The notes under the pieces: generated by a model | What the model saw: the letters and a program-made list of their open reading frames with translations, nothing else | Told to the model about the DNA's origin: nothing | Databases searched by the model: none | Shown: positions 1 through 64,000 of the stretch, one piece after another | Layout: the number at the start of each line of letters is the position of its first letter | Numbering within the stretch: the stretch's first letter is position 1 | Made by a program: the position numbers and the translations under genes | NCBI GenBank assembly: GCA_024695445.1 | Contig: JAILIG010000133.1 | Coordinates: 1 to 64,000 of the forward strand | Length of the DNA: 64,000 bases | Direction of reading: 5' to 3' | From: Oscillospiraceae bacterium | GTDB taxonomy: Bacteria > Bacillota > Clostridia > Oscillospirales > Ruminococcaceae

Positions 1-1
1 G

Positions 2-1030
2 AACATCCTGCTTGTTGCGGAAGTCCGCGAGCTGAAGGCAAATCCGCACAGACTTGCAAAGGGTACTGTCATCGAAGCGCGTCTTGATAAGGGCAGAGGC
101 CCGATCGCGACGATCCTCGTTCAGAACGGTACGCTGCACACGGGCGATGTCATCATCGCGGGTACGGCAGTCGGCAAGGTGCGTGTCATGACGAATTACA
201 AGGGCAAGGTCGTCAAGGAGGCAGGCCCGTCCGTGCCGGTCGAGATTACCGGTCTGGCGGAGGTTCCGAGCGCCGGCGATGTCTTCAACGCGGTTGAGGA
301 CGAGCGTCTGGCGAAGGAGCTGGTCGAGCAGAGAAAGCACGAGGCGAAGGAGGAGCAGTTCCGCGCCTACCGCAAGGTCACGCTCGACAACCTGTTCTCG
401 CAGATCGCCGAGGGCGAGATGAAGGAACTGGCGATCATCGTCAAGGCGGATGTGCAGGGCTCGGTCGAGGCTGTCACGCAGTCGCTCGAAAAGCTCTCGA
501 ACGAGGAGGTCCGCGTCAAGGTCATTCACGGGGCCGTCGGTGCGGTCTCCGAGAGCGATGTCATGCTCGCAAATGCGTCCAATGCCATCATCGTCGGATT
601 CAATGTCCGTCCGATGCCGGTCGCAAGCGAGACCGCGGCCAGAGACGGCGTGGATATCCGCCTGTACCGCATCATCTACGATGCGATCGAGGAGATTTCC
701 ACCGCTATGAAGGGAATGCTGGCGCCGAAGTTCCGCGAGGTGCAGATGGCACGCATCGAGGTGCGTCAGGTCTATCACATTTCCAGTGTCGGCGCGGTGG
801 CAGGCTGCTATGTGCTGGACGGCAAGGTCACGAGACAGTGCAAGATCCGTGTTGTGCGTGACGGCATCGTGGTCGCAGAGGATCAGATTGATTCGCTGCG
901 CCGCTTCAAGGACGATGTCAAGGAAGTCGCAACCGGTTATGAGTGCGGCATTTCGCTGGAGCGGTTTGCCGATATCAAGGAAGGCGATATCCTCGAAGCC
1001 TACATCATCGAGGAGTACCGCGAGGACTGA
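2..1030 (+). CDS. infB: Translation initiation factor IF-2, C-terminal part (5' truncated by window)
   Basis: The frame is open from base 2, upstream of the ATG listed in the ORF track, and reads straight into IF-2 sequence such as '[19 protein letters not shown]', so the gene begins outside the window. IF-2 is the GTPase that brings fMet-tRNA to the 30S subunit. The G domain is missing here. What remains is the first beta-barrel (domain II), the domain III helix-rich block around 'ADVQGSVEA', and the C-terminal barrel that binds the initiator tRNA. It is followed by rbfA, truB and ribF, the usual Gram-positive translation operon order. Confidence 0.97.
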
Positions 1031-1048
1031 TTTGGAAGGAAAATAATC

Positions 1049-1073
1049 GGCGGCAGCCTGTGTTTCTGCCGCC
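1049..1073 (+). other. Intra-operon hairpin between infB and next ORF
   Basis: An 8-bp perfect stem GGCGGCAG / CTGCCGCC with a 9-nt loop lies in the short infB-to-ORF gap. No T-run follows, so it is more likely an RNA-stability or processing structure than a terminator. Confidence 0.5.
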
Positions 1074-1089
1074 CTGAACGGAGGGTATC

Positions 1090-1338
1090 ATGGAAATTCA
1101 GAGAATGAGCAATGCAGACATGATTCAGTATTGCGACGAGGCGCTCGCATGGGAAGATTTCGGACCGATCGACATTCTGTTTTTTGATACCGTAAAGCGG
1201 ATTCTGCTCGGTGAACTGAGCGTTTCCGACGAGGTCGCCGATCCGGAGACGATTTTCGATGAAGAGGGCTTCTTCAACGAGACGGAAACCACGGGCGACT
1301 ACTACAATCCCGAACCGGACGGCTCGATCAGGATCTGA
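1090..1338 (+). CDS. Small acidic hypothetical protein in the infB-rbfA interval
   Basis: This is an 82-residue ORF with a good ribosome site (ACGGAGGG) before its ATG. It sits in the gap where other Firmicutes have rbfA directly after infB. I do not recognise the family. The protein is strongly acidic, especially the C-terminal half (runs such as 'DPETIFDEEG'), with no signal peptide or membrane segment, so it should be a soluble cytoplasmic protein. Tight packing between two translation genes suggests it is translated from the same mRNA. Any role in ribosome maturation is only guilt by association. Confidence 0.75.
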   Translation: MEIQRMSNADMIQYCDEALAWEDFGPIDILFFDTVKRILLGELSVSDEVADPETIFDEEGFFNETETTGDYYNPEPDGSIRI

Positions 1339-1371
1339 TGCGGAGTCTCCGGCGGAAAGGAGTGACCAGAA

Positions 1372-1755
1372 ATGGCAAGCTTCAAAATCGGACGGGTGCA
1401 GGAGGACATCCTGCGGGAGCTGAGCGCGATCATGCGCGAGGAACTGAAGGATCCGCGCCTGACGCCTGCGCTGACGATCGTGCGGGCGGAGCTGTCCGGC
1501 GATATGGGGCACTGCAAGGTCTATGTTTCCAGCCTCAAGGGGGCGGAGGACGCAAAGACGGCGTGCAGCGTGCTGGCATCTGCGGGCGGATTCATCCGTT
1601 CGGAGCTGTTCAGCCGCCTGAAGCTGCGCAAATCCCCGCAGCTCCATTTCATCGCGGATGATTCGATCGCCTATGCGGCGGACATCAGCGAGAAGCTCAA
1701 CAGCCTCGGCCTGACCGGCGGCAATGATGCAGATTCAGCGGTTCCGCTGGAATAA
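1372..1755 (+). CDS. rbfA: Ribosome-binding factor A
   Basis: This 127-residue protein is the usual length for RbfA, a KH-fold 30S assembly factor needed for late 16S rRNA maturation. The N-terminal 'RVQEDILRELSAIMREELKDPR' region and the 'ELSGDMGHCKVYVS' strand are typical of the family. An AAGGAG ribosome site precedes the ATG. It lies between infB and the DHH phosphoesterase, the standard order for this operon. Confidence 0.96.
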   Translation: MASFKIGRVQEDILRELSAIMREELKDPRLTPALTIVRAELSGDMGHCKVYVSSLKGAEDAKTACSVLASAGGFIRSELFSRLKLRKSPQLHFIADDSIAYAADISEKLNSLGLTGGNDADSAVPLE

Positions 1756-1775
1756 ACCGGAAAGGGGGCGGTCTG

Positions 1776-2771
1776 ATGATACAGACGGAGCAGGGCGGCT
1801 GCCGGGAGATCGGCAGTGCAGAGGCGCTGCAGATTCTGCGGAGCCTCAGAGATGTGTATATTCTGATTCACCGCTCGCCGGACGGCGACTGCATCGGCAG
1901 CGGCTATGCGCTGTATCACATTCTGCGGGAAATGGGCATCCGCTCGCGTGTCTGCTGTGCGGATCCGATTCCGGCGATGTTCCGCGACATTACAGAGGGC
2001 ATCACCTTTGCGGAGTTTGAACCGCAGGCCTTTGTCTCGGTGGATGTCGCAGACAGAAACCTCTTCGGCGATCTGCCGGAGCGGGAGCGAAATGCAGAGA
2101 TTGCGCTCTGCATTGACCACCATATTTCCAATACGCACTATGCAAAATGCCTGCACTGGAATCCGGACTCCGCAGCAGCCTGCGAGATTCTATTCCGGCT
2201 GATGCAGGATAACGGCATTCCGCTGACCGAGCAGACGGCGCTCTGCCTTTACACGGGCATTGCGACAGATACCGGCTGCTTCCAGTTCAGCAATGCGGAC
2301 GCGGCGGCGTTCCGTGCGGTCGCGCAGATCAAGGCGCAGTTTCCGCATCTGCCGTATGCGCGGCTGAACCGCGAGCTGTTCGTGCTGAAATCGGAAGGCC
2401 GGCTCCGGCTGGATGCAAGGCTCATGGAGCACGCCCGGCTTTCCGCGGACGGGCGCGTGGCACTGGTCTATCTGCCCTATGCGTGGATGGAGGAGCTGCA
2501 TCTCTCCGCGGAGGAGATCGAGGGAACGGCCAATCTGCCGATGCAGATCATCGGCGTGGAGGTCGGCATCATCTGTAAGCAGCAGCCGGACGGCAGCTAC
2601 CGCATTTCCATGCGCGGCGGCGAGCACGCCGATGTCTCCGTGATTGCGCAGCATTTCGGCGGCGGCGGCCACATCAAGGCGAGCGGCTGTTCGCTGCGGG
2701 AGGGCGAACCGGAAGCGGTCTGCACGATGCTGATGGAAGCGGCCTCCGGCTTTCTGCGGGAGCAGCTATGA
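1776..2771 (+). CDS. DHH/DHHA1 phosphoesterase (NrnA-like oligoribonuclease / pAp phosphatase)
   Basis: The 331-residue protein has both family blocks. The N-terminal DHH domain carries 'HRSPDGDCIGS' (residues 32-42) and the 'DHH' metal site in 'CIDHHISN'. The C-terminal DHHA1 domain carries the substrate motif 'FGGGGHIKASG'. NrnA-type enzymes hydrolyse short RNA (nanoRNA) and 3'-phosphoadenosine-5'-phosphate. Cyclic-dinucleotide hydrolysis by relatives is possible, but this protein has no PAS/GGDEF part like GdpP. It overlaps truB by 4 bp (ATGA), indicating translational coupling. Confidence 0.92.
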   Translation: MIQTEQGGCREIGSAEALQILRSLRDVYILIHRSPDGDCIGSGYALYHILREMGIRSRVCCADPIPAMFRDITEGITFAEFEPQAFVSVDVADRNLFGDLPERERNAEIALCIDHHISNTHYAKCLHWNPDSAAACEILFRLMQDNGIPLTEQTALCLYTGIATDTGCFQFSNADAAAFRAVAQIKAQFPHLPYARLNRELFVLKSEGRLRLDARLMEHARLSADGRVALVYLPYAWMEELHLSAEEIEGTANLPMQIIGVEVGIICKQQPDGSYRISMRGGEHADVSVIAQHFGGGGHIKASGCSLREGEPEAVCTMLMEAASGFLREQL

Positions 2772-3661
2772 TGGAAAGCGGCATTCTCATCATGGACAAG
2801 CCGCAGGGCTTCACCTCCTTTGATGTGATCGGGAAGCTGCGCGGCATTCTGAAAATGAAAAAGCTCGGTCACACCGGTACGCTCGATCCGATGGCGACCG
2901 GCGTGCTGCCCGTTCTGGTCGGGACGGCGGCAAGAGCCTGCGACATTCTGCCGGACGAGGGCAAGGCCTACCGTGCAGGGTTCCGGCTCGGCACCGTGAC
3001 CGACACACAGGACAGCACCGGAACGGTCCTTCAGGTGCATCCGGTGACGGCCGGCAGCGCGGAGATTCTGCGTGTCCTGCCGGAATTCACCGGCTGGATC
3101 GACCAGATTCCGCCGATGTATTCGGCGGTGCAGATCAACGGAAAACGCCTTTACGAGCTGGCAAGAGCTGGAAAGGAAATCGAGCGCCCCGCAAGGCGTG
3201 TCCTTGTGGAGCAGATTACGCTGGAGGAGTTCGACGGAGCAGCCGGCAGCGGCGTGCTTTCGGTTCGCTGCGGCAAGGGCACATATGTACGCACGCTGAT
3301 TCACGACATCGGACAGCGGCTCTCCTGCGGCGCTCACATGACGGCGCTGACGCGGACGGAAGCCTGCGGGTTTTCTCTCTCCGAGGCGCACAGCTTCGAC
3401 GAGGTGCAGCAGGCCGCGGACAGCGGATGCCTTTCCGGGCTCATTCTCCCGACGGACCGCCTGTTTGCCGATCTGCCGGCACTCCGGCTCAATGCGGCAC
3501 AGTCGCGGATGTATGCAAACGGCGTCAAGCTGACGCTCTCGCGCCTGCATCTGCCCGAAGGGGCGGCGCGCCTGCGTGTCTACGCCGACAGCGGACGCTT
3601 TTTCGGCCTGGCGGAGCCCGACCGCGAAAACGGCGTGCTGCGGATCTATAAAAATCTTTGA
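2768..3661 (+). CDS. truB: tRNA pseudouridine(55) synthase TruB
   Basis: TruB makes pseudouridine 55 in the T-loop of tRNAs. The catalytic motif 'GHTGTLDPMATGVLP' is present with the nucleophilic aspartate at residue 40, and 'KGTYVRTLIHDIG' marks the second conserved block. The length of 297 residues is normal. The start codon overlaps the stop of the preceding DHH gene, and the stop lies directly before ribF, as in most Firmicutes. Confidence 0.97.
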   Translation: MMESGILIMDKPQGFTSFDVIGKLRGILKMKKLGHTGTLDPMATGVLPVLVGTAARACDILPDEGKAYRAGFRLGTVTDTQDSTGTVLQVHPVTAGSAEILRVLPEFTGWIDQIPPMYSAVQINGKRLYELARAGKEIERPARRVLVEQITLEEFDGAAGSGVLSVRCGKGTYVRTLIHDIGQRLSCGAHMTALTRTEACGFSLSEAHSFDEVQQAADSGCLSGLILPTDRLFADLPALRLNAAQSRMYANGVKLTLSRLHLPEGAARLRVYADSGRFFGLAEPDRENGVLRIYKNL

Positions 3662-3669
3662 GGTACTGC

Positions 3670-4560
3670 ATGAAAACCAGTGAAAAACGCCCGGTTGCCG
3701 CGGCACTCGGCGTGTTTGACGGGGTGCATCTCGGTCACCGCGCCGTCATCGCGCAGGCCGCAGCGTCCGGCGTCTGTCATGCCGTCACATTTCAGGCGGC
3801 GACCATGCCCGAAAAGCAGGGGCATCCGCTCCGGTATATCTACCGCGACGGGCAGCGGGACCGTCTGCTGAAGGACTGCGGCGCAGCGGCCGTGACGGCG
3901 CTTCCGTTCGGACAGGTTCGCGGGCTGGACGGCGAACGCTTCTGCCGCGAGATCCTGCTGGAGCGCATCGGCGCGGAGCGGGTGGTCTGCGGCGCGGATT
4001 TCCGCTTCGGCAGCGGCGCGTCCTGCGGCACAGAGCAGCTCATCGCCTACGGGCAGCAGCTCGGCTTTGCCGTGGAGCTGGTTCCGCAGGTGCAGGACAG
4101 CGACGGTCTGCCGGTTTCCTCCGGACGCATCCGTGCGCTGCTGCAGGAGGGCGCCGTGTCGGACGCCAACCGGCTGCTCGGCGCGGATTATCAGATTCTG
4201 ACACCGGTTGTCACCGGACGGCAGCAGGGCAGACTGCTCGGCGCGCCGACCGCCAACCAGCTTTTTGAGCCGTGGCAGTGTGTGCCGATGTACGGCGTCT
4301 ATGCTTCGTTCGCCGAGGTGGAGGGCGTGCGCATTCCGTCCGTGACCAGCATCGGTGTGCAGCCGACGCTGACCGACGGCACCGGCAGACCGGTTGCGGA
4401 AACGCACCTGATCGGCTGGCAGGGGACACTGAACGGTGTGCTGCTGCCTGTCACGCTGACCGCCTTCCTGCGCGGAGAGCAGCGGTTTGCTTCGCGGGAG
4501 GCGCTGATTTCGCAGATTCAGTGCGACATCAGAACCCGGATGGCGATGCTTCCGGCATAA
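3670..4560 (+). CDS. ribF: Bifunctional riboflavin kinase / FAD synthetase
   Basis: RibF converts riboflavin to FMN and FMN to FAD. The N-terminal FAD-synthetase nucleotidyltransferase motif is 'GVFDGVHLGHRAV', with the second motif 'SSGRIR'. The C-terminal flavokinase domain has the 'APTANQ' loop. The ORF track starts at a TTG (3658) inside truB. I prefer the ATG at 3670 because GAGG at 3660-3663 sits 6 nt before it. The protein is then 296 residues, normal for the family. The chain truB-ribF is conserved widely in Gram-positives. Confidence 0.93.
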   Translation: MKTSEKRPVAAALGVFDGVHLGHRAVIAQAAASGVCHAVTFQAATMPEKQGHPLRYIYRDGQRDRLLKDCGAAAVTALPFGQVRGLDGERFCREILLERIGAERVVCGADFRFGSGASCGTEQLIAYGQQLGFAVELVPQVQDSDGLPVSSGRIRALLQEGAVSDANRLLGADYQILTPVVTGRQQGRLLGAPTANQLFEPWQCVPMYGVYASFAEVEGVRIPSVTSIGVQPTLTDGTGRPVAETHLIGWQGTLNGVLLPVTLTAFLRGEQRFASREALISQIQCDIRTRMAMLPA

Positions 4561-4606
4561 GCTGCAATTTTCGTGTGGCTGACACGGGATTGTCACATTC
4601 GGCAGA

Positions 4607-4612
4607 TACAAT
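4607..4612 (+). promoter_or_regulatory. Possible -10 element for the ABC exporter operon
   Basis: TACAAT lies about 90 nt before the ABC ATPase start in the 142-nt gap after ribF. No -35 lies at the correct distance: TTGTCA at 4590 is only 11 nt upstream. The inverted repeat TGACA-CGGGAT-TGTCA (4580-4595) just upstream might be an activator site. Weak evidence only. Confidence 0.3.
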
Positions 4613-4702
4613 AGTCAAGGACTGTGCCGGTTCTGACCGGCAATTTACCTTATATTTCACGGAAGCGGCGCGGAGCGCTGCGGAAAGGGATGAACGAATA
4701 CA

Positions 4703-5689
4703 ATGATTGAAGTACGGCATCTGACCAAGCATTACGGCGATAAGCACGCGGTCAACGACATCAGCTTCACCGTTGAGGACGGCGAAATCCTCGGATTCCT
4801 CGGCCCGAACGGCGCGGGAAAATCCACTACGATGAATATGCTGACCGGCTATATCTCCTCGACCTCCGGCACCGCACTCATCAACGGCGTGGACATTCTG
4901 GAGGATCCGATCAAGGCAAAATCCTACATCGGATATCTGCCGGAGCTGCCGCCGCTCTATCTGGATATGACGGTCAAGGGCTACCTGCATTACATCTACG
5001 ACCTGAAAAAGTGCAAACTGCCGCGCCGGGCACACTTAAACGAGGTCATGACGCTGACGCAGATCAGCGATGTGCAGGACCGTCTGATCAAGAACCTGTC
5101 AAAAGGTTACCGGCAGCGTGTCGGTCTGGCGCAGGCTCTGATCGGCAATCCGCCGGTTCTGATTCTCGACGAGCCGACGGTCGGCATGGATCCCCGCCAG
5201 ATTCAGGAGATTCTCTCGCTGATCAAAAAGCTCGGCAGAAATCACTCCGTCATTCTGTCGTCCCACATCCTGAGCGAAATCCAGGCGACCTGTGACCGCA
5301 TCATCATCATCAATCACGGTGTGGTCGCGGCGCATGACACCGCCGACAACCTCTCGAAGAATGTCTCGGCCGATCACCGTGTGCTCGCCCGCATCGAGGG
5401 CCCGCGTGAGGAGATCGTCAAGGCACTCCGCAACATCGACGGCATCCGCTACTGCCGCGCCGACATGGAGCGTGAGCCGGGCGTCTTTGAGTACGAGCTC
5501 GAAGCGGCGCCGGGCTATGACATCCGCCGGCAGCTGTTTGATATTGTCTGCGAGCATCACTGGTATCTGCTGTCGCTGCGCTCTGCGGAGCTGACACTGG
5601 AGGATGTGTTCCTCAAGATTACCATGGGCGAGGGCATTGTGCTGCCCGATGCCGACAAACAAGCCGCAGCGCAGACAGAGGAGGGTTAA
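4703..5689 (+). CDS. ABC transporter ATP-binding protein (GldA/CcmA type)
   Basis: A 328-residue ATPase with Walker A 'GPNGAGKST' (residues 34-42), signature 'LSKGYRQRVGLAQAL' and Walker B 'LILDEPTVGMD'. It starts an operon with a six-helix ABC-2 permease, a GldG-like auxiliary protein and a DUF4340 protein. This four-gene layout is the GldAFG-like family known from Bacteroidetes gliding but also common in non-gliding Firmicutes, where the substrate is unknown. The C-terminal 100 residues form an extra domain typical of ABC-2 exporters. Export is likely, but the cargo cannot be read from the sequence. Confidence 0.93.
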   Translation: MIEVRHLTKHYGDKHAVNDISFTVEDGEILGFLGPNGAGKSTTMNMLTGYISSTSGTALINGVDILEDPIKAKSYIGYLPELPPLYLDMTVKGYLHYIYDLKKCKLPRRAHLNEVMTLTQISDVQDRLIKNLSKGYRQRVGLAQALIGNPPVLILDEPTVGMDPRQIQEILSLIKKLGRNHSVILSSHILSEIQATCDRIIIINHGVVAAHDTADNLSKNVSADHRVLARIEGPREEIVKALRNIDGIRYCRADMEREPGVFEYELEAAPGYDIRRQLFDIVCEHHWYLLSLRSAELTLEDVFLKITMGEGIVLPDADKQAAAQTEEG

Positions 5690-5692
5690 CTG

Positions 5693-6397
5693 ATGGGCGC
5701 TATTTACAGACGCGAGATCGGTGCCTATTTCACATCGAGCATCGCATATATTTTCCTTGCCGTGTTCTGGACTTTCTCCGGATGGTTTTTCTATGCAGCC
5801 AGTCTGACCGCGGGAACGACGGATATGTCCGGTATGTTCCAGAGCCTGTTTCTGGTCATCATCTTCCTGATTCCGATTCTGACGATGCGCCTCTTTTCCG
5901 AGGAGAAGAAGCAGAAGACCGAGCAGGGCCTTCTGACGGCGCCGGTCAGCCTCGGCGAGATCGTTTTCGGCAAGTATTTTGCCGCACTGACGCTTTACAC
6001 CATCGCCATTCTGATGCCGTTTGTCTATGCGATGATTATGAGCAGCTTCGGCCATGTGGAATGGGGCATCGTCTTTGCGAATTTCCTCGCACTGTTTCTG
6101 CTGGGCGCTGCGTTTATCGCGGTCGGTACGCTGATTTCCGCACTGACGGAGAATCAGATCGCCGCAGCGGTCATGAGCTTTGTCGCTCTGATGGCGCTGT
6201 ATATGCTCGACCTGGTGGGCGGCCTCATCAATATCGTGTGGGTTCAGAATCTGCTGAAGAGCCTGTCGTTCTACACGAAGTATTATTCCGTAACCGTCGG
6301 CCTGTTCAATGTCTCGACCGTCGTGTTCTATCTGAGTGTTGCATTTATCTTTAATTATCTGACGATCCGCGTGTTTGAGCGCAGACGCTGGAGCTGA
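5693..6397 (+). CDS. ABC-2 type permease (GldF-like)
   Basis: This 234-residue protein has about six hydrophobic segments and begins with the amphipathic 'YRREIGAYFTSSIAYIFLAVF' region characteristic of GldF/ABC-2 permeases. The conserved cytoplasmic segment 'LRLFSEEKKQKTEQGLLTAPV'-like block (here 'MRLFSEEKKQKTEQ') is present. It starts 4 nt after the ATPase and precedes the GldG-like gene, so it should form the membrane channel of the same exporter. Confidence 0.9.
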   Translation: MGAIYRREIGAYFTSSIAYIFLAVFWTFSGWFFYAASLTAGTTDMSGMFQSLFLVIIFLIPILTMRLFSEEKKQKTEQGLLTAPVSLGEIVFGKYFAALTLYTIAILMPFVYAMIMSSFGHVEWGIVFANFLALFLLGAAFIAVGTLISALTENQIAAAVMSFVALMALYMLDLVGGLINIVWVQNLLKSLSFYTKYYSVTVGLFNVSTVVFYLSVAFIFNYLTIRVFERRRWS

Positions 6398-6414
6398 AGG
6401 AGGAGGGATTCGCC

Positions 6415-8316
6415 ATGGGCAAGAAAAACAAGAAGCAGAATCCGGTTGAATCCGCCGGCGCTGCCAGACAGAATGCGCTGAACGCCGCAAAGGAAGCCGA
6501 AGCAAAGGCAAACGCGGCGGCGGAAGCTGCGGAGGAGGCAGCAGATGAGCTGACCGAAGACATCGGAGCGGCTGCCGCAGAGGCGGAGGAGCTGCTCGAA
6601 GAAACCGCAGAGGCGCTTTCCGAGCAGGCGGAGGAATCCGCAGCCGAGGCCGCCGACGAGATCCGTGCGGCGGAGCAGGCACTGGAGGACGGCGCAGAGC
6701 TTCCGTCTGAGCCGGAGAAGAAGGCTCCGGAGAAAAAGGAAAAGAAAAAGCGCGAGCTGACCGCCGAGGAAGAAGCGGCGCGCGAGCTCAATAAGACCAA
6801 GCGCCGCAAGAAGTTCAAGTACGGGACGCTGGCAGCCGTCGTGACGGCAATCGTGCTGGCCTGTGTCGTCGTGGTCAATGTCATCTGCCATGTGCTGGAT
6901 GAACGCTATCACTGGAACATCGACCTGACCTCGTCCGGCAAGTATGAGCTGGATCCGCAGACGATCGACTATCTGCACCAGGTCAGCAAGGACATCCAGA
7001 TCGGCGTCATGGTCGATGAGGATACGCTGGAAAAGGACGCCCGCGGCTTCAACATCATCGTGGAGACGCTGGATCGCTTTGAGAAGGAATCAAACGGCCA
7101 TATTAATGTCGAGTACATCAACATGACCAAGCGCCCCGAAGCCGTCAAGCAGTATTCCAAGGACTATGACGGCGACTTTTCCGAGGGCGATACCGTCTTA
7201 AAGTGCGGCGATCTGACGCGTGTGGTCATGTTCACGGATATGATCAAAACCGAGCAGACGCCGAACTACGAGACGATGACCTATGATTACAGCTATACCT
7301 TCATCGGCGAGCAGTCCCTGATCTCGGCGATTGCCGGTGTCACCGACCTGAATCAGGTCAAGGTCGCGTTCATCAGCAAGACCGGCGGCCGCCCGATTTA
7401 CTACGACTACGATTCGCCGTCCTTCAGCACGATGAAGGAGCTGATGGAAAAGAACAACTACAGCCTGACCGAGGTGGATATCGCAAATGATGCGCTTTCC
7501 CCTGCGGACTATGACTTTGCAGTGCTCTGTGCGCCGTTCAACGATCTGACCGAGGCACAGGTTGATAAGCTGGAGGAATTCCTCAAGAACGGCGGCCAGT
7601 ATGACAAGTCGCTCGTGTACTTCGCCAGCTTCTATCAGCAGGATACGGAAAAGCTCGACGCCTTCCTCGATCTGTGGGGACTGAAGGCGGAGTCCGCCGT
7701 GCTGATGGAGGGCAACGAAAAGACGGCACAGGTTGCACCGACGGTGCTCGGAAACCTGCGCGGCACCCCGGTTGCCTCGCTGACCGATCAGGAACTGAAC
7801 AAGGGTGTGACGGAGTCCAAGCTGCCGGTCATCACGCCGTATGCGCGTCCGCTGACGCTCGCCTTTACGACGGCCAACAACGGCAGAGAGACGCACGCCC
7901 TGCTGGAAACCGCAAAGACGGCCTTTGTCCGTCCGCTGGATGTCAAGACCGAGGAATTCAATGAGGACACCGCTGAGAAGGGCTCCTTTGCCGTTGCCGC
8001 GGTAGCGACCAATTCGGTCATCGTGGACAATGCCTCGCATACCAGCCGCATTCTCGCCTTCAGCAGCCCGATGATGCTCGATCCAAACATCACGGCGTCG
8101 AAGTCCTATCTGAACGCCGGCTATTTCATCTCCGTGCTGAATACGATGAGCGGCAAGGAATCGCTGATTACCGTCAGCGAGAAGGCACTGTCCTCGTCCA
8201 AGATCACGGTGACGAATAGTCATGTGAAGTGGATCTTCAATATCATTGTGCTCTTCATTCCGCTGCTGGTTGCAGCCATCGGCGTTGTTGTCTATATAAG
8301 GAGAAGAAACCGATGA
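6415..8316 (+). CDS. GldG-like ABC exporter auxiliary protein with long Ala/Glu-rich N-terminus
   Basis: The 633-residue protein has three parts. Residues 1-125 are a highly charged, Ala/Glu/Lys-rich segment likely to form cytoplasmic coiled coil. A membrane helix follows at about 138-162. Next comes a large extracytoplasmic GldG/ABC_transp_aux domain, and the protein ends with a second membrane helix near the C-terminus followed by 'RRRNR'. Family members usually begin at the first membrane helix, so the 125-residue extension is unusual. The ribosome site AAGGAGGAGGG before the ATG supports the long start. The stop overlaps the next start (ATGA). Confidence 0.88.
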   Translation: MGKKNKKQNPVESAGAARQNALNAAKEAEAKANAAAEAAEEAADELTEDIGAAAAEAEELLEETAEALSEQAEESAAEAADEIRAAEQALEDGAELPSEPEKKAPEKKEKKKRELTAEEEAARELNKTKRRKKFKYGTLAAVVTAIVLACVVVVNVICHVLDERYHWNIDLTSSGKYELDPQTIDYLHQVSKDIQIGVMVDEDTLEKDARGFNIIVETLDRFEKESNGHINVEYINMTKRPEAVKQYSKDYDGDFSEGDTVLKCGDLTRVVMFTDMIKTEQTPNYETMTYDYSYTFIGEQSLISAIAGVTDLNQVKVAFISKTGGRPIYYDYDSPSFSTMKELMEKNNYSLTEVDIANDALSPADYDFAVLCAPFNDLTEAQVDKLEEFLKNGGQYDKSLVYFASFYQQDTEKLDAFLDLWGLKAESAVLMEGNEKTAQVAPTVLGNLRGTPVASLTDQELNKGVTESKLPVITPYARPLTLAFTTANNGRETHALLETAKTAFVRPLDVKTEEFNEDTAEKGSFAVAAVATNSVIVDNASHTSRILAFSSPMMLDPNITASKSYLNAGYFISVLNTMSGKESLITVSEKALSSSKITVTNSHVKWIFNIIVLFIPLLVAAIGVVVYIRRRNR

Positions 8317-9827
8317 ACAAACAGGTGAAGGGACTTCTTGCGGCCTGCGGTGCGCTGGCCGTTCTCGGCGGCGGTCTGGCAGCGCTGAAGCTGACGGAGA
8401 AGCCGGCCGAGGAAAGCAGCGTCGATGACCATATGGATCCGCACGCAGGAATCCTCTGGGAGCTGGATTCGAGCGATGTCATTTCCCGCGTGGACATCAC
8501 CATGCCGGACGGCAGATCGTATGCAGTCAACCGCAAGATCGAGAAGGAAGAGCAGAACAACAACGGCTCCGACGAGACCACGCAGACCGAAATCACCAAC
8601 TACTATCTCGAAGGTCTTGAGGATCTGCCGATGGACACCGTCAGCATCCGCACGCTGGCCACGCGCAGCTATTCGGCCTCTGCAAATTCCGTCGTGGAGG
8701 AGCATCCGACCGCGGAGGACCTGAAAAAATTCGGCCTCGACAAGGCGACGGTCGTGAAATTCACCGCGGACAATGCCGATCCGGTGGAATTCTATATCGG
8801 CGCACGCACGCCGAAGGGCGAGTATTATCTCCGCTGCAAGGACAACGAGACCGTCTATGCCGTCAGCGGCCCCACGGTTGAGCCGTTCCTGCGCGATGCA
8901 AACTATTACCTCGGCAAGACGGTGACGAAGGAGCAGGACAGCGAGGATACGGTCAAGGTCAAGTCTGTCCGTGTGGATCGGAAGGACCTCGAATACAGCA
9001 TTTACCTGACCTATGACAGCTACTATGCGGAGAACGACAAAAACGGCGTCGCATCGCTGTATGTGATGCAGGAGCCGATTCCCTGCCTGCTCAATGTGGA
9101 CCGTTCGTCCGGCATCACGCACGGCTTTTACGGTCTGAATGCCGCAGAGGTCATCTGCCCGCACCCGACGGAGGCACAGCTTTCGGAGTACGGCTTTGAC
9201 GATCCGTTTATGACCGCGACGATGGAGACAGACAACGGCAAGACATCGGTGTTCCGTCTCGGCAAGACCTACGAGCCGGCGGACAGCACGGAGGAAACCC
9301 CCAAGACCTATTATTACGGCTGGCTCGACTCTGTCAACTGCGTTTACGGCTTTGCGCCCGATGATATCAGCTTTGACAATGTCACGGCAGAGGACATTAC
9401 CGCAAAGACGGTCGTGGACAATTATGTCTGGGACATCGGCTCGCTGGTCTATACGGCAGGCGATTTGAAGCTCGATTTCAAGGGTATGGGCGAGAGCAAG
9501 GACGATTATGTGCTGAAGCTGAACGGGCAGGAAGCGGATCCGGAGCGGTTCCGTCTGCTTTACACTTATCTGCTGAACACTGCCGCGGAGGAACTGGTGC
9601 TCGAAGAGGTGACGCCGGAGGGCGAGCCGCTGGTGACCGTGGATCTGGAGCAGCAGGACGGCAAGCACAACGCCAGGATTGCGTTCTACGATGCCGGCAG
9701 CAGAAAGGCCTACATCTCCGTGAACGGCAGAGTGCTGTACCGGTGCAGAATGTCGTATGTGACGACACTGATTGAGAACCTGAAAATTTACGAGGACACC
9801 AGCAAGAACTTTACGATGACATGGTGA
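8313..9827 (+). CDS. DUF4340 domain-containing protein, membrane-anchored
   Basis: The ORF track begins at 8229, but AAGGAGAAG 8 nt before an ATG at 8313 fixes the start; it overlaps the GldG-like stop by 4 bp. The 504-residue product has an N-terminal membrane helix ('LLAACGALAVLGGGLAAL') and an extracytoplasmic region with repeated DUF4340-type modules (for example 'LKKFGLDKATVVKF' and 'LSEYGFDDPFMTATM'). DUF4340 proteins are the regular fourth partner of GldAFG-like exporters. They probably act outside the membrane with the GldG-like protein, but no enzymatic function is known. Confidence 0.88.
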   Translation: MNKQVKGLLAACGALAVLGGGLAALKLTEKPAEESSVDDHMDPHAGILWELDSSDVISRVDITMPDGRSYAVNRKIEKEEQNNNGSDETTQTEITNYYLEGLEDLPMDTVSIRTLATRSYSASANSVVEEHPTAEDLKKFGLDKATVVKFTADNADPVEFYIGARTPKGEYYLRCKDNETVYAVSGPTVEPFLRDANYYLGKTVTKEQDSEDTVKVKSVRVDRKDLEYSIYLTYDSYYAENDKNGVASLYVMQEPIPCLLNVDRSSGITHGFYGLNAAEVICPHPTEAQLSEYGFDDPFMTATMETDNGKTSVFRLGKTYEPADSTEETPKTYYYGWLDSVNCVYGFAPDDISFDNVTAEDITAKTVVDNYVWDIGSLVYTAGDLKLDFKGMGESKDDYVLKLNGQEADPERFRLLYTYLLNTAAEELVLEEVTPEGEPLVTVDLEQQDGKHNARIAFYDAGSRKAYISVNGRVLYRCRMSYVTTLIENLKIYEDTSKNFTMTW

Positions 9828-9861
9828 GCTGCGGTTCACCGCGAGAAACGGAGGCGCTTTC

Positions 9862-10140
9862 ATGAGTGAGACCTATATGACCTACAAAAACCGGCCCGTT
9901 GTCCGGAGCGGCAAAACGATCTATTACGGCAGCATGGCAGAGCCGTATGTGGTCATGATGAATGTGAACGGCGGAGAACAGCAGGGCGATGTGAATGTCG
10001 CAACCGCAATCAAGTGCTATCTGATGAAGACGGACAAGAGCCTGAATCCGATGGAGGCGATCATCAAGACGGCCGAGCGCGCGACGCTGCTCGACGCACT
10101 GGAGCTTGCATCTGTCTGGCTGAAGGCCGCCCGCGCCTGA
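9862..10140 (+). CDS. Small conserved-looking hypothetical protein, last gene of the exporter operon
   Basis: This 92-residue ORF has a strong ribosome site (ACGGAGGCG) 33 nt after the DUF4340 gene and is followed directly by an intrinsic terminator. It has no signal peptide or membrane helix. The first half is beta-rich with 'GGEQQGDVNVATAIKCYLM' and the second half is a helix-forming segment. I do not recognise the family. Position suggests co-expression with the exporter, but a cytoplasmic role unrelated to export is equally possible. Confidence 0.75.
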   Translation: MSETYMTYKNRPVVRSGKTIYYGSMAEPYVVMMNVNGGEQQGDVNVATAIKCYLMKTDKSLNPMEAIIKTAERATLLDALELASVWLKAARA

Positions 10141-10152
10141 AGAACAAAAGAG

Positions 10153-10194
10153 AAACGGCACCCCTGATTATTATTGCAGGGGTGCCGTTTTTTC
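10153..10194. terminator. Bidirectional intrinsic terminator
   Basis: A 14-bp stem AAACGGCACCCCTG / CAGGGGTGCCGTTT with a 10-nt loop is followed by T's on the plus strand and by a T-rich tract on the minus strand. It ends both the exporter operon and the convergent micro-ORF at 10193-10246. Confidence 0.93.
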
Positions 10195-10246
10195 AGCAGT
10201 CAATCACGAAGCAGATGCCGCCGCCTTTGCAAGAATGTTTTTTCAT
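10193..10246 (-). CDS. 17-residue Cys-rich micro-peptide (unrecognised)
   Basis: Too short for the ORF track. On the minus strand an ideal ribosome site, AAAGGAGG (10262-10255), lies 8 nt before ATG AAA AAA CAT TCT TGC..., which encodes MKKHSCKGGGICFVIDC and stops at the base of the bidirectional terminator. The unit has its own extended -10 promoter upstream and a terminator behind, with no gene downstream on that strand. It is therefore a complete monocistron rather than a leader peptide. The peptide has three cysteines (positions 6, 12 and 17, the last being the C-terminus), a basic start and a GGG turn. It could be a signal or modified peptide or a metal-binding micro-protein. I recognise no homologue. 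Confidence 0.7.
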   Translation of the reverse strand: MKKHSCKGGGICFVIDC

Positions 10247-10293
10247 GGATGATTCCTCCTTTGAAATACGGTATGGCCGGACGGTCTGTCATC

Positions 10294-10299
10294 ATCATA
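10294..10299 (-). promoter_or_regulatory. Extended -10 promoter of the micro-peptide gene
   Basis: On the minus strand the bases read TGGTATGAT, an extended -10 (TGn plus TATGAT). The expected -35 position (10317-10322, GGGATT) is poor, which suggests activator dependence. Start-to-AUG distance would be about 40 nt. Confidence 0.55.
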
Positions 10300-10323
10300 C
10301 CATATCTGCCGGCGGAAATCCCG

Positions 10324-10354
10324 TGATTCTGTCAGGAAAATATCACAAAACTGT
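10324..10354 (-). promoter_or_regulatory. Two direct repeats 22 bp apart upstream of the micro-peptide promoter
   Basis: On the minus strand the 8-mer CCTGACAG occurs twice (10358-10351 and 10336-10329), exactly 22 bp start to start. Read as 9-mers they are ACAGTTTTG and ACAGAATCA, spaced like LytTR-family (AgrA/ComE type) sites, with the proximal copy just upstream of the weak -35 region. The match to LytTR consensus is by eye. Confidence 0.45.
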
Positions 10355-10390
10355 CAGGGCTGCGGCCCTCCGTTTATTATAGCAGAATCG

Positions 10391-10430
10391 GAAAAAAGCA
10401 AATCCCGAACGCGGTTGACGCCTTCGGGAT
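10391..10430 (-). terminator. Intrinsic terminator of the degV-MFS-TIGR04076 operon
   Basis: On the minus strand ATCCCGAA ... TTCGGGAT forms an 8-bp stem with an inner GCG/CGC pair, followed by TTGCTTTTTT. Confidence 0.85.
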
Positions 10431-10440
10431 GTCTGCGGTT

Positions 10441-10809
10441 TCAGTTTTTTGTCTGATCGGGATACTCCCAGAAGCCGCCCTTGTGGAAATTTTCATTGCC
10501 GAGCGGCTTTGCGGTCAGCCGGAAGATGACGCAGCCGTCGGGGCAGACGACCGTTTTGCTGTATGTTCCGTCGCCGCCGAGATTTTCGAGATCGCCGCCG
10601 CTCCGGACCGCCTCCATCAGCGGATACAGAATCATCATTGTTTTCGAGCAGATGCCGCATCCGTCCTGATTGACCGGACAGCCGTAGGTGCAGGTGTAGC
10701 GGTCCCCGATCTCCTCGCCGTTGCGGCAGTAGTGCTCCGTGCGGCTGCCGTGCAGAAAGCCGGTCACCTCCACGGTGAATTCATATTCCTCGTCGTACCA
10801 TTTTTTCAT
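10441..10809 (-). CDS. TIGR04076-like Cys-containing protein
   Basis: The 122-residue protein has an N-terminal beta-rich part, a central Cys cluster ('YTCTYGCPVNQDGCGICSK') and a C-terminal 'CPDGCVIFRLTA' block. This pattern resembles the small TIGR04076 proteins of Clostridia ('C...G..GD', 'LYP', 'CPD'), whose function is unknown. Here the motifs appear as 'CRNGEEIGD' and 'ILYPLMEAVRSGGD'. The several cysteines suggest metal binding. The start overlaps the MFS stop by 4 bp and has a CGGAGG ribosome site, so it is the last gene of the operon. Confidence 0.8.
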   Translation of the reverse strand: MKKWYDEEYEFTVEVTGFLHGSRTEHYCRNGEEIGDRYTCTYGCPVNQDGCGICSKTMMILYPLMEAVRSGGDLENLGGDGTYSKTVVCPDGCVIFRLTAKPLGNENFHKGGFWEYPDQTKN

Positions 10810-11996
10810 GTATGTGCCTCCGTTTTTTTACAGTCCGTTTGCGGCTTCCCGTGAACCTGTTCGGTCAGCATGGCCATCAGCACGAGAAACATCATTAGAA
10901 ACAGCGGGAACATCTGTAGTCCCGCACGGTCGGCGATGACACCGAAGAGCGGCGGCATCAGCGTCGTGCCGATGTACGCGCTCGCCATCTGCATTCCGAT
11001 CAGCGCCTGCGCGTGCGCCCTTCCGAAGACCGCCGGTGTCGCATGAATCTGGCTCGGATAGATCGGCGCACAGCCGAGGCCGACGGTGACCAGTCCGGCG
11101 AGGGCAAAGCCGCACGGCAGCGGCAGCAGAAGCAGCGTCACGCCTGCCGCGATGCCCAGCAGTCCGAGCCGGATCATGCCGCGGTCGCCGAGGCGTTCGC
11201 TGACAAAGCCGCAGATGAACCGCCCCGCCGTAATGCCGATATAAAACAGCGACGCAAACCGTGCCGCCGTCTGGATCCCGACGCCGCGTTCATATACCAG
11301 AAAGCTGCTCGCCCAGAGCCCCGCCGTGCTTTCGAGCGCGCAGTAGCAGAAAAACGCCGTCAGCACCTGTCTGACGCCCCGCTGCCGGAGCAGTGCACAC
11401 ATCGGGAGGGGCGCAGCGGCCTGCTCTGTGTCCTGTGTCTCTGTTCCGTCGCTGCGCTTCCAGAGCGGCAGGGAGGCAAAGAGCACCAGCGTCAGGCAGA
11501 TCTGAATGACGGAAACGGCGCGGTAGCCGCCCTGCCAGTTGCCGTCCTGCCGCAGGAAAAAGCTCATGATATACGGGCTCATCGCGGCACCGACACCCCA
11601 GAAGCAGTGCAGCCAGCTCATATGTCTTGCGGCGTAATGAACTGCGACATGGTGATTCAGTGCGGCATCGACCGCACCGGCACCGAGGCCGTAAGGCACC
11701 GCCGCGAGGCAGAGCATGGGAAAGCCCGAAGATACCGAAAAGCCGAACAGCGCCGCCGCTGTCAGCAGCACGCTGCACGAGACGACCGGCCCCGTTCCGA
11801 AGCGGCGCAGCAGTTTTGCGGAGAACAGGCTGGAAATCACCGTTCCCGCAGAAATAATCATCGAGAGCCAGCCCGCCCGCGAGATCGGGACGGAGAGTGA
11901 CTGCTGCATCGTCGGCCACGCGGCGCCGAGCAGGGAATCCGGCAGTCCGAGACTGATAAACGACAGATAAATGACAACCAAAAGCAGGACAGTCAA
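10806..11996 (-). CDS. MFS transporter
   Basis: The 396-residue protein consists almost entirely of hydrophobic helices (12 expected) with the MFS loop 'AKLLRRFGTG' between helices 2 and 3 and a second half beginning near 'LLRQRGVRQVLTAFFC'. The start appears to be a TTG preceded by GAAAGGGG; no ATG stands at a better place. Substrate cannot be assigned; similar short MFS proteins include sugar and drug exporters. It lies 27 bp behind degV and overlaps the TIGR04076-like gene, so the three are one operon. Confidence 0.9.
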   Translation of the reverse strand: MTVLLLVVIYLSFISLGLPDSLLGAAWPTMQQSLSVPISRAGWLSMIISAGTVISSLFSAKLLRRFGTGPVVSCSVLLTAAALFGFSVSSGFPMLCLAAVPYGLGAGAVDAALNHHVAVHYAARHMSWLHCFWGVGAAMSPYIMSFFLRQDGNWQGGYRAVSVIQICLTLVLFASLPLWKRSDGTETQDTEQAAAPLPMCALLRQRGVRQVLTAFFCYCALESTAGLWASSFLVYERGVGIQTAARFASLFYIGITAGRFICGFVSERLGDRGMIRLGLLGIAAGVTLLLLPLPCGFALAGLVTVGLGCAPIYPSQIHATPAVFGRAHAQALIGMQMASAYIGTTLMPPLFGVIADRAGLQMFPLFLMMFLVLMAMLTEQVHGKPQTDCKKTEAHT

Positions 11997-12023
11997 GGAG
12001 GGGCCCCTTTCGTCAGAAAAGCA

Positions 12024-12893
12024 TTATGCGCGTTCCGTGCCGGGGTAAAAGAGGGCAATGGTGCCGGGGCCGGAATGCGCGCCGATGACCGGTCCGATTT
12101 CACCGATGACCAGCCGTTCCGCGCCGTACTGATTCCGGAGCGTATCGCGGAGAAATTCCGCATCCCGCAGCGAATCGGCGTGCGCGATGAACACAGTAGC
12201 CGATTTGTCCGTACATTCCTCGCCGTAATGTGCGGCGAGCGCCAGCAGCGCACTGCGCCGGCCGCGGACCTTGGTCTTCGGAATCAGCTTGCCCTCGTCG
12301 CTGACATTCATGACCGGCTTGATGCCGAGCAGCGAGCCCGCAAAGGCGGAAACGGCACCGACTCTGCCGCCGCGCTTTAAGAACATCAGGTCATCGACGG
12401 TGAACCAGTGAATCGTCTTCAGGCGGTTCTCCATAGCATATGCGGCAGTCTCGTCCAGTGACAGTCCGGTCTGCATCTGCTCCGCCGTCCGGCAGACGAG
12501 CAGGCCCTCTCCCATGCTGGCGCAGAGTGTGTCGATGACAATGATGCGGCGATCCGGATATTCCGCCTGCATCTCCTCCGCCGCAATGATGCCGGTCTGG
12601 TACATACAGCTCAGTGCAGAGGAAAAGGCGAGGTATAAAATATCCTTTCCGGCTGCGAGCACCTCGCCGAACGCCGCACGGAACGATGACAGATTCGCCG
12701 CCGAGGTACAGGCGACCTTTCCGGACTGCAGTGCCCGGTAAAAATCTGCGCCGCGCAGGGTGCAGTTCTGTGCAGGGGTGTCCTTCATGAAAACATTGAG
12801 CTCCACGATGTGCAGACCGTAATGTGCGATCATCTCCGGAGTGAGATCCGCTGCGGTGTCTGTGAAGAGTACGAAATCCTGATTAGCATTCAT
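12024..12893 (-). CDS. DegV family fatty-acid-binding protein
   Basis: DegV proteins bind a long-chain fatty acid and, as FakB subunits, present it to the kinase FakA. The start motif 'FVLFTDTAADLTPEM' and the 'DTLCASMGEGLLV' helix are typical, and the protein is 289 residues. The ORF track begins 14 codons earlier, but AAAGGTG lies 9 nt before the ATG at 12893, giving the usual family N-terminus. No FakA gene is in the window. It heads the minus-strand operon with the MFS permease. Confidence 0.9.
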   Translation of the reverse strand: MNANQDFVLFTDTAADLTPEMIAHYGLHIVELNVFMKDTPAQNCTLRGADFYRALQSGKVACTSAANLSSFRAAFGEVLAAGKDILYLAFSSALSCMYQTGIIAAEEMQAEYPDRRIIVIDTLCASMGEGLLVCRTAEQMQTGLSLDETAAYAMENRLKTIHWFTVDDLMFLKRGGRVGAVSAFAGSLLGIKPVMNVSDEGKLIPKTKVRGRRSALLALAAHYGEECTDKSATVFIAHADSLRDAEFLRDTLRNQYGAERLVIGEIGPVIGAHSGPGTIALFYPGTERA

Positions 12894-12956
12894 TGCTGCC
12901 AACACCTTTCTTATGTTCTGATTGTGCAGAATCACTGTTCCGCATACGCCATATAT

Positions 12957-12985
12957 ATTATACCGCTTTTTTTCTTTTCTGTCAC
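12957..12985 (-). promoter_or_regulatory. Promoter of the degV operon
   Basis: On the minus strand GTGACA, a 17-nt spacer and TATAAT stand about 65 nt before the degV start. Confidence 0.75.
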
Positions 12986-13082
12986 GATACTCTTGCGGAA
13001 TCGCAAGAAACGAACCGGAGAACAGCCGGTAGAGGCGCTTTTGCCGGACTCTACTTTTCGGAGAGTTATTTTTTGCCCGCTA

Positions 13083-13111
13083 TTGCATTCTTTTTCAATT
13101 TATGGTATAAT
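13083..13111 (+). promoter_or_regulatory. Promoter of the XRE regulator
   Basis: TTGCAT, a 17-nt spacer ending in TGG, and TATAAT (13106-13111). The following 130-nt leader up to 13241 holds no ORF I can support. Confidence 0.75.
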
Positions 13112-13241
13112 GGATGAAAAGCATTCATGATACATTACGGAAGGCCCTTGCAGATGCACAGATCAAAGCTCTGCTCCCTGCAATCGGGCAATGATGCCGC
13201 AGGGTATCACAGACGGGAGATCAAAGGAAGGGAGTGCCGTC

Positions 13242-13892
13242 ATGGACGAATGGAAGCAGACAGTCGCCGCGAATCTGTCCGCGCTGCGCAAGTCGCATCA
13301 TCTGACGCAGCTTCAGCTTGCGGACATTCTGCATTATTCCGACAAGGCTGTCTCCAAATGGGAACGCGGGGAATCACTGCCCGATCTGGCAGTGATGAAG
13401 CAGCTTGCCGACCTTTACGGGGTTTCGCTCGATGACTTTCTGATGACAGAGGAAGCACGCGCAGCGCGTGCCGAGCAGCAGGAAGCGCTGCCGGCACCGG
13501 TGCCGGAGACTGCGGAGCCGATGCACCGCATCCGGACGCAGAACCGTCTGATTATCGCCGGCATGGCCGCACTGCTTGTCTGGCTGATCGCCACGCTGAT
13601 CTTTGTCATTCTCGACACCGTGGTGCCGGAGCTGCGGTACGGGCCGTTTCTGTTCCTGTATGCCGCACCGATCACGGCGGTGGTCTGTCTGGTGTTTAAT
13701 TCGATCTGGTTCAACCGCCGCTGGAATTATGTCATCATTTCGCTGCTGGTCTGGACGATTCTCGGCTCGGTATTCCTGACCTTTATTCACCGGCATATCT
13801 GGAAGCTGTTCCTGATCGGCATTCCGGCACAGCTGATTATCATTCTGTGGTCGCGCCTGCGCCCGACGGGGCAGGGGCCGGCTGCCAAATAA
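13242..13892 (+). CDS. XRE-family regulator fused to membrane segments
   Basis: Residues 8-62 form a Cro/CI-type helix-turn-helix ('LTQLQLADILHYSDKAVSKWERG'). After a short linker come about four hydrophobic segments in residues 105-210. Membrane-anchored XRE proteins of this kind are common in Clostridia; they are thought to sense envelope or small-molecule signals, but targets are not known. The ATG at 13242 with GGAAGGGAG is preferred over the upstream start in the track. The protein has 216 residues. Confidence 0.88.
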   Translation: MDEWKQTVAANLSALRKSHHLTQLQLADILHYSDKAVSKWERGESLPDLAVMKQLADLYGVSLDDFLMTEEARAARAEQQEALPAPVPETAEPMHRIRTQNRLIIAGMAALLVWLIATLIFVILDTVVPELRYGPFLFLYAAPITAVVCLVFNSIWFNRRWNYVIISLLVWTILGSVFLTFIHRHIWKLFLIGIPAQLIIILWSRLRPTGQGPAAK

Positions 13893-13958
13893 CCGGATGT
13901 CTGTCAGGCTGCTTTGCCGGCACATCCCGTTACCGTATGAGGAAAGGAGGCGGATACA

Positions 13959-14258
13959 ATGAGCGATGCAGAAAAGCTCCCGCAGGAGGCGGAGGACGAT
14001 CTGGTCATTCTGGAGGACGAGGACGGCAATCTGATGCGGTTTCAGTTTCTGGAGCTGGTCACGGTCGATGTCACGCCCTATGCCGTGCTGATGCCGCTGG
14101 ACGAATCCGATGAGGACGCCGGCGTGGTCATCGTCGAGGTCGTCGATCTCGGTCTGGAGTCGGAGCGTTACGACGCCGTCACGGATGAGGCGCTGAACGA
14201 GCGCATTTTCGACCAGTTCCGCAAGGAATTCGGCGACAAGTATGAATTTGCGGACTGA
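13959..14258 (+). CDS. DUF1292 (YrzB-like) acidic protein
   Basis: This 99-residue, very acidic protein has the DUF1292 core 'VILEDEDGNLMRFQFLELV' followed by 'YAVLMPLDE' and 'EVVDLG'. YrzB-type proteins usually sit next to yrrK/yrzL genes, and their function is unknown. AAAGGAGG precedes the ATG. Here it is followed by a yihY-type gene instead. Confidence 0.88.
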   Translation: MSDAEKLPQEAEDDLVILEDEDGNLMRFQFLELVTVDVTPYAVLMPLDESDEDAGVVIVEVVDLGLESERYDAVTDEALNERIFDQFRKEFGDKYEFAD

Positions 14259-14295
14259 ATGACAGTCCGCCGCGGCATGAGAGAGGAGACTGCCT

Positions 14296-15216
14296 ATGAT
14301 GCAAGTGCTGCGCCGCATCCTGCGGATGCTGAAAACCGCGTCCGGGAAAACGGCACAGGATCATCTCTCCGCCTATGCTGCGCAGGCAACCTTTTATCTG
14401 ATGCTTGCGGCATTCCCGTTCACGATGCTGGTCTGTCTGGCAACGCGCCTGCTCCCGGTCCGGGAGGAGACGCTGCTGCGGGCCGTGCGGCTGCTGCTGC
14501 CGGAGAACTACCGCAGCATCGGAGAGGGCTTCATCGACAGCTATTTCAATAAGAACATCGGCTCGGCCAAGCTCGTGCTGATTCTGTTTCTCATCTGGAC
14601 GGCCTCCCGCCTGATTCAGGCGCTGATGAACGGCTTCAACACCGTTTACGGCATCAAGGAGACGCGCAGTCAGGCGACGCTGCGGCTGATCGGCTGTCTT
14701 TACACCGTGGCCACCTGCATCATTCTGGTCACGCTGATCGTCATGTATGCGCTGGGCAGCCGTCTGGTCGAGCTGATGCTGATGCGCTTTCCGGAGTTTC
14801 CGCTGCTCGACCTGATTCTGAATATCACGCGGAATCTGGCGAGTCCGGTGCTGCTGTTTCTCGTGTTCTGGCTGTCATATGCGCTGCTTCCGAGCCGCAG
14901 GGCACGCTTTCGGGAGGAACTGCCGGGCGCGCTGCTTTCCGCGGTATTCTGGCGCGGTGCGGCGGCGCTGTATACGGTGTTTCTGGAGCGTTCACTCTCC
15001 CGCTATGCGTATGTATACGGCAGCCTGACGGGCGTCGTGATGATTCTGGTCTGGCTGTATGTGTGTATGTACTTCTGGTTTTTAGGCGCCGAGCTGAACT
15101 GGTATCTGAAGCAGCGCCGTGAAAAGGGCACGCTGCCCGCGCCGCTGGAGAAGTACCTGTATCAGCCGAACCGCTATGAAAAAGCAGCGGGAGACGACAC
15201 GGTGCGGAAGGACTAG
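14296..15216 (+). CDS. YihY/BrkB family inner membrane protein
   Basis: This 306-residue protein has six likely membrane helices. The family hallmark is the N-terminal 'HLSAYAAQATFYLMLAAFPF' segment and the late 'YAYVYGSLTGVVMILVWLYV' helix pair. The old annotation 'ribonuclease BN' for this family is wrong, and the transport or envelope role remains unknown. Two ATGs stand in tandem; GAGAGGAG fits the first. The gene ends near the convergent xylanase gene, separated by a hairpin terminator. Confidence 0.9.
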   Translation: MMQVLRRILRMLKTASGKTAQDHLSAYAAQATFYLMLAAFPFTMLVCLATRLLPVREETLLRAVRLLLPENYRSIGEGFIDSYFNKNIGSAKLVLILFLIWTASRLIQALMNGFNTVYGIKETRSQATLRLIGCLYTVATCIILVTLIVMYALGSRLVELMLMRFPEFPLLDLILNITRNLASPVLLFLVFWLSYALLPSRRARFREELPGALLSAVFWRGAAALYTVFLERSLSRYAYVYGSLTGVVMILVWLYVCMYFWFLGAELNWYLKQRREKGTLPAPLEKYLYQPNRYEKAAGDDTVRKD

Positions 15217-15243
15217 CGCAGTCTCCGCCCGCATTCCGAATAC

Positions 15244-15282
15244 AAAAAAACGCCGGGCACCTGCTTCATACAGGTGCCCGGC
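15244..15282 (-). terminator. Terminator of the xylanase gene (possibly bidirectional)
   Basis: GCCGGGCACCTG / CAGGTGCCCGGC is a 12-bp stem with a 7-nt loop, followed on the minus strand by seven T's. The plus-strand side (TGCTTTATA) is weaker. Confidence 0.9.
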
Positions 15283-15302
15283 TGCTTTATATGATCTGTT
15301 GT

Positions 15303-16607
15303 TCAGGCTGCTGCCTTCTCCGCACCGGAGACATCATCGACATAGAAGTCTGTCAGGCTGTCCGTGATCTCCACATACAGCTGCAGATTTTCCGCGCCGT
15401 CCGGAATCTTGTAGGCGAGGTTTTCGAGCGTGATCCACTCGCCGCTCTTGGCCGGTGCCAGTGCGATTTCATCGTACTTTTCGCCGCCCTGATTATACTG
15501 CAGCGTCATTTTCATCGTGGCGTCCTTGCCGCTTTCCTGCATGACCTTAGCCTTGAAGTGATAGGCCTCGCCGGGCTTGTAGGTATCGCTGCTGAGCAGG
15601 ATGGTCGCGCCGTTCCAGTAGTCGGTTCTGCCGCTGACAAACAGAGACTGCGAACCGCCGGCAGCGTGCTCCTTGTCGATCGTGAGCAACGGGCCGCCGC
15701 GTGTCACCCAGCCCTCCTTGCCGGTTTCAAAGCCGGTCTCGAAGAAGCCGACCGGATCCTTTGAGCCGGAGTCGTCCGCGTTTGCATCGTTGAGCTTCTT
15801 GATGGCGTCCTCGTCCACGGTGACCTGGATGTCCGTCGCCTCCTCATAGGTGTCGGAAATCTTCAGCTCGTTCTTGTAAACGGTTGCCTTGCCCTGCGAC
15901 TGATAGCCTTCGATGGTCAGCGCGACTTCATACATCTTGCCGAGCTCCAGGCCGCATTTCTTCCACGCGTCAAAGTGCTTGGAAACGGAGATTGTGCCTT
16001 CGAGCTTGGTGCCGTCGCCGGCGGGCTTTTCCTGCCGGACGCTCCAGTACTGGTCGAAGGTCTGGGTGCCGTCGATCGAGGGCTGCTCGACGCGGGTGGT
16101 CTTGTAGATGTCATAGGTTGCGCCGTCCACGGTGACGGTGCCGATCGCAAAGGGCGCCCCGGGCGGTCTCCAGGAGCCCCAGGATTCGACGATGTAGAAT
16201 TCGATCAGCGGCTCTCTGGTCCAGCCGTAAACGCACATATAGGAGTTGCCGTCCGGCTGGTAGTCCACACCGAAGTCCACAGAGAGCGTGCCGAGCTCCT
16301 GATAGGTCTTGGTGCAGTCAAATTTCTGTCCGCGGCGGAACAGGGCATTGTTGATGTTTGTCCATTCGCAGGAGAAAGTGCCGCCGCCCGGCTCAACGGT
16401 GAAGGTGGTGTCGCCCTCGTCCTTCCAGAGCTCGTAGTCATAGCCGTCAGCGGAGCCGGTAATATTCTCGGTGAAGACCTGCGGCTCGGCAGGCTCAGTG
16501 GATGCCGGAACGGCGGAGCTGCCCGCGGTGCCGCATCCGGCTGCCATGCCGGATACAAGGATTGCTGCGGTAAACAGTGTCAGTTTTCTGAGGATTCCGT
16601 TTCTCAT
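15303..16607 (-). CDS. Lipoprotein GH11 endo-1,4-beta-xylanase with CBM22-like module
   Basis: The 434-residue secreted protein begins with a lipoprotein-type signal ending 'GMAAGC' (Cys25). Residues 45-240 match GH11 xylanase. The likely nucleophile is Glu136 in '[12 protein letters not shown]', followed by the thumb-like 'RPPG' region, and the likely acid/base is Glu233 in 'TIEGYQSQG'. Residues 285-430 resemble a CBM22 carbohydrate-binding module ('[14 protein letters not shown]', '[10 protein letters not shown]', '[15 protein letters not shown]'). There is no dockerin, so the enzyme should stay on the cell membrane rather than join the cellulosome. It is monocistronic with its own promoter and terminator. 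Confidence 0.9.
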
Positions 16608-16671
16608 TCAGTAGATTGCCTCGCTTTCGTGATGGATTCCCCCTGCGGCGCGCAGCCGCGGGTGCAATTTG

Positions 16672-16699
16672 ATTGTACCATATATGCAGAAATATACAA
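16672..16699 (-). promoter_or_regulatory. Promoter of the xylanase gene
   Basis: On the minus strand TTGTAT, a 16-nt spacer ending in TGG, and TACAAT. The roughly 60-nt leader contains a GCGGC-rich hairpin and a weak GAGG ribosome site. Confidence 0.65.
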
Positions 16700-16740
16700 G
16701 TTTTTTCTTGCGGTTGAATTCCCGAAAATTGCTTTAGGGT

Positions 16741-16950
16741 GCAGAAGCTGGTGCCTGAATCCGGAATGCGGGACGCGGAATTGCGGTGCCTCCGGCGGAT
16801 CCCGGACGGAGCTTCGCACAAAGCGCCGCACATTCGTCTGTGATTCCGCTTTCTGTATGGTTTTGCCGCAGAGAAACAGACATACGGTTTCTCCCTCCGC
16901 TGCCGGAGCGCTTTCGATCAACGCCGGTGCGGGCTCCGCGCCGTAAAATT
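16741..16950 (-). repeat. Dispersed repeat copy B (A/B module)
   Basis: Read on the minus strand this segment aligns over about 190 bp with copy A at 43722-43913. Shared stretches include GTATGTCTGTTTCTCTGCGG (one mismatch), CAGAAAGCG and CGAATGTGCGG, and both carry the core TTGATC-AAAGCGCTCCG. It lies between the xylanase promoter and the next gene's promoter and encodes nothing convincing. Confidence 0.8.
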
Positions 16951-16961
16951 TCAAATACTAC

Positions 16962-16990
16962 TTGCAATTTTCAACCGATTCTGGTATAAT
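16962..16990 (+). promoter_or_regulatory. Promoter of the 17048 gene
   Basis: TTGCAA, a 17-nt spacer ending in TGG, and TATAAT. Confidence 0.8.
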
Positions 16991-17047
16991 AAAAAGTGAT
17001 ATGCGGAAGCTATCCGCGGAATCTGTAAAGTGAAGGAGATCACTGCG

Positions 17048-18082
17048 ATGGATGAGCAAAACACACTGGCCAATCAGCTGCTCGGCGACATGACCTATGA
17101 TGACCCCAGGAAAAACCGTCCCGCTGCCGAAGGTCCGGATCCGGGCCTTGCCGGCGCTCTGCTGGACGATATGGGTACAGGCACCGCGCCGAAGCCCGTG
17201 CAGTCGAAATTCCAGTCGCTTTCGGCGGAGCAGATTGCGACGCTTCAGCAGCAGCGTGCCGAAAAGGGCCTCCCTGCGTATACGGCGGAGGAAATCGCGG
17301 AGCTGAACGCCGATTTCATCGAGCGCCAGAGAATGCAGATGCAGCAGGCAGCCATGCAGCAGCAGGCCGAGGCACAGGCAGCCGCAGACGCGCTGCTCGG
17401 TGCGGAGGAGGTCTACACTGTGCCGCAGAAAACGCCGCAGAAGGAAGCACTTCCGGAGGTTGATGCGAGCGCCCTGCTGGAGGAGCCGGCACCGGAGCCG
17501 GAGAAAAAGGTCGTTTTCAATCAGGAGGATCTGGAAGCGGCAAAGCGCAAGGCGGTCAAAACGGCCAATGCGACGCTGACCTCTGCCCCCAAGACCGAAG
17601 AGGATCAGAAGCGCGCCAGACAGGAACTTCAGGCGCTCCGTCAGCAGCAGCAGGCGGATCTTGCACAGGCCGGCTTCAAGACCTCGGTAATCCTGACCGT
17701 CGTCGGACTGATCGCCGCGTTATGCATGATCTGGTTCTCGACCAGACCTTACGGTGACGACTTTGAGCCGAACGGCTTTTTCAATCTCGCCGGCTCGTTC
17801 TATAAGGGCGGCGGCGTGCTGCTCGTTCTGCTCTCCGTGACGATTGTCACGCGTGTCAAGCAGCTGAAGGGACTGACCTCGTTCCTGTTCGGCCTTTCCT
17901 CGGTGCTGCTTCTGATTCCGGGCGTCGTCCTGCTCTTCCAGAAGAAGTCGGCAGGCGGCTTTGCACTGACGGCGATTCTGTATCTCCTTGCGATCATCGG
18001 CTGCTTCGCCGTGACCTTTGTCATCTCGACGAGCGACAAGCTGAATGCCTATTATCAGCGCAGGGAAATTATCTACGACTGA
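17048..18082 (+). CDS. Hypothetical membrane protein with Gln/Ala-rich cytoplasmic domain
   Basis: The ATG at 17048 has AAGGAG 9 nt upstream and follows a consensus promoter. The 344-residue product has a long hydrophilic N-terminal part (residues 1-215) rich in Gln, Ala and Glu with likely coiled coil ('RQRMQMQQAAMQQQAEAQAA'). Four hydrophobic segments follow in the last 130 residues. Short 'LLGDM', 'LLDDM', 'LLGAEE' and 'LLEEP' elements recur in the N-terminal half and may be degenerate docking motifs. I do not recognise the family. Confidence 0.75.
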   Translation: MDEQNTLANQLLGDMTYDDPRKNRPAAEGPDPGLAGALLDDMGTGTAPKPVQSKFQSLSAEQIATLQQQRAEKGLPAYTAEEIAELNADFIERQRMQMQQAAMQQQAEAQAAADALLGAEEVYTVPQKTPQKEALPEVDASALLEEPAPEPEKKVVFNQEDLEAAKRKAVKTANATLTSAPKTEEDQKRARQELQALRQQQQADLAQAGFKTSVILTVVGLIAALCMIWFSTRPYGDDFEPNGFFNLAGSFYKGGGVLLVLLSVTIVTRVKQLKGLTSFLFGLSSVLLLIPGVVLLFQKKSAGGFALTAILYLLAIIGCFAVTFVISTSDKLNAYYQRREIIYD

Positions 18083-18145
18083 GAGACACGGCGCCGGTTC
18101 TCGCGCAGAGGATCGGCGCTGTCCGCCGGATACGGGGAGGTATCC

Positions 18146-18829
18146 ATGGAGCTGACACCGATCGCTTATATCCGTACCGATTTTGACGGAAAATTCGGCC
18201 TGCCGCGGCAGAGCGGCCTCGTGCCGGAGCTGACCGGAGAAGTGGTCTTTACGCGGGAATTCAGCCGTGCCGAAGCGGTGCGCGGGCTGGAGCAGTTCTC
18301 GCATATCTGGCTGCTCTGGGGCTTTTCGGAGGCCAGACGCCCCGAAGGCGGCTGGTCGGCGACGGTCCGGCCGCCGCGTCTCGGAGGGAATACGCGTCTC
18401 GGCGTCTTTGCGACGCGCTCGCCTTTCCGCCCGAATCCGATCGGGCTCTCCTGCGTCCGGCTGGAGGCGGTGCATACCGTGCCGCAGCCCGTGACGCTGA
18501 CGGTCTCCGGCATAGACCTGCTGAACGGTACCCCGATCTACGATATCAAGCCCTATCTGCCCTATGCGGACGCGCATCCGGAGGCGGCGGAGGGCTACAC
18601 CGCGCAGACCAGACAGCACCGTCTGTCCGTCTGCTTCCCGCCGGGGCTGCTGGCGGCCCTGCCCGAACATCACAGAGATGCCGCTGCCGCGCTGCTCGCT
18701 GAGGATCCGCGTCCCGGCTATCTCGACGATCCCGAACGGGTTTACGGCGTGCTGTATGCCGGATTTGACATCCGGTTCCGCGTCTGCGGCGATGTGCTGA
18801 CCGTGACTGCGGTTGAGAAAGCAAAATGA
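18146..18829 (+). CDS. trmO: tRNA (N6-threonylcarbamoyladenosine37-N6)-methyltransferase TrmO/TsaA family
   Basis: TrmO methylates t6A37 in certain tRNAs using SAM. The 227-residue protein has the TsaA-type beta-barrel motifs 'IAYIRTDFDGKFGLPRQSGL', 'FSHIWLLWGF' and 'RSPFRPNPIGLS', all near-consensus. An 80-residue C-terminal extension after the core matches the longer family members. The stop overlaps a following ATG, coupling it to the DtxR-type regulator. Confidence 0.93.
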   Translation: MELTPIAYIRTDFDGKFGLPRQSGLVPELTGEVVFTREFSRAEAVRGLEQFSHIWLLWGFSEARRPEGGWSATVRPPRLGGNTRLGVFATRSPFRPNPIGLSCVRLEAVHTVPQPVTLTVSGIDLLNGTPIYDIKPYLPYADAHPEAAEGYTAQTRQHRLSVCFPPGLLAALPEHHRDAAAALLAEDPRPGYLDDPERVYGVLYAGFDIRFRVCGDVLTVTAVEKAK

Positions 18830-18846
18830 GAAAGGAGCCCATGTTC

Positions 18847-19239
18847 ATGGCAAAAAAGCTGTATAAGTCCGGAGAGGACTACCTTGAAACAATCCTGATG
18901 CTGCATCTGAAGCAGAATTATGTCCGCGCAGTCGATGTGGCGCATGAACTGGGGGTTTCCAAGCCGAGTGTCAGCCGCGCAATGGGCATTCTGCGGGACG
19001 GCGGCTTTATCCGCATCGCAGAGGACGGAAACATTCTGCTGACAGATGCCGGCAGCGCGGTCGCGGAGCGGATTTACGAGCGGCACCGCGTTCTGACGCA
19101 GTGGCTGACGGATATCGGCGTGCCGGAGGATGTGGCAGCCGCCGATGCCTGCAAGCTGGAGCACGACATCAGCGCGGAATCCTTTGAGTGCCTCAAATCG
19201 CATCTGCGGAAAGCGCATCCGAATGTGCAGACAGACTGA
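18847..19239 (+). CDS. DtxR/MntR-type metal-dependent transcriptional regulator
   Basis: The product has an N-terminal winged helix ('DYLETILMLHLKQNYVRAVDVAHELGVSKPSVSRAMGIL' region) and the metal-site helix 'ERHRVLTQWLTDIGV...DACKLEHDIS', which contains the Glu, Cys and His positions used for Mn/Fe binding. It is 130 residues and lacks the SH3-like C-terminal domain, like MntR. Three start codons are possible (18826, 18841, 18847); AAGGAG 9 nt upstream favours 18847. It probably represses metal uptake genes, none of which are here. Confidence 0.9.
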   Translation: MAKKLYKSGEDYLETILMLHLKQNYVRAVDVAHELGVSKPSVSRAMGILRDGGFIRIAEDGNILLTDAGSAVAERIYERHRVLTQWLTDIGVPEDVAAADACKLEHDISAESFECLKSHLRKAHPNVQTD

Positions 19240-19284
19240 GTCCGGCGAAATGCCGGTGCTACTTCAACGAAAGGGGCAGCGCAG

Positions 19285-20145
19285 ATGAATCTTCGCGCTT
19301 TTTTCCGCAGCACGAAATTCCGCGTGCTGCTCTGTGTGCTGGCGCTCCTGACCGGCGTGATGCTGTATTCGGTCAGACAGGGCGGTCAGACGGATGTGTT
19401 TTCGAGAGCGCTTCAGACCGCGACACAGCCTGTGCGGCGGTTCTCGTCGGCGATTTCGGGCAGTGTGAACCGGACGCTCGACACCTATTTCAAATCGAAG
19501 GCCTACCGCGACGAAAATGCGCGTCTGCGCGACCGCGTCGCGGAGCTGAACGGCCAGCTCATCGGCTATGACGATGCCGTGCAGGAGCGTGACGCCCTGC
19601 GCGATCAGCTGAAAATCAAGGAGCATTCGGCGGATTTCGTGCTGAGCGAGCCCTGCCGCGTGCTGATGCCCGTCACGAACGACATGACCGGCAGCTTCCG
19701 GATCGACCGGGGCGAGGCGGACGGCATTCTGCTGAACGCGCCCGTGATGGATTCGCACGGACTGGTCGGCGTGGTGACGGAGCTGGCAGCAGACAGCGCG
19801 ACCGTGACGACGATTCTGTCGCCGGAGCTCTCCGTCGGCGTGACGGTGCTGGAGACCGGCGAGGACGGCATCGTCGAGGGCAATCTGAAATATGCCGCCG
19901 ACGGTCAGACCAAGCTGATTTATCTCGACAAGAACAGCAAGGTGCGCGAGGGGAATCTCGTCATCACGGCGGGTACGACCGGCCTGTTTCCATACGGTCT
20001 GCCGGTCGGCAACATCACGGAAACCGGCATCGAGGAGAGCGGCCTGACCGCGTATGCGGCCGTGACGCCGTCCGTTGATCTGTCGTCGCTGTCGTCCGTC
20101 AGCGTCCTGCTGGACTTCAACGGAAGGGGCGTGGCCCGTCCGTGA
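19285..20145 (+). CDS. mreC: Rod shape-determining protein MreC
   Basis: MreC links the MreB cytoskeleton to the peptidoglycan elongation machinery from outside the membrane. The 286-residue protein has one N-terminal membrane helix, a coiled coil ('ENARLRDRVAELNGQL') and the two beta-barrel halves with 'PVMDSHGLVGVVTELA' and 'ITAGTTGLFPYGLPVG'. The length is normal. It is translationally coupled to mreD. No mreB is adjacent. Confidence 0.95.
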   Translation: MNLRAFFRSTKFRVLLCVLALLTGVMLYSVRQGGQTDVFSRALQTATQPVRRFSSAISGSVNRTLDTYFKSKAYRDENARLRDRVAELNGQLIGYDDAVQERDALRDQLKIKEHSADFVLSEPCRVLMPVTNDMTGSFRIDRGEADGILLNAPVMDSHGLVGVVTELAADSATVTTILSPELSVGVTVLETGEDGIVEGNLKYAADGQTKLIYLDKNSKVREGNLVITAGTTGLFPYGLPVGNITETGIEESGLTAYAAVTPSVDLSSLSSVSVLLDFNGRGVARP

Positions 20146-20711
20146 AGATGAAGCGCAAAAGCCGCACAACCTCTGAAAAGCGCACGCGGCGGCGCAATCT
20201 GCTGAGAACCTGCATCAGCGTGCTGATTCTGCTGCTCTTTGCCGTGCCGATGTTCGGCGGCGGGGTGCAGCCGCTGCCGGTGATTCCGGCGGTCATCTGC
20301 ATCGCAATGTATGAGGAGTTCTATTTTTCCGTATTCTGCGGGGTACTGGGCGGTCTGCTGATTGACACGGCCTGTTTCAGCCCGCTCGGCTCCAATGCGA
20401 TCTATCTGGTCTGCGTGGCGGCGGCGGTCTGGCTGCTGTTCAAGGGGCTGCTGCGGCGGAGCTTTCTGCACTATATCTGCGTGACGGCTGCGGCGGTATT
20501 TCTCCGCTGCGGGCTGCTGTACTTCTTCACGCAGGTGCTGATGCAGAATGAAGGTCGTGCGGTACTGTGGACGAATGTGCTGCTGCCCTCGTCGCTGTGG
20601 ACGCTGGTCACCGCACTGCCGGTTTACTGGCTGTTTCTGCCGTGTGAACGGTTTTTGCGGGGCATTCCCGCGGGCAATGACTTCAGGCTCACCGGAAGGA
20701 CCGCGGAGTGA
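20142..20711 (+). CDS. mreD: Rod shape-determining protein MreD
   Basis: This 189-residue protein has five or so hydrophobic helices and a basic N-terminus. The pattern 'EFYFSVFCGVLGGLLIDTACFSPLGSNAIYL' is the conserved MreD core. The start is GTG overlapping the mreC stop; an ATG two codons later is an alternative. It works with MreC in the elongasome. Confidence 0.92.
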   Translation: MKMKRKSRTTSEKRTRRRNLLRTCISVLILLLFAVPMFGGGVQPLPVIPAVICIAMYEEFYFSVFCGVLGGLLIDTACFSPLGSNAIYLVCVAAAVWLLFKGLLRRSFLHYICVTAAAVFLRCGLLYFFTQVLMQNEGRAVLWTNVLLPSSLWTLVTALPVYWLFLPCERFLRGIPAGNDFRLTGRTAE

Positions 20712-20739
20712 GTGCGGAATCCCCGGAGGAGAACGGGAC

Positions 20740-20768
20740 TTTACTTTTTTTGAAATCTGTGCTATACT
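20740..20768 (+). promoter_or_regulatory. Promoter of dnaD
   Basis: TTTACT, a 17-nt spacer ending in TGC, and TATACT. ATG follows 31 nt later. Confidence 0.65.
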
Positions 20769-20798
20769 GAAAAGAAAGTGTCCGGGAGGCATGAAACA

Positions 20799-21830
20799 AT
20801 GGAAATCTATCTGAATACCGGACATTTCTTCGCGGTGCCGTCTGCGGTGGCAGAGCATTTTCTGAAGCTGGCGAGCGGCGATCAGCTGAAGGTCCTGCTG
20901 TATGTGCTCTGTCACGCCGATGCAGTGCTGACGGCGGAGCAGATCGCCGCGCAGTGCGGCGTGCAGCCGTCCGCGGTGGAGGAGGCGCTGGCCTTCTGGC
21001 AGAGCGTCAACATCATCAGAGGCAGCGCGGAAGCAGCGCCCGCCGAGGTGCGGACTGCGGCGCCGTCTCAGGCAGCGGAACCGGTCCGCGTACCGGAGAC
21101 GGCGGCGGGGAATGAAGTATCTGTCCGGGCTGCCGTGCAGGCGACCAGTGCGTCGTGGGCACTGCGCCCCTCGGAGATTGCCGCGCGCAAGGAGCAGAAT
21201 AAGGCCGTCGCGGAGATGTTTGCAGCCGCGGAACAGCTGGCCGGCCGGCCGCTCAACCACACCGAGCTGCAAAGTCTGCTCTGGATGCACGAGTATCTCG
21301 GTCTGCAGCCCGACCTTGTGATGATGCTCGCGGCATACTGCATCGAAATCGGCTGCTTCCAGGTGCGGTACATGGAAAAAATTGCGCTGGAATGGCAGGA
21401 GCGCGGCATCCTGACGCATGAGGCGGCGCAGCAGGATATTCAGCGCATGGAAACGGCGCGGAGCTTTACCGGCCGTGTCATGCGGATCTTTGAAATGTCC
21501 AGACGCCCGACGCCGAAGCAGCAGGCGTATATCGACGGCTGGCTGCAGAAGAATTTTTCGCCGGAGATGATTCGGCTGGCATACGAAAAGACCAGAGATG
21601 CGGCGGATGACAAGCTTTCCTTCCCGTATCTCGATTCGATTTTGCAGCGCTGGGCTGCGGCGGGCATTCAGACCGTTGAGGCCGCAGAACAGGACGAGGC
21701 TGCATTTCAGGCGGCAAAGCAGAAGCGCAGGCCCGCCGCCGGTCAGGGCGGAAAGGGAAAGACCTCACGCAGAACCCAGATTTCGTCGATTGATCCGGAC
21801 GAGATCGAGAAACTGATCGGCGCATACTGA
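20799..21830 (+). CDS. dnaD: DnaD-domain replication initiation protein
   Basis: DnaD helps load the replicative helicase at oriC and at restart sites. The N-terminal half resembles the winged-helix DDBH1 domain ('LKVLLYVLCHADAVLTAEQIAAQCGVQPSAVEEAL'). The C-terminal half has the DDBH2 hallmark 'YIDGWLQKNFSPEMIRLAYEKT' and 'FPYLDSILQRW'. GGGAGG lies 9 nt before the ATG at 20799. The next gene is the matching ATP-binding helicase loader. Confidence 0.92.
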   Translation: MEIYLNTGHFFAVPSAVAEHFLKLASGDQLKVLLYVLCHADAVLTAEQIAAQCGVQPSAVEEALAFWQSVNIIRGSAEAAPAEVRTAAPSQAAEPVRVPETAAGNEVSVRAAVQATSASWALRPSEIAARKEQNKAVAEMFAAAEQLAGRPLNHTELQSLLWMHEYLGLQPDLVMMLAAYCIEIGCFQVRYMEKIALEWQERGILTHEAAQQDIQRMETARSFTGRVMRIFEMSRRPTPKQQAYIDGWLQKNFSPEMIRLAYEKTRDAADDKLSFPYLDSILQRWAAAGIQTVEAAEQDEAAFQAAKQKRRPAAGQGGKGKTSRRTQISSIDPDEIEKLIGAY

Positions 21831-21857
21831 TTTCCCGAAGAAGGAGGCGGTTCGGAG

Positions 21858-22853
21858 ATGCTCAGAGAACAGATTTTTGCAGCGGCGATGAACCGCATAG
21901 AGGATCGGCGTCTGCGCGCCCAGCATGAGCAGGAGCGCCGCACGGACGAGATCATGCAGAAAATCCCGGAGGCTGTCACACTGGAGCGGCAGCTCCGCTC
22001 GGTCTGTCTGTCCGTCATGCAGATCGCGGACGGCGAAAAACGCGCCGAACGCCTCAGACAGATTCAGAAGCAGTCCGAGGACGCGAACGGCATGATGCGG
22101 AAGCTCCTTCTGGCAAACGGTTTTCCGGAGGACTATCTCGACACGCATTATTCCTGCGAAAATTGCAGCGACAGCGGCTTTGTGAACGGGGAACGCTGCG
22201 CCTGCTTGCAGCATGAGATCGCCGTGATTTCCGCCGAGCAGATGAACGCCCGTTCGCGGCTTTCGCTTTGCAGCTTTGAGAGCTTTTCCCTGCGGTATTA
22301 CGACGATCTGCCCAAAGAGGAACGCAGCGCGATGCAGCGGGTTTTCGGACGCTGCCGGCAGTATGCCGAAGAATTTGATCCCGCCGGCTCAGGCAATCTG
22401 CTGATGATCGGCGGTACCGGGCTCGGCAAGACGCATCTGTCGCTTTCGATTGCAAGCGTACTGCTGGAAAAAGGTTTTTCCGTCATTTATGATTCGGTCG
22501 GCAGCCTGCTGCATACACTGGAGCAGGAGCATTTTCATCACAGCGAAGCGTCCGGCGACACACTGGAAACACTGCTGGACTGCGATCTGCTCATTCTGGA
22601 CGACTTCGGAACGGAGTTCGATACGAGCTTTTCCCGTTCCGCGCTGTATACCGTTCTGAACAGCCGCATCAATGCCGGAAAGGCAATGATTGTCAATACG
22701 AATCTGTCGAGCAGCGAGATACAGGAAAGCTACGGCGACCGGATTCTGTCACGGCTGCTCTCATCCGAGATTCTGCTTTTTTACGGAAAGGACATCCGTC
22801 TGAAAAAGCGGCATTCCCGCGCCCACACCGGTTCCACAGGAGGTGCCACATGA
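21858..22853 (+). CDS. DnaC/DnaI-type helicase loader ATPase
   Basis: This 331-residue AAA+ protein has Walker A 'GGTGLGKTHLS' and Walker B 'LLILDDFGTE'. The N-terminal part holds four cysteines ('CENCSDSGFVNGERCAC') forming the zinc-binding domain of DnaI-type loaders that contacts DnaB. It lies 27 nt behind dnaD and overlaps the next gene by 4 bp. Together with DnaD it forms the Firmicutes-style primosome loader. Confidence 0.93.
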   Translation: MLREQIFAAAMNRIEDRRLRAQHEQERRTDEIMQKIPEAVTLERQLRSVCLSVMQIADGEKRAERLRQIQKQSEDANGMMRKLLLANGFPEDYLDTHYSCENCSDSGFVNGERCACLQHEIAVISAEQMNARSRLSLCSFESFSLRYYDDLPKEERSAMQRVFGRCRQYAEEFDPAGSGNLLMIGGTGLGKTHLSLSIASVLLEKGFSVIYDSVGSLLHTLEQEHFHHSEASGDTLETLLDCDLLILDDFGTEFDTSFSRSALYTVLNSRINAGKAMIVNTNLSSSEIQESYGDRILSRLLSSEILLFYGKDIRLKKRHSRAHTGSTGGAT

Positions 22854-23785
22854 ACGAAATCAACCTGTACGAGATCAATGAACACATCGAAAGCAGCCCG
22901 GAGCTGTTTGTGATCGACGCGGAGGCTGCGTATGACAAGGCACTCCGCACGCTGGCGGACGACATCTGCCGGCACGCATCCGAGAAGCCGATTACGCTGA
23001 TTTCCGGACCGTCCGGCTCCGGAAAGACGACAACGGCCTGCCGTCTGGAGCAGATTCTCGATGCAGCGGGCTTTTCGTCGCACACGCTCTCGATGGACAA
23101 TTATTACGCGGACGGTACGCGCAACAAGGACATTGTCGATCAGTTCGGCGAGCCCGATTACGAGTCGCCGCTGCGTCTGGACACAGACCTGCTGAATACG
23201 CAGCTTGCACAGCTTGCGCGCGGCGAGGAGGTCGAGCTGCCGGTCTTTGATTTCGCGGCACAAAAGCAGCTGAAATCCGGCAAAAAGCTCCGCCGCAAGC
23301 CGCACGAGCTGATTATCATGGAGGGCATTCACGCGCTGAATCCGGATGTCACCGGCTCCGCGCACGACACGACCAACCGCATTTACCTGAGTGTGCGCAC
23401 GCGCATTCTGGACAACGGCGTGCGGCTGCATCCCTCTCTGATCCGCTTTGCGAGAAGACTGCTGCGCGACAGCCGCACCCGCGGCCGGACGGCAGAGGAA
23501 TCCTGCCGGATGCTCAGCAGCATTTCGAGGGGCGAAAATCTCTACATCATGCCGTATAAGCATCTGGCGGACTATGAGCTTGACACCTTCATGAGCTACG
23601 AGCTTTCGGTCTACCGCACGCAGCTGCTTGAGACCGTGCGTGTGCTGGCTGCGGATGCACCGGCTGAAACGGGCATTCCGATTCTGGCGCAGGTGCTCGA
23701 AAATCTGGAGCCTGTGAGTGAGGAGTGGATTCCGGAGCAGTCTCTTGTGCGCGAATTCATCGGCGGCTCGCTCTTCTGCGGGTAA
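22850..23785 (+). CDS. Nucleoside kinase (uridine kinase-like P-loop protein)
   Basis: The 311-residue protein has the P-loop 'SGPSGSGKTT' near residue 50 and the uridine-kinase motifs 'SMDNYYADG' and 'PVFDF', plus 'IMEGIHALNPD'. It resembles the kinase half of the fused TGS-kinase proteins of Clostridia but lacks the N-terminal TGS domain. Substrate is probably a pyrimidine nucleoside; phosphoribulokinase is unlikely because no Calvin genes are nearby. It is translationally coupled to the helicase loader. Confidence 0.85.
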   Translation: MNEINLYEINEHIESSPELFVIDAEAAYDKALRTLADDICRHASEKPITLISGPSGSGKTTTACRLEQILDAAGFSSHTLSMDNYYADGTRNKDIVDQFGEPDYESPLRLDTDLLNTQLAQLARGEEVELPVFDFAAQKQLKSGKKLRRKPHELIIMEGIHALNPDVTGSAHDTTNRIYLSVRTRILDNGVRLHPSLIRFARRLLRDSRTRGRTAEESCRMLSSISRGENLYIMPYKHLADYELDTFMSYELSVYRTQLLETVRVLAADAPAETGIPILAQVLENLEPVSEEWIPEQSLVREFIGGSLFCG

Positions 23786-23791
23786 AGCGGC

Positions 23792-24325
23792 GTGGACGGG
23801 CAGACACCGTTTGCGGTCTGCTTTTCCGGGCACCGTCCCGAAAAGCTCCCGACGGGCAATTATCTGCACATGATGCAGAGTCTGCTGTACGCGGAAATCG
23901 AACAGGCGGTTTCTGCGGGCGCCCGGACCTTTTACACCGGTGCGGCACGCGGAGTGGACCTCTGGGCGGCGGATATCGTGCTGTATTTCCGGCGGAGCTG
24001 TCCGGACATCCGTCTGGTCTGCGCGCTTCCGTATCCGGAGCACGGCGCGGGACTCCGCGGAGAGGATCGGTATCATCTGCAGACGGTTCTGCACGCGGCA
24101 GACAGCAGAGTGACGGTTTCTCCGTCCTTTGCACGGGACTGCTACCGCCGGCGCAATGCCTGGCTTGTGGCGCACAGTCAGCGGCTGATCGCCATGGTGT
24201 CGGACATGAATTCCGGAACCGGTCAGACCATCCGGATGGCAGAGAAACGCGGACTGGATATCCGGCTGATTACCGTCGGACGCGCAGTGAACCAGCGTTC
24301 TGTGCAGAAGTATTATCAGGGTTGA
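23792..24325 (+). CDS. SLOG/DUF1273 (YpsA-like) protein
   Basis: This 177-residue Rossmann-like protein starts with 'CFSGHRPEKLP', the hallmark of the DUF1273/YpsA group of the SLOG superfamily, and has 'FYTGAARGVDLWAADIVL' and 'SGTGQTIRMAEKRG' as the nucleotide-binding loops. Family members bind nucleotides or ADP-ribose-like ligands, and YpsA in Bacillus affects cell division. The start is a GTG 6 nt after the kinase stop with a poor ribosome site, suggesting coupling. Confidence 0.88.
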   Translation: MDGQTPFAVCFSGHRPEKLPTGNYLHMMQSLLYAEIEQAVSAGARTFYTGAARGVDLWAADIVLYFRRSCPDIRLVCALPYPEHGAGLRGEDRYHLQTVLHAADSRVTVSPSFARDCYRRRNAWLVAHSQRLIAMVSDMNSGTGQTIRMAEKRGLDIRLITVGRAVNQRSVQKYYQG

Positions 24326-24392
24326 AACCGTGCGGAACGGCACGGAGTTTTTGGAAAGGAGCGGCAGTTCGGAACAGAACTGCGGGAAGGGC

Positions 24393-25289
24393 ATGGCAAC
24401 TACCAGAAAACGAAAAAGCACGGGCAGCATCGCAATCCCGTTCATGGTGACATTTCTGATTGCTCTGATTGCACTCGGAGGAACCGGGTATTATTTCTAT
24501 CAGAAGCTCTCGACGAAACAGCGGGAACTGCAGCCGATCGTCGGCGCAACGGCAAGCATCTCGGATGAAGACATCAATGAGATTCTCTTTGTGCTGGATC
24601 CGGCTGACAAGGAGGCACAGCAGCCGGCTGTGATGCTGCTGCGGTTTGATCCGGTGCGAAAGCAGGAATTCTGCATCGGCATCCCGCTGACACTCAAGCT
24701 GAAAGCGGACGGCGGCGGAGAAAGTGTCGGGGAGTGCCTGGAAAAGCACGGCGTCAGCACGCTGAAGAACGACCTCTCGAAGCTGCTCGATCAGAAAATC
24801 GACCGGTATCTCCAGATGGATTCGAACGGCTTCCAGCTGATGATGTCGCTGCTGAACAATGTTTCCTACATTGTCACGATCAAGGACAAGGGCCTGCGTC
24901 CGTCCGATGTTTCCGTTGAACTGGAGGGCTCGCAGTTTGAGACACTGCTGACGAGCCGGAAGTACAGCACGGAGCGCGAGCGGAATACGGTCATCGGCTT
25001 CTCGGTCTCGGCGCTGATCAATCAGCTGGAGGGCAAGCGCATTGCGGCAAATCTGGAATCCTATTTCAGCGAGCTCATCAACGAGCCGGAGGTCAAGACG
25101 GACATCACGGGCATGGATTTCTCGAAGCACCGCCACGCGATCACCTATGTGCTGGAGCACGGAAACGGCGCACCGCGCGGGATATCGCTCGAATACGCGA
25201 ATCAGGACGACAGCAAGCTGATTCTGTCGCCGGATTTCGTCGAGACACTGAAGATCACCTTCTCGCAGAAGAGCGAGGCAGAAAGCTGA
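24393..25289 (+). CDS. Divergent LytR-CpsA-Psr (LCP)-like membrane protein
   Basis: After one N-terminal membrane helix ('IAIPFMVTFLIALIALGGTGYYF') the extracytoplasmic part follows the LCP order. It has a 'VMLLRFDP' strand, a 'FCIGIPLTLKLK' strand where true LCP enzymes have 'IPRDT', and 'DRYLQMDSNGFQLMMSLLNN' in place of 'Y..ID..GF..LVDALGG'. The catalytic Arg of the LCP phosphotransferase motif is absent, so wall-polymer ligase activity is doubtful. The ATG at 24393 is chosen because GGGAAGG precedes it and the product starts just before the membrane helix. A terminator follows. Confidence 0.7.
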   Translation: MATTRKRKSTGSIAIPFMVTFLIALIALGGTGYYFYQKLSTKQRELQPIVGATASISDEDINEILFVLDPADKEAQQPAVMLLRFDPVRKQEFCIGIPLTLKLKADGGGESVGECLEKHGVSTLKNDLSKLLDQKIDRYLQMDSNGFQLMMSLLNNVSYIVTIKDKGLRPSDVSVELEGSQFETLLTSRKYSTERERNTVIGFSVSALINQLEGKRIAANLESYFSELINEPEVKTDITGMDFSKHRHAITYVLEHGNGAPRGISLEYANQDDSKLILSPDFVETLKITFSQKSEAES

Positions 25290-25297
25290 AAAAAGGA

Positions 25298-25335
25298 CGC
25301 TGTTCCCTTGAAAAGAGGGGACAGCGTTTTTGCAC
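25298..25335 (+). terminator. Terminator after the LCP-like gene
   Basis: ACGCTGTTCCC ... GGGGACAGCGT stem followed by TTTTTG. Confidence 0.88.
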
Positions 25336-25371
25336 CGCCGCACAGAACAAGACAAACGGGTTTCACTTTGC

Positions 25372-25425
25372 CGGCGGAGCGCTTTCGGTCAATGGGGGGC
25401 GGGCACAGCCCGCTCAATCATATAA
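25372..25425 (-). repeat. Dispersed repeat copy E (core only)
   Basis: On the minus strand the segment reads TTGACCGAAAGCGCTCCGCC, almost identical to the core of the copies at 54.6 kb and 16.9 kb. It is flanked by a GC-rich inverted repeat (GCGGGC...GCCCGC). Confidence 0.55.
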
Positions 25426-25472
25426 AAATCAGCGTTTATCGGTCAGAATACCGACATCTTGTGCGGAATGTC

Positions 25473-25502
25473 TTGCACGGCATCCGCCTGAGATGCTATA
25501 AT
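25473..25502 (+). promoter_or_regulatory. Promoter of the candidate small RNA
   Basis: TTGCAC, an 18-nt spacer ending in TGC, and TATAAT. No protein gene lies between this promoter and the terminator at 25551-25598. Confidence 0.7.
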
Positions 25503-25508
25503 AAACGC

Positions 25509-25598
25509 GATGCAGAGTTCTCCATAACTTCTGCCATCATCCTTACAAAGCAATGACGCGCGGTATGCTGTTCCAGATGCCGCGCATCATTGTTTTTT
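25509..25598 (+). ncRNA. Candidate small RNA (about 90 nt)
   Basis: The stretch is bounded by an extended -10 promoter and a very strong intrinsic terminator: CAATGA, mismatch, GCGCGGTAT / ATGCCGCGC, mismatch, TCATTG, then TTTTTT. The only ATG gives a five-codon ORF without a ribosome site. The 5' half is single-stranded and rich in C and T (TTCTCCATAACTTCTG), which could pair with ribosome sites. I do not recognise a known RNA family. It lies just upstream of the regulator gene but ends before that gene's own promoter. Confidence 0.55.
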
Positions 25599-25652
25599 AT
25601 TGCAAAAACACGACATATCCCGTAAAAAAACAGACAACTATCCGAAGAAAGA

Positions 25653-25681
25653 TTGACATTAAATACCGTTTGTGCTAGAAT
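25653..25681 (+). promoter_or_regulatory. Promoter of the AraC-type regulator
   Basis: TTGACA, a 17-nt spacer ending in TGTGC, and TAGAAT. The end of the spacer (TGTGC) matches the glutamate synthase promoter. Confidence 0.8.
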
Positions 25682-25689
25682 GGGGACAA

Positions 25690-25738
25690 GGAAAGCAATG
25701 GGGCTGTTCCGCTGAAAAAGGCGGAGCAGCCCTTTTTT
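25690..25738 (+). promoter_or_regulatory. Leader with hexaloop hairpin overlapping a terminator (ANTAR-type)
   Basis: Hairpin GGAA-AGC [AATGGG] GCT-g-TTCC (25690-25710) has a six-base loop with A at 1 and G at 4. Its 3' arm is part of the 5' arm of an intrinsic terminator: GGGCTG-TT-CCGC / GCGG-AG-CAGCCC, then TTTTTT (25701-25738). The two structures exclude each other, so binding of an ANTAR protein to the first would allow read-through into the regulator gene 24 nt downstream. Only one hexaloop hairpin is visible; known targets usually have two. Confidence 0.6.
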
Positions 25739-25761
25739 CCGGATGTGAAAGGAGGGTTCAG

Positions 25762-26523
25762 ATGAAACTGCATATTCTGGCAGCAGATTCCGGCGAAGGC
25801 AGCGCGAGAAATCTGAAAAACCTCCTCTCTGTTCTGGAGGACACCGATTTTGCGGTCAGCAGATACACGACAAACCTCAATGAAGCGGTGAGTCTGGTGC
25901 TGAGCCGTCAGTTTGATATTCTCCTGTGCATCAACCGTGCGCCGGAATACATCGCTGCAAAGCTGCTGCGGCTGACCGGCGGCACCGAGCGCCGGATTCC
26001 CGCCATCATTCTCAGTGAGCAGGACGATTCCCAGCGGATGCGCGAATGCTTTCTGCTCGGCGCGATCGACTTCCTTTCCGAGCCGATTCCGCCGGAGGAT
26101 CTGATTTCTGCACTTTCCAGAGCCGCCTCCGTGATCCATGAGCAGCTCATTGACTCGGAATATCATGCGGCAGCGGAGGAGGCACTTTCCGTTCTGCCGC
26201 AGTCGGAGGAGCTCCGGCCGATTCTCGAAAAGCTGAGTGCCTTCCTGCAAAAAATGGAGCACCAGACCGCGACGGTCGAGCTGGCAGCGGATTATTTCAG
26301 CTTCAACCGCGACTATTTCGGGCGGTATTTCAAGAGTAAATTCGGTATGACCTTCGGCGATTTCTACAAGAGCTTTCAGATTAGCTACGCCAAGCGGCTG
26401 CTCGAAACCGGGCAGTTCAAGGTTCTGGAGGTCAGCCGGCTGCTCGGCTTTTCCACGCCCGATTATTTCACGCGGGTATTCAAAAAGCACACGGGCTCCG
26501 TGCCGTCTGCCGTCAGGAAATGA
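25762..26523 (+). CDS. AraC-type response regulator with degenerate receiver
   Basis: AAAGGAGGG stands 5 nt before the ATG at 25762, so the longer ORF in the track is rejected. Residues 1-125 follow a receiver fold but lack the phosphorylated Asp ('FDILLCINRAP' instead of 'D.VLLDI.MP') and the conserved Lys ('FLSEPI'). Residues 155-253 form an AraC-family double helix-turn-helix ('ELAADYFSFNRDYFGRYFKSKFG', 'VLEVSRLLGFSTPDYFTRVFKKH'). It therefore likely responds to something other than a histidine kinase. It converges on another receiver-like gene and precedes gdhA. Its leader is a candidate antitermination site. Confidence 0.88.
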   Translation: MKLHILAADSGEGSARNLKNLLSVLEDTDFAVSRYTTNLNEAVSLVLSRQFDILLCINRAPEYIAAKLLRLTGGTERRIPAIILSEQDDSQRMRECFLLGAIDFLSEPIPPEDLISALSRAASVIHEQLIDSEYHAAAEEALSVLPQSEELRPILEKLSAFLQKMEHQTATVELAADYFSFNRDYFGRYFKSKFGMTFGDFYKSFQISYAKRLLETGQFKVLEVSRLLGFSTPDYFTRVFKKHTGSVPSAVRK

Positions 26524-26857
26524 CCTGCCGGACGGCATTCTGTACGGCGTCCAGCAGCATATAGGGCACGACCGGCATCAGCAGGAGCGTGATCCCGAAA
26601 TGCCGTGCGCGGTCCAGATACCGTGCGTAGCAGTCCGGATTCAGCAGGAGAATCACCGGACATCCGCAGTTCGCGCTGCTCTGCATCAGATCGGAAATGC
26701 GCGATTTTGCGTAGATAATCAGAATCCCGTCCTGCCGTTCCGCCGCGATGCGGGACACATCGGAAACAGCGATATCTGCAAATCCGTCTTGATACAGAAT
26801 ATCGCGCAGCCGTGTTCCGACCGCTGCGGATTCCGATAAAATATGGATTGTATTCAT
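26513..26857 (-). CDS. Stand-alone receiver-like protein without phosphorylation site
   Basis: The 114-residue product has alternating strands and helices of a CheY-like receiver ('IHILSESAAVGTRLRDIL', 'DGILIIYAKSRISDL', 'CPVILLLNP', 'FGITLLLMPVVPYMLLDAV'). The phosphoacceptor Asp position holds Tyr or Ala and the conserved Lys is Met. It looks like the receiver half of an ANTAR or AraC regulator with no output domain. AGAGGG precedes the ATG at 26857. The 3' end overlaps the AraC-type gene by 11 bp, tail to tail, so read-through of either would produce antisense RNA to the other. Confidence 0.75.
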   Translation of the reverse strand: MNTIHILSESAAVGTRLRDILYQDGFADIAVSDVSRIAAERQDGILIIYAKSRISDLMQSSANCGCPVILLLNPDCYARYLDRARHFGITLLLMPVVPYMLLDAVQNAVRQVIS

Positions 26858-26894
26858 GTAAAAGCCCTCTTGTCTCATGCGTTTTCGTATCTCA

Positions 26895-26923
26895 ATTATA
26901 CGGGAATTACAGCCGCATCACAA
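26895..26923 (-). promoter_or_regulatory. Promoter of the stand-alone receiver gene
   Basis: On the minus strand TTGTGA, a 17-nt spacer and TATAAT. Confidence 0.75.
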
Positions 26924-26987
26924 GGGCAAAGCAGGCAGTCCGCGGATTATTGCAGGCGGATGTCGGATATTTGCAGGGGATTGTTCG

Positions 26988-27017
26988 TTGACTTTCCCGC
27001 AGAAAATACGATATGAT
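26988..27017 (+). promoter_or_regulatory. Promoter of gdhA
   Basis: TTGACT, an 18-nt spacer and TATGAT. The leader has the hairpin TCGGT-TCCAGG-ACCGA but no terminator, so I do not class it with the antitermination leaders. Confidence 0.65.
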
Positions 27018-27019
27018 GA

Positions 27020-28420
<1,401 letters not shown>

Positions 28421-28477
28421 CAGGCTGTGTGCGGCGGAAGCGCTTCGGAACGCATGGATACATGGAGGAGAATGCAA

Positions 28478-28624
28478 ATGGATCACACGGATCTGACCGG
28501 AATTCCGTTCACCGGGTTTCCGATGAAACAGCCGGAGATGCAGATAGAAGCGCCGCCGGCAAACCCGTTCAGCGCAGCCGCGGAGGAAACGGATTTCTCC
28601 CGCGACACGCAGACATGGGACTGA
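28478..28624 (+). CDS. 48-residue hypothetical micro-protein
   Basis: GGAGGAG lies 7 nt before the ATG at 28478, inside the longer ORF in the track. The small acidic product is rich in Pro, Phe and Thr ('TGIPFTGFPMKQPEMQIEAPP') and has no recognisable domain. It lies between gdhA and the hairpin before the transhydrogenase genes, so it should be on the gdhA mRNA. Unknown function. Confidence 0.5.
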   Translation: MDHTDLTGIPFTGFPMKQPEMQIEAPPANPFSAAAEETDFSRDTQTWD

Positions 28625-28637
28625 CTGAATACAATAA

Positions 28638-28673
28638 AGATACGCCCCTTTCAAGGATGCAGGGGGCGTATCT
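28638..28673 (+). terminator. Hairpin between gdhA and pntA (leaky terminator?)
   Basis: An 11-bp stem AGATACGCCCC / GGGGCGTATCT with a 14-nt loop is followed by GTTGCTGTTT, a poor T-run. No separate promoter is visible before pntA, so partial read-through from gdhA is likely. Confidence 0.6.
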
Positions 28674-28699
28674 GTTGCTGTTTAAGAGAGGAGACTGAG

Positions 28700-29824
28700 A
28701 TGAAATCAGTTTTAGTCTGTCGGGAGACGGACCCGCGCGAAACGCGAGTCGCGCTGATTCCCGACGATATCAAAAAGCTCATCGGAATGGGCTTTTCATT
28801 CAAGGTTGTGCGCGGAGCCGGCGTGAAAAGCGGCTTTTCCGATGCCGCCTACGAAAAAGCAGGTGCTGTCCTGATTGACAGCGAATCGCAGGGCTATGAC
28901 AGCGAAATTGTCCTGCGCATTCTGAAGCCGGAGAGCGCAGCCGGTCTGCGGCCGGATACGCTGCATCTGAGCTATCTGGATCCGTTCAACGAAAAGGCAC
29001 TGCTGAAGGAATTTGCCGAAAAAGGCATCATGGCGGTCTCGCTGGAGATGATCCCGCGCACGACGCTCGCGCAGAAAATGGATGTGCAGTCCTCGCAGAC
29101 CTCGCTGGCCGGTTATGTCGCCGTGGTCAATGCGGCGGCGCGTCTGCCGAAGATTCTGCCGATGATGGTGACGCCGTCCGGCACGATCAATCCGGCGCGT
29201 GTGTTTATCATCGGTGTCGGCGTTGCGGGCTTGCAGGCGATTGCGACGGCCAAGCGTCTCGGTGCCAGAGTGGATGCGTTTGATACGCGCCCCGTGGTGG
29301 AGGAGCAGGTCAAATCGCTCGGTGCAAGCTTTGTGAAGATCGACCTCGGCGAAATGGGGCAGACCGATCAGGGCTACGCGAAGGAGCTGACGCCGGAGCA
29401 GATCAAAAAGCAGCAGGAGGCGCAGGCAAAGGTCTGCGAGCGCTCGAATATCGTCATCACGACGGCAAAGGTGTTCGGCAGAAAAGCACCGCGTCTGATC
29501 GGAAAGGATGTCATTGACCGGATGCAGCCCGGCTCGGTGATTGTCGATATGGCGGTCTCGACGGGCGGCAATGTCGAGGGCTCGAAGCTCTTTGAGGAGG
29601 TCGTGACGGAAAACGGCGTCGTGATCCTGTCCGGCGATTATCTGGAGCGTCAGGTGCCGTTTGATGCGTCGAAGATGCTTTCGGGCAACTTCACGGCATT
29701 CCTCACGCATTTTTATCACAAGGAACAGGGCGAGCTGGTTGTCAGTCTTGAGGATGAGATCATGCGCGGCTGTCTGCTGACACAGGGCGGAAAGATCATC
29801 CACGAACGGTTCCGGGAGGTTTAA
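28700..29824 (+). CDS. pntA: NAD(P) transhydrogenase subunit alpha 1 (NAD-binding)
   Basis: This is the soluble dI subunit of a proton-translocating transhydrogenase that reduces NADP+ with NADH. The 374-residue protein starts with the alanine-dehydrogenase-like 'ETDPRETRVALIPDDIKKL', has the Rossmann motif 'IIGVGVAGLQAIATAKRLGA' and the mobile-loop region before 'SVIVDMAVSTGGNVEGS'. The membrane part is encoded separately, as in Rhodospirillum-type three-subunit enzymes. GAGAGGAG precedes the ATG. Confidence 0.95.
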   Translation: MKSVLVCRETDPRETRVALIPDDIKKLIGMGFSFKVVRGAGVKSGFSDAAYEKAGAVLIDSESQGYDSEIVLRILKPESAAGLRPDTLHLSYLDPFNEKALLKEFAEKGIMAVSLEMIPRTTLAQKMDVQSSQTSLAGYVAVVNAAARLPKILPMMVTPSGTINPARVFIIGVGVAGLQAIATAKRLGARVDAFDTRPVVEEQVKSLGASFVKIDLGEMGQTDQGYAKELTPEQIKKQQEAQAKVCERSNIVITTAKVFGRKAPRLIGKDVIDRMQPGSVIVDMAVSTGGNVEGSKLFEEVVTENGVVILSGDYLERQVPFDASKMLSGNFTAFLTHFYHKEQGELVVSLEDEIMRGCLLTQGGKIIHERFREV

Positions 29825-29825
29825 C

Positions 29826-30131
29826 ATGGGCGAGATTATGTTACTGATTTTTGTATTTGTGATTTCGGGATTCCTCGGCGTCGAGCTGATCTCGAAGGTT
29901 CCCTCGCAGCTTCATACGCCGCTGATGTCCGGCACAAACGCGATTTCCGGCATCACGGTTGTCGGCGCGATGTCCGCGACGGCAGTTGCGGTGCTGTCTC
30001 CGAGCAGCATCATCGGTACGGTGTTCGGCGTGGCAGCCATCGTGCTGGCGACAATCAATGTGGTCGGCGGCTATCTGGTCACGGACAGAATGCTCGGAAT
30101 GTTCAAGAAAAAGGGGGATCATAACAAGTGA
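29826..30131 (+). CDS. NAD(P) transhydrogenase subunit alpha 2 (membrane)
   Basis: The 101-residue protein has three hydrophobic helices and the conserved 'LHTPLMSGTNAISGITVVGA' segment with the polar residues of the proton path. It is the separate PntAB subunit, lying 1 nt after the alpha 1 stop and overlapping the beta start by 4 bp. Confidence 0.95.
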   Translation: MGEIMLLIFVFVISGFLGVELISKVPSQLHTPLMSGTNAISGITVVGAMSATAVAVLSPSSIIGTVFGVAAIVLATINVVGGYLVTDRMLGMFKKKGDHNK

Positions 30132-31537
30132 GAGATGTCATTGTTACCGTCCTCTATATGGTGTCCGCGGTTCTGTTCATCCGCGGCATCAAGCTGCTTG
30201 GCAAGGCGGATACCGCACGGAAGGGCAACGGGCTTTCCGCGGTCGGTATGCTGATTGCCGTCATCACGGTTTTGTTTGAAAAGCAGGTTGTGGCAGCCGG
30301 TCTGAACAGCTATCTGCTGATTGCGGCTGCGGCTGCGGCCGGCGGCATCATCGGTGCGGTCTGGGCGAAAAAAGTCGAGATGACCGGAATGCCGCAGCTT
30401 GTGGCACTGTTTAACGGCTTCGGCGGCCTGTCCTCGCTGCTGGTCGCGCTCGCACAGTATGCAAATGCCCGTACCGTCGGCGCGGATGCCGTGCCGTTTG
30501 AGGGAATCACGCTGGGGCTTACCGTCGCAATCGGTGCGATTGCGTTCACGGGCTCGGTGGTCGCATGGGGCAAGCTCTCCGGCAGGCTGTTCAAGAAATC
30601 GGTCACGATTCCGGCGAAGAACGCGCTCAATGCGGTGCTGGCGACTGCCGGTCTTGCCGGTATCTGCCTGTATGCGTTCAGCGGCAGCAATGAAACACTC
30701 GGTCTGATCGGTATTCTCGCCGTCACGGCTGCCTATCTGATTCTCGGCTTTACGATGGTCGTCACGATCGGCGGCGGCGATATGCCGGTCATCATCTCGC
30801 TGCTCAATGCGTTTTCCGGTCTGGCGGCGGCATTTGCCGGCCTTGCGATCAGCAACTCCGTGCTGGTGGTGTCGGGATGTCTGGTCGGCACCTCCGGTCT
30901 GATTCTGACGCTCATCATGTGCAAGGCGATGAACCGCACGCTCTATTCGCTGCTGTTCGGCAGCTTCGGCGCATCGAAATCCAAGGGCGCAGCCGGCAGC
31001 GGCAAGGAGCCGAAGTCGATGTCCGTCGAGGACGCATATCTGATTCTCGAAGCGGCCTCCTCGGTCGTGTTCATCCCCGGCTATGGCATGGCAGTCGCGC
31101 AGGCGCAGCACGCCGTCAAGGAGCTTGCGGACAAGCTCGAAGCAAACGGCGCAGAGGTCAGCTTTGCGATTCACCCGGTCGCCGGCCGTATGCCCGGTCA
31201 TATGAATGTGCTGCTGGCGGAGGCAAATGTGCCGTATGAGCAGCTGAAAACCGCGGACGAAATGAATCCGCAGATGCCGAATACCGATGTCGCCATCGTC
31301 ATCGGCGCGAACGATGTGGTCAATCCGGCGGCGCAGAACGACGAATCTTCGCCGCTGTACGGAATGCCGATCATCAATGCCTATGAGGCACGGACGGTCT
31401 TTGTGCTGAAGCGCGGAAAGGGCGCGGGCTTCTCCGGCGTGGAAAACCCACTGTTTACGAACGATAACACGGTCATGATCTACGGCGACGCGAAGCAGAC
31501 CGTATCGGCGCTGGTCGGAGAATTTGAGGATTCGTAA
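30128..31537 (+). CDS. pntB: NAD(P) transhydrogenase subunit beta
   Basis: The 469-residue protein has eight or nine membrane helices and a C-terminal NADP-binding domain with 'FVPGYGMAVAQAQHAVKEL'-type motif (here 'FIPGYGMAVAQAQHAVKEL'), 'IHPVAGRMPGHMNVLLAEA' and 'VIGANDVVNPAA'. GTG start overlaps the alpha 2 stop. With GdhA nearby, NADPH for ammonium fixation is the probable use. Confidence 0.95.
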   Translation: MRDVIVTVLYMVSAVLFIRGIKLLGKADTARKGNGLSAVGMLIAVITVLFEKQVVAAGLNSYLLIAAAAAAGGIIGAVWAKKVEMTGMPQLVALFNGFGGLSSLLVALAQYANARTVGADAVPFEGITLGLTVAIGAIAFTGSVVAWGKLSGRLFKKSVTIPAKNALNAVLATAGLAGICLYAFSGSNETLGLIGILAVTAAYLILGFTMVVTIGGGDMPVIISLLNAFSGLAAAFAGLAISNSVLVVSGCLVGTSGLILTLIMCKAMNRTLYSLLFGSFGASKSKGAAGSGKEPKSMSVEDAYLILEAASSVVFIPGYGMAVAQAQHAVKELADKLEANGAEVSFAIHPVAGRMPGHMNVLLAEANVPYEQLKTADEMNPQMPNTDVAIVIGANDVVNPAAQNDESSPLYGMPIINAYEARTVFVLKRGKGAGFSGVENPLFTNDNTVMIYGDAKQTVSALVGEFEDS

Positions 31538-31606
31538 TCCGGCTGACGAAAATTATCTGATATCCGGGCAGAAATTTATACCGGATTCCGAAAAATCCAA
31601 AAGCAC

Positions 31607-31635
31607 TTGACAAATCTTTCACAATATGCTATACT
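31607..31635 (+). promoter_or_regulatory. Promoter of amt
   Basis: TTGACA, the 17-nt spacer AATCTTTCACAATATGC, and TATACT. Spacer and boxes are almost identical to the glutamate synthase promoter at 57068-57096. Confidence 0.85.
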
Positions 31636-31653
31636 GTAATCAGAACAGCAAAG

Positions 31654-31684
31654 GGGCTGCGGAGAGATTGAACATCCGCAGCCC
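31654..31684 (+). other. Upper hairpin in the amt leader
   Basis: A 10-bp perfect stem GGGCTGCGGA / TCCGCAGCCC with an 11-nt loop, extended by AGAAC / GTTCT flanks. No T-run follows directly. It may stabilise the 5' end of the leader RNA. Confidence 0.55.
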
Positions 31685-31694
31685 GTTCTGTTTG

Positions 31695-31774
31695 TTGCAA
31701 AGCGCATTGCAGAAAAAAAGCGAAACGCACAATGGGGTGCATGATGCTGAAAGCTCAGCTCATGCCCCCTTTTT
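31695..31774 (+). promoter_or_regulatory. amt leader: two hexaloop hairpins plus terminator (ANTAR-type antiterminator)
   Basis: Hairpin P1 is TTGCAA [AGCGCA] TTGCAG (31695-31712). Hairpin P2 is GCAC [AATGGG] GTGC (31727-31740). Both loops are six bases with A at 1 and G at 4. The 3' arm of P2 is the 5' arm of an intrinsic terminator: GGGG-t-GCATGA-t-GCTGA [AAGC] TCAGC-TCATGC-CCCC followed by TTTTT (31734-31774). This is the arrangement described for ANTAR response-regulator targets in nitrogen genes. Translation starts 27 nt after the terminator. Confidence 0.72.
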
Positions 31775-31800
31775 CGTTTCAAAAGCGAGGAGAGATTATC

Positions 31801-33540
31801 ATGCAGGAAATGTTGCAGACTGTGGACAGCGAGATCTTTGCGGTCTGGTTTTTGATCGGCGCAGCGCTCGTGTTCTTCATGCAGGCGGGCTTTGCGATGG
31901 TCGAGACGGGCTTTACCCGTGCGAAAAACGCTGCCAACATCATTATGAAAAACCTGATGGACTTCTGTATCGGAACCCCGATGTTTGTCCTGATCGGCTT
32001 CGGGCTGTTTCTGGGAGAAGACCTCTGCGGACTGATCGGCAAGCCCGGCTTCGATGTGTTTACCGCTTACGAAAGTTTTGACTGGTCGAATTTCGTGTTC
32101 AATCTGGTGTTCTGCGCGACCGCCGCAACGATTGTTTCGGGCGCGATGGCAGAGCGCACCAAGTTCCTTTCCTATTGTGTGTATTCCGGCATCATCAGCG
32201 CGCTGGTCTATCCGATTGAAGCGCACTGGATCTGGGGCGGCGGCTGGCTCAGTCAGCTCGGCTTCCACGATTTTGCAGGCTCTTGCGCGATTCACATGGT
32301 CGGCGGTATCTCCGCACTGATCGGCGCAAAGATTCTGGGACCGCGTATCGGCAAGTTCAGCAAGAAGTCTGACGGCAGTGTGCAGCCGAATGCAATTCCC
32401 GGCCACAACCTGACGCTCGGCGCACTGGGATGTTTCATCCTCTGGTTCGGCTGGTACGGCTTCAACGGTGCGGCATGTACGAGCACCGGCCAGCTGGCAT
32501 CCGTCTTTGTCACGACGACGATCGCGCCGGCGGTTGCAACCGTCACCTGTATGATCTTCACATGGGTGAAGTACGGCAAGCCTGATGTTTCGATGTGCCT
32601 GAACGCATCGCTGGCCGGTCTGGTCGGCATTACGGCGGGCTGCGATGTCATGGATGTTGCCGGTGCCGGCATCGTCGGCATCGTCTCCGGCTTGCTGGTC
32701 TGCTTCGGTGTGTGGCTGCTCGACTATGTGCTGCATATTGACGATCCGGTCGGTGCAGTCGCCGTCCACATGATGAACGGCATCTGGGGCACGCTTGCGG
32801 TCGGCCTGTTTGCGACGACATCTGCGCCTGCAAACGAAACCATGACCGGTCTGTTCTACGGCGGCGGCTTTGCGCTGCTGGGCAAGCAGCTGCTCGGCTT
32901 TGTGTCGGTTGCCGGCTGGACGGCCGTCACGATGACCGTTGTGTTCCTGGCCATCAAGCATACCATTGGCCTGCGTGCAACGGAGCAGGAGGAAATCCTC
33001 GGCATGGACGCGACGGAGCACGGTCTGGTCAGCTCCTATGCAGACTTTATGCCGGCGATGAACGAGGCCGCGATTGCGGGCTATGTCAAGGGCGATGCCA
33101 AGCGTGTTGAGCAGGTCCCGGCAGCAGAGGCGGTCCCGGTCGAGAACAACATCCCGAACGATGTCAAGGCACCGAAGATGACCAAGATTGCGGTGGTGTT
33201 CAATCAGGAGAAGCTGCATCACTTCATTCACGCGATGGAGCGCATCGGCATCACGGGCGTGACGGTCACAAATGTCATGGGCTGCGGCATCCAGAAGTCG
33301 AACAGCTATTACCGCGGCGCGAAAATGAGCGCGACGCTGCATCCGAAGATCAAGGCAGAAATCGTTGTCTGCAAGGTGCCGGTCGATACCGTTGTGAAGA
33401 CGGCGCGTGAGGTGCTGTATACCGGTCAGGTCGGCGACGGCAAGATCTTCATTTATCCGGTGGAAAAGGTCATCAAGGTGCGGACGGGTTCCGTGAACTA
33501 TGATGCACTCCAGAGTGAGGAGCTGCCGGAAGCAAATTAA
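31801..33540 (+). CDS. amt: Ammonium transporter with fused C-terminal P-II domain
   Basis: Residues 1 to about 425 form an Amt channel with the typical 'QAGFAMVETGFTRAKNAANI' first helix, 'AHWIWGGGWL' and 'VHMMNGIWGTLAVGLFA'. After a linker, residues 460-579 are a complete P-II (GlnB/GlnK) protein ('GITGVTVTNVMGCG', 'GDGKIFIYPVEKVIKVRTG'). The T-loop has 'YYRGAKM', with Met where GlnB has the uridylylated Tyr51, so control must come from ATP/ADP/2-oxoglutarate binding rather than uridylylation. The ATG at 31801 has GAGGAGAG upstream; the earlier start in the track lies inside the terminator. Fusion places the gate regulator on the channel itself. Confidence 0.95.
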   Translation: MQEMLQTVDSEIFAVWFLIGAALVFFMQAGFAMVETGFTRAKNAANIIMKNLMDFCIGTPMFVLIGFGLFLGEDLCGLIGKPGFDVFTAYESFDWSNFVFNLVFCATAATIVSGAMAERTKFLSYCVYSGIISALVYPIEAHWIWGGGWLSQLGFHDFAGSCAIHMVGGISALIGAKILGPRIGKFSKKSDGSVQPNAIPGHNLTLGALGCFILWFGWYGFNGAACTSTGQLASVFVTTTIAPAVATVTCMIFTWVKYGKPDVSMCLNASLAGLVGITAGCDVMDVAGAGIVGIVSGLLVCFGVWLLDYVLHIDDPVGAVAVHMMNGIWGTLAVGLFATTSAPANETMTGLFYGGGFALLGKQLLGFVSVAGWTAVTMTVVFLAIKHTIGLRATEQEEILGMDATEHGLVSSYADFMPAMNEAAIAGYVKGDAKRVEQVPAAEAVPVENNIPNDVKAPKMTKIAVVFNQEKLHHFIHAMERIGITGVTVTNVMGCGIQKSNSYYRGAKMSATLHPKIKAEIVVCKVPVDTVVKTAREVLYTGQVGDGKIFIYPVEKVIKVRTGSVNYDALQSEELPEAN

Positions 33541-33637
33541 GACATCATCTTAACATCTCATTTCCTTACAAAGCGGCGGGGGCACAGTTTTCGGACTGTG
33601 CCCTTGCCGTAAGCCGGGGCGGGGTACGGCTGCCCGC

Positions 33638-33675
33638 AAAAAAAACGCCGTCTCCCGGACCAGGAAACAGCGTTT
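33638..33675 (-). terminator. Terminator of the rfbA-tmk operon
   Basis: On the minus strand AAACGC-t-GTTTCC ... GGGAGAC-g-GCGTTT then eight T's. A separate hairpin GGGCACAGT / ACTGTGCCC at 33579-33603 follows amt but lacks a T-run. Confidence 0.8.
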
Positions 33676-33680
33676 CAAGC

Positions 33681-34349
33681 TTATGCAAGAGCCGCGTCCG
33701 TGACAGAAAGCACTTCCGCGTGAATGTCATCAATGCTCCGCATGGCGCCGTCCGCGATGCACTCCACCGCGCGCCAGTGCAGGTAATCCGTGCAGTAGTC
33801 CGCCGCAAGACGGCACTGCTTCAGGTAGGGCAGATTGCACTCGTGAATGTCCTTTTTGCCCTCGTCGCCCTCATATCGGCCGGTCATCAGCTTCTGGCTG
33901 ACCTCCGGATCCACCCGCAGATAGATCACGGCATCCGGCACCGGCAGACCGAGCTGCTCGTATTCATATTTGAACAGCCAGTCCAGAAAGCCGTTCCACT
34001 GTGCTTTTTCGAGCTTTGCACACTGGTGAATGGCGTTTGATGTGGTGTAGCGGTCGGCGATGATGATGCCGCCCTCGCTGTAAAACTGCTTCCAGTTGAG
34101 GTGGAAGCTCGCATAGCGGTCGATCGCAAAAAAGGTGGATGCCGCATAGGGGTTGACATCGGCCGGATCATTTCCGAACGCGCCGTGCAGATAATCGTCC
34201 AGCAGCTTGGCAGCGTCGCTGCCGTAGTTCGGGAACGACACGCGCATGACACGCGCACCGCGTGCCTTCAGCGTCTCATAGAGCGCTTTGGTTTGCGTTC
34301 CCTTGCCGCTGCCGTCCAGTCCTTCCAGGACAATCAGTTTACCAGTCAT
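33681..34349 (-). CDS. tmk: Thymidylate kinase-like dNMP kinase
   Basis: The 222-residue protein has the P-loop 'EGLDGSGKGTQT', the 'DRYASFHLNW' motif and the 'ADRYTTSNAIHQCAKL' motif. Thymidylate kinase phosphorylates dTMP to dTDP. The long insert 'KLMTGRYEGDEGKKDIHE' replaces the usual LID; this variant is common in Clostridia as a second dTMP/dNMP kinase. It is second in a minus-strand operon after rfbA, which uses dTTP. Ribosome site is weak. Confidence 0.9.
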   Translation of the reverse strand: MTGKLIVLEGLDGSGKGTQTKALYETLKARGARVMRVSFPNYGSDAAKLLDDYLHGAFGNDPADVNPYAASTFFAIDRYASFHLNWKQFYSEGGIIIADRYTTSNAIHQCAKLEKAQWNGFLDWLFKYEYEQLGLPVPDAVIYLRVDPEVSQKLMTGRYEGDEGKKDIHECNLPYLKQCRLAADYCTDYLHWRAVECIADGAMRSIDDIHAEVLSVTDAALA

Positions 34350-34420
34350 ATCAAATTCCGGGAGCAGCTCCCGTCTCCATTTTCATTGAATAGCCGGATT
34401 CCCCGGAGAAAAGCTCCCGC

Positions 34421-35293
34421 TCAGTCTTCCAGCAGCGAGAGGATATATTTGCCGTAATCGGTCTGCTGGAGCTTCTCGCCGAGCTGCTTGAGCTGCTGGT
34501 CGCTGATGAAGCCCTTGCGCCATGCGATTTCCTCGATGCAGGAGATATAAAAACCCTGCAGCTCCTGAACGGTCTTGACAAAGCCGCTGGCCTTGTGCAT
34601 TCCCTTCGGGGTGCCGGTGTCAAACCAGGTCATGCCGCGGCGCATTGTGGTCACATGGAGCTTGCCGGCATCGAGGTAGACCTGATTGACGGCGGTGATT
34701 TCGAGCTCTCCGCGGGCAGAGGGCTGAATGCTCTTTGCAATTTCGATGACATTGTTGTCGTAGAAATACAGGCCGGGGATTGCGAAATTGGATTTCGGCT
34801 TTTCGGGCTTCTCCTCGATGGAGAGCACCTTGCCGTTCTCGTCAAATTCGACGACGCCGAACTCACGCGGGTTCTTGACGGGATAGCCGAAGACGGTCGC
34901 GCTGCCCTTTTCGACGCGGCGCTTTGCGCGTCCGAGGGTTTCGGAGAAGGTGTTGCCGTAGAAGACATTGTCGCCGAGTGCAAGACAAACGCTGTCCTCG
35001 CCGATGAACTGCTCGCCGACCAAAAAGGCGTCTGCCAGGCCGCGCGGATGCTCCTGCACGGCGTACTGGATATTGAGGCCGAGCTGGGAGCCGTCGCCGA
35101 ACAGCTGCTGATAGCCGGCAATGTCACGGGGCGTGGAGATAATCAGAATGTCGCGGATCTCTGCCAGCAGCAGCGTGGAGAGCGGGTAGTAGACCAGCGG
35201 CTTGTCATAAATCGGCAGCAGCTGCTTGCTGACTGCGATGGTATTCGGATACAGTCTGGTTCCGGCGCCGCCGGCCAGAATAATGCCCTTCAT
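34421..35293 (-). CDS. rfbA: Glucose-1-phosphate thymidylyltransferase
   Basis: RfbA makes dTDP-glucose, the first step to dTDP-rhamnose. The 290-residue protein starts 'MKGIILAGGAGTRLYPNTIAVSKQLLPIYDKP', the diagnostic signature, and has 'GDNVFYG' and 'WFDTGTPKGMHKA'. The start at 35293 is favoured by AGAGGTG at normal spacing. No rfbBCD genes are adjacent; it pairs with tmk, which could provide dTTP. Confidence 0.95.
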   Translation of the reverse strand: MKGIILAGGAGTRLYPNTIAVSKQLLPIYDKPLVYYPLSTLLLAEIRDILIISTPRDIAGYQQLFGDGSQLGLNIQYAVQEHPRGLADAFLVGEQFIGEDSVCLALGDNVFYGNTFSETLGRAKRRVEKGSATVFGYPVKNPREFGVVEFDENGKVLSIEEKPEKPKSNFAIPGLYFYDNNVIEIAKSIQPSARGELEITAVNQVYLDAGKLHVTTMRRGMTWFDTGTPKGMHKASGFVKTVQELQGFYISCIEEIAWRKGFISDQQLKQLGEKLQQTDYGKYILSLLED

Positions 35294-35409
35294 TGAGATC
35301 ATGCACCTCTTTCCTGTTCTTCCGGCTGTAAAGCTTGCAGTGCGTCACAATAATTGACTGACCGGAATCCGGTTCCGGCGAGTGCGCAGCACGCATACAA
35401 TACATTTGT

Positions 35410-35438
35410 ATTATATCACATCTATGGGAAAAAATCAA
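35410..35438 (-). promoter_or_regulatory. Promoter of the rfbA-tmk operon
   Basis: On the minus strand TTGATT, a 17-nt spacer and TATAAT. Confidence 0.78.
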
Positions 35439-35580
35439 GCATCAAACGGGAGAGAAGCCGAAATTGTGACAAATTTGTGAATAGTGCTGATATTTCATAC
35501 AACTCCTTTGTGAAGAATGGTGAAGCGGGGCGCAGAAAAGGCAGACGGTTTTCCTATTTTTTGCGGCCGGCCGCAGCATG

Positions 35581-35613
35581 AAAAAACGGGCACAGCGCAG
35601 TGCTGTGCCCGTT
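35581..35613 (-). terminator. Terminator of mscL
   Basis: A 12-bp stem AACGGGCACAGC / GCTGTGCCCGTT with a 5-nt loop and TTTTTT on the minus strand. The 140 nt between this and the rfbA promoter hold nothing I can support. Confidence 0.92.
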
Positions 35614-35624
35614 CCGGAACCGGT

Positions 35625-36047
35625 TTATTTCTGATCCTTGAGCAAATCGCGGATCTCGGAGAGAAGAACCTCTTCGTTGGAGGGCTTCGGCGGCTCTGCC
35701 GGTGCCTCGTCCTTCTTGCGCTTCAGCTTGTTCACGGCCTTGATGATCATGAACAGAGCGAATGCGGTCAGCAGGAAGGTGATGATAGCGGTGATGAATG
35801 AACCGAAACGGATCACCGGATGATTGCCCCACGGCACAACCCAGTTGAGCGAATTGAAGTTCAGTCCGACGAGGATAGTGCCGATGAGCGGCATCAGGAT
35901 ATCGTCAACGAGCGAGCTCACGATCGCGGTGAACGCGCCGCCGATGATGATACCGACTGCCATGTCCATTACATTGCCCTTGGAGATGAACTCCTTGAAC
36001 TCGGTAATGAAGCCCTTGCTCTTCTGTGTGAGATTATTGTCTGCCAT
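35625..36047 (-). CDS. mscL: Large-conductance mechanosensitive channel
   Basis: MscL opens under membrane tension to release solutes after osmotic downshock. The 140-residue protein has the first helix 'GNVMDMAVGIIIGGAFTAIVSSLVDDILMPLIG', a periplasmic loop and a second helix, then a charged C-terminal helix. The start at 36047 follows AAAGGA with 9-nt spacing. It is monocistronic, with an extended -10 (TGGTATAAT) upstream at about 36100. Confidence 0.96.
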   Translation of the reverse strand: MADNNLTQKSKGFITEFKEFISKGNVMDMAVGIIIGGAFTAIVSSLVDDILMPLIGTILVGLNFNSLNWVVPWGNHPVIRFGSFITAIITFLLTAFALFMIIKAVNKLKRKKDEAPAEPPKPSNEEVLLSEIRDLLKDQK

Positions 36048-36183
36048 TTTCATACATCCTTTCCTTTTTGCAGCAAAGCTGCTTGATTATCTATATTATA
36101 CCATAACTGCTAAAAAAATGCACTTGTGAATAGTCACGAATCTGCACTGCGTTTCATCGGGACGATTCGGAAAAATGCACAAA

Positions 36184-36218
36184 AACGGAACGGAATCCCC
36201 GTGCAGAACCGTTCTGTT
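36184..36218 (-). terminator. Terminator of the zinc-ribbon gene
   Basis: On the minus strand CAGAACGG ... CCGTTCCG pairs imperfectly and is followed by TTTTTG. Confidence 0.65.
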
Positions 36219-36221
36219 TAT

Positions 36222-36476
36222 TCAGACGGGATGTTCTGCCGCACCGCCGAAAAGCTCCGTGTCGGCCGGTGGCCCGGACTTTTGTTCGGGCGTGTCGGAC
36301 TTTGTCTCAGGGCGCCGCAGCCGGACAGGCTGATTGAGGACGGTGCGCAGCTTTTGTCCGGCATCGGCCGCACGCTGCTTCACCGACTGACTTTTGAGCG
36401 GCTCTAAATCGGCTCCGCAGACCACACAGAAGCTGTGTCTGGTCTCGACCGGTTCGCCGCAGTTCGGACACCGCAT
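36222..36476 (-). CDS. Zinc-ribbon small protein
   Basis: The product has an N-terminal zinc ribbon 'CPNCGEPVETRHSFCVVCGADL' (two CxxC knuckles) followed by a basic, Gln/Arg-rich stretch and a disordered Pro-rich tail. It has no membrane helix. Many Clostridia have such 'zinc-ribbon domain' proteins of unknown function. A GTG two codons upstream is an alternative start. Confidence 0.75.
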   Translation of the reverse strand: MRCPNCGEPVETRHSFCVVCGADLEPLKSQSVKQRAADAGQKLRTVLNQPVRLRRPETKSDTPEQKSGPPADTELFGGAAEHPV

Positions 36477-36644
36477 CGGCACACCCCGCTTTCCATCAAT
36501 TTATCACATCCGTATCACCGGAACGACACTATCAGCATAGCACAATCGTCCGGAAAAGTCAATCGGAGCGGTCGAACTTCGTAAAAGATGTCAATGTTTC
36601 TTATAGAATTCTGTGCATAATAAACGAAGTGTGCGGAAAGCACT

Positions 36645-36673
36645 TCAAAAAGGGAAAAAGACTGTGTTATAAT
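36645..36673 (+). promoter_or_regulatory. Promoter of the VanY-like gene
   Basis: TTCAAA, a 17-nt spacer and TATAAT. It lies inside the ORF listed from 36629, so translation must begin downstream. Confidence 0.6.
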
Positions 36674-36775
36674 GGAAACACTGGATACAGCCACTCTGCG
36701 CGGCGTACCCCCGTTTTGCCGTGCAAACACTGCGGAAAGGAGTTTGCAGACAGAACCGTCTGCATCAATCAGATT

Positions 36776-37813
36776 ATGGCAGATTACCGTTCGACCGGAA
36801 AGGAGCTTCGGAAGTCCCCCAAGGGACTGATCGCCGGACTGATCGCGCTGACGCTTTTAGGGCTCTGCGGATACGGCGTCTACCGGGTTGCCGACGGAAT
36901 GAGAAAACTGGATTCGCTGACGGTTTCCGGCAGCGGAACAGAGATCTCCGTGCCGGAGTTCAGCGAGATTGCCGGCACAGAACCGGAAAGCAAAATCATC
37001 TATGCCTACGAATCGGCATTCAGCTCCGAGGTACACAGCGGCCCGCTGATGCTTGTCAACCGGGACTTTGCGACCGAGGATCTTGAGAGCGGGCTGATTT
37101 CGATGTTCTCGAAGAAAACGGACAGCTACGGGCTGAAGGACACGAGCCTGCAGCTTCTGGAGGAACCGCTCAACGCTTTCAACGCAATGGCGGATGCCTT
37201 CCACAAGGAGCTGAACGGCGAAAAGCTGCTGGTCACGGGCGCATACCGCTCGAAGGCGGACCAGCGGAAGATTTATACCGCATCGCTGTCGAACAAGGCG
37301 TCCGGCGCTGCAGTGGCAGCAATGGCAGGCTTCAGCGATTACGAGACCGGCTGCTCCGTCAGCCTGACCGTCATGCGCGACGGGCAGTATCTCGATCTGG
37401 GCGGCGCAGACTGTGAGCAGGAGCGTGCATGGTTTGCCGCAAACGCCGCAAAATACGGGTTTATCCTGCGGTATCCGGAGGACAAGACCGAGCGGACGGG
37501 CTTCCCGTATGAAGCGGGACATTACCGCTATGTGGGACCGGTTCACGCGCTGTATATGTACGGGACGGGGCTTTGTCTGGAGGAATATCTGACGAAGCTG
37601 CGGGAATACACTTATGCGGCGCAGCATCTGACCGTGCCGGACGCGCACGGCAAGGCATTTGAGATTTTCTTCGTGCCGCTGGAGCAGGCGGATACCGGAA
37701 CGGTGGATGTGCCGGTGCCGACGGATGTGCCGTATCAGCGCTCCGGAAACAATGTAGACGGCTTTGTCATCACGGTGGAGACCGGAGAGGACTATCAGCC
37801 GCAGACGGAATAA
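36776..37813 (+). CDS. VanY-like D,D-carboxypeptidase homologue, catalytic residues lost
   Basis: The product has one membrane helix ('GLIAGLIALTLLGLCGYGVY') and an extracellular VanY/peptidase M15 domain ('VTGAYRSKADQRKIY', 'AGFSDYETGCSVSLTV', 'EAGHYRYVG'). In active enzymes the middle motif is 'SxHxxGxAxD'; here the zinc-binding His is Tyr and the Asp is Ser, while the last Glu and His remain. It is probably a peptidoglycan-binding pseudoenzyme. The start is uncertain: the promoter excludes 36629. A TTG at 36716 would add a 'PCKHCGKEFADRTVC' half zinc ribbon; the ATG at 36776 is the conservative choice but has no ribosome site. Confidence 0.75.
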   Translation: MADYRSTGKELRKSPKGLIAGLIALTLLGLCGYGVYRVADGMRKLDSLTVSGSGTEISVPEFSEIAGTEPESKIIYAYESAFSSEVHSGPLMLVNRDFATEDLESGLISMFSKKTDSYGLKDTSLQLLEEPLNAFNAMADAFHKELNGEKLLVTGAYRSKADQRKIYTASLSNKASGAAVAAMAGFSDYETGCSVSLTVMRDGQYLDLGGADCEQERAWFAANAAKYGFILRYPEDKTERTGFPYEAGHYRYVGPVHALYMYGTGLCLEEYLTKLREYTYAAQHLTVPDAHGKAFEIFFVPLEQADTGTVDVPVPTDVPYQRSGNNVDGFVITVETGEDYQPQTE

Positions 37814-37825
37814 GCGACAAACAGA

Positions 37826-37858
37826 GCCCCTGCCGGTGTGAACGGCGGGGGCCTTTTT
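37826..37858 (+). terminator. Terminator of the VanY-like gene
   Basis: A 10-bp stem GCCCCTGCCG / CGGCGGGGGC, 7-nt loop, then CTTTTTG. Confidence 0.9.
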
Positions 37859-37874
37859 GTCGGGGGGATTTTAT

Positions 37875-38025
37875 GAATGCGGAATGTGGAATGCGGAATG
37901 AGGAGTTGCGCGGAGCCCGCGCCGGCATTGATCTAAAGCTCTCCGCCCGGCATCAAAGATGCAATCTTTGATGCGTGAATCACGCAAGCCTTTGAAAAAG
38001 CTTGACCGAAGCTTTAATTTGGGCT
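37875..38025 (+). repeat. Dispersed repeat copy C (core plus C/D module)
   Basis: It begins with tandem GAATGCGGAATG-type heptamers, then GCGCGGAGCCCGCGCCGGC and the core TTGATCTAAAGCTCTCCG shared with copies A and B. The following 85 bp (GCCCGGCATCAAAG ... GACCGAAGCTTTAATT) are shared with copy D at 56.9 kb in inverse orientation. The segment lies between convergent genes and carries an internal inverted repeat GCATCAAAGATGC/ATCTTTGATGC. Confidence 0.75.
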
Positions 38026-38037
38026 GCCGCAAAGCTT

Positions 38038-38601
38038 TTAAGAAAACAGCTTCGTAATCAGCTTTGCAATCGCCGAAAGCCCGCCGTAGGAGATGAGGCT
38101 CATAATTACCGTCGCCATAATCAGGCCGAGGAAAATCGCCGGCACGGACTTCTTGCGGCTGACATGAAGCAGCGCCGCAATCATGCTGCCCGTCCAGGCA
38201 CCCGTTCCCGGCAGCGGAATGCCCACAAACAGCAGCAGCCCGATGAACTCATACTGCCGGATCGTCTGGGCCTTCTTGCCCGTCGCCCGCGCCTTGAGCC
38301 AGAGCGCAAACTTCCGCAGAAACCCGATTTTGCACTGCTCCGCCCACGAGAGCAGCTTCTCGATGAACAGCAGGATAAACGGAATCGGCAGGATGTTTCC
38401 CAGAATGCAGAACCCGATCGCCGTCCACATCGGAATGTCGAGCAGAGCCGCGGCGAGCAGGCCGCCGCGCAGCTCCAGCACGGGAATCATGGAAATAATG
38501 AAAATGACCGCGAGGGGCGGCAGCCCGCCGAGCATGGAAGTCAGCTTTCTGGCAAGCTCCTCCGTGCCGCCGGCGGCAAAAAGCAGTGGAAACAGTGTCA
38601 T
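38038..38601 (-). CDS. SMP-family (Sm_multidrug_ex) small membrane protein
   Basis: The 187-residue protein has four or five hydrophobic helices with the family block 'SMIPVLELRGGLLAAALLDIPMW' and 'IGLLLFVGIPLPGTGAWTGSMIAAL'. These COG2426 proteins are called putative small multidrug exporters, although the function has little experimental support; the 'PVLELRGG' and 'PLPGTGAWTG' motifs are reminiscent of DedA-type scramblases. GAGGT precedes the ATG. Confidence 0.88.
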   Translation of the reverse strand: MTLFPLLFAAGGTEELARKLTSMLGGLPPLAVIFIISMIPVLELRGGLLAAALLDIPMWTAIGFCILGNILPIPFILLFIEKLLSWAEQCKIGFLRKFALWLKARATGKKAQTIRQYEFIGLLLFVGIPLPGTGAWTGSMIAALLHVSRKKSVPAIFLGLIMATVIMSLISYGGLSAIAKLITKLFS

Positions 38602-38697
38602 ATACGGATACCTCTTGCATCGTGCGCCGCAGCGGAACCGCGGCGGGATTATCGGAAATCAGTCCGCCGTGCAGAATCCGGCACGGCAGTATGGTCT

Positions 38698-38726
38698 ATT
38701 ATCCCATAAAAGTGCGCCCCCGTCAA
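38698..38726 (-). promoter_or_regulatory. Promoter of the SMP-family gene
   Basis: On the minus strand TTGACG, a 17-nt spacer ending in TGG, and GATAAT. The rest of the divergent gap to 38967 holds a possible plus-strand -10 (TAAAAT, 38881) for the ABC operon. Confidence 0.7.
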
Positions 38727-38967
38727 GCACTTCGGGGAAAAATACAGTTTTTGCACAAATTTTAGCGCAATTTTCACCGGAATCGTGGCTTTTTTACAAA
38801 AACGACCGGTGCGGAACGGCGTTCCTTGCTAAACTGCATAAATCGGAAATGACGGACTTCCTTTTTATGCGGAATTATGATAAAATGATAGGTAATATGT
38901 GTGCGATTGTGCCTTCCGGCTGTCGGAAAGTACGCCCGCACCCTGAGAGGAAAGGAATGGAAAGTAT

Positions 38968-39906
38968 ATGGGTTTTTCGGTCAGAGAGCTGTATAAGAAA
39001 TACGGCGAAAAAGTCGTTGTCGATCATCTGAGCTTTCAGATGGACGGCCCCGGCGTATATGCGCTGCTCGGCACGAACGGTGCGGGCAAAACCACCTCGA
39101 TCCGCATGATTCTGAATATGCTCGTCAAGGACGGCGGCACGGTCGAATGGAACGGCGGTCCCCTGACGCTGCAAACCTGCAATGTCGGCTATCTGCCGGA
39201 GGAGCGCGGCCTGTATCCGAAGAATACGCTGATGGATCAGCTGCTGTACTTCGCATCGCTGCGCGGCGTACCGCGTGCGGAGGCGAAAAAGCGCATCGCC
39301 TACTGGGGCGAGCGGCTGGAGGCGACGGAGTATCTCTTCCCGCCGGCAGAGCGCGGCAGAGCCGCAAAGCCGAAGAAGGCCGACCAGCTCTCCAAGGGCA
39401 ATCAGCAGAAGATTCAGCTGCTGCTCTCTCTGATTTCCGATCCGGAGCTGCTGATTCTCGATGAGCCGCTCTCCGGCCTCGATCCGGTCAACAGCGATAT
39501 TTTCAAGAGCGTCATTCACGAGGAGATCAGCAAGGGCAAATACCTCATCATGTCGAGCCACCAGATGGCGACGATCGAGGAATTCTGCACCGACCTGACC
39601 ATCATGAACCGCAGCAAGACTGTTTTGCAGGGCAATCTGGCCGAGATCAAGAAGAGCTACGGCCGGATCAACCTGTTTGTCAAGGCGGAGCAGGACATCC
39701 GTGCGGAGATCGAGGCGGCAGGCGTCACGATCCTCTCGGATGTGGGCTTCTCGTATCAGTGCCGCGTCACCGGCGAGGCGCAGGCGAACGGCCTGCTGAA
39801 AACGCTGGTCGAAAAGGGCGTGACGCTGATTGCCTTTGAGCTGCGCGAGCCGAGTCTGCATGAAATTTTCGTGGAAAAGGTGGGCGATGCACATGAAGAA
39901 CAGTAA
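38968..39906 (+). CDS. ABC transporter ATP-binding protein (NatA type)
   Basis: This 312-residue ATPase has Walker A 'GTNGAGKTT', signature 'LSKGNQQKIQL' and Walker B 'LLILDEPLSGLDP'. The C-terminal 80 residues look like the DUF4162 domain of NatA-type exporters. It is followed by two large permeases with the NatB layout (first helix, long external loop, five or six helices). Substrates of related systems include Na+ and peptides or antibiotics, and the substrate here is unknown. Confidence 0.92.
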   Translation: MGFSVRELYKKYGEKVVVDHLSFQMDGPGVYALLGTNGAGKTTSIRMILNMLVKDGGTVEWNGGPLTLQTCNVGYLPEERGLYPKNTLMDQLLYFASLRGVPRAEAKKRIAYWGERLEATEYLFPPAERGRAAKPKKADQLSKGNQQKIQLLLSLISDPELLILDEPLSGLDPVNSDIFKSVIHEEISKGKYLIMSSHQMATIEEFCTDLTIMNRSKTVLQGNLAEIKKSYGRINLFVKAEQDIRAEIEAAGVTILSDVGFSYQCRVTGEAQANGLLKTLVEKGVTLIAFELREPSLHEIFVEKVGDAHEEQ

Positions 39907-41263
39907 GCTGCACGGCGCCGGAGCAGTGTTCCGCTACTCCATGCAGCAGCATTACAAGACGACCTCCATCCGCATTTTCCTGCTGGTGCTGTTCGTGCTT
40001 GCCGTTGCATCGTTCCCGCTGCTCAGCCTGACACGCGGCGGCGAGCGCGAGGTGGAGACCACTGCGATCACCAAAATTTATATCCGGGATGAGCTGGGTG
40101 CATTTCCGCTGGAGGACGCGGACATCCACGCGGATGCCCGGTTTGCGAATGCGGTCATCGTCCGGACCGGCATGGATGACAAGACCCTCGCCGAGACGCT
40201 CTCCAAGGAGCCGACCTCTGCGGCGGCGGTCATCGGCGTCGATCAGAAGCTGACGGGCAGCTTCATCATCCGCGGGCTCTACGGCGAAAAGGGCTCCGTC
40301 GGTTCCGCCGACCTGCACACGCTGAACAATGTGCTCGAGGAGGCGCTGAACAAGGCCCGGATGCGCACGCTGAATGTGGATCCCGCGAGCGCCGAGATGC
40401 TCGGAAAGCGGGCGGTCACCCGCGTCCAGACGGTGAAGGACTACACCGAGGGCAGCGGACAGTTTGACACCGGCGCCCACATGATCGTCAACCTGTTCTA
40501 TTCGTATTTTGTCCTGATTCTCGCCATGCTGTCGATGAGCTACATCTTCCAGCTCTGCATGGAGGAGAAGGTTTCCAAGCTCGTCGAGTCGCTGATGGTC
40601 AGCGTGTCCCCGACGGCGCTGCTGGTCGGCAAGGTGCTGGCCGTGACCTGCTTCATCTTCATCGGCCTCGGCATTGTGGCGGGCGGTCTGGTGATTTCGT
40701 ATTTCATTGCGCGGCAGATGGGCGATGTGAGCTTCATCCGCGAGGGCTTTATAAAGACATTTGAATTTGATCCGACCGCACTGCATCTGCACCTGGGCTC
40801 GGTGCTGCTGATCGTCGTCTGCGTGCTGACGGCCTATCTGATCTGTGCCGCATACAGCGCGATCGTCGGCTCCTGCTGCTCGAAGTCCGAGGACACGCAG
40901 CACGCAAGCCTTGCCGTGGTGCTGCTCGTGCTGACCGGCTACATGGTCACGACCTTCGTCCCGCTCATGGAGAGCGATGCGGCAACGGTCTTTATCTCGC
41001 TGTTCCCGTTCACAGGTCTGTTTGCGGCGCTGCCGAACTATATCAGCGGTGCGATTACGCTGCCGGTTCTGATCGCCTCGCTGGTGATCCAGCTGATTAC
41101 GGCCTATCTGCTGGCGCGGCTGGCGGGTACTGTTTACCGCATGATGCTGCTGTACCGCGGCGGCGTGCCGAAGCCGAAGCAGCTCGTGAAGATGCTGCGG
41201 GAGCACCGTGCTGCCGAGAAGGCGGCTGCCGGAAAGGAGGCCAATCATGGAAATGAAGCGTAA
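39893..41263 (+). CDS. ABC-2 permease (NatB type), first of two
   Basis: The 456-residue protein starts at 39893, where AAGGTGG has normal spacing, overlapping the ATPase by 14 bp. It has one N-terminal helix, a large extracytoplasmic loop (about residues 45-205) and six C-terminal helices beginning 'LFYSYFVLILAMLSMSYIFQL'. 'EEKVSKLVESLMVSVSP' is the conserved NatB coupling segment. A paralogue follows directly, so the exporter is probably a heterodimer. Confidence 0.9.
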   Translation: MKNSKLHGAGAVFRYSMQQHYKTTSIRIFLLVLFVLAVASFPLLSLTRGGEREVETTAITKIYIRDELGAFPLEDADIHADARFANAVIVRTGMDDKTLAETLSKEPTSAAAVIGVDQKLTGSFIIRGLYGEKGSVGSADLHTLNNVLEEALNKARMRTLNVDPASAEMLGKRAVTRVQTVKDYTEGSGQFDTGAHMIVNLFYSYFVLILAMLSMSYIFQLCMEEKVSKLVESLMVSVSPTALLVGKVLAVTCFIFIGLGIVAGGLVISYFIARQMGDVSFIREGFIKTFEFDPTALHLHLGSVLLIVVCVLTAYLICAAYSAIVGSCCSKSEDTQHASLAVVLLVLTGYMVTTFVPLMESDAATVFISLFPFTGLFAALPNYISGAITLPVLIASLVIQLITAYLLARLAGTVYRMMLLYRGGVPKPKQLVKMLREHRAAEKAAAGKEANHGNEA

Positions 41264-42629
41264 TCCGCTTTCCGGTACCGGAAAGGTCTTTGCCTTTACG
41301 CTGAAGCAGATGTGCGCGGCAAAGAGCTGGATCATTACGACGGTTATTCTGGCGCTGCTGCTGCTCTGCGGCATTCCGCTGCTGCTCTGGGCGACGACAT
41401 CCTCCGCCGACAAGAAGCCGGAGGAGAAGGACGGCAAGGCGCAGATCAAGACGGTTCTGGTCTGTGACGAGACCGAGGGCACCGCAGATTACAGTCTGCT
41501 GAAGGACCTCGGCTACGAGAAGCTCGACTATCAGACGGCTGACACGATGGACGCGGCAGTCAGTGGCATCAAGGATGCGGACAGCACGGTCATCCTGCGC
41601 GTGACCAAGCCCGACGACAGCTTCCTGCTGACGGTATACCTGCCGGACAAAACGGAGCTTTCGCGCAGCACGGCGCGCAGCTTTGTCTCCTTTGTCGAGA
41701 GCAATTTCAAGTCCCTGCTGATGCAGAAGGCGAACCTTGAGGAGACGCAGATCGCGGCGCTTTCCGTTCCGGTTTCCACCGAGACCGAGGCACTCTCCGG
41801 GGAGAATGACGCGGACGACGGCGGCAAGGACGACAGCGGCATCCTGGAGATGCTGGTCGATTTCGCCGTGCCGTTCATGACGCTGATGCTGCTGTATATG
41901 ATGGTCATGCTCTACGGACAGGCGATGTCCAATACCGTCATGGCCGAGAAGAACTCCAAGCTGATCGAGACGATCCTGACAGCCGTGCATCCGTTTGCAC
42001 TGATGTTCGGCAAGCTGCTCGCAACGGCGACGGCGGCGGTCATCCAGCTGCTGATCTGGCTCGGCTGCCTGCTGGGCGGCGCCTTCGGCGGCGCGTTCCT
42101 CGTCAAGCAGTCGGTTTCCAATCCGGACAGCCAGACCGTGCAGATGCTGGATGCGGTCATGGAGAACAGATCGCTGTTCTCGGTTTCCGGCATTATCCTA
42201 GCCGTCCTGCTGATCGCACTGGGCTTTTTGCTGTATCTCTCGCTCGGCGCGATTTCCGGCGCACTGGCCTCCAAGACCGAGGATCTCAGCAAGACGCAGA
42301 TCGTCTTTGCGCTGGTGCTGGTCGTCAGCTTCTTCCTCTGCCTCGGGAACACATCGGATGCCGCGTCCGAGACGCAGGGAATGTTCTCGCAGGCGGCGTG
42401 GCTCCGGTACTGCCCGTTTACGGCGGTGCTGATCGTGCCGAGCAAGCTGCTTGTCGGCAAGCTGGGCGCGGCGGAGATCGCCGGTTCGTTCTTCTGCATG
42501 ATCGCGGGTGTCGTGATCCTGATTGCGGTGGCAGCGGCAATCTACAAGCTGCTCGTGCTCTACCGCGGTACGCCCCCGACGCCGAAGAAGCTGCTCGAAA
42601 TGGCAAAGCAGAACCGTCCTGCAAAATAA
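41247..42629 (+). CDS. ABC-2 permease (NatB type), second of two
   Basis: AAAGGAGG lies 6 nt before the ATG at 41247, which overlaps the first permease. The 460-residue protein has the same design as its neighbour and the coupling segment 'AEKNSKLIETILTAVHPFALMFGKLLA'. The C-terminal tails of both permeases are alike ('YKLLVLYRGTPPTPKKLLEMAKQ' versus 'RMMLLYRGGVPKPKQLVKMLRE'), showing that they arose by duplication. A T-less hairpin (CGCTGCCGC / GCGGCGGCG) follows at about 42650. Confidence 0.9.
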   Translation: MEMKRNPLSGTGKVFAFTLKQMCAAKSWIITTVILALLLLCGIPLLLWATTSSADKKPEEKDGKAQIKTVLVCDETEGTADYSLLKDLGYEKLDYQTADTMDAAVSGIKDADSTVILRVTKPDDSFLLTVYLPDKTELSRSTARSFVSFVESNFKSLLMQKANLEETQIAALSVPVSTETEALSGENDADDGGKDDSGILEMLVDFAVPFMTLMLLYMMVMLYGQAMSNTVMAEKNSKLIETILTAVHPFALMFGKLLATATAAVIQLLIWLGCLLGGAFGGAFLVKQSVSNPDSQTVQMLDAVMENRSLFSVSGIILAVLLIALGFLLYLSLGAISGALASKTEDLSKTQIVFALVLVVSFFLCLGNTSDAASETQGMFSQAAWLRYCPFTAVLIVPSKLLVGKLGAAEIAGSFFCMIAGVVILIAVAAAIYKLLVLYRGTPPTPKKLLEMAKQNRPAK

Positions 42630-42712
42630 CAGACGGGAAGGGCGCTGCCGCGGAAACCTGCGGCGGCGTCCGCTGTCATGATTCTGCAATCAGACTGTCA
42701 CAAACATTTCAC

Positions 42713-42741
42713 TTGACATTTTCCGCGTGAGTGTGTATAAT
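42713..42741 (+). promoter_or_regulatory. Consensus promoter of the cohesin-like lipoprotein
   Basis: TTGACA, a 17-nt spacer and TATAAT: a perfect match to the vegetative consensus, implying high expression. Confidence 0.9.
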
Positions 42742-42822
42742 GAGGGCAGGGTATACGAGAGTGTCCGGCTCTGAACCGGACGGATATGCGCGGAAGATAC
42801 GACCTGAAAGGAGCCTATGGCG

Positions 42823-43644
42823 ATGAAACATGAAAAGAAAATCCTTGCGCTGCTGCTGGCGGCGGTACTGACGGTGCCGGCCTTCTCCTGCAGCAAGAAC
42901 GGAAGCTCCCAGACCGCGGAGCCGAAGAATAGCGAGACCATCCCGCTCAACACCGATAACGACAAGAACATCAAGATGGACTTTGTCTTTAAAGAGGTGG
43001 AGGCGCAGGCCGCCAATGACGAGACCGAGCCGGTGCAGTCGATCGTGACCGGCGAGAACGGCTCGCTCTATGTGCAGAAGACGGACATCAACCACAAGCC
43101 CGTCACGCAGGAAAACGGCGATCCCGCAACCGAGATCTACACCGGCACGACGCTGGCGACCAAGGTGCCGGGCCCGGAGTATACGCCGAGCTACAAGACC
43201 TATTTCTCCATGTGGATCGACATGACGCAGAAGGCGGACTTCATCTTTGACGGCGAGTTCCTGACCTTCGATGTGAAGATCAGCGAGGACGCAAAGGACG
43301 GCGTGTATCCGATCCAGATTTACAGAGACGACATCTCGAACTACGAAGGCGAGACGCTGAAGGTCACGAAGAATCCGGGCTATATCTGCGTCAACACCGA
43401 GGCACCGAACCCGGAGAACCAGGTCGGCGCCGGACTGACTCTGAACGGCGATGTGGTCAGCGGAAAGCCGGGCGAGACGGTCAAATTCACGATCAAGGCG
43501 CAGAACAATCCGGGCTTTGTCGGATTCCGCCTGTGGATGAGCTATGACGCGAACATCTTTAAGATCACGCGTGCAAACGCCGGCAAGGACTTCCCGACCA
43601 CGGCAAGCCTCGACGGCAGAACGGTTTCCGGCACGAACAGCTGA
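42823..43644 (+). CDS. Lipoprotein with cohesin-like segments
   Basis: AAAGGAG with 9-nt spacing selects the ATG at 42823. The 273-residue product has a signal peptide ending in 'PAFSC', a plausible lipobox. Residues 110-165 resemble the second half of a cohesin ('FLTFDVKISEDAKDGVYPIQI'). Residues 195-250 resemble the first half of a cohesin or related beta-sandwich ('GDVVSGKPGETVKFTIKAQNNPGFVGFRLWMSYDANIF'), after which the protein stops early. The order is inverted and the last domain looks truncated. A surface anchor or scaffold role is possible, but binding of dockerins is not shown. A terminator follows. Confidence 0.65.
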   Translation: MKHEKKILALLLAAVLTVPAFSCSKNGSSQTAEPKNSETIPLNTDNDKNIKMDFVFKEVEAQAANDETEPVQSIVTGENGSLYVQKTDINHKPVTQENGDPATEIYTGTTLATKVPGPEYTPSYKTYFSMWIDMTQKADFIFDGEFLTFDVKISEDAKDGVYPIQIYRDDISNYEGETLKVTKNPGYICVNTEAPNPENQVGAGLTLNGDVVSGKPGETVKFTIKAQNNPGFVGFRLWMSYDANIFKITRANAGKDFPTTASLDGRTVSGTNS

Positions 43645-43665
43645 GAGCCGCATCATAAGACTGAG

Positions 43666-43709
43666 ACAGAACCGGTGCTGCATTTTTTGCGGCGCCGGCT
43701 CTGTTTTTA
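43666..43709 (+). terminator. Terminator of the cohesin-like lipoprotein gene
   Basis: ACAGA-a-CCGG ... CCGG-c-TCTGT with an inner GC pair, followed by TTTTTATT. Confidence 0.82.
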
Positions 43710-43721
43710 TTGCAGACTGCG

Positions 43722-43913
43722 CCCGGCAGAGCCGGGTTCCATTGATCTAAAGCGCTCCGGCAGCGAAGCGGGAAACTGTATGTCTGCTTCTCTGCGGCAG
43801 AACCTTGCAGAAAGCGAAATCAAAAGCGAATGCGCGGGGCTTGGGGCGAAGCCCCATTCAGAATCATCCGCGCAGCGGATACCACAATTCCGCATTCCGA
43901 ATTTCGCATTCAA
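43722..43913 (+). repeat. Dispersed repeat copy A (A/B module)
   Basis: This contains the core TTGATCTAAAGCGCTCCG, then GTATGTCTGCTTCTCTGCGG, CAGAAAGCG and CGAATGCGCGG. It ends in GCATTCCGAATTTCGCATTC. It aligns end to end with the minus strand of 16741-16950. The weak ORFs over it in both copies give similar translations only because the DNA is similar. Confidence 0.8.
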
Positions 43914-44081
43914 AAAACTACTCACTCCTAACTGCTCGCTCCTCACTTTCCAGCCACACCGCCACTTCGCCACTGTATAATAAGCGGCGGCCTGACAGGA
44001 TACGGGGATTTGGAATGGCGTTCTGCACAGTTTCTGATGAAAAAACGGGCGGAATTTCTGCACCGGCTCTGCGCGGCGGAC

Positions 44082-44110
44082 TTGAAAAATCGGCGAAAAT
44101 GTGATATAAT
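44082..44110 (+). promoter_or_regulatory. Promoter of rpsB-tsf
   Basis: TTGAAA, a 17-nt spacer and TATAAT. A GC-rich leader of about 130 nt (44111-44239) follows and includes CCTCCGGAGG; ribosomal S2 leaders can be autoregulatory, but I cannot identify a known motif here. Confidence 0.8.
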
Positions 44111-44239
44111 AGATAGGCACTTCGCACGGAACGGCATCGCCGCCCGGCTCTGTACGCGGAAAACGCGGCAGTTGCGGCTGATCCTGATGCCCTCCGGAGG
44201 TCAAAACCAAATTTATTTTTTTCAAGGAGGATCTACCCC

Positions 44240-44989
44240 ATGAGCGTTGTATCCATGAAACAGCTTCTCGAAGCGGGCGTCCACTTCGGTCATCAGACCC
44301 GTCGCTGGAACCCCAAAATGGCTCCGTATATCTTTACGGAGCGCAACGGCATCTACATTATCGACCTGCAGAAGACGGTCCGCAAGCTGGAGGAGGCCTA
44401 TGCCTTCATCCGTGAGCTGTCCGCTTCCGGCAAGTCCGTTCTCTTCGTCGGTACGAAGAAGCAGGCTGCGGATTCCATCCGCGAGGAGGCACTCCGCTCC
44501 GGCTCTTACTTCGTCAATGCCCGCTGGCTCGGCGGTATGATGACGAACTACAAGACCATCCAGCAGCGCATCAAGCGTCTGGAGCAGCTCCACGCGATGG
44601 AAGCGGACGGCACCTTCAATCTGCTCCCGAAGAAGGAAGTCGCAAAGCTGTCCCTCGAAATCGAAAAGCTCGAAAAGTTCCTCGGCGGCATCAAGGGTAT
44701 GAAGAGCCTGCCGGGCGCACTCTTCATCGTCGATCCGCGCAAGGAGAAGATCGCAGTCGCAGAGGCAAAGCGTCTTTGCATCCCGATCGTCGCAATCGTG
44801 GACACCAACTGCGATCCGGATGATGTGGACTATGTCATCCCCGGCAACGACGACGCAATCCGTGCGGTCAAGCTGATTGCCGGCACAATCGCAAATGCCG
44901 TCATCGAAGGCAGACAGGGCGCAGACGCACAGGCTCAGGAGGAGACCGCTGCTGCTGAGGAAGCCGCTGCCGAGACTGCCGCTGAATAA
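44240..44989 (+). CDS. rpsB: 30S ribosomal protein S2
   Basis: The 249-residue protein starts '[31 protein letters not shown]', the S2 signature, and has '[14 protein letters not shown]' and 'DTNCDPD'. An AAGGAGG ribosome site precedes it. The acidic Ala/Glu C-terminal tail is longer than in E. coli but usual in Clostridia. It is followed by tsf, the universal bacterial order. Confidence 0.97.
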
Positions 44990-45007
44990 GAAAGAGAGGA
45001 ACGGAAT

Positions 45008-45931
45008 ATGGCAAACTTTACTGCAAAAGATGTCAATGATCTGCGCAAGTCCACCGGCGTCGGCCTGATGGACTGCAAGAAGGCGCTGACCGAGGCGGAC
45101 GGCGATGTCGAGAAGGCAATCGTCATCCTGCGTGAAAAGGGCCTTGCCAACCAGGCAAAGAAGGCAGACCGCATCGCGGCCGAGGGCGCTGTCATCGCCG
45201 TGACCAACGCGGACCACACCGCCGGCGCAATCGTCGAGGTCAACTCCGAGACCGACTTCGTCGCACAGAACGAGGAGTTCGTCGGCTTCTGCGAAGGCCT
45301 CGCACAGACCGTTCTGACCGAGAACCCCGCCGATCTCGATGCGCTGAAGGCTGCCAAGTTCAACGGCACCGCAGCAACCGTCGAGGAGGCACTGCAGGAG
45401 ATCTTCCTGAAGTTCCGCGAGAACCTCCAGATCCGCCGCTTTGCCCGCGTCGAGGGCATCGTCAAGGAGTATGTCCACTTCAATAAGAAGGAAGGCGTGC
45501 TCGTCGCCGCTGCCTGCGAGGCAGGCGCAACCGACGCCGTTCTGGAGTGCCTGAACGATGTCGCGCTGCAGGCGGACGCCATGAAGGCCACCTACCTGAC
45601 AAAGGACGAGGTTCCGGCCGCAACGATCGAGCAGGAGAAGCAGATCGTCATGGCACAGATGGCAGACGACCCGAAGATGGCTTCCAAGCCTGAGCAGGTT
45701 CGCGCCAAGATCGCAGAGGGCAAGCTCGGCGTGTACTACAAGGACAACTGCCTGCTCTGCCAGGAGTTCGTCAGAGGCGAGGGCGAGTCGGTTGAGCAGT
45801 ATGTCAACGCCTGTGCCAAGAAGGTCGGCAGCCCGATCACGGTCAAGAGCTTCGTCCGCTTCATCTGCGGCGAGGGCATCGAGAAGCGTGTGGACGATTT
45901 CGCAGGTGAAATCGCAAGTATGCTGAAATAA
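45008..45931 (+). CDS. tsf: Elongation factor Ts
   Basis: EF-Ts exchanges GDP for GTP on EF-Tu. The 307-residue protein begins 'NFTAKDVNDLRKSTGVGLMDCKKAL' with the conserved 'TGxGxMDCKKAL' motif and has 'EVNSETDFVAQNEEF'. Length and motifs are normal. A hairpin TCACCTG ... CAGGTGA follows without a T-run and may end the operon. Confidence 0.97.
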   Translation: MANFTAKDVNDLRKSTGVGLMDCKKALTEADGDVEKAIVILREKGLANQAKKADRIAAEGAVIAVTNADHTAGAIVEVNSETDFVAQNEEFVGFCEGLAQTVLTENPADLDALKAAKFNGTAATVEEALQEIFLKFRENLQIRRFARVEGIVKEYVHFNKKEGVLVAAACEAGATDAVLECLNDVALQADAMKATYLTKDEVPAATIEQEKQIVMAQMADDPKMASKPEQVRAKIAEGKLGVYYKDNCLLCQEFVRGEGESVEQYVNACAKKVGSPITVKSFVRFICGEGIEKRVDDFAGEIASMLK

Positions 45932-46126
45932 GGTATCATCTCACCTGTCGCGGGGCTTCCTGCGGCAGGTGAACTTGTATCAATCTTTTCTTCTGTGCCG
46001 GCGGATTTTCGGGTAAACCGTCTCACATTTGGTTTTATATTGCCTACTTTTTGCAAGATAATCCAAAACTGTCGGATTGTCAGTTGGAAAATGCGCGATT
46101 GGTCATAAAGATGATACAAAAAGTCA
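45932..46126 (+). other. Gene-free stretch after tsf
   Basis: Apart from the hairpin at 45950-45976 (CACCTG-tCGC ... GCG-gCAGGTG, no T-run) I see no ORF with a ribosome site and no repeat. The segment becomes AT-richer toward the scaffoldin promoter. Confidence 0.6.
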
Positions 46127-46155
46127 TTGCTTTTTCTGCTCAATTCAGTTAAGAT
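46127..46155 (+). promoter_or_regulatory. Possible promoter of the ScaC-like gene
   Basis: TTGCTT, a 17-nt spacer and TAAGAT. Alternative -10 boxes TATAAG and CATAAT lie just downstream, so the exact start is uncertain. The leader to the ATG is over 100 nt. Confidence 0.4.
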
Positions 46156-46280
46156 ATAAGTGGCATAATGTGATGATGAAGGGTGAAGGGGACATTCTGC
46201 ATCACAGACGCGGAGCTTCGGAGTTTCGGTTCCGGAATCCGCAATGCACACCAAAACAAGATTTTTGGAGGAGTATGAAC

Positions 46281-47096
46281 ATGAAAAAATCAAAACTGAT
46301 TTCCGGCATCATGGCTCTGACCATGGCGGTTTCCGGCATGAGCTTCAGTGCCAGCGCAGCCGATGTTGGAGTCAAGGTTGGCTCCGCAACGAAGGATCCG
46401 GGCGAGACCTTCCGCATTGATGTTGATCTGTCCGGTGTGCCGTCCAGCGGCCTGAATGCGGTTGACTTCGCAATCAGCTACGATTCTTCGCTCATCGACA
46501 TCACCGATGTCAGCGCAGGCAGCATTATCGGCACCAGCGCTGCTTCGGCAGAGGGCTCTGACCTCGGCAAGACCGTGTTCAACTGGAACAAGGTGAACGG
46601 CCAGGTCGTCATTGTCTACGCAACGGGCGCAGACACCTCGAGCTGGATCAAGTCCAGCGGCACTTTTGCGACGATCAGCGGCACGGTTGCTTCCACCGCT
46701 GCGAAGGGTTCCGTTGCGGACCTGAAGGTCGTTGCTGTCAAGCGCCCGGACTATCCGGACGGCGCAGACAACACCTCGATTATTTTCTCTGCTGCGGCAG
46801 ATTCCGTCACCGATTACACGGCTGCACCGACCAACGGCGCAATTCAGATCGGCGAGGAGGAGACTGATCCGCCCGCAAAGAAGATGATCGGCGATGTGGA
46901 CTGCAGCGGCGATGTCAAGATCGCTGACGCGGTTCTGCTGGCCCGTTATGTTGCTGAAGACAATGTCAATGTCACGGCACAGGGCAAGATCAACGCTGAC
47001 TGCTTCGATGCAGGCGACGGCAAGCTGACCTCTGACGATATCGCATCCCTGCTGAAGTATCTGGCAGGTGCAGTCAGAGAACTTCCGGAGACCTGA
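46281..47096 (+). CDS. ScaC-like adaptor scaffoldin: one cohesin, one dockerin
   Basis: GGAGGAG with 7-nt spacing selects the ATG at 46281. The 271-residue protein has a Sec signal peptide ending 'SFSASA'. A cohesin follows (about residues 27-175: 'VKVGSATKDPGETFRIDVDLSGVP', 'AISYDSSLIDITDVSAG'), then a Pro/Glu linker. The protein ends in a dockerin with two calcium-binding helices ('GDVDCSGDVKIADAVLLARYV' and 'DAGDGKLTSDDIASLLKYLAG'). This architecture and size match ScaC of Ruminococcus flavefaciens, an adaptor that changes the specificity of the primary scaffoldin. Specific cohesin type cannot be read by eye. Confidence 0.88.
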   Translation: MKKSKLISGIMALTMAVSGMSFSASAADVGVKVGSATKDPGETFRIDVDLSGVPSSGLNAVDFAISYDSSLIDITDVSAGSIIGTSAASAEGSDLGKTVFNWNKVNGQVVIVYATGADTSSWIKSSGTFATISGTVASTAAKGSVADLKVVAVKRPDYPDGADNTSIIFSAAADSVTDYTAAPTNGAIQIGEEETDPPAKKMIGDVDCSGDVKIADAVLLARYVAEDNVNVTAQGKINADCFDAGDGKLTSDDIASLLKYLAGAVRELPET

Positions 47097-47158
47097 TTTC
47101 CGAACTCCATAGTATGACGCAGAGGGCGTGTCCGTTTGGATGCGCCCTCTCTCTGCTT

Positions 47159-47188
47159 GGCGGGCAGTGCCCGCTGCCCGCCTTTTTT
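47159..47188 (+). terminator. Terminator of the ScaC-like gene
   Basis: A 9-bp stem GGCGGGCAG / CTGCCCGCC, loop TGCCCG, then TTTTTT. A first hairpin GAGGGCG ... CGCCCTC stands just upstream. Confidence 0.92.
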
Positions 47189-47200
47189 CAAAAAAAGGGC

Positions 47201-47229
47201 TTGCATCCTGGCACGATATATGGTATAAT
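47201..47229 (+). promoter_or_regulatory. Promoter of glyA
   Basis: TTGCAT, a 17-nt spacer ending in TGG, and TATAAT. Confidence 0.85.
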
Positions 47230-47285
47230 ATAATGTAAGCGCCCAACAGAGACTTGTGGGCAGAATACCGAAAGGATGAAGAAAA

Positions 47286-48539
47286 ATGTTTAGTGATTTG
47301 ATGGACACCATTGGGTTTGTCTCACAGTATGATGCTGAAGTCGCTGCGGCAATGCAGTCTGAGCTGGCGCGTCAGAGACGGAATCTGGAGCTGATTGCAA
47401 GCGAAAATATCGTTTCGCCGGCTGTCATGGCCGCTATGGGCTCCGTGCTGACCAATAAGTATGCTGAGGGTTACAGCGGCAAGCGTTACTACGGCGGCTG
47501 TGAATGCGTCGATATCGTCGAGGACATCGCAGTGGAGCGCGCAAAGCAGCTCTTCGGCGCAAAGTTTGCCAATGTGCAGGCGCACTCCGGTTCGCAGGCA
47601 AATACTGCTGTGTATTTTGCGCTGCTCCAGCCGGGCGACACCGTGCTCGGCATGAGCCTGGCACACGGCGGCCACCTGACGCATGGTTCTCCCGTCAACC
47701 TCTCCGGCAAATATTTCAACTTCATCTCCTACGGTCTGGGCGATGATGAATATATCGACTACGACAAGGTTGAGGCGCTCGCAAAGGAGCATCAGCCGAA
47801 GCTGATCGTGGCCGGCGCTTCCGCGTATCCGAGAGCCATCGACTTCACCCGCCTCGCGGAAATCGCACATTCCGTCGGCGCAATGCTCATGGTCGATATG
47901 GCACATATTGCCGGTCTGGTTGCAGCCGGTCTGCACCAGTCTCCGGTCGGCGTGGCCGATGTCGTCACCACCACCACCCACAAGACGCTCCGCGGTCCGC
48001 GCGGCGGCCTGATTCTCACGAATGACGAGGAAATTGCCAAGAAGATCAACAAGGCGATCTTCCCCGGCATCCAGGGCGGCCCGCTGATGCATGTCATCGC
48101 GGCAAAGGCTGTCTGCTTCGGCGAGGCATTGAAGCCGGAGTTCAAGGCATATCAGAAACAGGTCACGGACAATGCACAGGCGCTCGCAAAGGGCCTGCTC
48201 AGCAGAGGCTTCGACCTCGTTTCCGGCGGCACGGACAATCACCTGATGCTCGTCGATCTCCGCCCGGTTCACATCACCGGCAAGGAGCTGGAGCACAGAC
48301 TCGATGAGGTCTATATCACGGTCAACAAGAACGCAATCCCGAACGATCCGGAGAAGCCGTCCGTTACGAGCGGCATCCGCGTCGGTACGCCGGCCGTCAC
48401 GAGCCGCGGTCTGGTCACCGAGGATATGGAGAAAATTGCGGAGTTTATGTTCCTCGCTGCAACGCAGTTCGAGACCAAGGCGGACGAGATCCGCGAGGGC
48501 GTCAACGCACTGTGCGCGAAGTACCCGCTTTACGAGTGA
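47286..48539 (+). CDS. glyA: Serine hydroxymethyltransferase
   Basis: GlyA interconverts serine and glycine with tetrahydrofolate. The 417-residue protein has '[28 protein letters not shown]', '[17 protein letters not shown]' and the PLP-lysine motif '[14 protein letters not shown]'. Length is normal. It is monocistronic with its own promoter and terminator. Confidence 0.97.
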
Positions 48540-48563
48540 TTGATTGTAGGATAATAATGCCGA

Positions 48564-48589
48564 AGCAGGACAGTCGATGTCCTGCTTTT
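48564..48589 (+). terminator. Terminator of glyA
   Basis: A 9-bp stem AGCAGGACA / TGTCCTGCT, 5-nt loop, then TTTT. The T-run is short and the next gene begins only 27 nt later, so read-through is possible. Confidence 0.75.
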
Positions 48590-48615
48590 GGCGTGTTTGG
48601 AGGCTTTCTGAGATC

Positions 48616-49917
48616 ATGGACTTTGATGTGATGCGGATTTTGCTGGACTGCGGACTGATTCTTTTTGCGACCAAGGCACTCGGCATGGTGACGCGCAAGC
48701 TCGGTCTGCCGCAGGTGGTCGGAATGATTCTGGCGGGACTGCTGATCGGGCCTGCGCTGTTCTTCCGCGCTTCCTTCCCCGGTCTGATTCACCCGACGCC
48801 GGAGGAGATGAATGTTTTAAAGAGCTTCTCGCAGATCGGCGTGGTGTTCATTCTGTTTTCGAGCGGACTGGAGACGGATTTCCGCGAGATGAAACGCTGC
48901 GGCCTCGCCGCAACGATGATTGCGGTGGCGGGCGTCGCGGTCCCAATGCTGTTCGGAACGGTCGTCGCGCTGCTGTTCATGGGCGGACTGGACCGCATTC
49001 ATGATTCCGCACTGCTGATGAATGCGCTGTTTGTCGGCTGCATTCTGTCCGCAACGAGCGTCGGCATTACGGTTGAGACGCTGCGTGAGCTCGGCAAGCT
49101 CAAAACCAAGGTCGGAACCGCGATTCTCAGTGCCGCGATCATTGACGATGTCATCGGCATCGTGGTGCTGAGCGTCATCACGGGACTTGGCGGCGAGGGC
49201 AGCGTTCTGATGACGCTGCTGCGCGTTGCGGGATTCTTCTTCTTCACGGCAGTCGCCGGCTGGCTGCTGCGGCAGGCCTTCCGCAAACTGGTCAAGGTGT
49301 ATCCGCACCGGCGCCGCACGAGCATTTTCGCCTTCTCGGCCTGCTTCTTCTTCGCCTATGCGGCGGAAAAGTATTTCGGCATCGCCGCGATTACCGGCGC
49401 GTATATGGCCGGTCTGGTGCTGAGCGGCCTCGGCGACACCAAGTTTGTGGACCGCAAGGTCATCGTCAGCGGCTATATGTTCTTCACGCCGATGTTCTTC
49501 GCGTATATCGGCATCAGCGCGGATTTCAGCCATTTCCGGTTGACTGAGCTCTGGTTTGTGCTGGGATTCCTGCTGGCGGGCATCCTCGGAAAGATCATGG
49601 GCTGTGCCGCGACGGCGCGGGGCTTCGGTTTCCGCGGGCGGGAATCTATGGCAGTGGGCTTCGGCATGATCGCGCGCGGTGAGGTCGCGCTGGCCGTCTA
49701 CGCGACGGGGCAGGGGATGATCGTTCCCGGCAGCGGCATTGATCCGCTGGTCGCCACGATTTTCCTGATTATCACAAGCTCGATTCTGTGTCCCGTGCTG
49801 CTCAAGCTGGCGTTCCGCAACCAGCAGACCGAGGTCATCGGCGCAGCGGAGCACTCGGTCAGGATTTCGTCGGAGGCACTGGAAAATGTGCATCACGACA
49901 TAGACGGGGAAGCGTAA
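48616..49917 (+). CDS. Monovalent cation:proton antiporter (CPA2/KefB type)
   Basis: The 433-residue membrane protein has twelve or so helices and the CPA2 signatures 'GLPQVVGMILAGLLIGP', 'ATSVGITVETLRELG' and 'AAIIDDVIGIVVL', where the 'DD' pair would carry the transport acids. A cytosolic TrkA-N domain is absent. Exchange of Na+ or K+ for H+ is likely. The ATG at 48616 has GGAGG 13 nt upstream, a long spacing, so a non-ATG start is not excluded. Confidence 0.88.
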   Translation: MDFDVMRILLDCGLILFATKALGMVTRKLGLPQVVGMILAGLLIGPALFFRASFPGLIHPTPEEMNVLKSFSQIGVVFILFSSGLETDFREMKRCGLAATMIAVAGVAVPMLFGTVVALLFMGGLDRIHDSALLMNALFVGCILSATSVGITVETLRELGKLKTKVGTAILSAAIIDDVIGIVVLSVITGLGGEGSVLMTLLRVAGFFFFTAVAGWLLRQAFRKLVKVYPHRRRTSIFAFSACFFFAYAAEKYFGIAAITGAYMAGLVLSGLGDTKFVDRKVIVSGYMFFTPMFFAYIGISADFSHFRLTELWFVLGFLLAGILGKIMGCAATARGFGFRGRESMAVGFGMIARGEVALAVYATGQGMIVPGSGIDPLVATIFLIITSSILCPVLLKLAFRNQQTEVIGAAEHSVRISSEALENVHHDIDGEA

Positions 49918-49941
49918 TATCTCGGAAAGGGGCGGTGTACC

Positions 49942-50676
49942 GTGCCGGAGCAGGCTCCTGCGCTGTTTCTGCGGGAAATCTCAGTCGATTGGGACGGGAT
50001 TCCGGCAGACAGCTATCTGCGGAAAATTCCCGCACTGGTGTCTCTGCGTCAGCTCTGCTTTCACAGACCGGTGACCTTTTTCACCGGAGAGAACGGCAGC
50101 GGAAAATCCACGCTGCTGGAAGCGATTGCGGTTGCCTGCGGATTCAATCCGGAGGGCGGTTCCCGCAATTACTGCTTTTCCACTTATGATACGCACTCGG
50201 AGCTCTGCCGGTCGCTGGGGCTGGTCAAAGGGAGCCGCGCTGCGAAGTGGGGATATTTCCTGCGCGCCGAGAGCTTTTACAATGTGGCGACGGCCGAGGA
50301 GGCGTACAGCAGATATGCGCGCCGCGGCTCGGAGGAATACCATAAGCGCTCACACGGCGAGAGCTTTCTGCATCTGGTGCAGCAGAATTTCACCGGAGAC
50401 AGCCTGTATCTGCTGGACGAGCCGGAGGCGGCGCTGTCCCCGCAGCGGCAGCTGACCTTGCTGCTGGAGCTCCGCCGGTGTGTCCGGGCGGGCGCACAGT
50501 TTCTCATCGCGTCGCATTCGCCGATCCTGCTGGGAATGCCCGATGCCGAGCTGCTCTGCTTTGACGGCGGCCGGATTCATCCCTGCACCTACGAGGAGAC
50601 CGGAAGCTACCGCGTGACGGAGATGTTTGTCCGCCGCCGGGAGCAGCTTCTGCGGCAGCTCTTTGCCGGGGAGTAA
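49942..50676 (+). CDS. AAA/ABC-type ATPase of unknown role
   Basis: The 244-residue protein has Walker A 'FTGENGSGKST', the signature-like 'KRSHGESFLHLVQQ' and Walker B 'LYLLDEPEAALSP', as in the small AAA_21/AAA_23 ATPases related to SMC and Rad50 heads but without coiled coil. It starts with GTG behind AAAGGGG, 24 nt after the antiporter. Family members are annotated as putative ABC or DNA-processing ATPases; the role is unknown. A terminator follows. Confidence 0.85.
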   Translation: MPEQAPALFLREISVDWDGIPADSYLRKIPALVSLRQLCFHRPVTFFTGENGSGKSTLLEAIAVACGFNPEGGSRNYCFSTYDTHSELCRSLGLVKGSRAAKWGYFLRAESFYNVATAEEAYSRYARRGSEEYHKRSHGESFLHLVQQNFTGDSLYLLDEPEAALSPQRQLTLLLELRRCVRAGAQFLIASHSPILLGMPDAELLCFDGGRIHPCTYEETGSYRVTEMFVRRREQLLRQLFAGE

Positions 50677-50686
50677 CACTGTATTG

Positions 50687-50721
50687 ATACGCCGTACTGA
50701 ACAGTCAGTGCGGCGTATTTT
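50687..50721 (+). terminator. Terminator after the ATPase gene
   Basis: A 14-bp stem with one mismatch, ATACGCCGTACTGA / TCAGTGCGGCGTAT, loop ACAG, then TTTG. Confidence 0.88.
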
Positions 50722-50746
50722 GTGCCTGTTTGCCGCAAAAAAACAG

Positions 50747-50776
50747 TTGACACGGGCGTTCTGTTCGTGCTATAAT
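50747..50776 (+). promoter_or_regulatory. Promoter of the secreted phosphoesterase
   Basis: TTGACA, an 18-nt spacer ending in TGC, and TATAAT. Confidence 0.85.
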
Positions 50777-50831
50777 TTCAGTAAAGAGACAGATTCTGAC
50801 AGCAGTATCATTCGTACAAAGGAGATTCGCT

Positions 50832-52862
50832 ATGAAGAAAGCAAGACTGTATGTTCTGGAAACCGTCGTGCTCATCCTGTGTGTGTTGTGTCTGTCCGGC
50901 CCGGCTGCCTCCGCGTCCGGAATGTTCCTGACGGTGTTTCCGCTTCCGGAGGCGGAAAACGGCATTCTGACCGTCGGCGGGCAGGCATGGTACCGCGTCA
51001 GGGGGCTTGAAAGCGGCGGCGAATACCTGATTGCGGTGCGGGATGCCTCCGGCGCGCAGCAGATGGTTGCCGTCTCAAACGGCGAGCGGAGCCGGTACGA
51101 CCGCTGGACCTATACCGATTACCGGATGACGCCGAGCACCGATCCGCGGATCTCCCAGCTGACCGCCGGCGGCTATCCGATCTCTTACCGGGACGGTGAG
51201 CTGTACATCGGATATTATTACAACGACGACGGCGATCAGACCTGGTCGCACGAGGACGGCCGGCTCTGTTACCGTGTCTGCGGCAGAGCGGTCTATCTGA
51301 AATACGATGCGGAATGCCCGGAGCCTTTTTCCTTTACGGATGACAGGTCTGCGGCCTCTGAGATCATCCTCTACGCCGCCGCACCGGTTCTGTCGCGCTG
51401 CATCACGGCGCAGCCTGCCGCGGAGTCGTATGTCATAGAGGACAGCGGCTATCCGGCACCGGTGTTTTCCGTCGGTCTGGCGGAGGGTGTCACCGCAGAC
51501 AGCGTCTGCTGGTTTGCGGACGGCGAACAGCAGCCCTGCACGGCGCTGCGCTTTCAGGCGGACTGCCTGACCGGTCAGAAGGCCGGCGTCCACCGCGTCA
51601 GCTGTCTGGTCGAAGCGCATGACAGCGAGGGAACCCATTACCGTGAAGCGTCCGCAGAGGCGGCCTTCGTCATTGCAAAGGGCGTGGTGCCGGATTCGGT
51701 CATGACCTTTTCCGACATTCACGAGGAGTATCACTTCATCGGCGATGCGATCGCGGCTGTGATGCAGGAAACAGGCGGGTATATCCCGTCGCTGGTCATT
51801 TGCAGCGGCGACTTCGTGAACGGCCCGACCGCGTACCGGGACACGGAGCTGAACCGGTATTTCCCGCAGATCGTGTCCGGTCTCGGCGGACTGGACGCCG
51901 TATTTGTCGCCGGCAATCACGATTCTGCGGAGGCTGCTGCTATGATGTCTGCGGCCGCGGGGCTCGGCGCATCGCCGGAGCTTTCCCCGGCCGGCGGTCT
52001 GATCTTTGACGGGGAGTCGGAGGCGGTCGCAGCAGGGGGCAGAAACAGCCGGTTTGCACAGGGCATTGTCACTTACGGAATAAATTTCGCTTCGGTTGTG
52101 AGGAATGAGGCTTCTGATCCGTATTATACTTATGAGAGCGTCATCGGTGATACGGAGCGCTTTCTGCAGGAGACGGCGGCGGACTATCACGGCGAGCTGG
52201 TCATCATCTCCGCGCATTCGGGGCTTCATGTCATCGGGATGCAGCCGGAATCCGAAACCGCCTACCAGTCGCAGCTCAGAGCATGGCTCGGCGACAATAT
52301 CTACAATGTGGATATGGCGTATGAGCTGGCCGAAACGATCAACCGCTATGCGGAGCAGTATGACATGGACATCATCTATCTGTTCGGCCACAATCATTCG
52401 AGAGGGGAAACAGAGCTGTTTCTGACGGACGGCGACCGGCTGATTTCCCCGCGGTGTTACAGCGACCGGAGCTTCGGCTCGATGACGCTGCACTTCACTT
52501 ATGCCAATGCCGGCTATCTTTCGTCTGTCATCGGCAGCGCCGCCGCACATTTCACCTTCCTGTACCGGGACGGCGGCTGCATCCGTGAGCTGATGCTCAG
52601 TGCGGAAGGCAGAATCCTCCGGCGCTCCGAGATCAGGGCAAAGCATCCGTATGAGGCGCCGTCCCCCGCCGAAACAACGGATCAGACCACTGACACGACG
52701 GCTGAAAAGACGCATCCGGAGACGGAAACGACTGCTGAGAAGACGGGCTCTGCGCAGCAGATTCCCGCTCCGGAAACCGGTGACGGACAGACTGCGGCTG
52801 CTGCATTGGCCGTTCCCGTACTTGCCGTTTTGCTGCTGAGCAGGAATCGGCAGAGGACCTGA
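50832..52862 (+). CDS. Secreted calcineurin-like metallophosphoesterase, wall-sorted
   Basis: The 676-residue protein has a signal peptide, an N-terminal beta domain of about 250 residues and a metallophosphoesterase core with the full set of metal motifs: 'FSDIHEEY' (DxH), 'SGDFVNG' (GD), 'VAGNHDS' (GNHD), 'SAHSGLH' and 'FGHNHSRG' (GHxH). A Thr/Glu/Pro-rich linker leads to 'PAPETGD', a hydrophobic stretch and 'RNRQRT', a PxTG-type sorting signal for sortase. It is probably surface-attached and hydrolyses extracellular phosphate esters. The next gene, a dockerin protein, follows 37 nt later. Confidence 0.88.
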   Translation: MKKARLYVLETVVLILCVLCLSGPAASASGMFLTVFPLPEAENGILTVGGQAWYRVRGLESGGEYLIAVRDASGAQQMVAVSNGERSRYDRWTYTDYRMTPSTDPRISQLTAGGYPISYRDGELYIGYYYNDDGDQTWSHEDGRLCYRVCGRAVYLKYDAECPEPFSFTDDRSAASEIILYAAAPVLSRCITAQPAAESYVIEDSGYPAPVFSVGLAEGVTADSVCWFADGEQQPCTALRFQADCLTGQKAGVHRVSCLVEAHDSEGTHYREASAEAAFVIAKGVVPDSVMTFSDIHEEYHFIGDAIAAVMQETGGYIPSLVICSGDFVNGPTAYRDTELNRYFPQIVSGLGGLDAVFVAGNHDSAEAAAMMSAAAGLGASPELSPAGGLIFDGESEAVAAGGRNSRFAQGIVTYGINFASVVRNEASDPYYTYESVIGDTERFLQETAADYHGELVIISAHSGLHVIGMQPESETAYQSQLRAWLGDNIYNVDMAYELAETINRYAEQYDMDIIYLFGHNHSRGETELFLTDGDRLISPRCYSDRSFGSMTLHFTYANAGYLSSVIGSAAAHFTFLYRDGGCIRELMLSAEGRILRRSEIRAKHPYEAPSPAETTDQTTDTTAEKTHPETETTAEKTGSAQQIPAPETGDGQTAAAALAVPVLAVLLLSRNRQRT

Positions 52863-52899
52863 TACAGTGCAGACTGACAAACGGAAAAGAGGGAAGATT

Positions 52900-54606
52900 A
52901 TGAAACTGAAAAAACTGACAGCGGCTTTGCTTTCGGCGGCCGTGATGCTCGCCGGCACGGGACAGATTCCCGCTTCCGCGGCGGACACCGCGAAACAGAT
53001 TCCGAATGACTATGATTCCGCGCTGGAATTTCTGAACACCTACGGCGTGACGCGGATCAACCGGGACAATATCTGCTTTGTCTTTCCGGAGCCGGTGACA
53101 GAGGAGGGCGAGGAGCCGGTCTATGCAATCGCCGGGCTGGACGCGGGCGGTACCGTGACCTACCGTGAAGTGTTTACATCGCCGGACGGGCGTTCTCCGT
53201 TCCAACTTGAGGTCATCCGGGTTTTGACCAACCCCGGCTGCTACTTTTACTGTACCTATACTTCAGATGTCAGTGATCCGGACAGCGCCTACACCTACAT
53301 ATTTGAAACGGACAACCGCGGAGTCATCACCGAGACCGACCTTTACGGCTGGGTGCCGGACTGTCCTGCGGAGTACAGCCGGTTCACGGAGGAGAACGGC
53401 AAAATCGGGGTTCACGGAAGGTATCTCGCATACTGCATTGAGAACAACGCCGGGACAGCGTACAGCTGGAGCGAAACGGCTGTGGACAGTGCCGCACAGA
53501 AGGTGCTGGTCTCACAGTGCAGCGGCGCTGCGCAGGAAATGGTTCCGGGAGCGCGTACCTGTTCCGTCCATGTCTACAAGGTGCTGCAGGACGGACAGCT
53601 GACCGTTACATGGGATCTGTGCGAGCTCGCAGAGGGCGGAACGGGGCTGCCGGCTGAAACCCTGACCGAGACCTTCTGTGCGGTGGACAATGTATCAGCG
53701 GTGCTGCGGCCGGACGAAGTGTACTTCCGGATGCTGGATGCCGGAACGGGCAAGCTGCTGACGCTCGATCCGGACAATCTGCCGGTGCTGGATGTCCGGA
53801 CGGAATATCTCCTCGATCGCCCCGGCAAAGAGGATTTTGCCGTTCAGCTTGTAAACGGGGATGTTCCGGTGCGCGTGGACAGCTATACAATCACGGAAAA
53901 CCCGATTGTGCTGCCGATTGCGGAGGCCTTCCGGAATGCCGGCGACCGTGTGTCGGTCAGAGAAGGGACGGAGCCTGCCGGATACCGCATCGTTACGATG
54001 AACACCGCTGTGCAGAAGAACCGCTCCTGTATCGTGGACGCGAAATTCCGGTATGTCATCCGCGGCGATGTCAATTTCGACGGCGAATTCGGGATGTCCG
54101 ATCTCGTGCTGATGACGCGCTGGCTGCTCTGTGAAAATCAGGCGTGGCTGAGAAACTGGGCTGCGGGCGACATGAATGAGGACAACCGGCTGGATTCCCG
54201 CGATCTGGTGCTGATGAAGCGCCTGCTGATGACGCGGCCGGCTGCGGCGCACTGCACGCTGACCGTTGAGACCTCTTACAGCGGCTTCGGTGTTATGGGA
54301 CAGCCGCTCGGCAGCGGAGAATTCACGCAGACCTTTGATGTCACGGAGGGTGACCTGTTCTATGAATATATGGACGGTACCTGGCATCCGAACGACGGAG
54401 CCAGGACGCCGATTCTGCGTGTCGAACGGATTACGGAGGACGGCGTGCTGTTCACGGCGCATTACCGCGGAGAGGATCAGCAGTCGGAGCTCGCCTACGA
54501 TGCGGAGGAGCTCTATCCCGTCAGCTCGACCTTTGTGGTCTATGACGGCATCAATTACAGCCACGGCATCCGGTTCGGCGGCTATACGCCTGCCGGCTCC
54601 CAATGA
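52900..54606 (+). CDS. Secreted protein with internal dockerin
   Basis: AGAGGGAAG selects the ATG at 52900 after the phosphoesterase stop. The 568-residue product has a Sec signal peptide ('AAVMLAGTGQIPASAA') and an unrecognised region (residues 30-385) rich in beta strands. A dockerin follows at about 389-446 ('GDVNFDGEFGMSDLVLMTRWLL', 'GDMNEDNRLDSRDLVLMKRLLM'), then another 120-residue beta-rich domain. Dockerins are usually terminal, so the internal position is uncommon. The protein should attach to a cohesin of the cellulosome, but no catalytic domain is evident. Confidence 0.8.
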   Translation: MKLKKLTAALLSAAVMLAGTGQIPASAADTAKQIPNDYDSALEFLNTYGVTRINRDNICFVFPEPVTEEGEEPVYAIAGLDAGGTVTYREVFTSPDGRSPFQLEVIRVLTNPGCYFYCTYTSDVSDPDSAYTYIFETDNRGVITETDLYGWVPDCPAEYSRFTEENGKIGVHGRYLAYCIENNAGTAYSWSETAVDSAAQKVLVSQCSGAAQEMVPGARTCSVHVYKVLQDGQLTVTWDLCELAEGGTGLPAETLTETFCAVDNVSAVLRPDEVYFRMLDAGTGKLLTLDPDNLPVLDVRTEYLLDRPGKEDFAVQLVNGDVPVRVDSYTITENPIVLPIAEAFRNAGDRVSVREGTEPAGYRIVTMNTAVQKNRSCIVDAKFRYVIRGDVNFDGEFGMSDLVLMTRWLLCENQAWLRNWAAGDMNEDNRLDSRDLVLMKRLLMTRPAAAHCTLTVETSYSGFGVMGQPLGSGEFTQTFDVTEGDLFYEYMDGTWHPNDGARTPILRVERITEDGVLFTAHYRGEDQQSELAYDAEELYPVSSTFVVYDGINYSHGIRFGGYTPAGSQ

Positions 54607-54645
54607 CCGAAAGCGCTCCGCCCGGCAGTGCCGTGCGCGTCCGCG
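54603..54645 (+). repeat. Dispersed repeat copy F (core only)
   Basis: TGACCGAAAGCGCTCCGCCC overlaps the stop codon of the dockerin gene and matches the cores of copies A, B, C and E. The rest of the repeat is missing or diverged. Confidence 0.55.
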
Positions 54646-54680
54646 CATCAAGTGAATGAAAGGCGAAGCAATCGCCCGCA

Positions 54681-54717
54681 GGGAGGATGTCCTTTGACAG
54701 AGGGCGTCCTCCCTTTT
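54681..54717 (+). terminator. Terminator of the phosphoesterase-dockerin operon
   Basis: GGGAGGA-tgtCC ... GGgcg-TCCTCCC followed by TTTTCTG. Confidence 0.85.
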
Positions 54718-54762
54718 CTGTACGCATTTGCTGCGCAAAGACGGCGCGCATCCCGTTCCCGG

Positions 54763-54791
54763 TTGACAGACCGCCGAAAAAATGTTAGACT
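54763..54791 (+). promoter_or_regulatory. Promoter of the ECF sigma operon
   Basis: TTGACA, a 17-nt spacer and TAGACT. It is a vegetative-type promoter, so autoregulation by the ECF factor is not evident from this site. Confidence 0.75.
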
Positions 54792-54874
54792 AAAGTGTAA
54801 CCCTTCCGATGTGAAACCGGTCTGGTGAAATAGAACAGGTACCGTTCCAATCAGGCAGAAAGGAAGTGAACACC

Positions 54875-55432
54875 GTGACCGATGAAGCGATCATCTCTTT
54901 GCTGGAGCACCGCGACGAGCGCGCACTGCGTGCCATTGAACGGCAGTACGGCGGCGCAGGACGCAATATCGCAGCGCAGATCCTCGGCAGCGAGGAGGAC
55001 GCGCAGGAGGCCTTTCAGGACACGCTCCTGCGGCTCTGGAATGCGATTCCGCCGGAGCGCCCGGAAAATCTGTTTTCGTATCTCTGCACCGTGCTGCGCC
55101 GCATCTCTTACAACAAGCGCGAAAAGCAGATTGCGGAGAAGCGCGGCGGCGGTCAGAGGGCGCTCGTGCTGGATGAGCTGGCGGAGGTCACGGCAGACAG
55201 CCGGAATGTGGAGGACATCCTCTCGGCGCGTCTGCTCGGCGAAGCGGTCAACGGGTTTCTTGCCGGATTAAAGCCCGATGCGCGCTCCGTGTTTATTCAG
55301 CGGTACGGCAATCAGCGGTCTGTCGCCCAGATTGCGGAGCTGTATGAAATGTCTGAGAGCAAGGTCAAGGTCACGCTGATGCGGACGCGCAAAAAGCTGC
55401 GCGCATACTTAAAAAAGGAGGGCTTGTTATGA
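54875..55432 (+). CDS. ECF-type RNA polymerase sigma factor
   Basis: This is a 185-residue sigma-70 family protein. Region 2 is visible as 'GSEEDAQEAFQDTLLRLWNAI' and region 4 as 'RYGNQRSVAQIAELYEMSESKVKVTLMRTRKKL'. The start is taken as GTG at 54875, which has AAAGGAAG at normal spacing; GTG 54866 is too close. The stop overlaps the next gene, the presumed regulator of this sigma factor. Confidence 0.92.
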   Translation: MTDEAIISLLEHRDERALRAIERQYGGAGRNIAAQILGSEEDAQEAFQDTLLRLWNAIPPERPENLFSYLCTVLRRISYNKREKQIAEKRGGGQRALVLDELAEVTADSRNVEDILSARLLGEAVNGFLAGLKPDARSVFIQRYGNQRSVAQIAELYEMSESKVKVTLMRTRKKLRAYLKKEGLL

Positions 55433-56802
55433 AGGAGCAGGAGCTTCTGCACGCAATTCAGAATGCAGACCGGAAGTATTATGAGGAAGCTCAGGCGCGG
55501 ATTCATCATCGGAAGGAGAACAACACTATGAGAACAACTGTCATTCGCCGGATCCTGTCCGGCACGGCCGTTGCAGCGATGCTGGCCGTGACCGCGATGT
55601 ACGGCGCGAAAATTTACCGTGCCGGTTCGGATAACCGGATCGTCAACACCGTACCGGGAAGCGCTGCAGGCGTGCAGACGACGGAGCCGGGAAGCGCACC
55701 CGATGTGCAGACCGAAGAATTCAGCGGGGAAAATTTCCTCGGCGGACAGGGCAGGCTGCACAGCTCCCGGATGGGAAAGATTATGTACGACAGCGACAAC
55801 TGGTATTTTTCGCCCGGCTATTCTGCAAAGATGACAGCGGATGCCGGAATCAGGCTGAACAAAACCAATCCGGCCGGCGGGGGCATTCTGGCGGAGCACG
55901 AGAGTTATCTGACGGACAGTGCCAACGGCGCGCTGTATGTCAATGATACCGATACCGGCGCGGTCTATGCGCTGGACGATGCTGGCAGCAGGACGCTGCT
56001 GAACGGTTCCGCACAGCAGGCCGTTCCCGGTCAGAGCATTCATATTCAGCGCATCCTGCGCCTGACCGATACCAAGTATTATGTGGACGGCTGGCTCTTC
56101 ACGGATGGCTGGGAGAATGCCTCTGAGTTCTGGCGGATCATCGACACCGCTTCCGGCACATCGGTCCGCGGCGATGCGGAGATGCTCTGCTTTGACCGGA
56201 TTTACTCCGACGGCGATGCGGGCGTATATACCGTGCTGTGGAACGGTGATGCGGAAACGGGAAATTTTGCACTCGGACATATTACCGAGGAAAAGACGGA
56301 GATCGTGATGAATGAGTGTCCGCGTGGCTACGGCTGGTATATCTATGACAACTGCGTGTATTACCGCGTGCCGGAGGGCTGCGAGGGGTACCGGGATTTC
56401 ATGAAGTACGACCTCGCAACCGGCGAAAGGACGGTTCTGGAGAAGGACTGCGGCTATGAGCAGATCGTGCTCTGCGGCGACACCGTCTATACGCAGATGA
56501 ATGCGGAGCAGAACCGGACAGAGGCACATATCGTTACCTTCAAGCCCGACCTGACCGACAAAAAGGAGATGACATTTGCCTATCCGGAGAAGATACAGAG
56601 CGCAAGCGCCGTATATCTCATTGATGTCTGCGGGGATACGCTGGTTTTCGATGTGTTAGGCGGAAAAAAAGATCAGGAGACGCTGCCGGATATCAGCAGC
56701 TCCGATACTGCAGTGTGGGATCCGTATTATTTGCTCTGCCGCATGGATACCGGAGCCATGCAGACATTCACCCTCGATCACGGACAGGATGCAGGGAAGT
56801 AA
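55429..56802 (+). CDS. Membrane protein with extracellular beta-propeller-like domain, likely anti-sigma partner
   Basis: The 457-residue product begins with about 33 cytoplasmic residues ('KEQELLHAIQNADRKYYEEA'), has one membrane helix ('GTAVAAMLAVTAMYGAKIY') and a large extracellular domain. That domain has repeats of the DUF5050 or propeller type ('GALYVNDTDTGAVYALDDAG', 'NCVYYRVPEG', 'DTVYTQMNAE'). Translational coupling to the ECF gene and the short cytoplasmic helix suggest an anti-sigma factor that senses something outside, such as polysaccharide. No classical zinc anti-sigma motif (HxxxCxxC) is present. Confidence 0.78.
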   Translation: MKEQELLHAIQNADRKYYEEAQARIHHRKENNTMRTTVIRRILSGTAVAAMLAVTAMYGAKIYRAGSDNRIVNTVPGSAAGVQTTEPGSAPDVQTEEFSGENFLGGQGRLHSSRMGKIMYDSDNWYFSPGYSAKMTADAGIRLNKTNPAGGGILAEHESYLTDSANGALYVNDTDTGAVYALDDAGSRTLLNGSAQQAVPGQSIHIQRILRLTDTKYYVDGWLFTDGWENASEFWRIIDTASGTSVRGDAEMLCFDRIYSDGDAGVYTVLWNGDAETGNFALGHITEEKTEIVMNECPRGYGWYIYDNCVYYRVPEGCEGYRDFMKYDLATGERTVLEKDCGYEQIVLCGDTVYTQMNAEQNRTEAHIVTFKPDLTDKKEMTFAYPEKIQSASAVYLIDVCGDTLVFDVLGGKKDQETLPDISSSDTAVWDPYYLLCRMDTGAMQTFTLDHGQDAGK

Positions 56803-56825
56803 GCCCCTGCACAAAAAAAGCGCCC

Positions 56826-56930
56826 GGCAGCCCGAATGAAAGCTTCGGTCCAGCCTTTTCAAAGGCCTGCGTGTGTCACGCATCAAACTATGTCTTTGAT
56901 GCCGGGCAGCGAAACGCTCCGGACTAAAAA
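56826..56930 (-). repeat. Dispersed repeat copy D (C/D module, inverted core)
   Basis: On the minus strand GCCCGGCATCAAAGAC ... GTTTGATGCGTGACAC ... GACCGAAGCTTTCATTCGG matches copy C over about 85 bp. The adjoining core is present in the opposite direction (GCGAAACGCTCCGG on the plus strand). It lies between the ECF operon and the glutamate synthase promoter. Confidence 0.75.
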
Positions 56931-57067
56931 AGAACTCCGCAAAGCGAAACCGGAATACAGGGCGGCCCGCACTGTAAAAAGCTACAGTTTTCCGATTGAC
57001 AAATCGGATACATTCTGGATGCTATTCCGAATTTGTGCGCGGGATACGGAAATCTGTCCGCCAAATA

Positions 57068-57096
57068 TTGACAAATCTTTCACAATGTGCTATAAT
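57068..57096 (+). promoter_or_regulatory. Consensus promoter of the glutamate synthase operon
   Basis: TTGACA, the 17-nt spacer AATCTTTCACAATGTGC, and TATAAT: perfect boxes and spacing. The spacer differs from that of the amt promoter by one base. Confidence 0.93.
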
Positions 57097-57108
57097 AGCG
57101 ACAATGGA

Positions 57109-57168
57109 ATGAACAAAGGCGTTCATCCGGAACACGGACTCCGTGTCTCCGGGTGGACGCTTTTTTTG
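57109..57168 (+). promoter_or_regulatory. Glutamate synthase leader: hexaloop hairpin overlapping a terminator (ANTAR-type)
   Basis: Hairpin ATGAAC [AAAGGC] GTTCAT (57109-57126) has a six-base loop with A at 1 and G at 4. Its 3' arm is the base of an intrinsic terminator: GCGTTCATCCGGA / TCCGGGTGGACGC, a 13-bp stem around an inner ACACGG-CCGTGT hairpin, followed by TTTTTTT (57119-57167). The two folds exclude each other. The leader is so short that no first hexaloop hairpin is visible before it. Confidence 0.65.
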
Positions 57169-57188
57169 TTGACAAGGAGGAGTATGAG

Positions 57189-58283
57189 ATGATCCCACTC
57201 GAAGGTCAGGTGCGCATTCCGTCCGGCTGCGCGGTATCTGCGATGATCTCCCGCGACGGCAGACGCATGAACGGCGAACGCATCATCGAGAGCATGGTGC
57301 CGATGCACGACCGCTCCAACGGTCTCGGCGGCGGCTTTGCCGCATACGGCATCTATCCGGAATACCGCGACTTTTACGCGCTGCATATTTTCTTCAGCAG
57401 CCGCAGCGCACAGAGCGCGTGCATGACGCTGCTGAAGGAGTATTTCGAGATCGTGCAGGACGAGCACATCAAGGTGCGCAAGATGCCGCAGATCACCGAT
57501 GAACCGATTATCCGGCGCGTGTTTGTCTCGCCGATGCAGTCGGTACTGCGGCATTTGCAGATCGACGAAAAGGAACTCGTCGTGCGTGTCGTCAACCGCA
57601 TCAACGCGCAGTCGGACGGCAGCTATGTCTTCTCCTGCGGCAAGAATATGGGCGCGTTCAAGGCAGTTGGCTTCCCGGAGGATGTCGGCAGATACTACCG
57701 CCTCGAAGAATACGATGCCTACTGCTGGACGGCGCACGGCCGGTACCCGACAAATACGCCCGGCTGGTGGGGCGGCGCGCATCCGTTCTGTATGCTCGAT
57801 TATTCGATCGTCCACAACGGCGAAATCTCCAGCTATGACGCCAACCGCCGCTTCATTGAGATGTACGGCTACAAATGTACCTTGCAGACCGACACCGAGG
57901 TCATCACCTATATCGCGGACTACCTGCTCAGACGGCAGGGACTGACGCTCGACGAAATGGCTGCGGTCATTGCGGCACCGTTCTGGTCCACGATCGAAGG
58001 AAAATCCGGTGCGGACCGCGAGAAGTACACCTATCTGCGCACGGTCTTTCCGAGCCTGCTGGTGACCGGTCCGTTCTCGATCATTCTCGGTTTTGACGGC
58101 GGCCTCATGGCGCTCAACGACCGCCTGAAGCTGCGTTCGATGGTGGTCGGCGAGCAGGACGACATGGTCTATATCGCAAGTGAGGAGGCCGCAATCCGCG
58201 TCATGGCGCCGGAGATCAAAAACATCTGGTCGCCCGCCGGCGGCGAGCCGGTCATCGTTCGGGTAAAGGAGGGAGCATTTTGA
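57189..58283 (+). CDS. Glutamate synthase amidotransferase subunit (GltB1-type)
   Basis: The 364-residue class II glutamine amidotransferase releases ammonia from glutamine for the synthase. A short propeptide 'MIPLEGQVRIPSG' precedes the catalytic Cys ('CAVSAMISRDGRRM'), followed by 'DRSNGLGGGFAAYGIYPEYRDFYALH' and 'RYPTNTPGWWGGAHPF'. This is the stand-alone form known from archaea and Clostridia. The ATG at 57189 has AGGAGG upstream; the start in the track lies in the terminator. Next come GltB2, ferredoxin, FAD oxidoreductase and GltB3. Confidence 0.93.
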   Translation: MIPLEGQVRIPSGCAVSAMISRDGRRMNGERIIESMVPMHDRSNGLGGGFAAYGIYPEYRDFYALHIFFSSRSAQSACMTLLKEYFEIVQDEHIKVRKMPQITDEPIIRRVFVSPMQSVLRHLQIDEKELVVRVVNRINAQSDGSYVFSCGKNMGAFKAVGFPEDVGRYYRLEEYDAYCWTAHGRYPTNTPGWWGGAHPFCMLDYSIVHNGEISSYDANRRFIEMYGYKCTLQTDTEVITYIADYLLRRQGLTLDEMAAVIAAPFWSTIEGKSGADREKYTYLRTVFPSLLVTGPFSIILGFDGGLMALNDRLKLRSMVVGEQDDMVYIASEEAAIRVMAPEIKNIWSPAGGEPVIVRVKEGAF

Positions 58284-59776
58284 ATTTCTATCCGGAATTT
58301 GAGGTCGTGCGCAGTGACAGCCGGTGTATCCGCTGCCGCGTCTGCGAACGCCAGTGCGCCAATGAAGTACACTGGTACGATGCCGACGGCAAGGTCATGC
58401 TCTCCGACGAATCGAAATGCGTGAACTGTCAGCGGTGTGTGACGCTCTGTCCGACCAGAGCGCTGAAGATTGTCAAGAGCGACTGCCGCCTGCGCGAAAA
58501 CGCCAACTACTCCGATCAGACGATCAAGGAGATCTACCGGCAGGCGGAGACCGGCGGCGTGCTGCTGTCGTCTATGGGAAATCCGAATCCGCTGCCGGTC
58601 TACTGGGACCGGATCCTGATTAACGCTTCGCAGGTGACCAATCCGCCGATTGATCCGCTCAGAGAACCGATGGAAACCCGTGTGTCGCTCGGCAAAAAGC
58701 CCGATCACATCACGAGAAACCCGGACGGCTCGATCGACACGAAGCTGCCGCCGCAGCTGACGCTCAGTATGCCGGTGATGTTCTCGGCGATGAGCTACGG
58801 CTCGATCAGCTACAATGCACACGCTTCGCTTGCCAGAGCGGCATCCGCGCTCGGCATTTACTATAACACCGGCGAGGGCGGTCTGCACGAGGATTTCTAT
58901 CAGTACGGAAAGAACACGATCGTGCAGGTTGCGTCCGGACGCTTCGGTGTCCACAAGGACTATCTCGAAGCGGGCGCGGCCATCGAAATCAAGATGGGAC
59001 AGGGCGCAAAGCCCGGCATCGGCGGACATCTGCCCGGCACGAAGGCGGTCGGGGATGTCTCCAAGACACGCATGATTCCGGAGGGCAGCGATGCGATTTC
59101 GCCGGCACCGCATCACGATATTTATTCGATCGAGGATCTGCGGCAGCTTGTGTATTCGCTCAAGGAGGCGACGGAATACCGTCTGCCGGTGATCGTCAAG
59201 GTCGCGGCGGTGCATAACATCGCGGCGATTGCAAGCGGCATTGCGCGCTCCGGTGCGGATATCATCGCAATCGACGGCTTCCGCGGCGGCACGGGTGCGG
59301 CTCCGACCAGGATCCGTGACAATGTCGGCATCCCGATTGAGCTGGCGCTTGCGGCGGTCGATAAGCGGCTCAGAGATGAGGGCATCCGCAACAATGTTTC
59401 GATCATCTGCGGCGGCTCGGTCCGCTCGGCGGCGGATGTGGTCAAGGCAATCGCACTCGGCGCGGATGCGTGCTACATCGCAACGGCAGCCTGTCTTGCC
59501 ATGGGATGTCATCTCTGCCGGAGCTGCCACACGGGCAAATGCAACTGGGGCATTGCAACGCAGCGTCCCGATCTGGTCAAGCGCCTGAATCCCGATATCG
59601 GCTCGCAGCGGCTCATCAATCTGATGGACGCATGGCGGCATGAAATCAAGGAGCTGATGGGCGGCATGGGCATCAACTCGATCGAAGCACTGCGCGGAAA
59701 CCGGCTGATGCTGCGCGGCGTCGGGCTGACCGAAAAGGAATTGCAGATACTTGGCATTTCTCATGCCGGCGAGTGA
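58280..59776 (+). CDS. Glutamate synthase FMN/Fe-S subunit (GltB2-type)
   Basis: The 498-residue protein begins with a two-cluster ferredoxin-like domain ('CIRCRVCERQC', 'CVNCQRCVTLCPTRA'). It continues into the FMN-binding glutamate synthase barrel ('SAMSYGSISYNAHASLARAA', 'IIAIDGFRGGTGAAPTRIRDNVG') and ends with the Cys cluster 'CHLCRSCHTGKCNWGIATQ' for the 3Fe-4S centre. It makes glutamate from 2-oxoglutarate and ammonia. The start is TTG overlapping the stop of the amidotransferase gene, with AAAGGAGGG upstream. Confidence 0.95.
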   Translation: MNFYPEFEVVRSDSRCIRCRVCERQCANEVHWYDADGKVMLSDESKCVNCQRCVTLCPTRALKIVKSDCRLRENANYSDQTIKEIYRQAETGGVLLSSMGNPNPLPVYWDRILINASQVTNPPIDPLREPMETRVSLGKKPDHITRNPDGSIDTKLPPQLTLSMPVMFSAMSYGSISYNAHASLARAASALGIYYNTGEGGLHEDFYQYGKNTIVQVASGRFGVHKDYLEAGAAIEIKMGQGAKPGIGGHLPGTKAVGDVSKTRMIPEGSDAISPAPHHDIYSIEDLRQLVYSLKEATEYRLPVIVKVAAVHNIAAIASGIARSGADIIAIDGFRGGTGAAPTRIRDNVGIPIELALAAVDKRLRDEGIRNNVSIICGGSVRSAADVVKAIALGADACYIATAACLAMGCHLCRSCHTGKCNWGIATQRPDLVKRLNPDIGSQRLINLMDAWRHEIKELMGGMGINSIEALRGNRLMLRGVGLTEKELQILGISHAGE

Positions 59777-59791
59777 AGCGGGGGCGTACAT

Positions 59792-60235
59792 ATGAAACGA
59801 ATCTATGTCAGGGAAGAATGGTGCCTCGGGTGCCATCTGTGCGAATATAACTGCGCATTTGCCAATTCCGGTATGACGGATATGGTCAAGGCGCTGCGCG
59901 GGAAAACAATCTATCCGCGCATTCAGGTCGAGACGGACGAAAACGGCGTAACCTACGCGGTCTCCTGCCGGCACTGCAAGGATCCGGTCTGCGTGAAAAG
60001 CTGCATTGCCGGCGCGATCTCCCAAAAGGACGGCGTCATCGAAATCAATCATGACAAATGCGTCGGCTGCCTGACCTGCGTGCTGGTATGTCCCTACGGC
60101 GCGGTGGTCGAGGACGGCAGCGGCGTCGCGCAGAAATGTGAGCTGTGCATGAAAAATGCCTGCGGTGCGCCGGCCTGTGTCAAGGGCTGTCCGAACGGCG
60201 CGATTGTGTATGAGGAGCGGGGTGAACGGGAGTGA
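59792..60235 (+). CDS. Polyferredoxin, electron carrier of the glutamate synthase
   Basis: The 147-residue protein has four Cys clusters ('CLGCHLCEYNC', 'CRHCKDPVCVKSC', 'CVGCLTCVLVCPYG', 'CELCMKNACGAPACVKGCP') in the DMSO-reductase beta-like order, enough for four 4Fe-4S centres. It lies between GltB2 and the FAD oxidoreductase and should pass electrons between them. Confidence 0.92.
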   Translation: MKRIYVREEWCLGCHLCEYNCAFANSGMTDMVKALRGKTIYPRIQVETDENGVTYAVSCRHCKDPVCVKSCIAGAISQKDGVIEINHDKCVGCLTCVLVCPYGAVVEDGSGVAQKCELCMKNACGAPACVKGCPNGAIVYEERGERE

Positions 60236-61470
60236 AAAGGTATATCATCATCGGAAACGGCGTTGCCGCGGCAGGCTGTATCGAGGGCATCCGCTCGGTC
60301 GATGCGGAGGGCAGCATCACGGTCATCTCCGCAGAGAATCATCCCGTATACTGCCGCCCGCTGATTTCGTATTATCTCGAACAGAAAACCGATCTGAAGC
60401 GGATGCAGTACCGCGCAGATTCCTTTTACGCGGATCATCATGTGAATCTGGTCTGCGGCAGATCGGCCGCGGAGATCCGCGCAGAGGAAAAGGAGATCGT
60501 TCTGGACAACGGCGACAGCTTCTCCTACGACGCCCTCTGCTGCTGCACGGGCTCTTCACCGTTCGTGCCGCCGATGACGGGGCTTGACACCGTGGAAAAC
60601 AAGTTCAGCTTCATGACGATCGACGACACGCTTGCACTCGAACAGGTGATTACGCCGGATTCCCGCGTGCTCATCATCGGCGCCGGACTGATCGGCCTGA
60701 AATGTGCGGAGGGACTGCACGGCCGCGTCAAGAGCATCACGGTCTGTGATCTGGCGCCGCGTGTCCTCTCGTCGATTCTCGATGACAAATGCGCCGCGAT
60801 GATGCAGAAGCATCTCGAAGCAAACGGCATTTCGTTCCTGCTCGGCACGAGCGCAAAGGAATTCAGCGGAAATCATGCCGTCATGCAGAACGGTGCAGAA
60901 GTTGATTTTGATGTGCTGGTGCTGGCCGTCGGTGTGCGCGCCAATACCGCACTGGTAAAGAATGCGGGCGGAGCTGGCGGCCGCGGCATCGCGGTCAGTG
61001 ATGCGTGTGAAACCTCTCTGCCGGATATTTACGCCGCAGGTGACTGTACCGAGTATCACGACATTTCGTCAGATACGGTCAAAGTCATGGCGCTGATGCC
61101 GAATGCGTATATGCAGGGGCATACGGCGGGCGTCAATATGGCAGGCGGCAGCGCCGTATTCGACAATGCGATCCCGATGAACTCCATCGGCTTTTTCGGG
61201 CTGCACTGTCACACTGCCGGCAGTCAGCCGGAGGGCTGTGAGATGTACGAGGAGGCGGATGAACAGCATATCAAGCGGCTGTTTATCAAGGACGACAGGC
61301 TGACCGGATTCATGCTGATCGGACAGATGCACCGGACGGGAATCTATACGGCGCTGATCCGCAGTCAGACGCCGCTGTCGTCGGTGGATTTCGCACGCCT
61401 GAAAATTGAGCCGCAGCTCGCGGCCATGGGCCGTGCGTACCGTGACAAAGTGCTGAAAGGAGCGGTCTGA
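60232..61470 (+). CDS. NAD(P)/FAD-dependent oxidoreductase of the glutamate synthase operon
   Basis: The 412-residue pyridine nucleotide-disulfide family protein has the FAD motif 'IIIGNGVAAAGCIEGIR' at the N-terminus, the NAD motif 'VLIIGAGLIGLKCAEGL' in the middle and the second FAD motif 'PDIYAAGDCTEY'. There is no redox-active Cys pair. It takes the place of GltD (small subunit) and would feed electrons from NAD(P)H to the ferredoxin. Start overlaps the ferredoxin stop by 4 bp. Confidence 0.92.
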   Translation: MKRYIIIGNGVAAAGCIEGIRSVDAEGSITVISAENHPVYCRPLISYYLEQKTDLKRMQYRADSFYADHHVNLVCGRSAAEIRAEEKEIVLDNGDSFSYDALCCCTGSSPFVPPMTGLDTVENKFSFMTIDDTLALEQVITPDSRVLIIGAGLIGLKCAEGLHGRVKSITVCDLAPRVLSSILDDKCAAMMQKHLEANGISFLLGTSAKEFSGNHAVMQNGAEVDFDVLVLAVGVRANTALVKNAGGAGGRGIAVSDACETSLPDIYAAGDCTEYHDISSDTVKVMALMPNAYMQGHTAGVNMAGGSAVFDNAIPMNSIGFFGLHCHTAGSQPEGCEMYEEADEQHIKRLFIKDDRLTGFMLIGQMHRTGIYTALIRSQTPLSSVDFARLKIEPQLAAMGRAYRDKVLKGAV

Positions 61471-62193
61471 ATGGAACTGAATGTATCGGCAATGGGCTTT
61501 TCCGAGGTCAATGAGCAGATGCGGCAGACAGCGGACCGCGAAATCACGCTGACGGGCTGCATCGGGCAGCGCTTTCTTGCAGCCGGAACCGGCGGCAAAT
61601 ATGTGAAGATCTGCGGCATCGCCGGAAACGCCCTCGGCGCGTACCTCAACGGCACGGTCATCGAGACCTTCGGCAATGCACAGGACGCAGTCGGCGACAC
61701 GATGAATGCGGGCGAGATCATCGTTCACGGCAACATCGGCGATGCGGCAGGCTACGCGATGCGCGGCGGAAAAATCTTCGTGCAGGGGAATGCCGGATAC
61801 CGGGCGGGCATCCACATGAAGGCCTATCAGGAGAAGGTGCCGGTCATGGTCATCGGCGGCAGGACCGGCAGCTTCCTCGGAGAATATCAGGCGGGCGGCA
61901 TCATCATCGTGCTGGGACTTTCCGGCGGGGAAAAGCCGATCGTCAGCAATTTCCCCTGCACCGGAATGCACGGCGGAAAGCTGTTTCTGCGGTCGGACTG
62001 CGCAGGCATTCACTTCCCGCATCAGGTGCATCACCGCATCGCCTCTGCGGACGAGCTGGAGGAAATCCGCCCGCATATCGCGGAATACTGTGCGCATTTC
62101 GGCGGCGATCCCGATGAGATTCTGAATGCACCGTTCACGCTTGTGACGCCGGACAGCGGCAACCCCTATCAGCAGATGTATGTAGCGAACTAA
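61471..62193 (+). CDS. Glutamate synthase GXGXG domain subunit (GltB3-type)
   Basis: The 240-residue protein is the beta-helix domain found at the C-terminus of full-length GltB. Repeated Gly patterns are seen: 'GCIGQRFLAAGTGGKYVKICGIAGNALGAYL', 'NIGDAAGYAMRGGKIFVQGNAGYRAG'. It directly follows the oxidoreductase stop with no gap. This completes the five-gene split glutamate synthase. Confidence 0.93.
   Translation: MELNVSAMGFSEVNEQMRQTADREITLTGCIGQRFLAAGTGGKYVKICGIAGNALGAYLNGTVIETFGNAQDAVGDTMNAGEIIVHGNIGDAAGYAMRGGKIFVQGNAGYRAGIHMKAYQEKVPVMVIGGRTGSFLGEYQAGGIIIVLGLSGGEKPIVSNFPCTGMHGGKLFLRSDCAGIHFPHQVHHRIASADELEEIRPHIAEYCAHFGGDPDEILNAPFTLVTPDSGNPYQQMYVAN

Positions 62194-64000
<1,807 letters not shown>

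Follow-up and report, generated by a model that had tools for sequence, protein, structure and literature searches.

How can a single hexaloop hairpin, placed at the very 5' end of a glutamate synthase leader, act as the target of an ANTAR antitermination protein when such targets are described as pairs of hairpins? The question arises from a 64,000-nucleotide stretch of DNA (hereafter, the window), part of a 95.7-kb contig from a fragmented Oscillospiraceae/Ruminococcus-like genome. Nitrogen genes under ANTAR antitermination have been described, among them glutamate synthase genes and a Desulfotomaculum nitrogen regulon (PMC3369931), and surveys of ANTAR-responsive RNAs have demanded two stem-loops (PMC3369931, PMC8164766), so that they would miss a class with one hairpin. 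The requirement of EutV for both hairpins in vivo (PMC3369931) counts against a one-hairpin reading. EutV nevertheless binds one hexaloop, the ANTAR dimer gripping a single loop; the same study left open the need for two hairpins, called for searches for single-hexaloop sites, and proposed that such sites might exist where the transcribing polymerase sets no time limit (PMC8934654). We conclude, with a probability of roughly 0.8, that the gltB1 leader is a nitrogen-controlled ANTAR-type attenuator with one 5'-terminal hexaloop hairpin, bound by the ANTAR protein of its own operon.

The leader and the operon behind it comprise the following features.

57068-57096, + strand: sigma-70-type consensus promoter TTGACA-17-TATAAT, from the sequence; at a near-fixed distance in 73 relatives
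57109-57126, + strand: single hexaloop hairpin ATGAAC[AAAGGC]GTTCAT, putative ANTAR (NitR-type) antiterminator, from sequence, conservation and covariation
57115-57167, + strand: intrinsic terminator, from folding; hexaloop and hairpin 3' arm together make up its 5' arm, and T7 lies at 57161-57167
57189-58283, + strand: gltB1, class-II glutamine amidotransferase part of glutamate synthase, with the Shine-Dalgarno sequence AAGGAGGAG upstream
58280-59776, + strand: gltB2, glutamate synthase
59792-60235, + strand: Fe-S protein, glutamate synthase
60232-61470, + strand: FAD oxidoreductase, glutamate synthase
61471-62193, + strand: gltB3, GXGXG-type, glutamate synthase
62206-63810, + strand: pyrG
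from 63807, + strand: purF, running past the window end (64000)
contig 65247-66506, outside the window: glnA
contig 66506-67096, 3 kb past the window end: ANTAR gene, which follows glnA directly and closes the gltB1 operon

The glutamate synthase gene behind the leader is in three parts (gltB1, gltB2, gltB3). As stated in a preliminary description of this DNA, a perfect consensus promoter stands ahead of the hairpin (TTGACA at 57068-57073, a 17-nt spacer, TATAAT at 57091-57096). The position of the -10 box puts the predicted +1 at about 57103, taking the start 7 nt past the box, and the hairpin, with its loop at 57115-57120, begins about 6 nt past this +1 and 12 nt past the -10 box, in agreement with the claim that it is the first structure of the RNA. 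That description also saw the hairpin 3' arm as the foot of a terminator with T7, which holds, and gave the stem 13 bp; the uninterrupted outer helix is slightly longer, at 17 bp with A-U pairs to the U-tract included. The terminator fold, from A57115 to U57164, has an energy of -35.7 kcal/mol (z = -7), and the isolated hairpin with its flanks about -8 kcal/mol; hairpin and terminator share sequence, so they are mutually exclusive by overlap. Glutamine riboswitches (glnA RNA, Downstream-peptide) likewise provide RNA control of glutamine and nitrogen genes; an Rfam scan of the whole window found no family above its gathering score, these included, and the 18-nt hairpin is to our knowledge too small for any known aptamer. 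At 54866-56802, immediately ahead of the region with the gltB1 promoter, lie a gene for an ECF-type sigma factor and then one for a 457-aa protein without a Pfam match.

Chance would give about one perfect 6-bp A1/G4 hexaloop hairpin on each strand of 64 kb, and three and two were seen; since a lone hairpin of this kind is not rare, the significance of the one at gltB1 rests on its combination with promoter and terminator overlap and on comparison. We fetched 80 GltB1 relatives, mostly from Oscillospiraceae, Lachnospiraceae, Christensenellaceae and uncultured Clostridia, and scanned 78 gltB1 leaders, the window's own among them. The succession of promoter, 5'-terminal hairpin and overlapping terminator is kept in 73 of the 78. 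Loop positions A1, A2 and G4 are invariant in all 73 (AAAGGC in 53, AAAGGT in 9, AAGGGC in 5, and a few others); the A1 and G4 already remarked on in the window's loop, on whose conservation the ANTAR assignment had been made to depend, are therefore fixed. Across 52 diverse leaders, 99.4% of cells at the six stem positions are paired and 70 changes are two-sided; the 6 bp score 0.616 for covariation, where shuffles give 0.25 and slid controls 0.04-0.16. Conservation and covariation together rule out a chance hairpin. The same operon and leader also occur on a contig labelled Sphaerochaetaceae (L082), by horizontal transfer or mis-binning.

A scan of all fetched loci required a promoter, a hexaloop and a terminator overlapping it, but left the loop letters free; of its 125 candidates, 115 have [AG]ANG[GA]N loops. 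Many of these precede other genes and have different stems, as in AAAGGC[AANGRC]GTCTTT and AACAGC[AACGGC]GCTGTT, where the loop is kept although the stems are unrelated. Stems thus vary among regulon members (ATGARC, AAAGGC, AACAGC) around the same loop type, and an A1/G4 hexaloop is present in nearly all of them.

Could the loop be conserved merely because it supplies an ordinary terminator with its A-tract and first G-C pairs, the hairpin itself regulating nothing? When 106 leaders were folded as terminators, loop positions 1-6 paired with the terminator 3' arm or the U-tract in 81-97 of them, as this explanation would have it. We nonetheless consider it very improbable. In 25 of the 106 folded terminators loop position 1 is unpaired, and every time it is A; position 2, when unpaired, is A in 17 of 17, whereas position 3, when unpaired, takes all four bases (T7 A6 C4 G1). 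The terminator partner of G4 is C in 69 leaders and U in 28; position 4 is never A in this set, which was chosen with G at that position, and A there is absent also from the 125 candidates of the loop-unconstrained scan. That A1 and A2 stay A while unpaired, and that G4 is kept opposite U, indicates a constraint on the loop bases themselves, fitting protein recognition, and rules out terminator pairing as the sole reason for keeping the loop. Moreover, the 5' arm, mostly dispensable for the terminator, covaries with the 3' arm.

The preliminary description held that there is no room for a first hairpin and proposed a minimal, one-hairpin class of antiterminator, a proposal that a start site further upstream, bringing in a normal first hairpin, would have contradicted. 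In the 106-leader set the distance from the predicted start (-10 box + 7) to the outer pair of the hairpin is 1-9 nt, most commonly 2, and the elements conserved upstream are the -35/-10 pair, spaced 17-18 nt; with the promoter conserved and so small a gap, a P1 hairpin plus linker does not fit. In the window no second A1/G4 hexaloop hairpin was found at dual-motif spacing beside the gltB1 hairpin by a scan that is not exhaustive, its stricter version having missed the positive control; the same type of scan finds both hairpins of that control, the eut leader between eutW and eutA in locus L172 (GGAGTAC[AATGAA]GTACTCT and GGC[AAAGAA]GCC). No dual motif turned up in the eutP loci that were scanned, and filtering on T5 yielded nothing. 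Our start sites are predicted from promoter sequence, which leaves a slim chance, a few per cent, that transcription starts further upstream and takes in the first hairpin of a normal dual-hairpin ANTAR target; on promoter geometry, with the eut leader as positive control, we reject a P1 that was simply missed. Compared with the dual stem-loop ANTAR-target family (PMC3369931), the gltB1 leader has the A1/G4 hexaloop and the terminator overlap but one hairpin in place of two. The best reading is that it works like an ANTAR target and represents a widespread single-hexaloop, 5'-terminal variant. Conservation, geometry and the ANTAR gene in the operon lend the proposed minimal class support at the level of sequence. 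Outside this clade, the glnA-ANTAR relatives (loci L165-L178) likewise have single AANGRC hexaloops, further from the likely -10 box.

The ANTAR gene of the gltB1 operon encodes the sole ANTAR domain in this genome. Among relatives with at least 7.3 kb downstream, an ANTAR gene is present in 46 of 49 gltB1 loci, and glnA lies immediately upstream of it in 48 of 49. We surveyed genomes with a promoter-plus-hairpin model, R1, counting strong matches only, because under about 30 bits ordinary promoters score as well and R1 by itself loses specificity. An ANTAR domain occurs in 36 of 38 strong-motif genomes versus 100 of 196 genomes overall in the same class (Fisher p = 2e-10, a value that does not describe independent events because the sampled genomes are related). 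Two motif genomes lack ANTAR (G038, G195), and direct protein search found no ANTAR protein in them either; in each, the contig ends within the gltB1 operon. Motif and ANTAR occur together in one genome from a different class. Against the one-hairpin reading, more than 60 sampled ANTAR genomes gave no R1 match, and some of those inspected have single hexaloops placed less 5'-terminally.

The protein has the receiver-ANTAR architecture, with a C-terminal PF03861 domain (53.5 bits, cut-off 27.3), and matches EutV, Rv1626 and AmiR by sequence and by model (pLDDT 95). Its receiver is degenerate: the phosphoacceptor Asp is replaced by Asn in 56 of 58 gltB1-linked members, which makes control by phosphorylation unlikely. 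Of the EutV RNA contacts listed in PMC8934654, where Y164 stacks on G4, the gltB1-linked family keeps K149, E160 and M172, has K143R and K147R, and carries I/L at R142, H at Y164, E at R168, for the most part C at R175, and S/T at R177. AmiR too has His at the EutV Y164 position. From this comparison the G4-binding pocket appears largely present. The protein is NitR-like, probably a homologue of NitR of C. saccharobutylicum. In place of phosphorylation, the neighbouring glutamine synthetase would be a natural candidate sensor, by analogy with AmiC-AmiR and with GS-TnrA in Bacillus (PMC6316151).

The altered contacts invite another explanation, in which the ANTAR gene is a mere neighbour and the hairpin is recognised by a different RNA-binding protein or by RNA polymerase. 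Its 5'-terminal position resembles that of RNAs that act on polymerase directly, such as HK022 put, a 5' antiterminator RNA acting on RNA polymerase itself. We regard this as unlikely, if less remote than the alternatives above, because the A1/G4 hexaloop is an ANTAR signature (PMC3369931), and because motif and ANTAR gene keep company across operons and genomes, including the motif genome of another class. Under the preferred reading, recognition by the operon's ANTAR protein, the loop and the hairpin 3' arm would by default be drawn into the stable terminator, stopping transcription about 60 nt from the start and keeping gltB1-gltB2-gltB3-pyrG-purF-glnA-ANTAR untranscribed. When nitrogen is short, the ANTAR protein would bind the hexaloop through A1 and a flipped-out G4 and hold the hairpin folded, so that polymerase reads through. 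The product of glnA, the gene directly upstream of the ANTAR gene, may serve as sensor instead of phosphorylation; like the binding and the antitermination, the direction of the nitrogen signal is one that we infer. The same loop on different stems would bring into one regulon GSIII, glutamate dehydrogenase and the ammonium transporter, together with asparagine synthetases and some genes for purine and NAD synthesis. In many Clostridia of gut and rumen, the genes for ammonium assimilation have a hairpin at the 5' end of their RNA, most likely caught by an ANTAR protein that the same operon encodes. The wider proposal is more tentative, at slightly less than even odds: that a large natural single-hexaloop ANTAR class extends across Clostridia, the 5'-terminal position replacing P1 and the signal passing from glutamine synthetase to a pseudo-receiver.

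AmiR of Pseudomonas aeruginosa is an ANTAR protein whose receiver is degenerate. It shares with the gltB1-linked protein this degeneracy, the His at the Y164 position and, as proposed here, control by a partner protein rather than by phosphorylation; its partner, however, is AmiC and not glutamine synthetase, and the amiE leader, unlike that of gltB1, is described as dual-hairpin (PMC3369931). EutV/EutW of the Enterococcus faecalis eut system (PMC3369931, PMC8934654) likewise has a receiver-ANTAR protein, nitrogen-related genes and an A1/G4 hexaloop hairpin that contributes its 3' part to the 5' base of an intrinsic terminator. It differs in having two hairpins, where the gltB1 leader has one at the RNA 5' end; in its loops, AATGAA and AAAGAA in the eut leader found here against AANGG(C/T) in gltB1-type leaders; and in its receiver, the gltB1-linked one lacking the phosphoacceptor Asp. 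NitR is the ANTAR protein of C. saccharobutylicum (Stutz et al. 2007) to which PMC6316151 attributes GS/GOGAT antitermination on nitrogen limitation, the control of GS/GOGAT genes that we propose for the gltB1 system. Relative to NitR as known here through PMC6316151, the additions are the single 5'-terminal hexaloop, its covariation and a wide regulon. On a single-hexaloop class our literature search found only PMC8934654; the primary NitR paper lay outside that search and may describe related leaders. In contrast to the proposal of PMC8934654, single hexaloops occur in gltB1-type leaders with the polymerase time limit present. A natural system with one hairpin, whose terminator is built in, whose regulator is a single gene and whose regulon is defined, brings the need for two hairpins within direct experimental reach.

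Judged from sequence, the leader is the rule for a whole regulon rather than a single oddity. In the sampled genomes, motif matches precede genes for GSIII, GSI, glutamate synthase (both split and full-length forms) and glutamate dehydrogenase, for asparagine synthetases B and A, NAD synthase and SAICAR synthetase, and for adenylosuccinate synthetase and a CobQ-type amidotransferase. For Clostridia of gut and rumen, this suggests one shared logic of ammonium assimilation, covering GS, GOGAT, GDH, ammonium uptake and glutamine-using enzymes. On the contig itself, further leaders and their genes are the following.

31607-31740, + strand: leader of an Amt-PII fusion, with a promoter at 31607-31635 and two tandem hexaloop units
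31646-31659, + strand: unit 1, CAGC[AAAGGG]GCTG, overlapping its own terminator
31727-31740, + strand: unit 2, GCAC[AATGGG]GTGC, overlapping its own terminator
31801-33540, + strand: ammonium transporter/PII fusion gene behind the tandem leader, with one promoter
25653-25738, + strand: probable weaker member, with a promoter at 25653-25681, AGC[AATGGG]GCT at 25694-25705 and a terminator
25762-26523, + strand: receiver-AraC regulator gene behind the weaker AATGGG leader
contig 67144-67236 (L002:12144-12236), outside the window: GSIII leader, with its own promoter and AACAGC[AACGGC]GCTGTT inside a 12-bp terminator stem

The AGC[AATGGG]GCT stem extends beyond a bulged G. The GSIII gene immediately follows the ANTAR gene, and its leader holds the second strong hexaloop. 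Tandem complete units, each with its own terminator, recur in some regulon leaders, for example L106; in L106 and L110 a second hexaloop hairpin stands about 40-50 nt past the first, as a separate unit. At L045:2241-4823 (minus strand), a gene with a PPDK_N domain (PEP synthase-like), unexpected for a nitrogen regulon, lies behind a 5'-terminal hexaloop leader.
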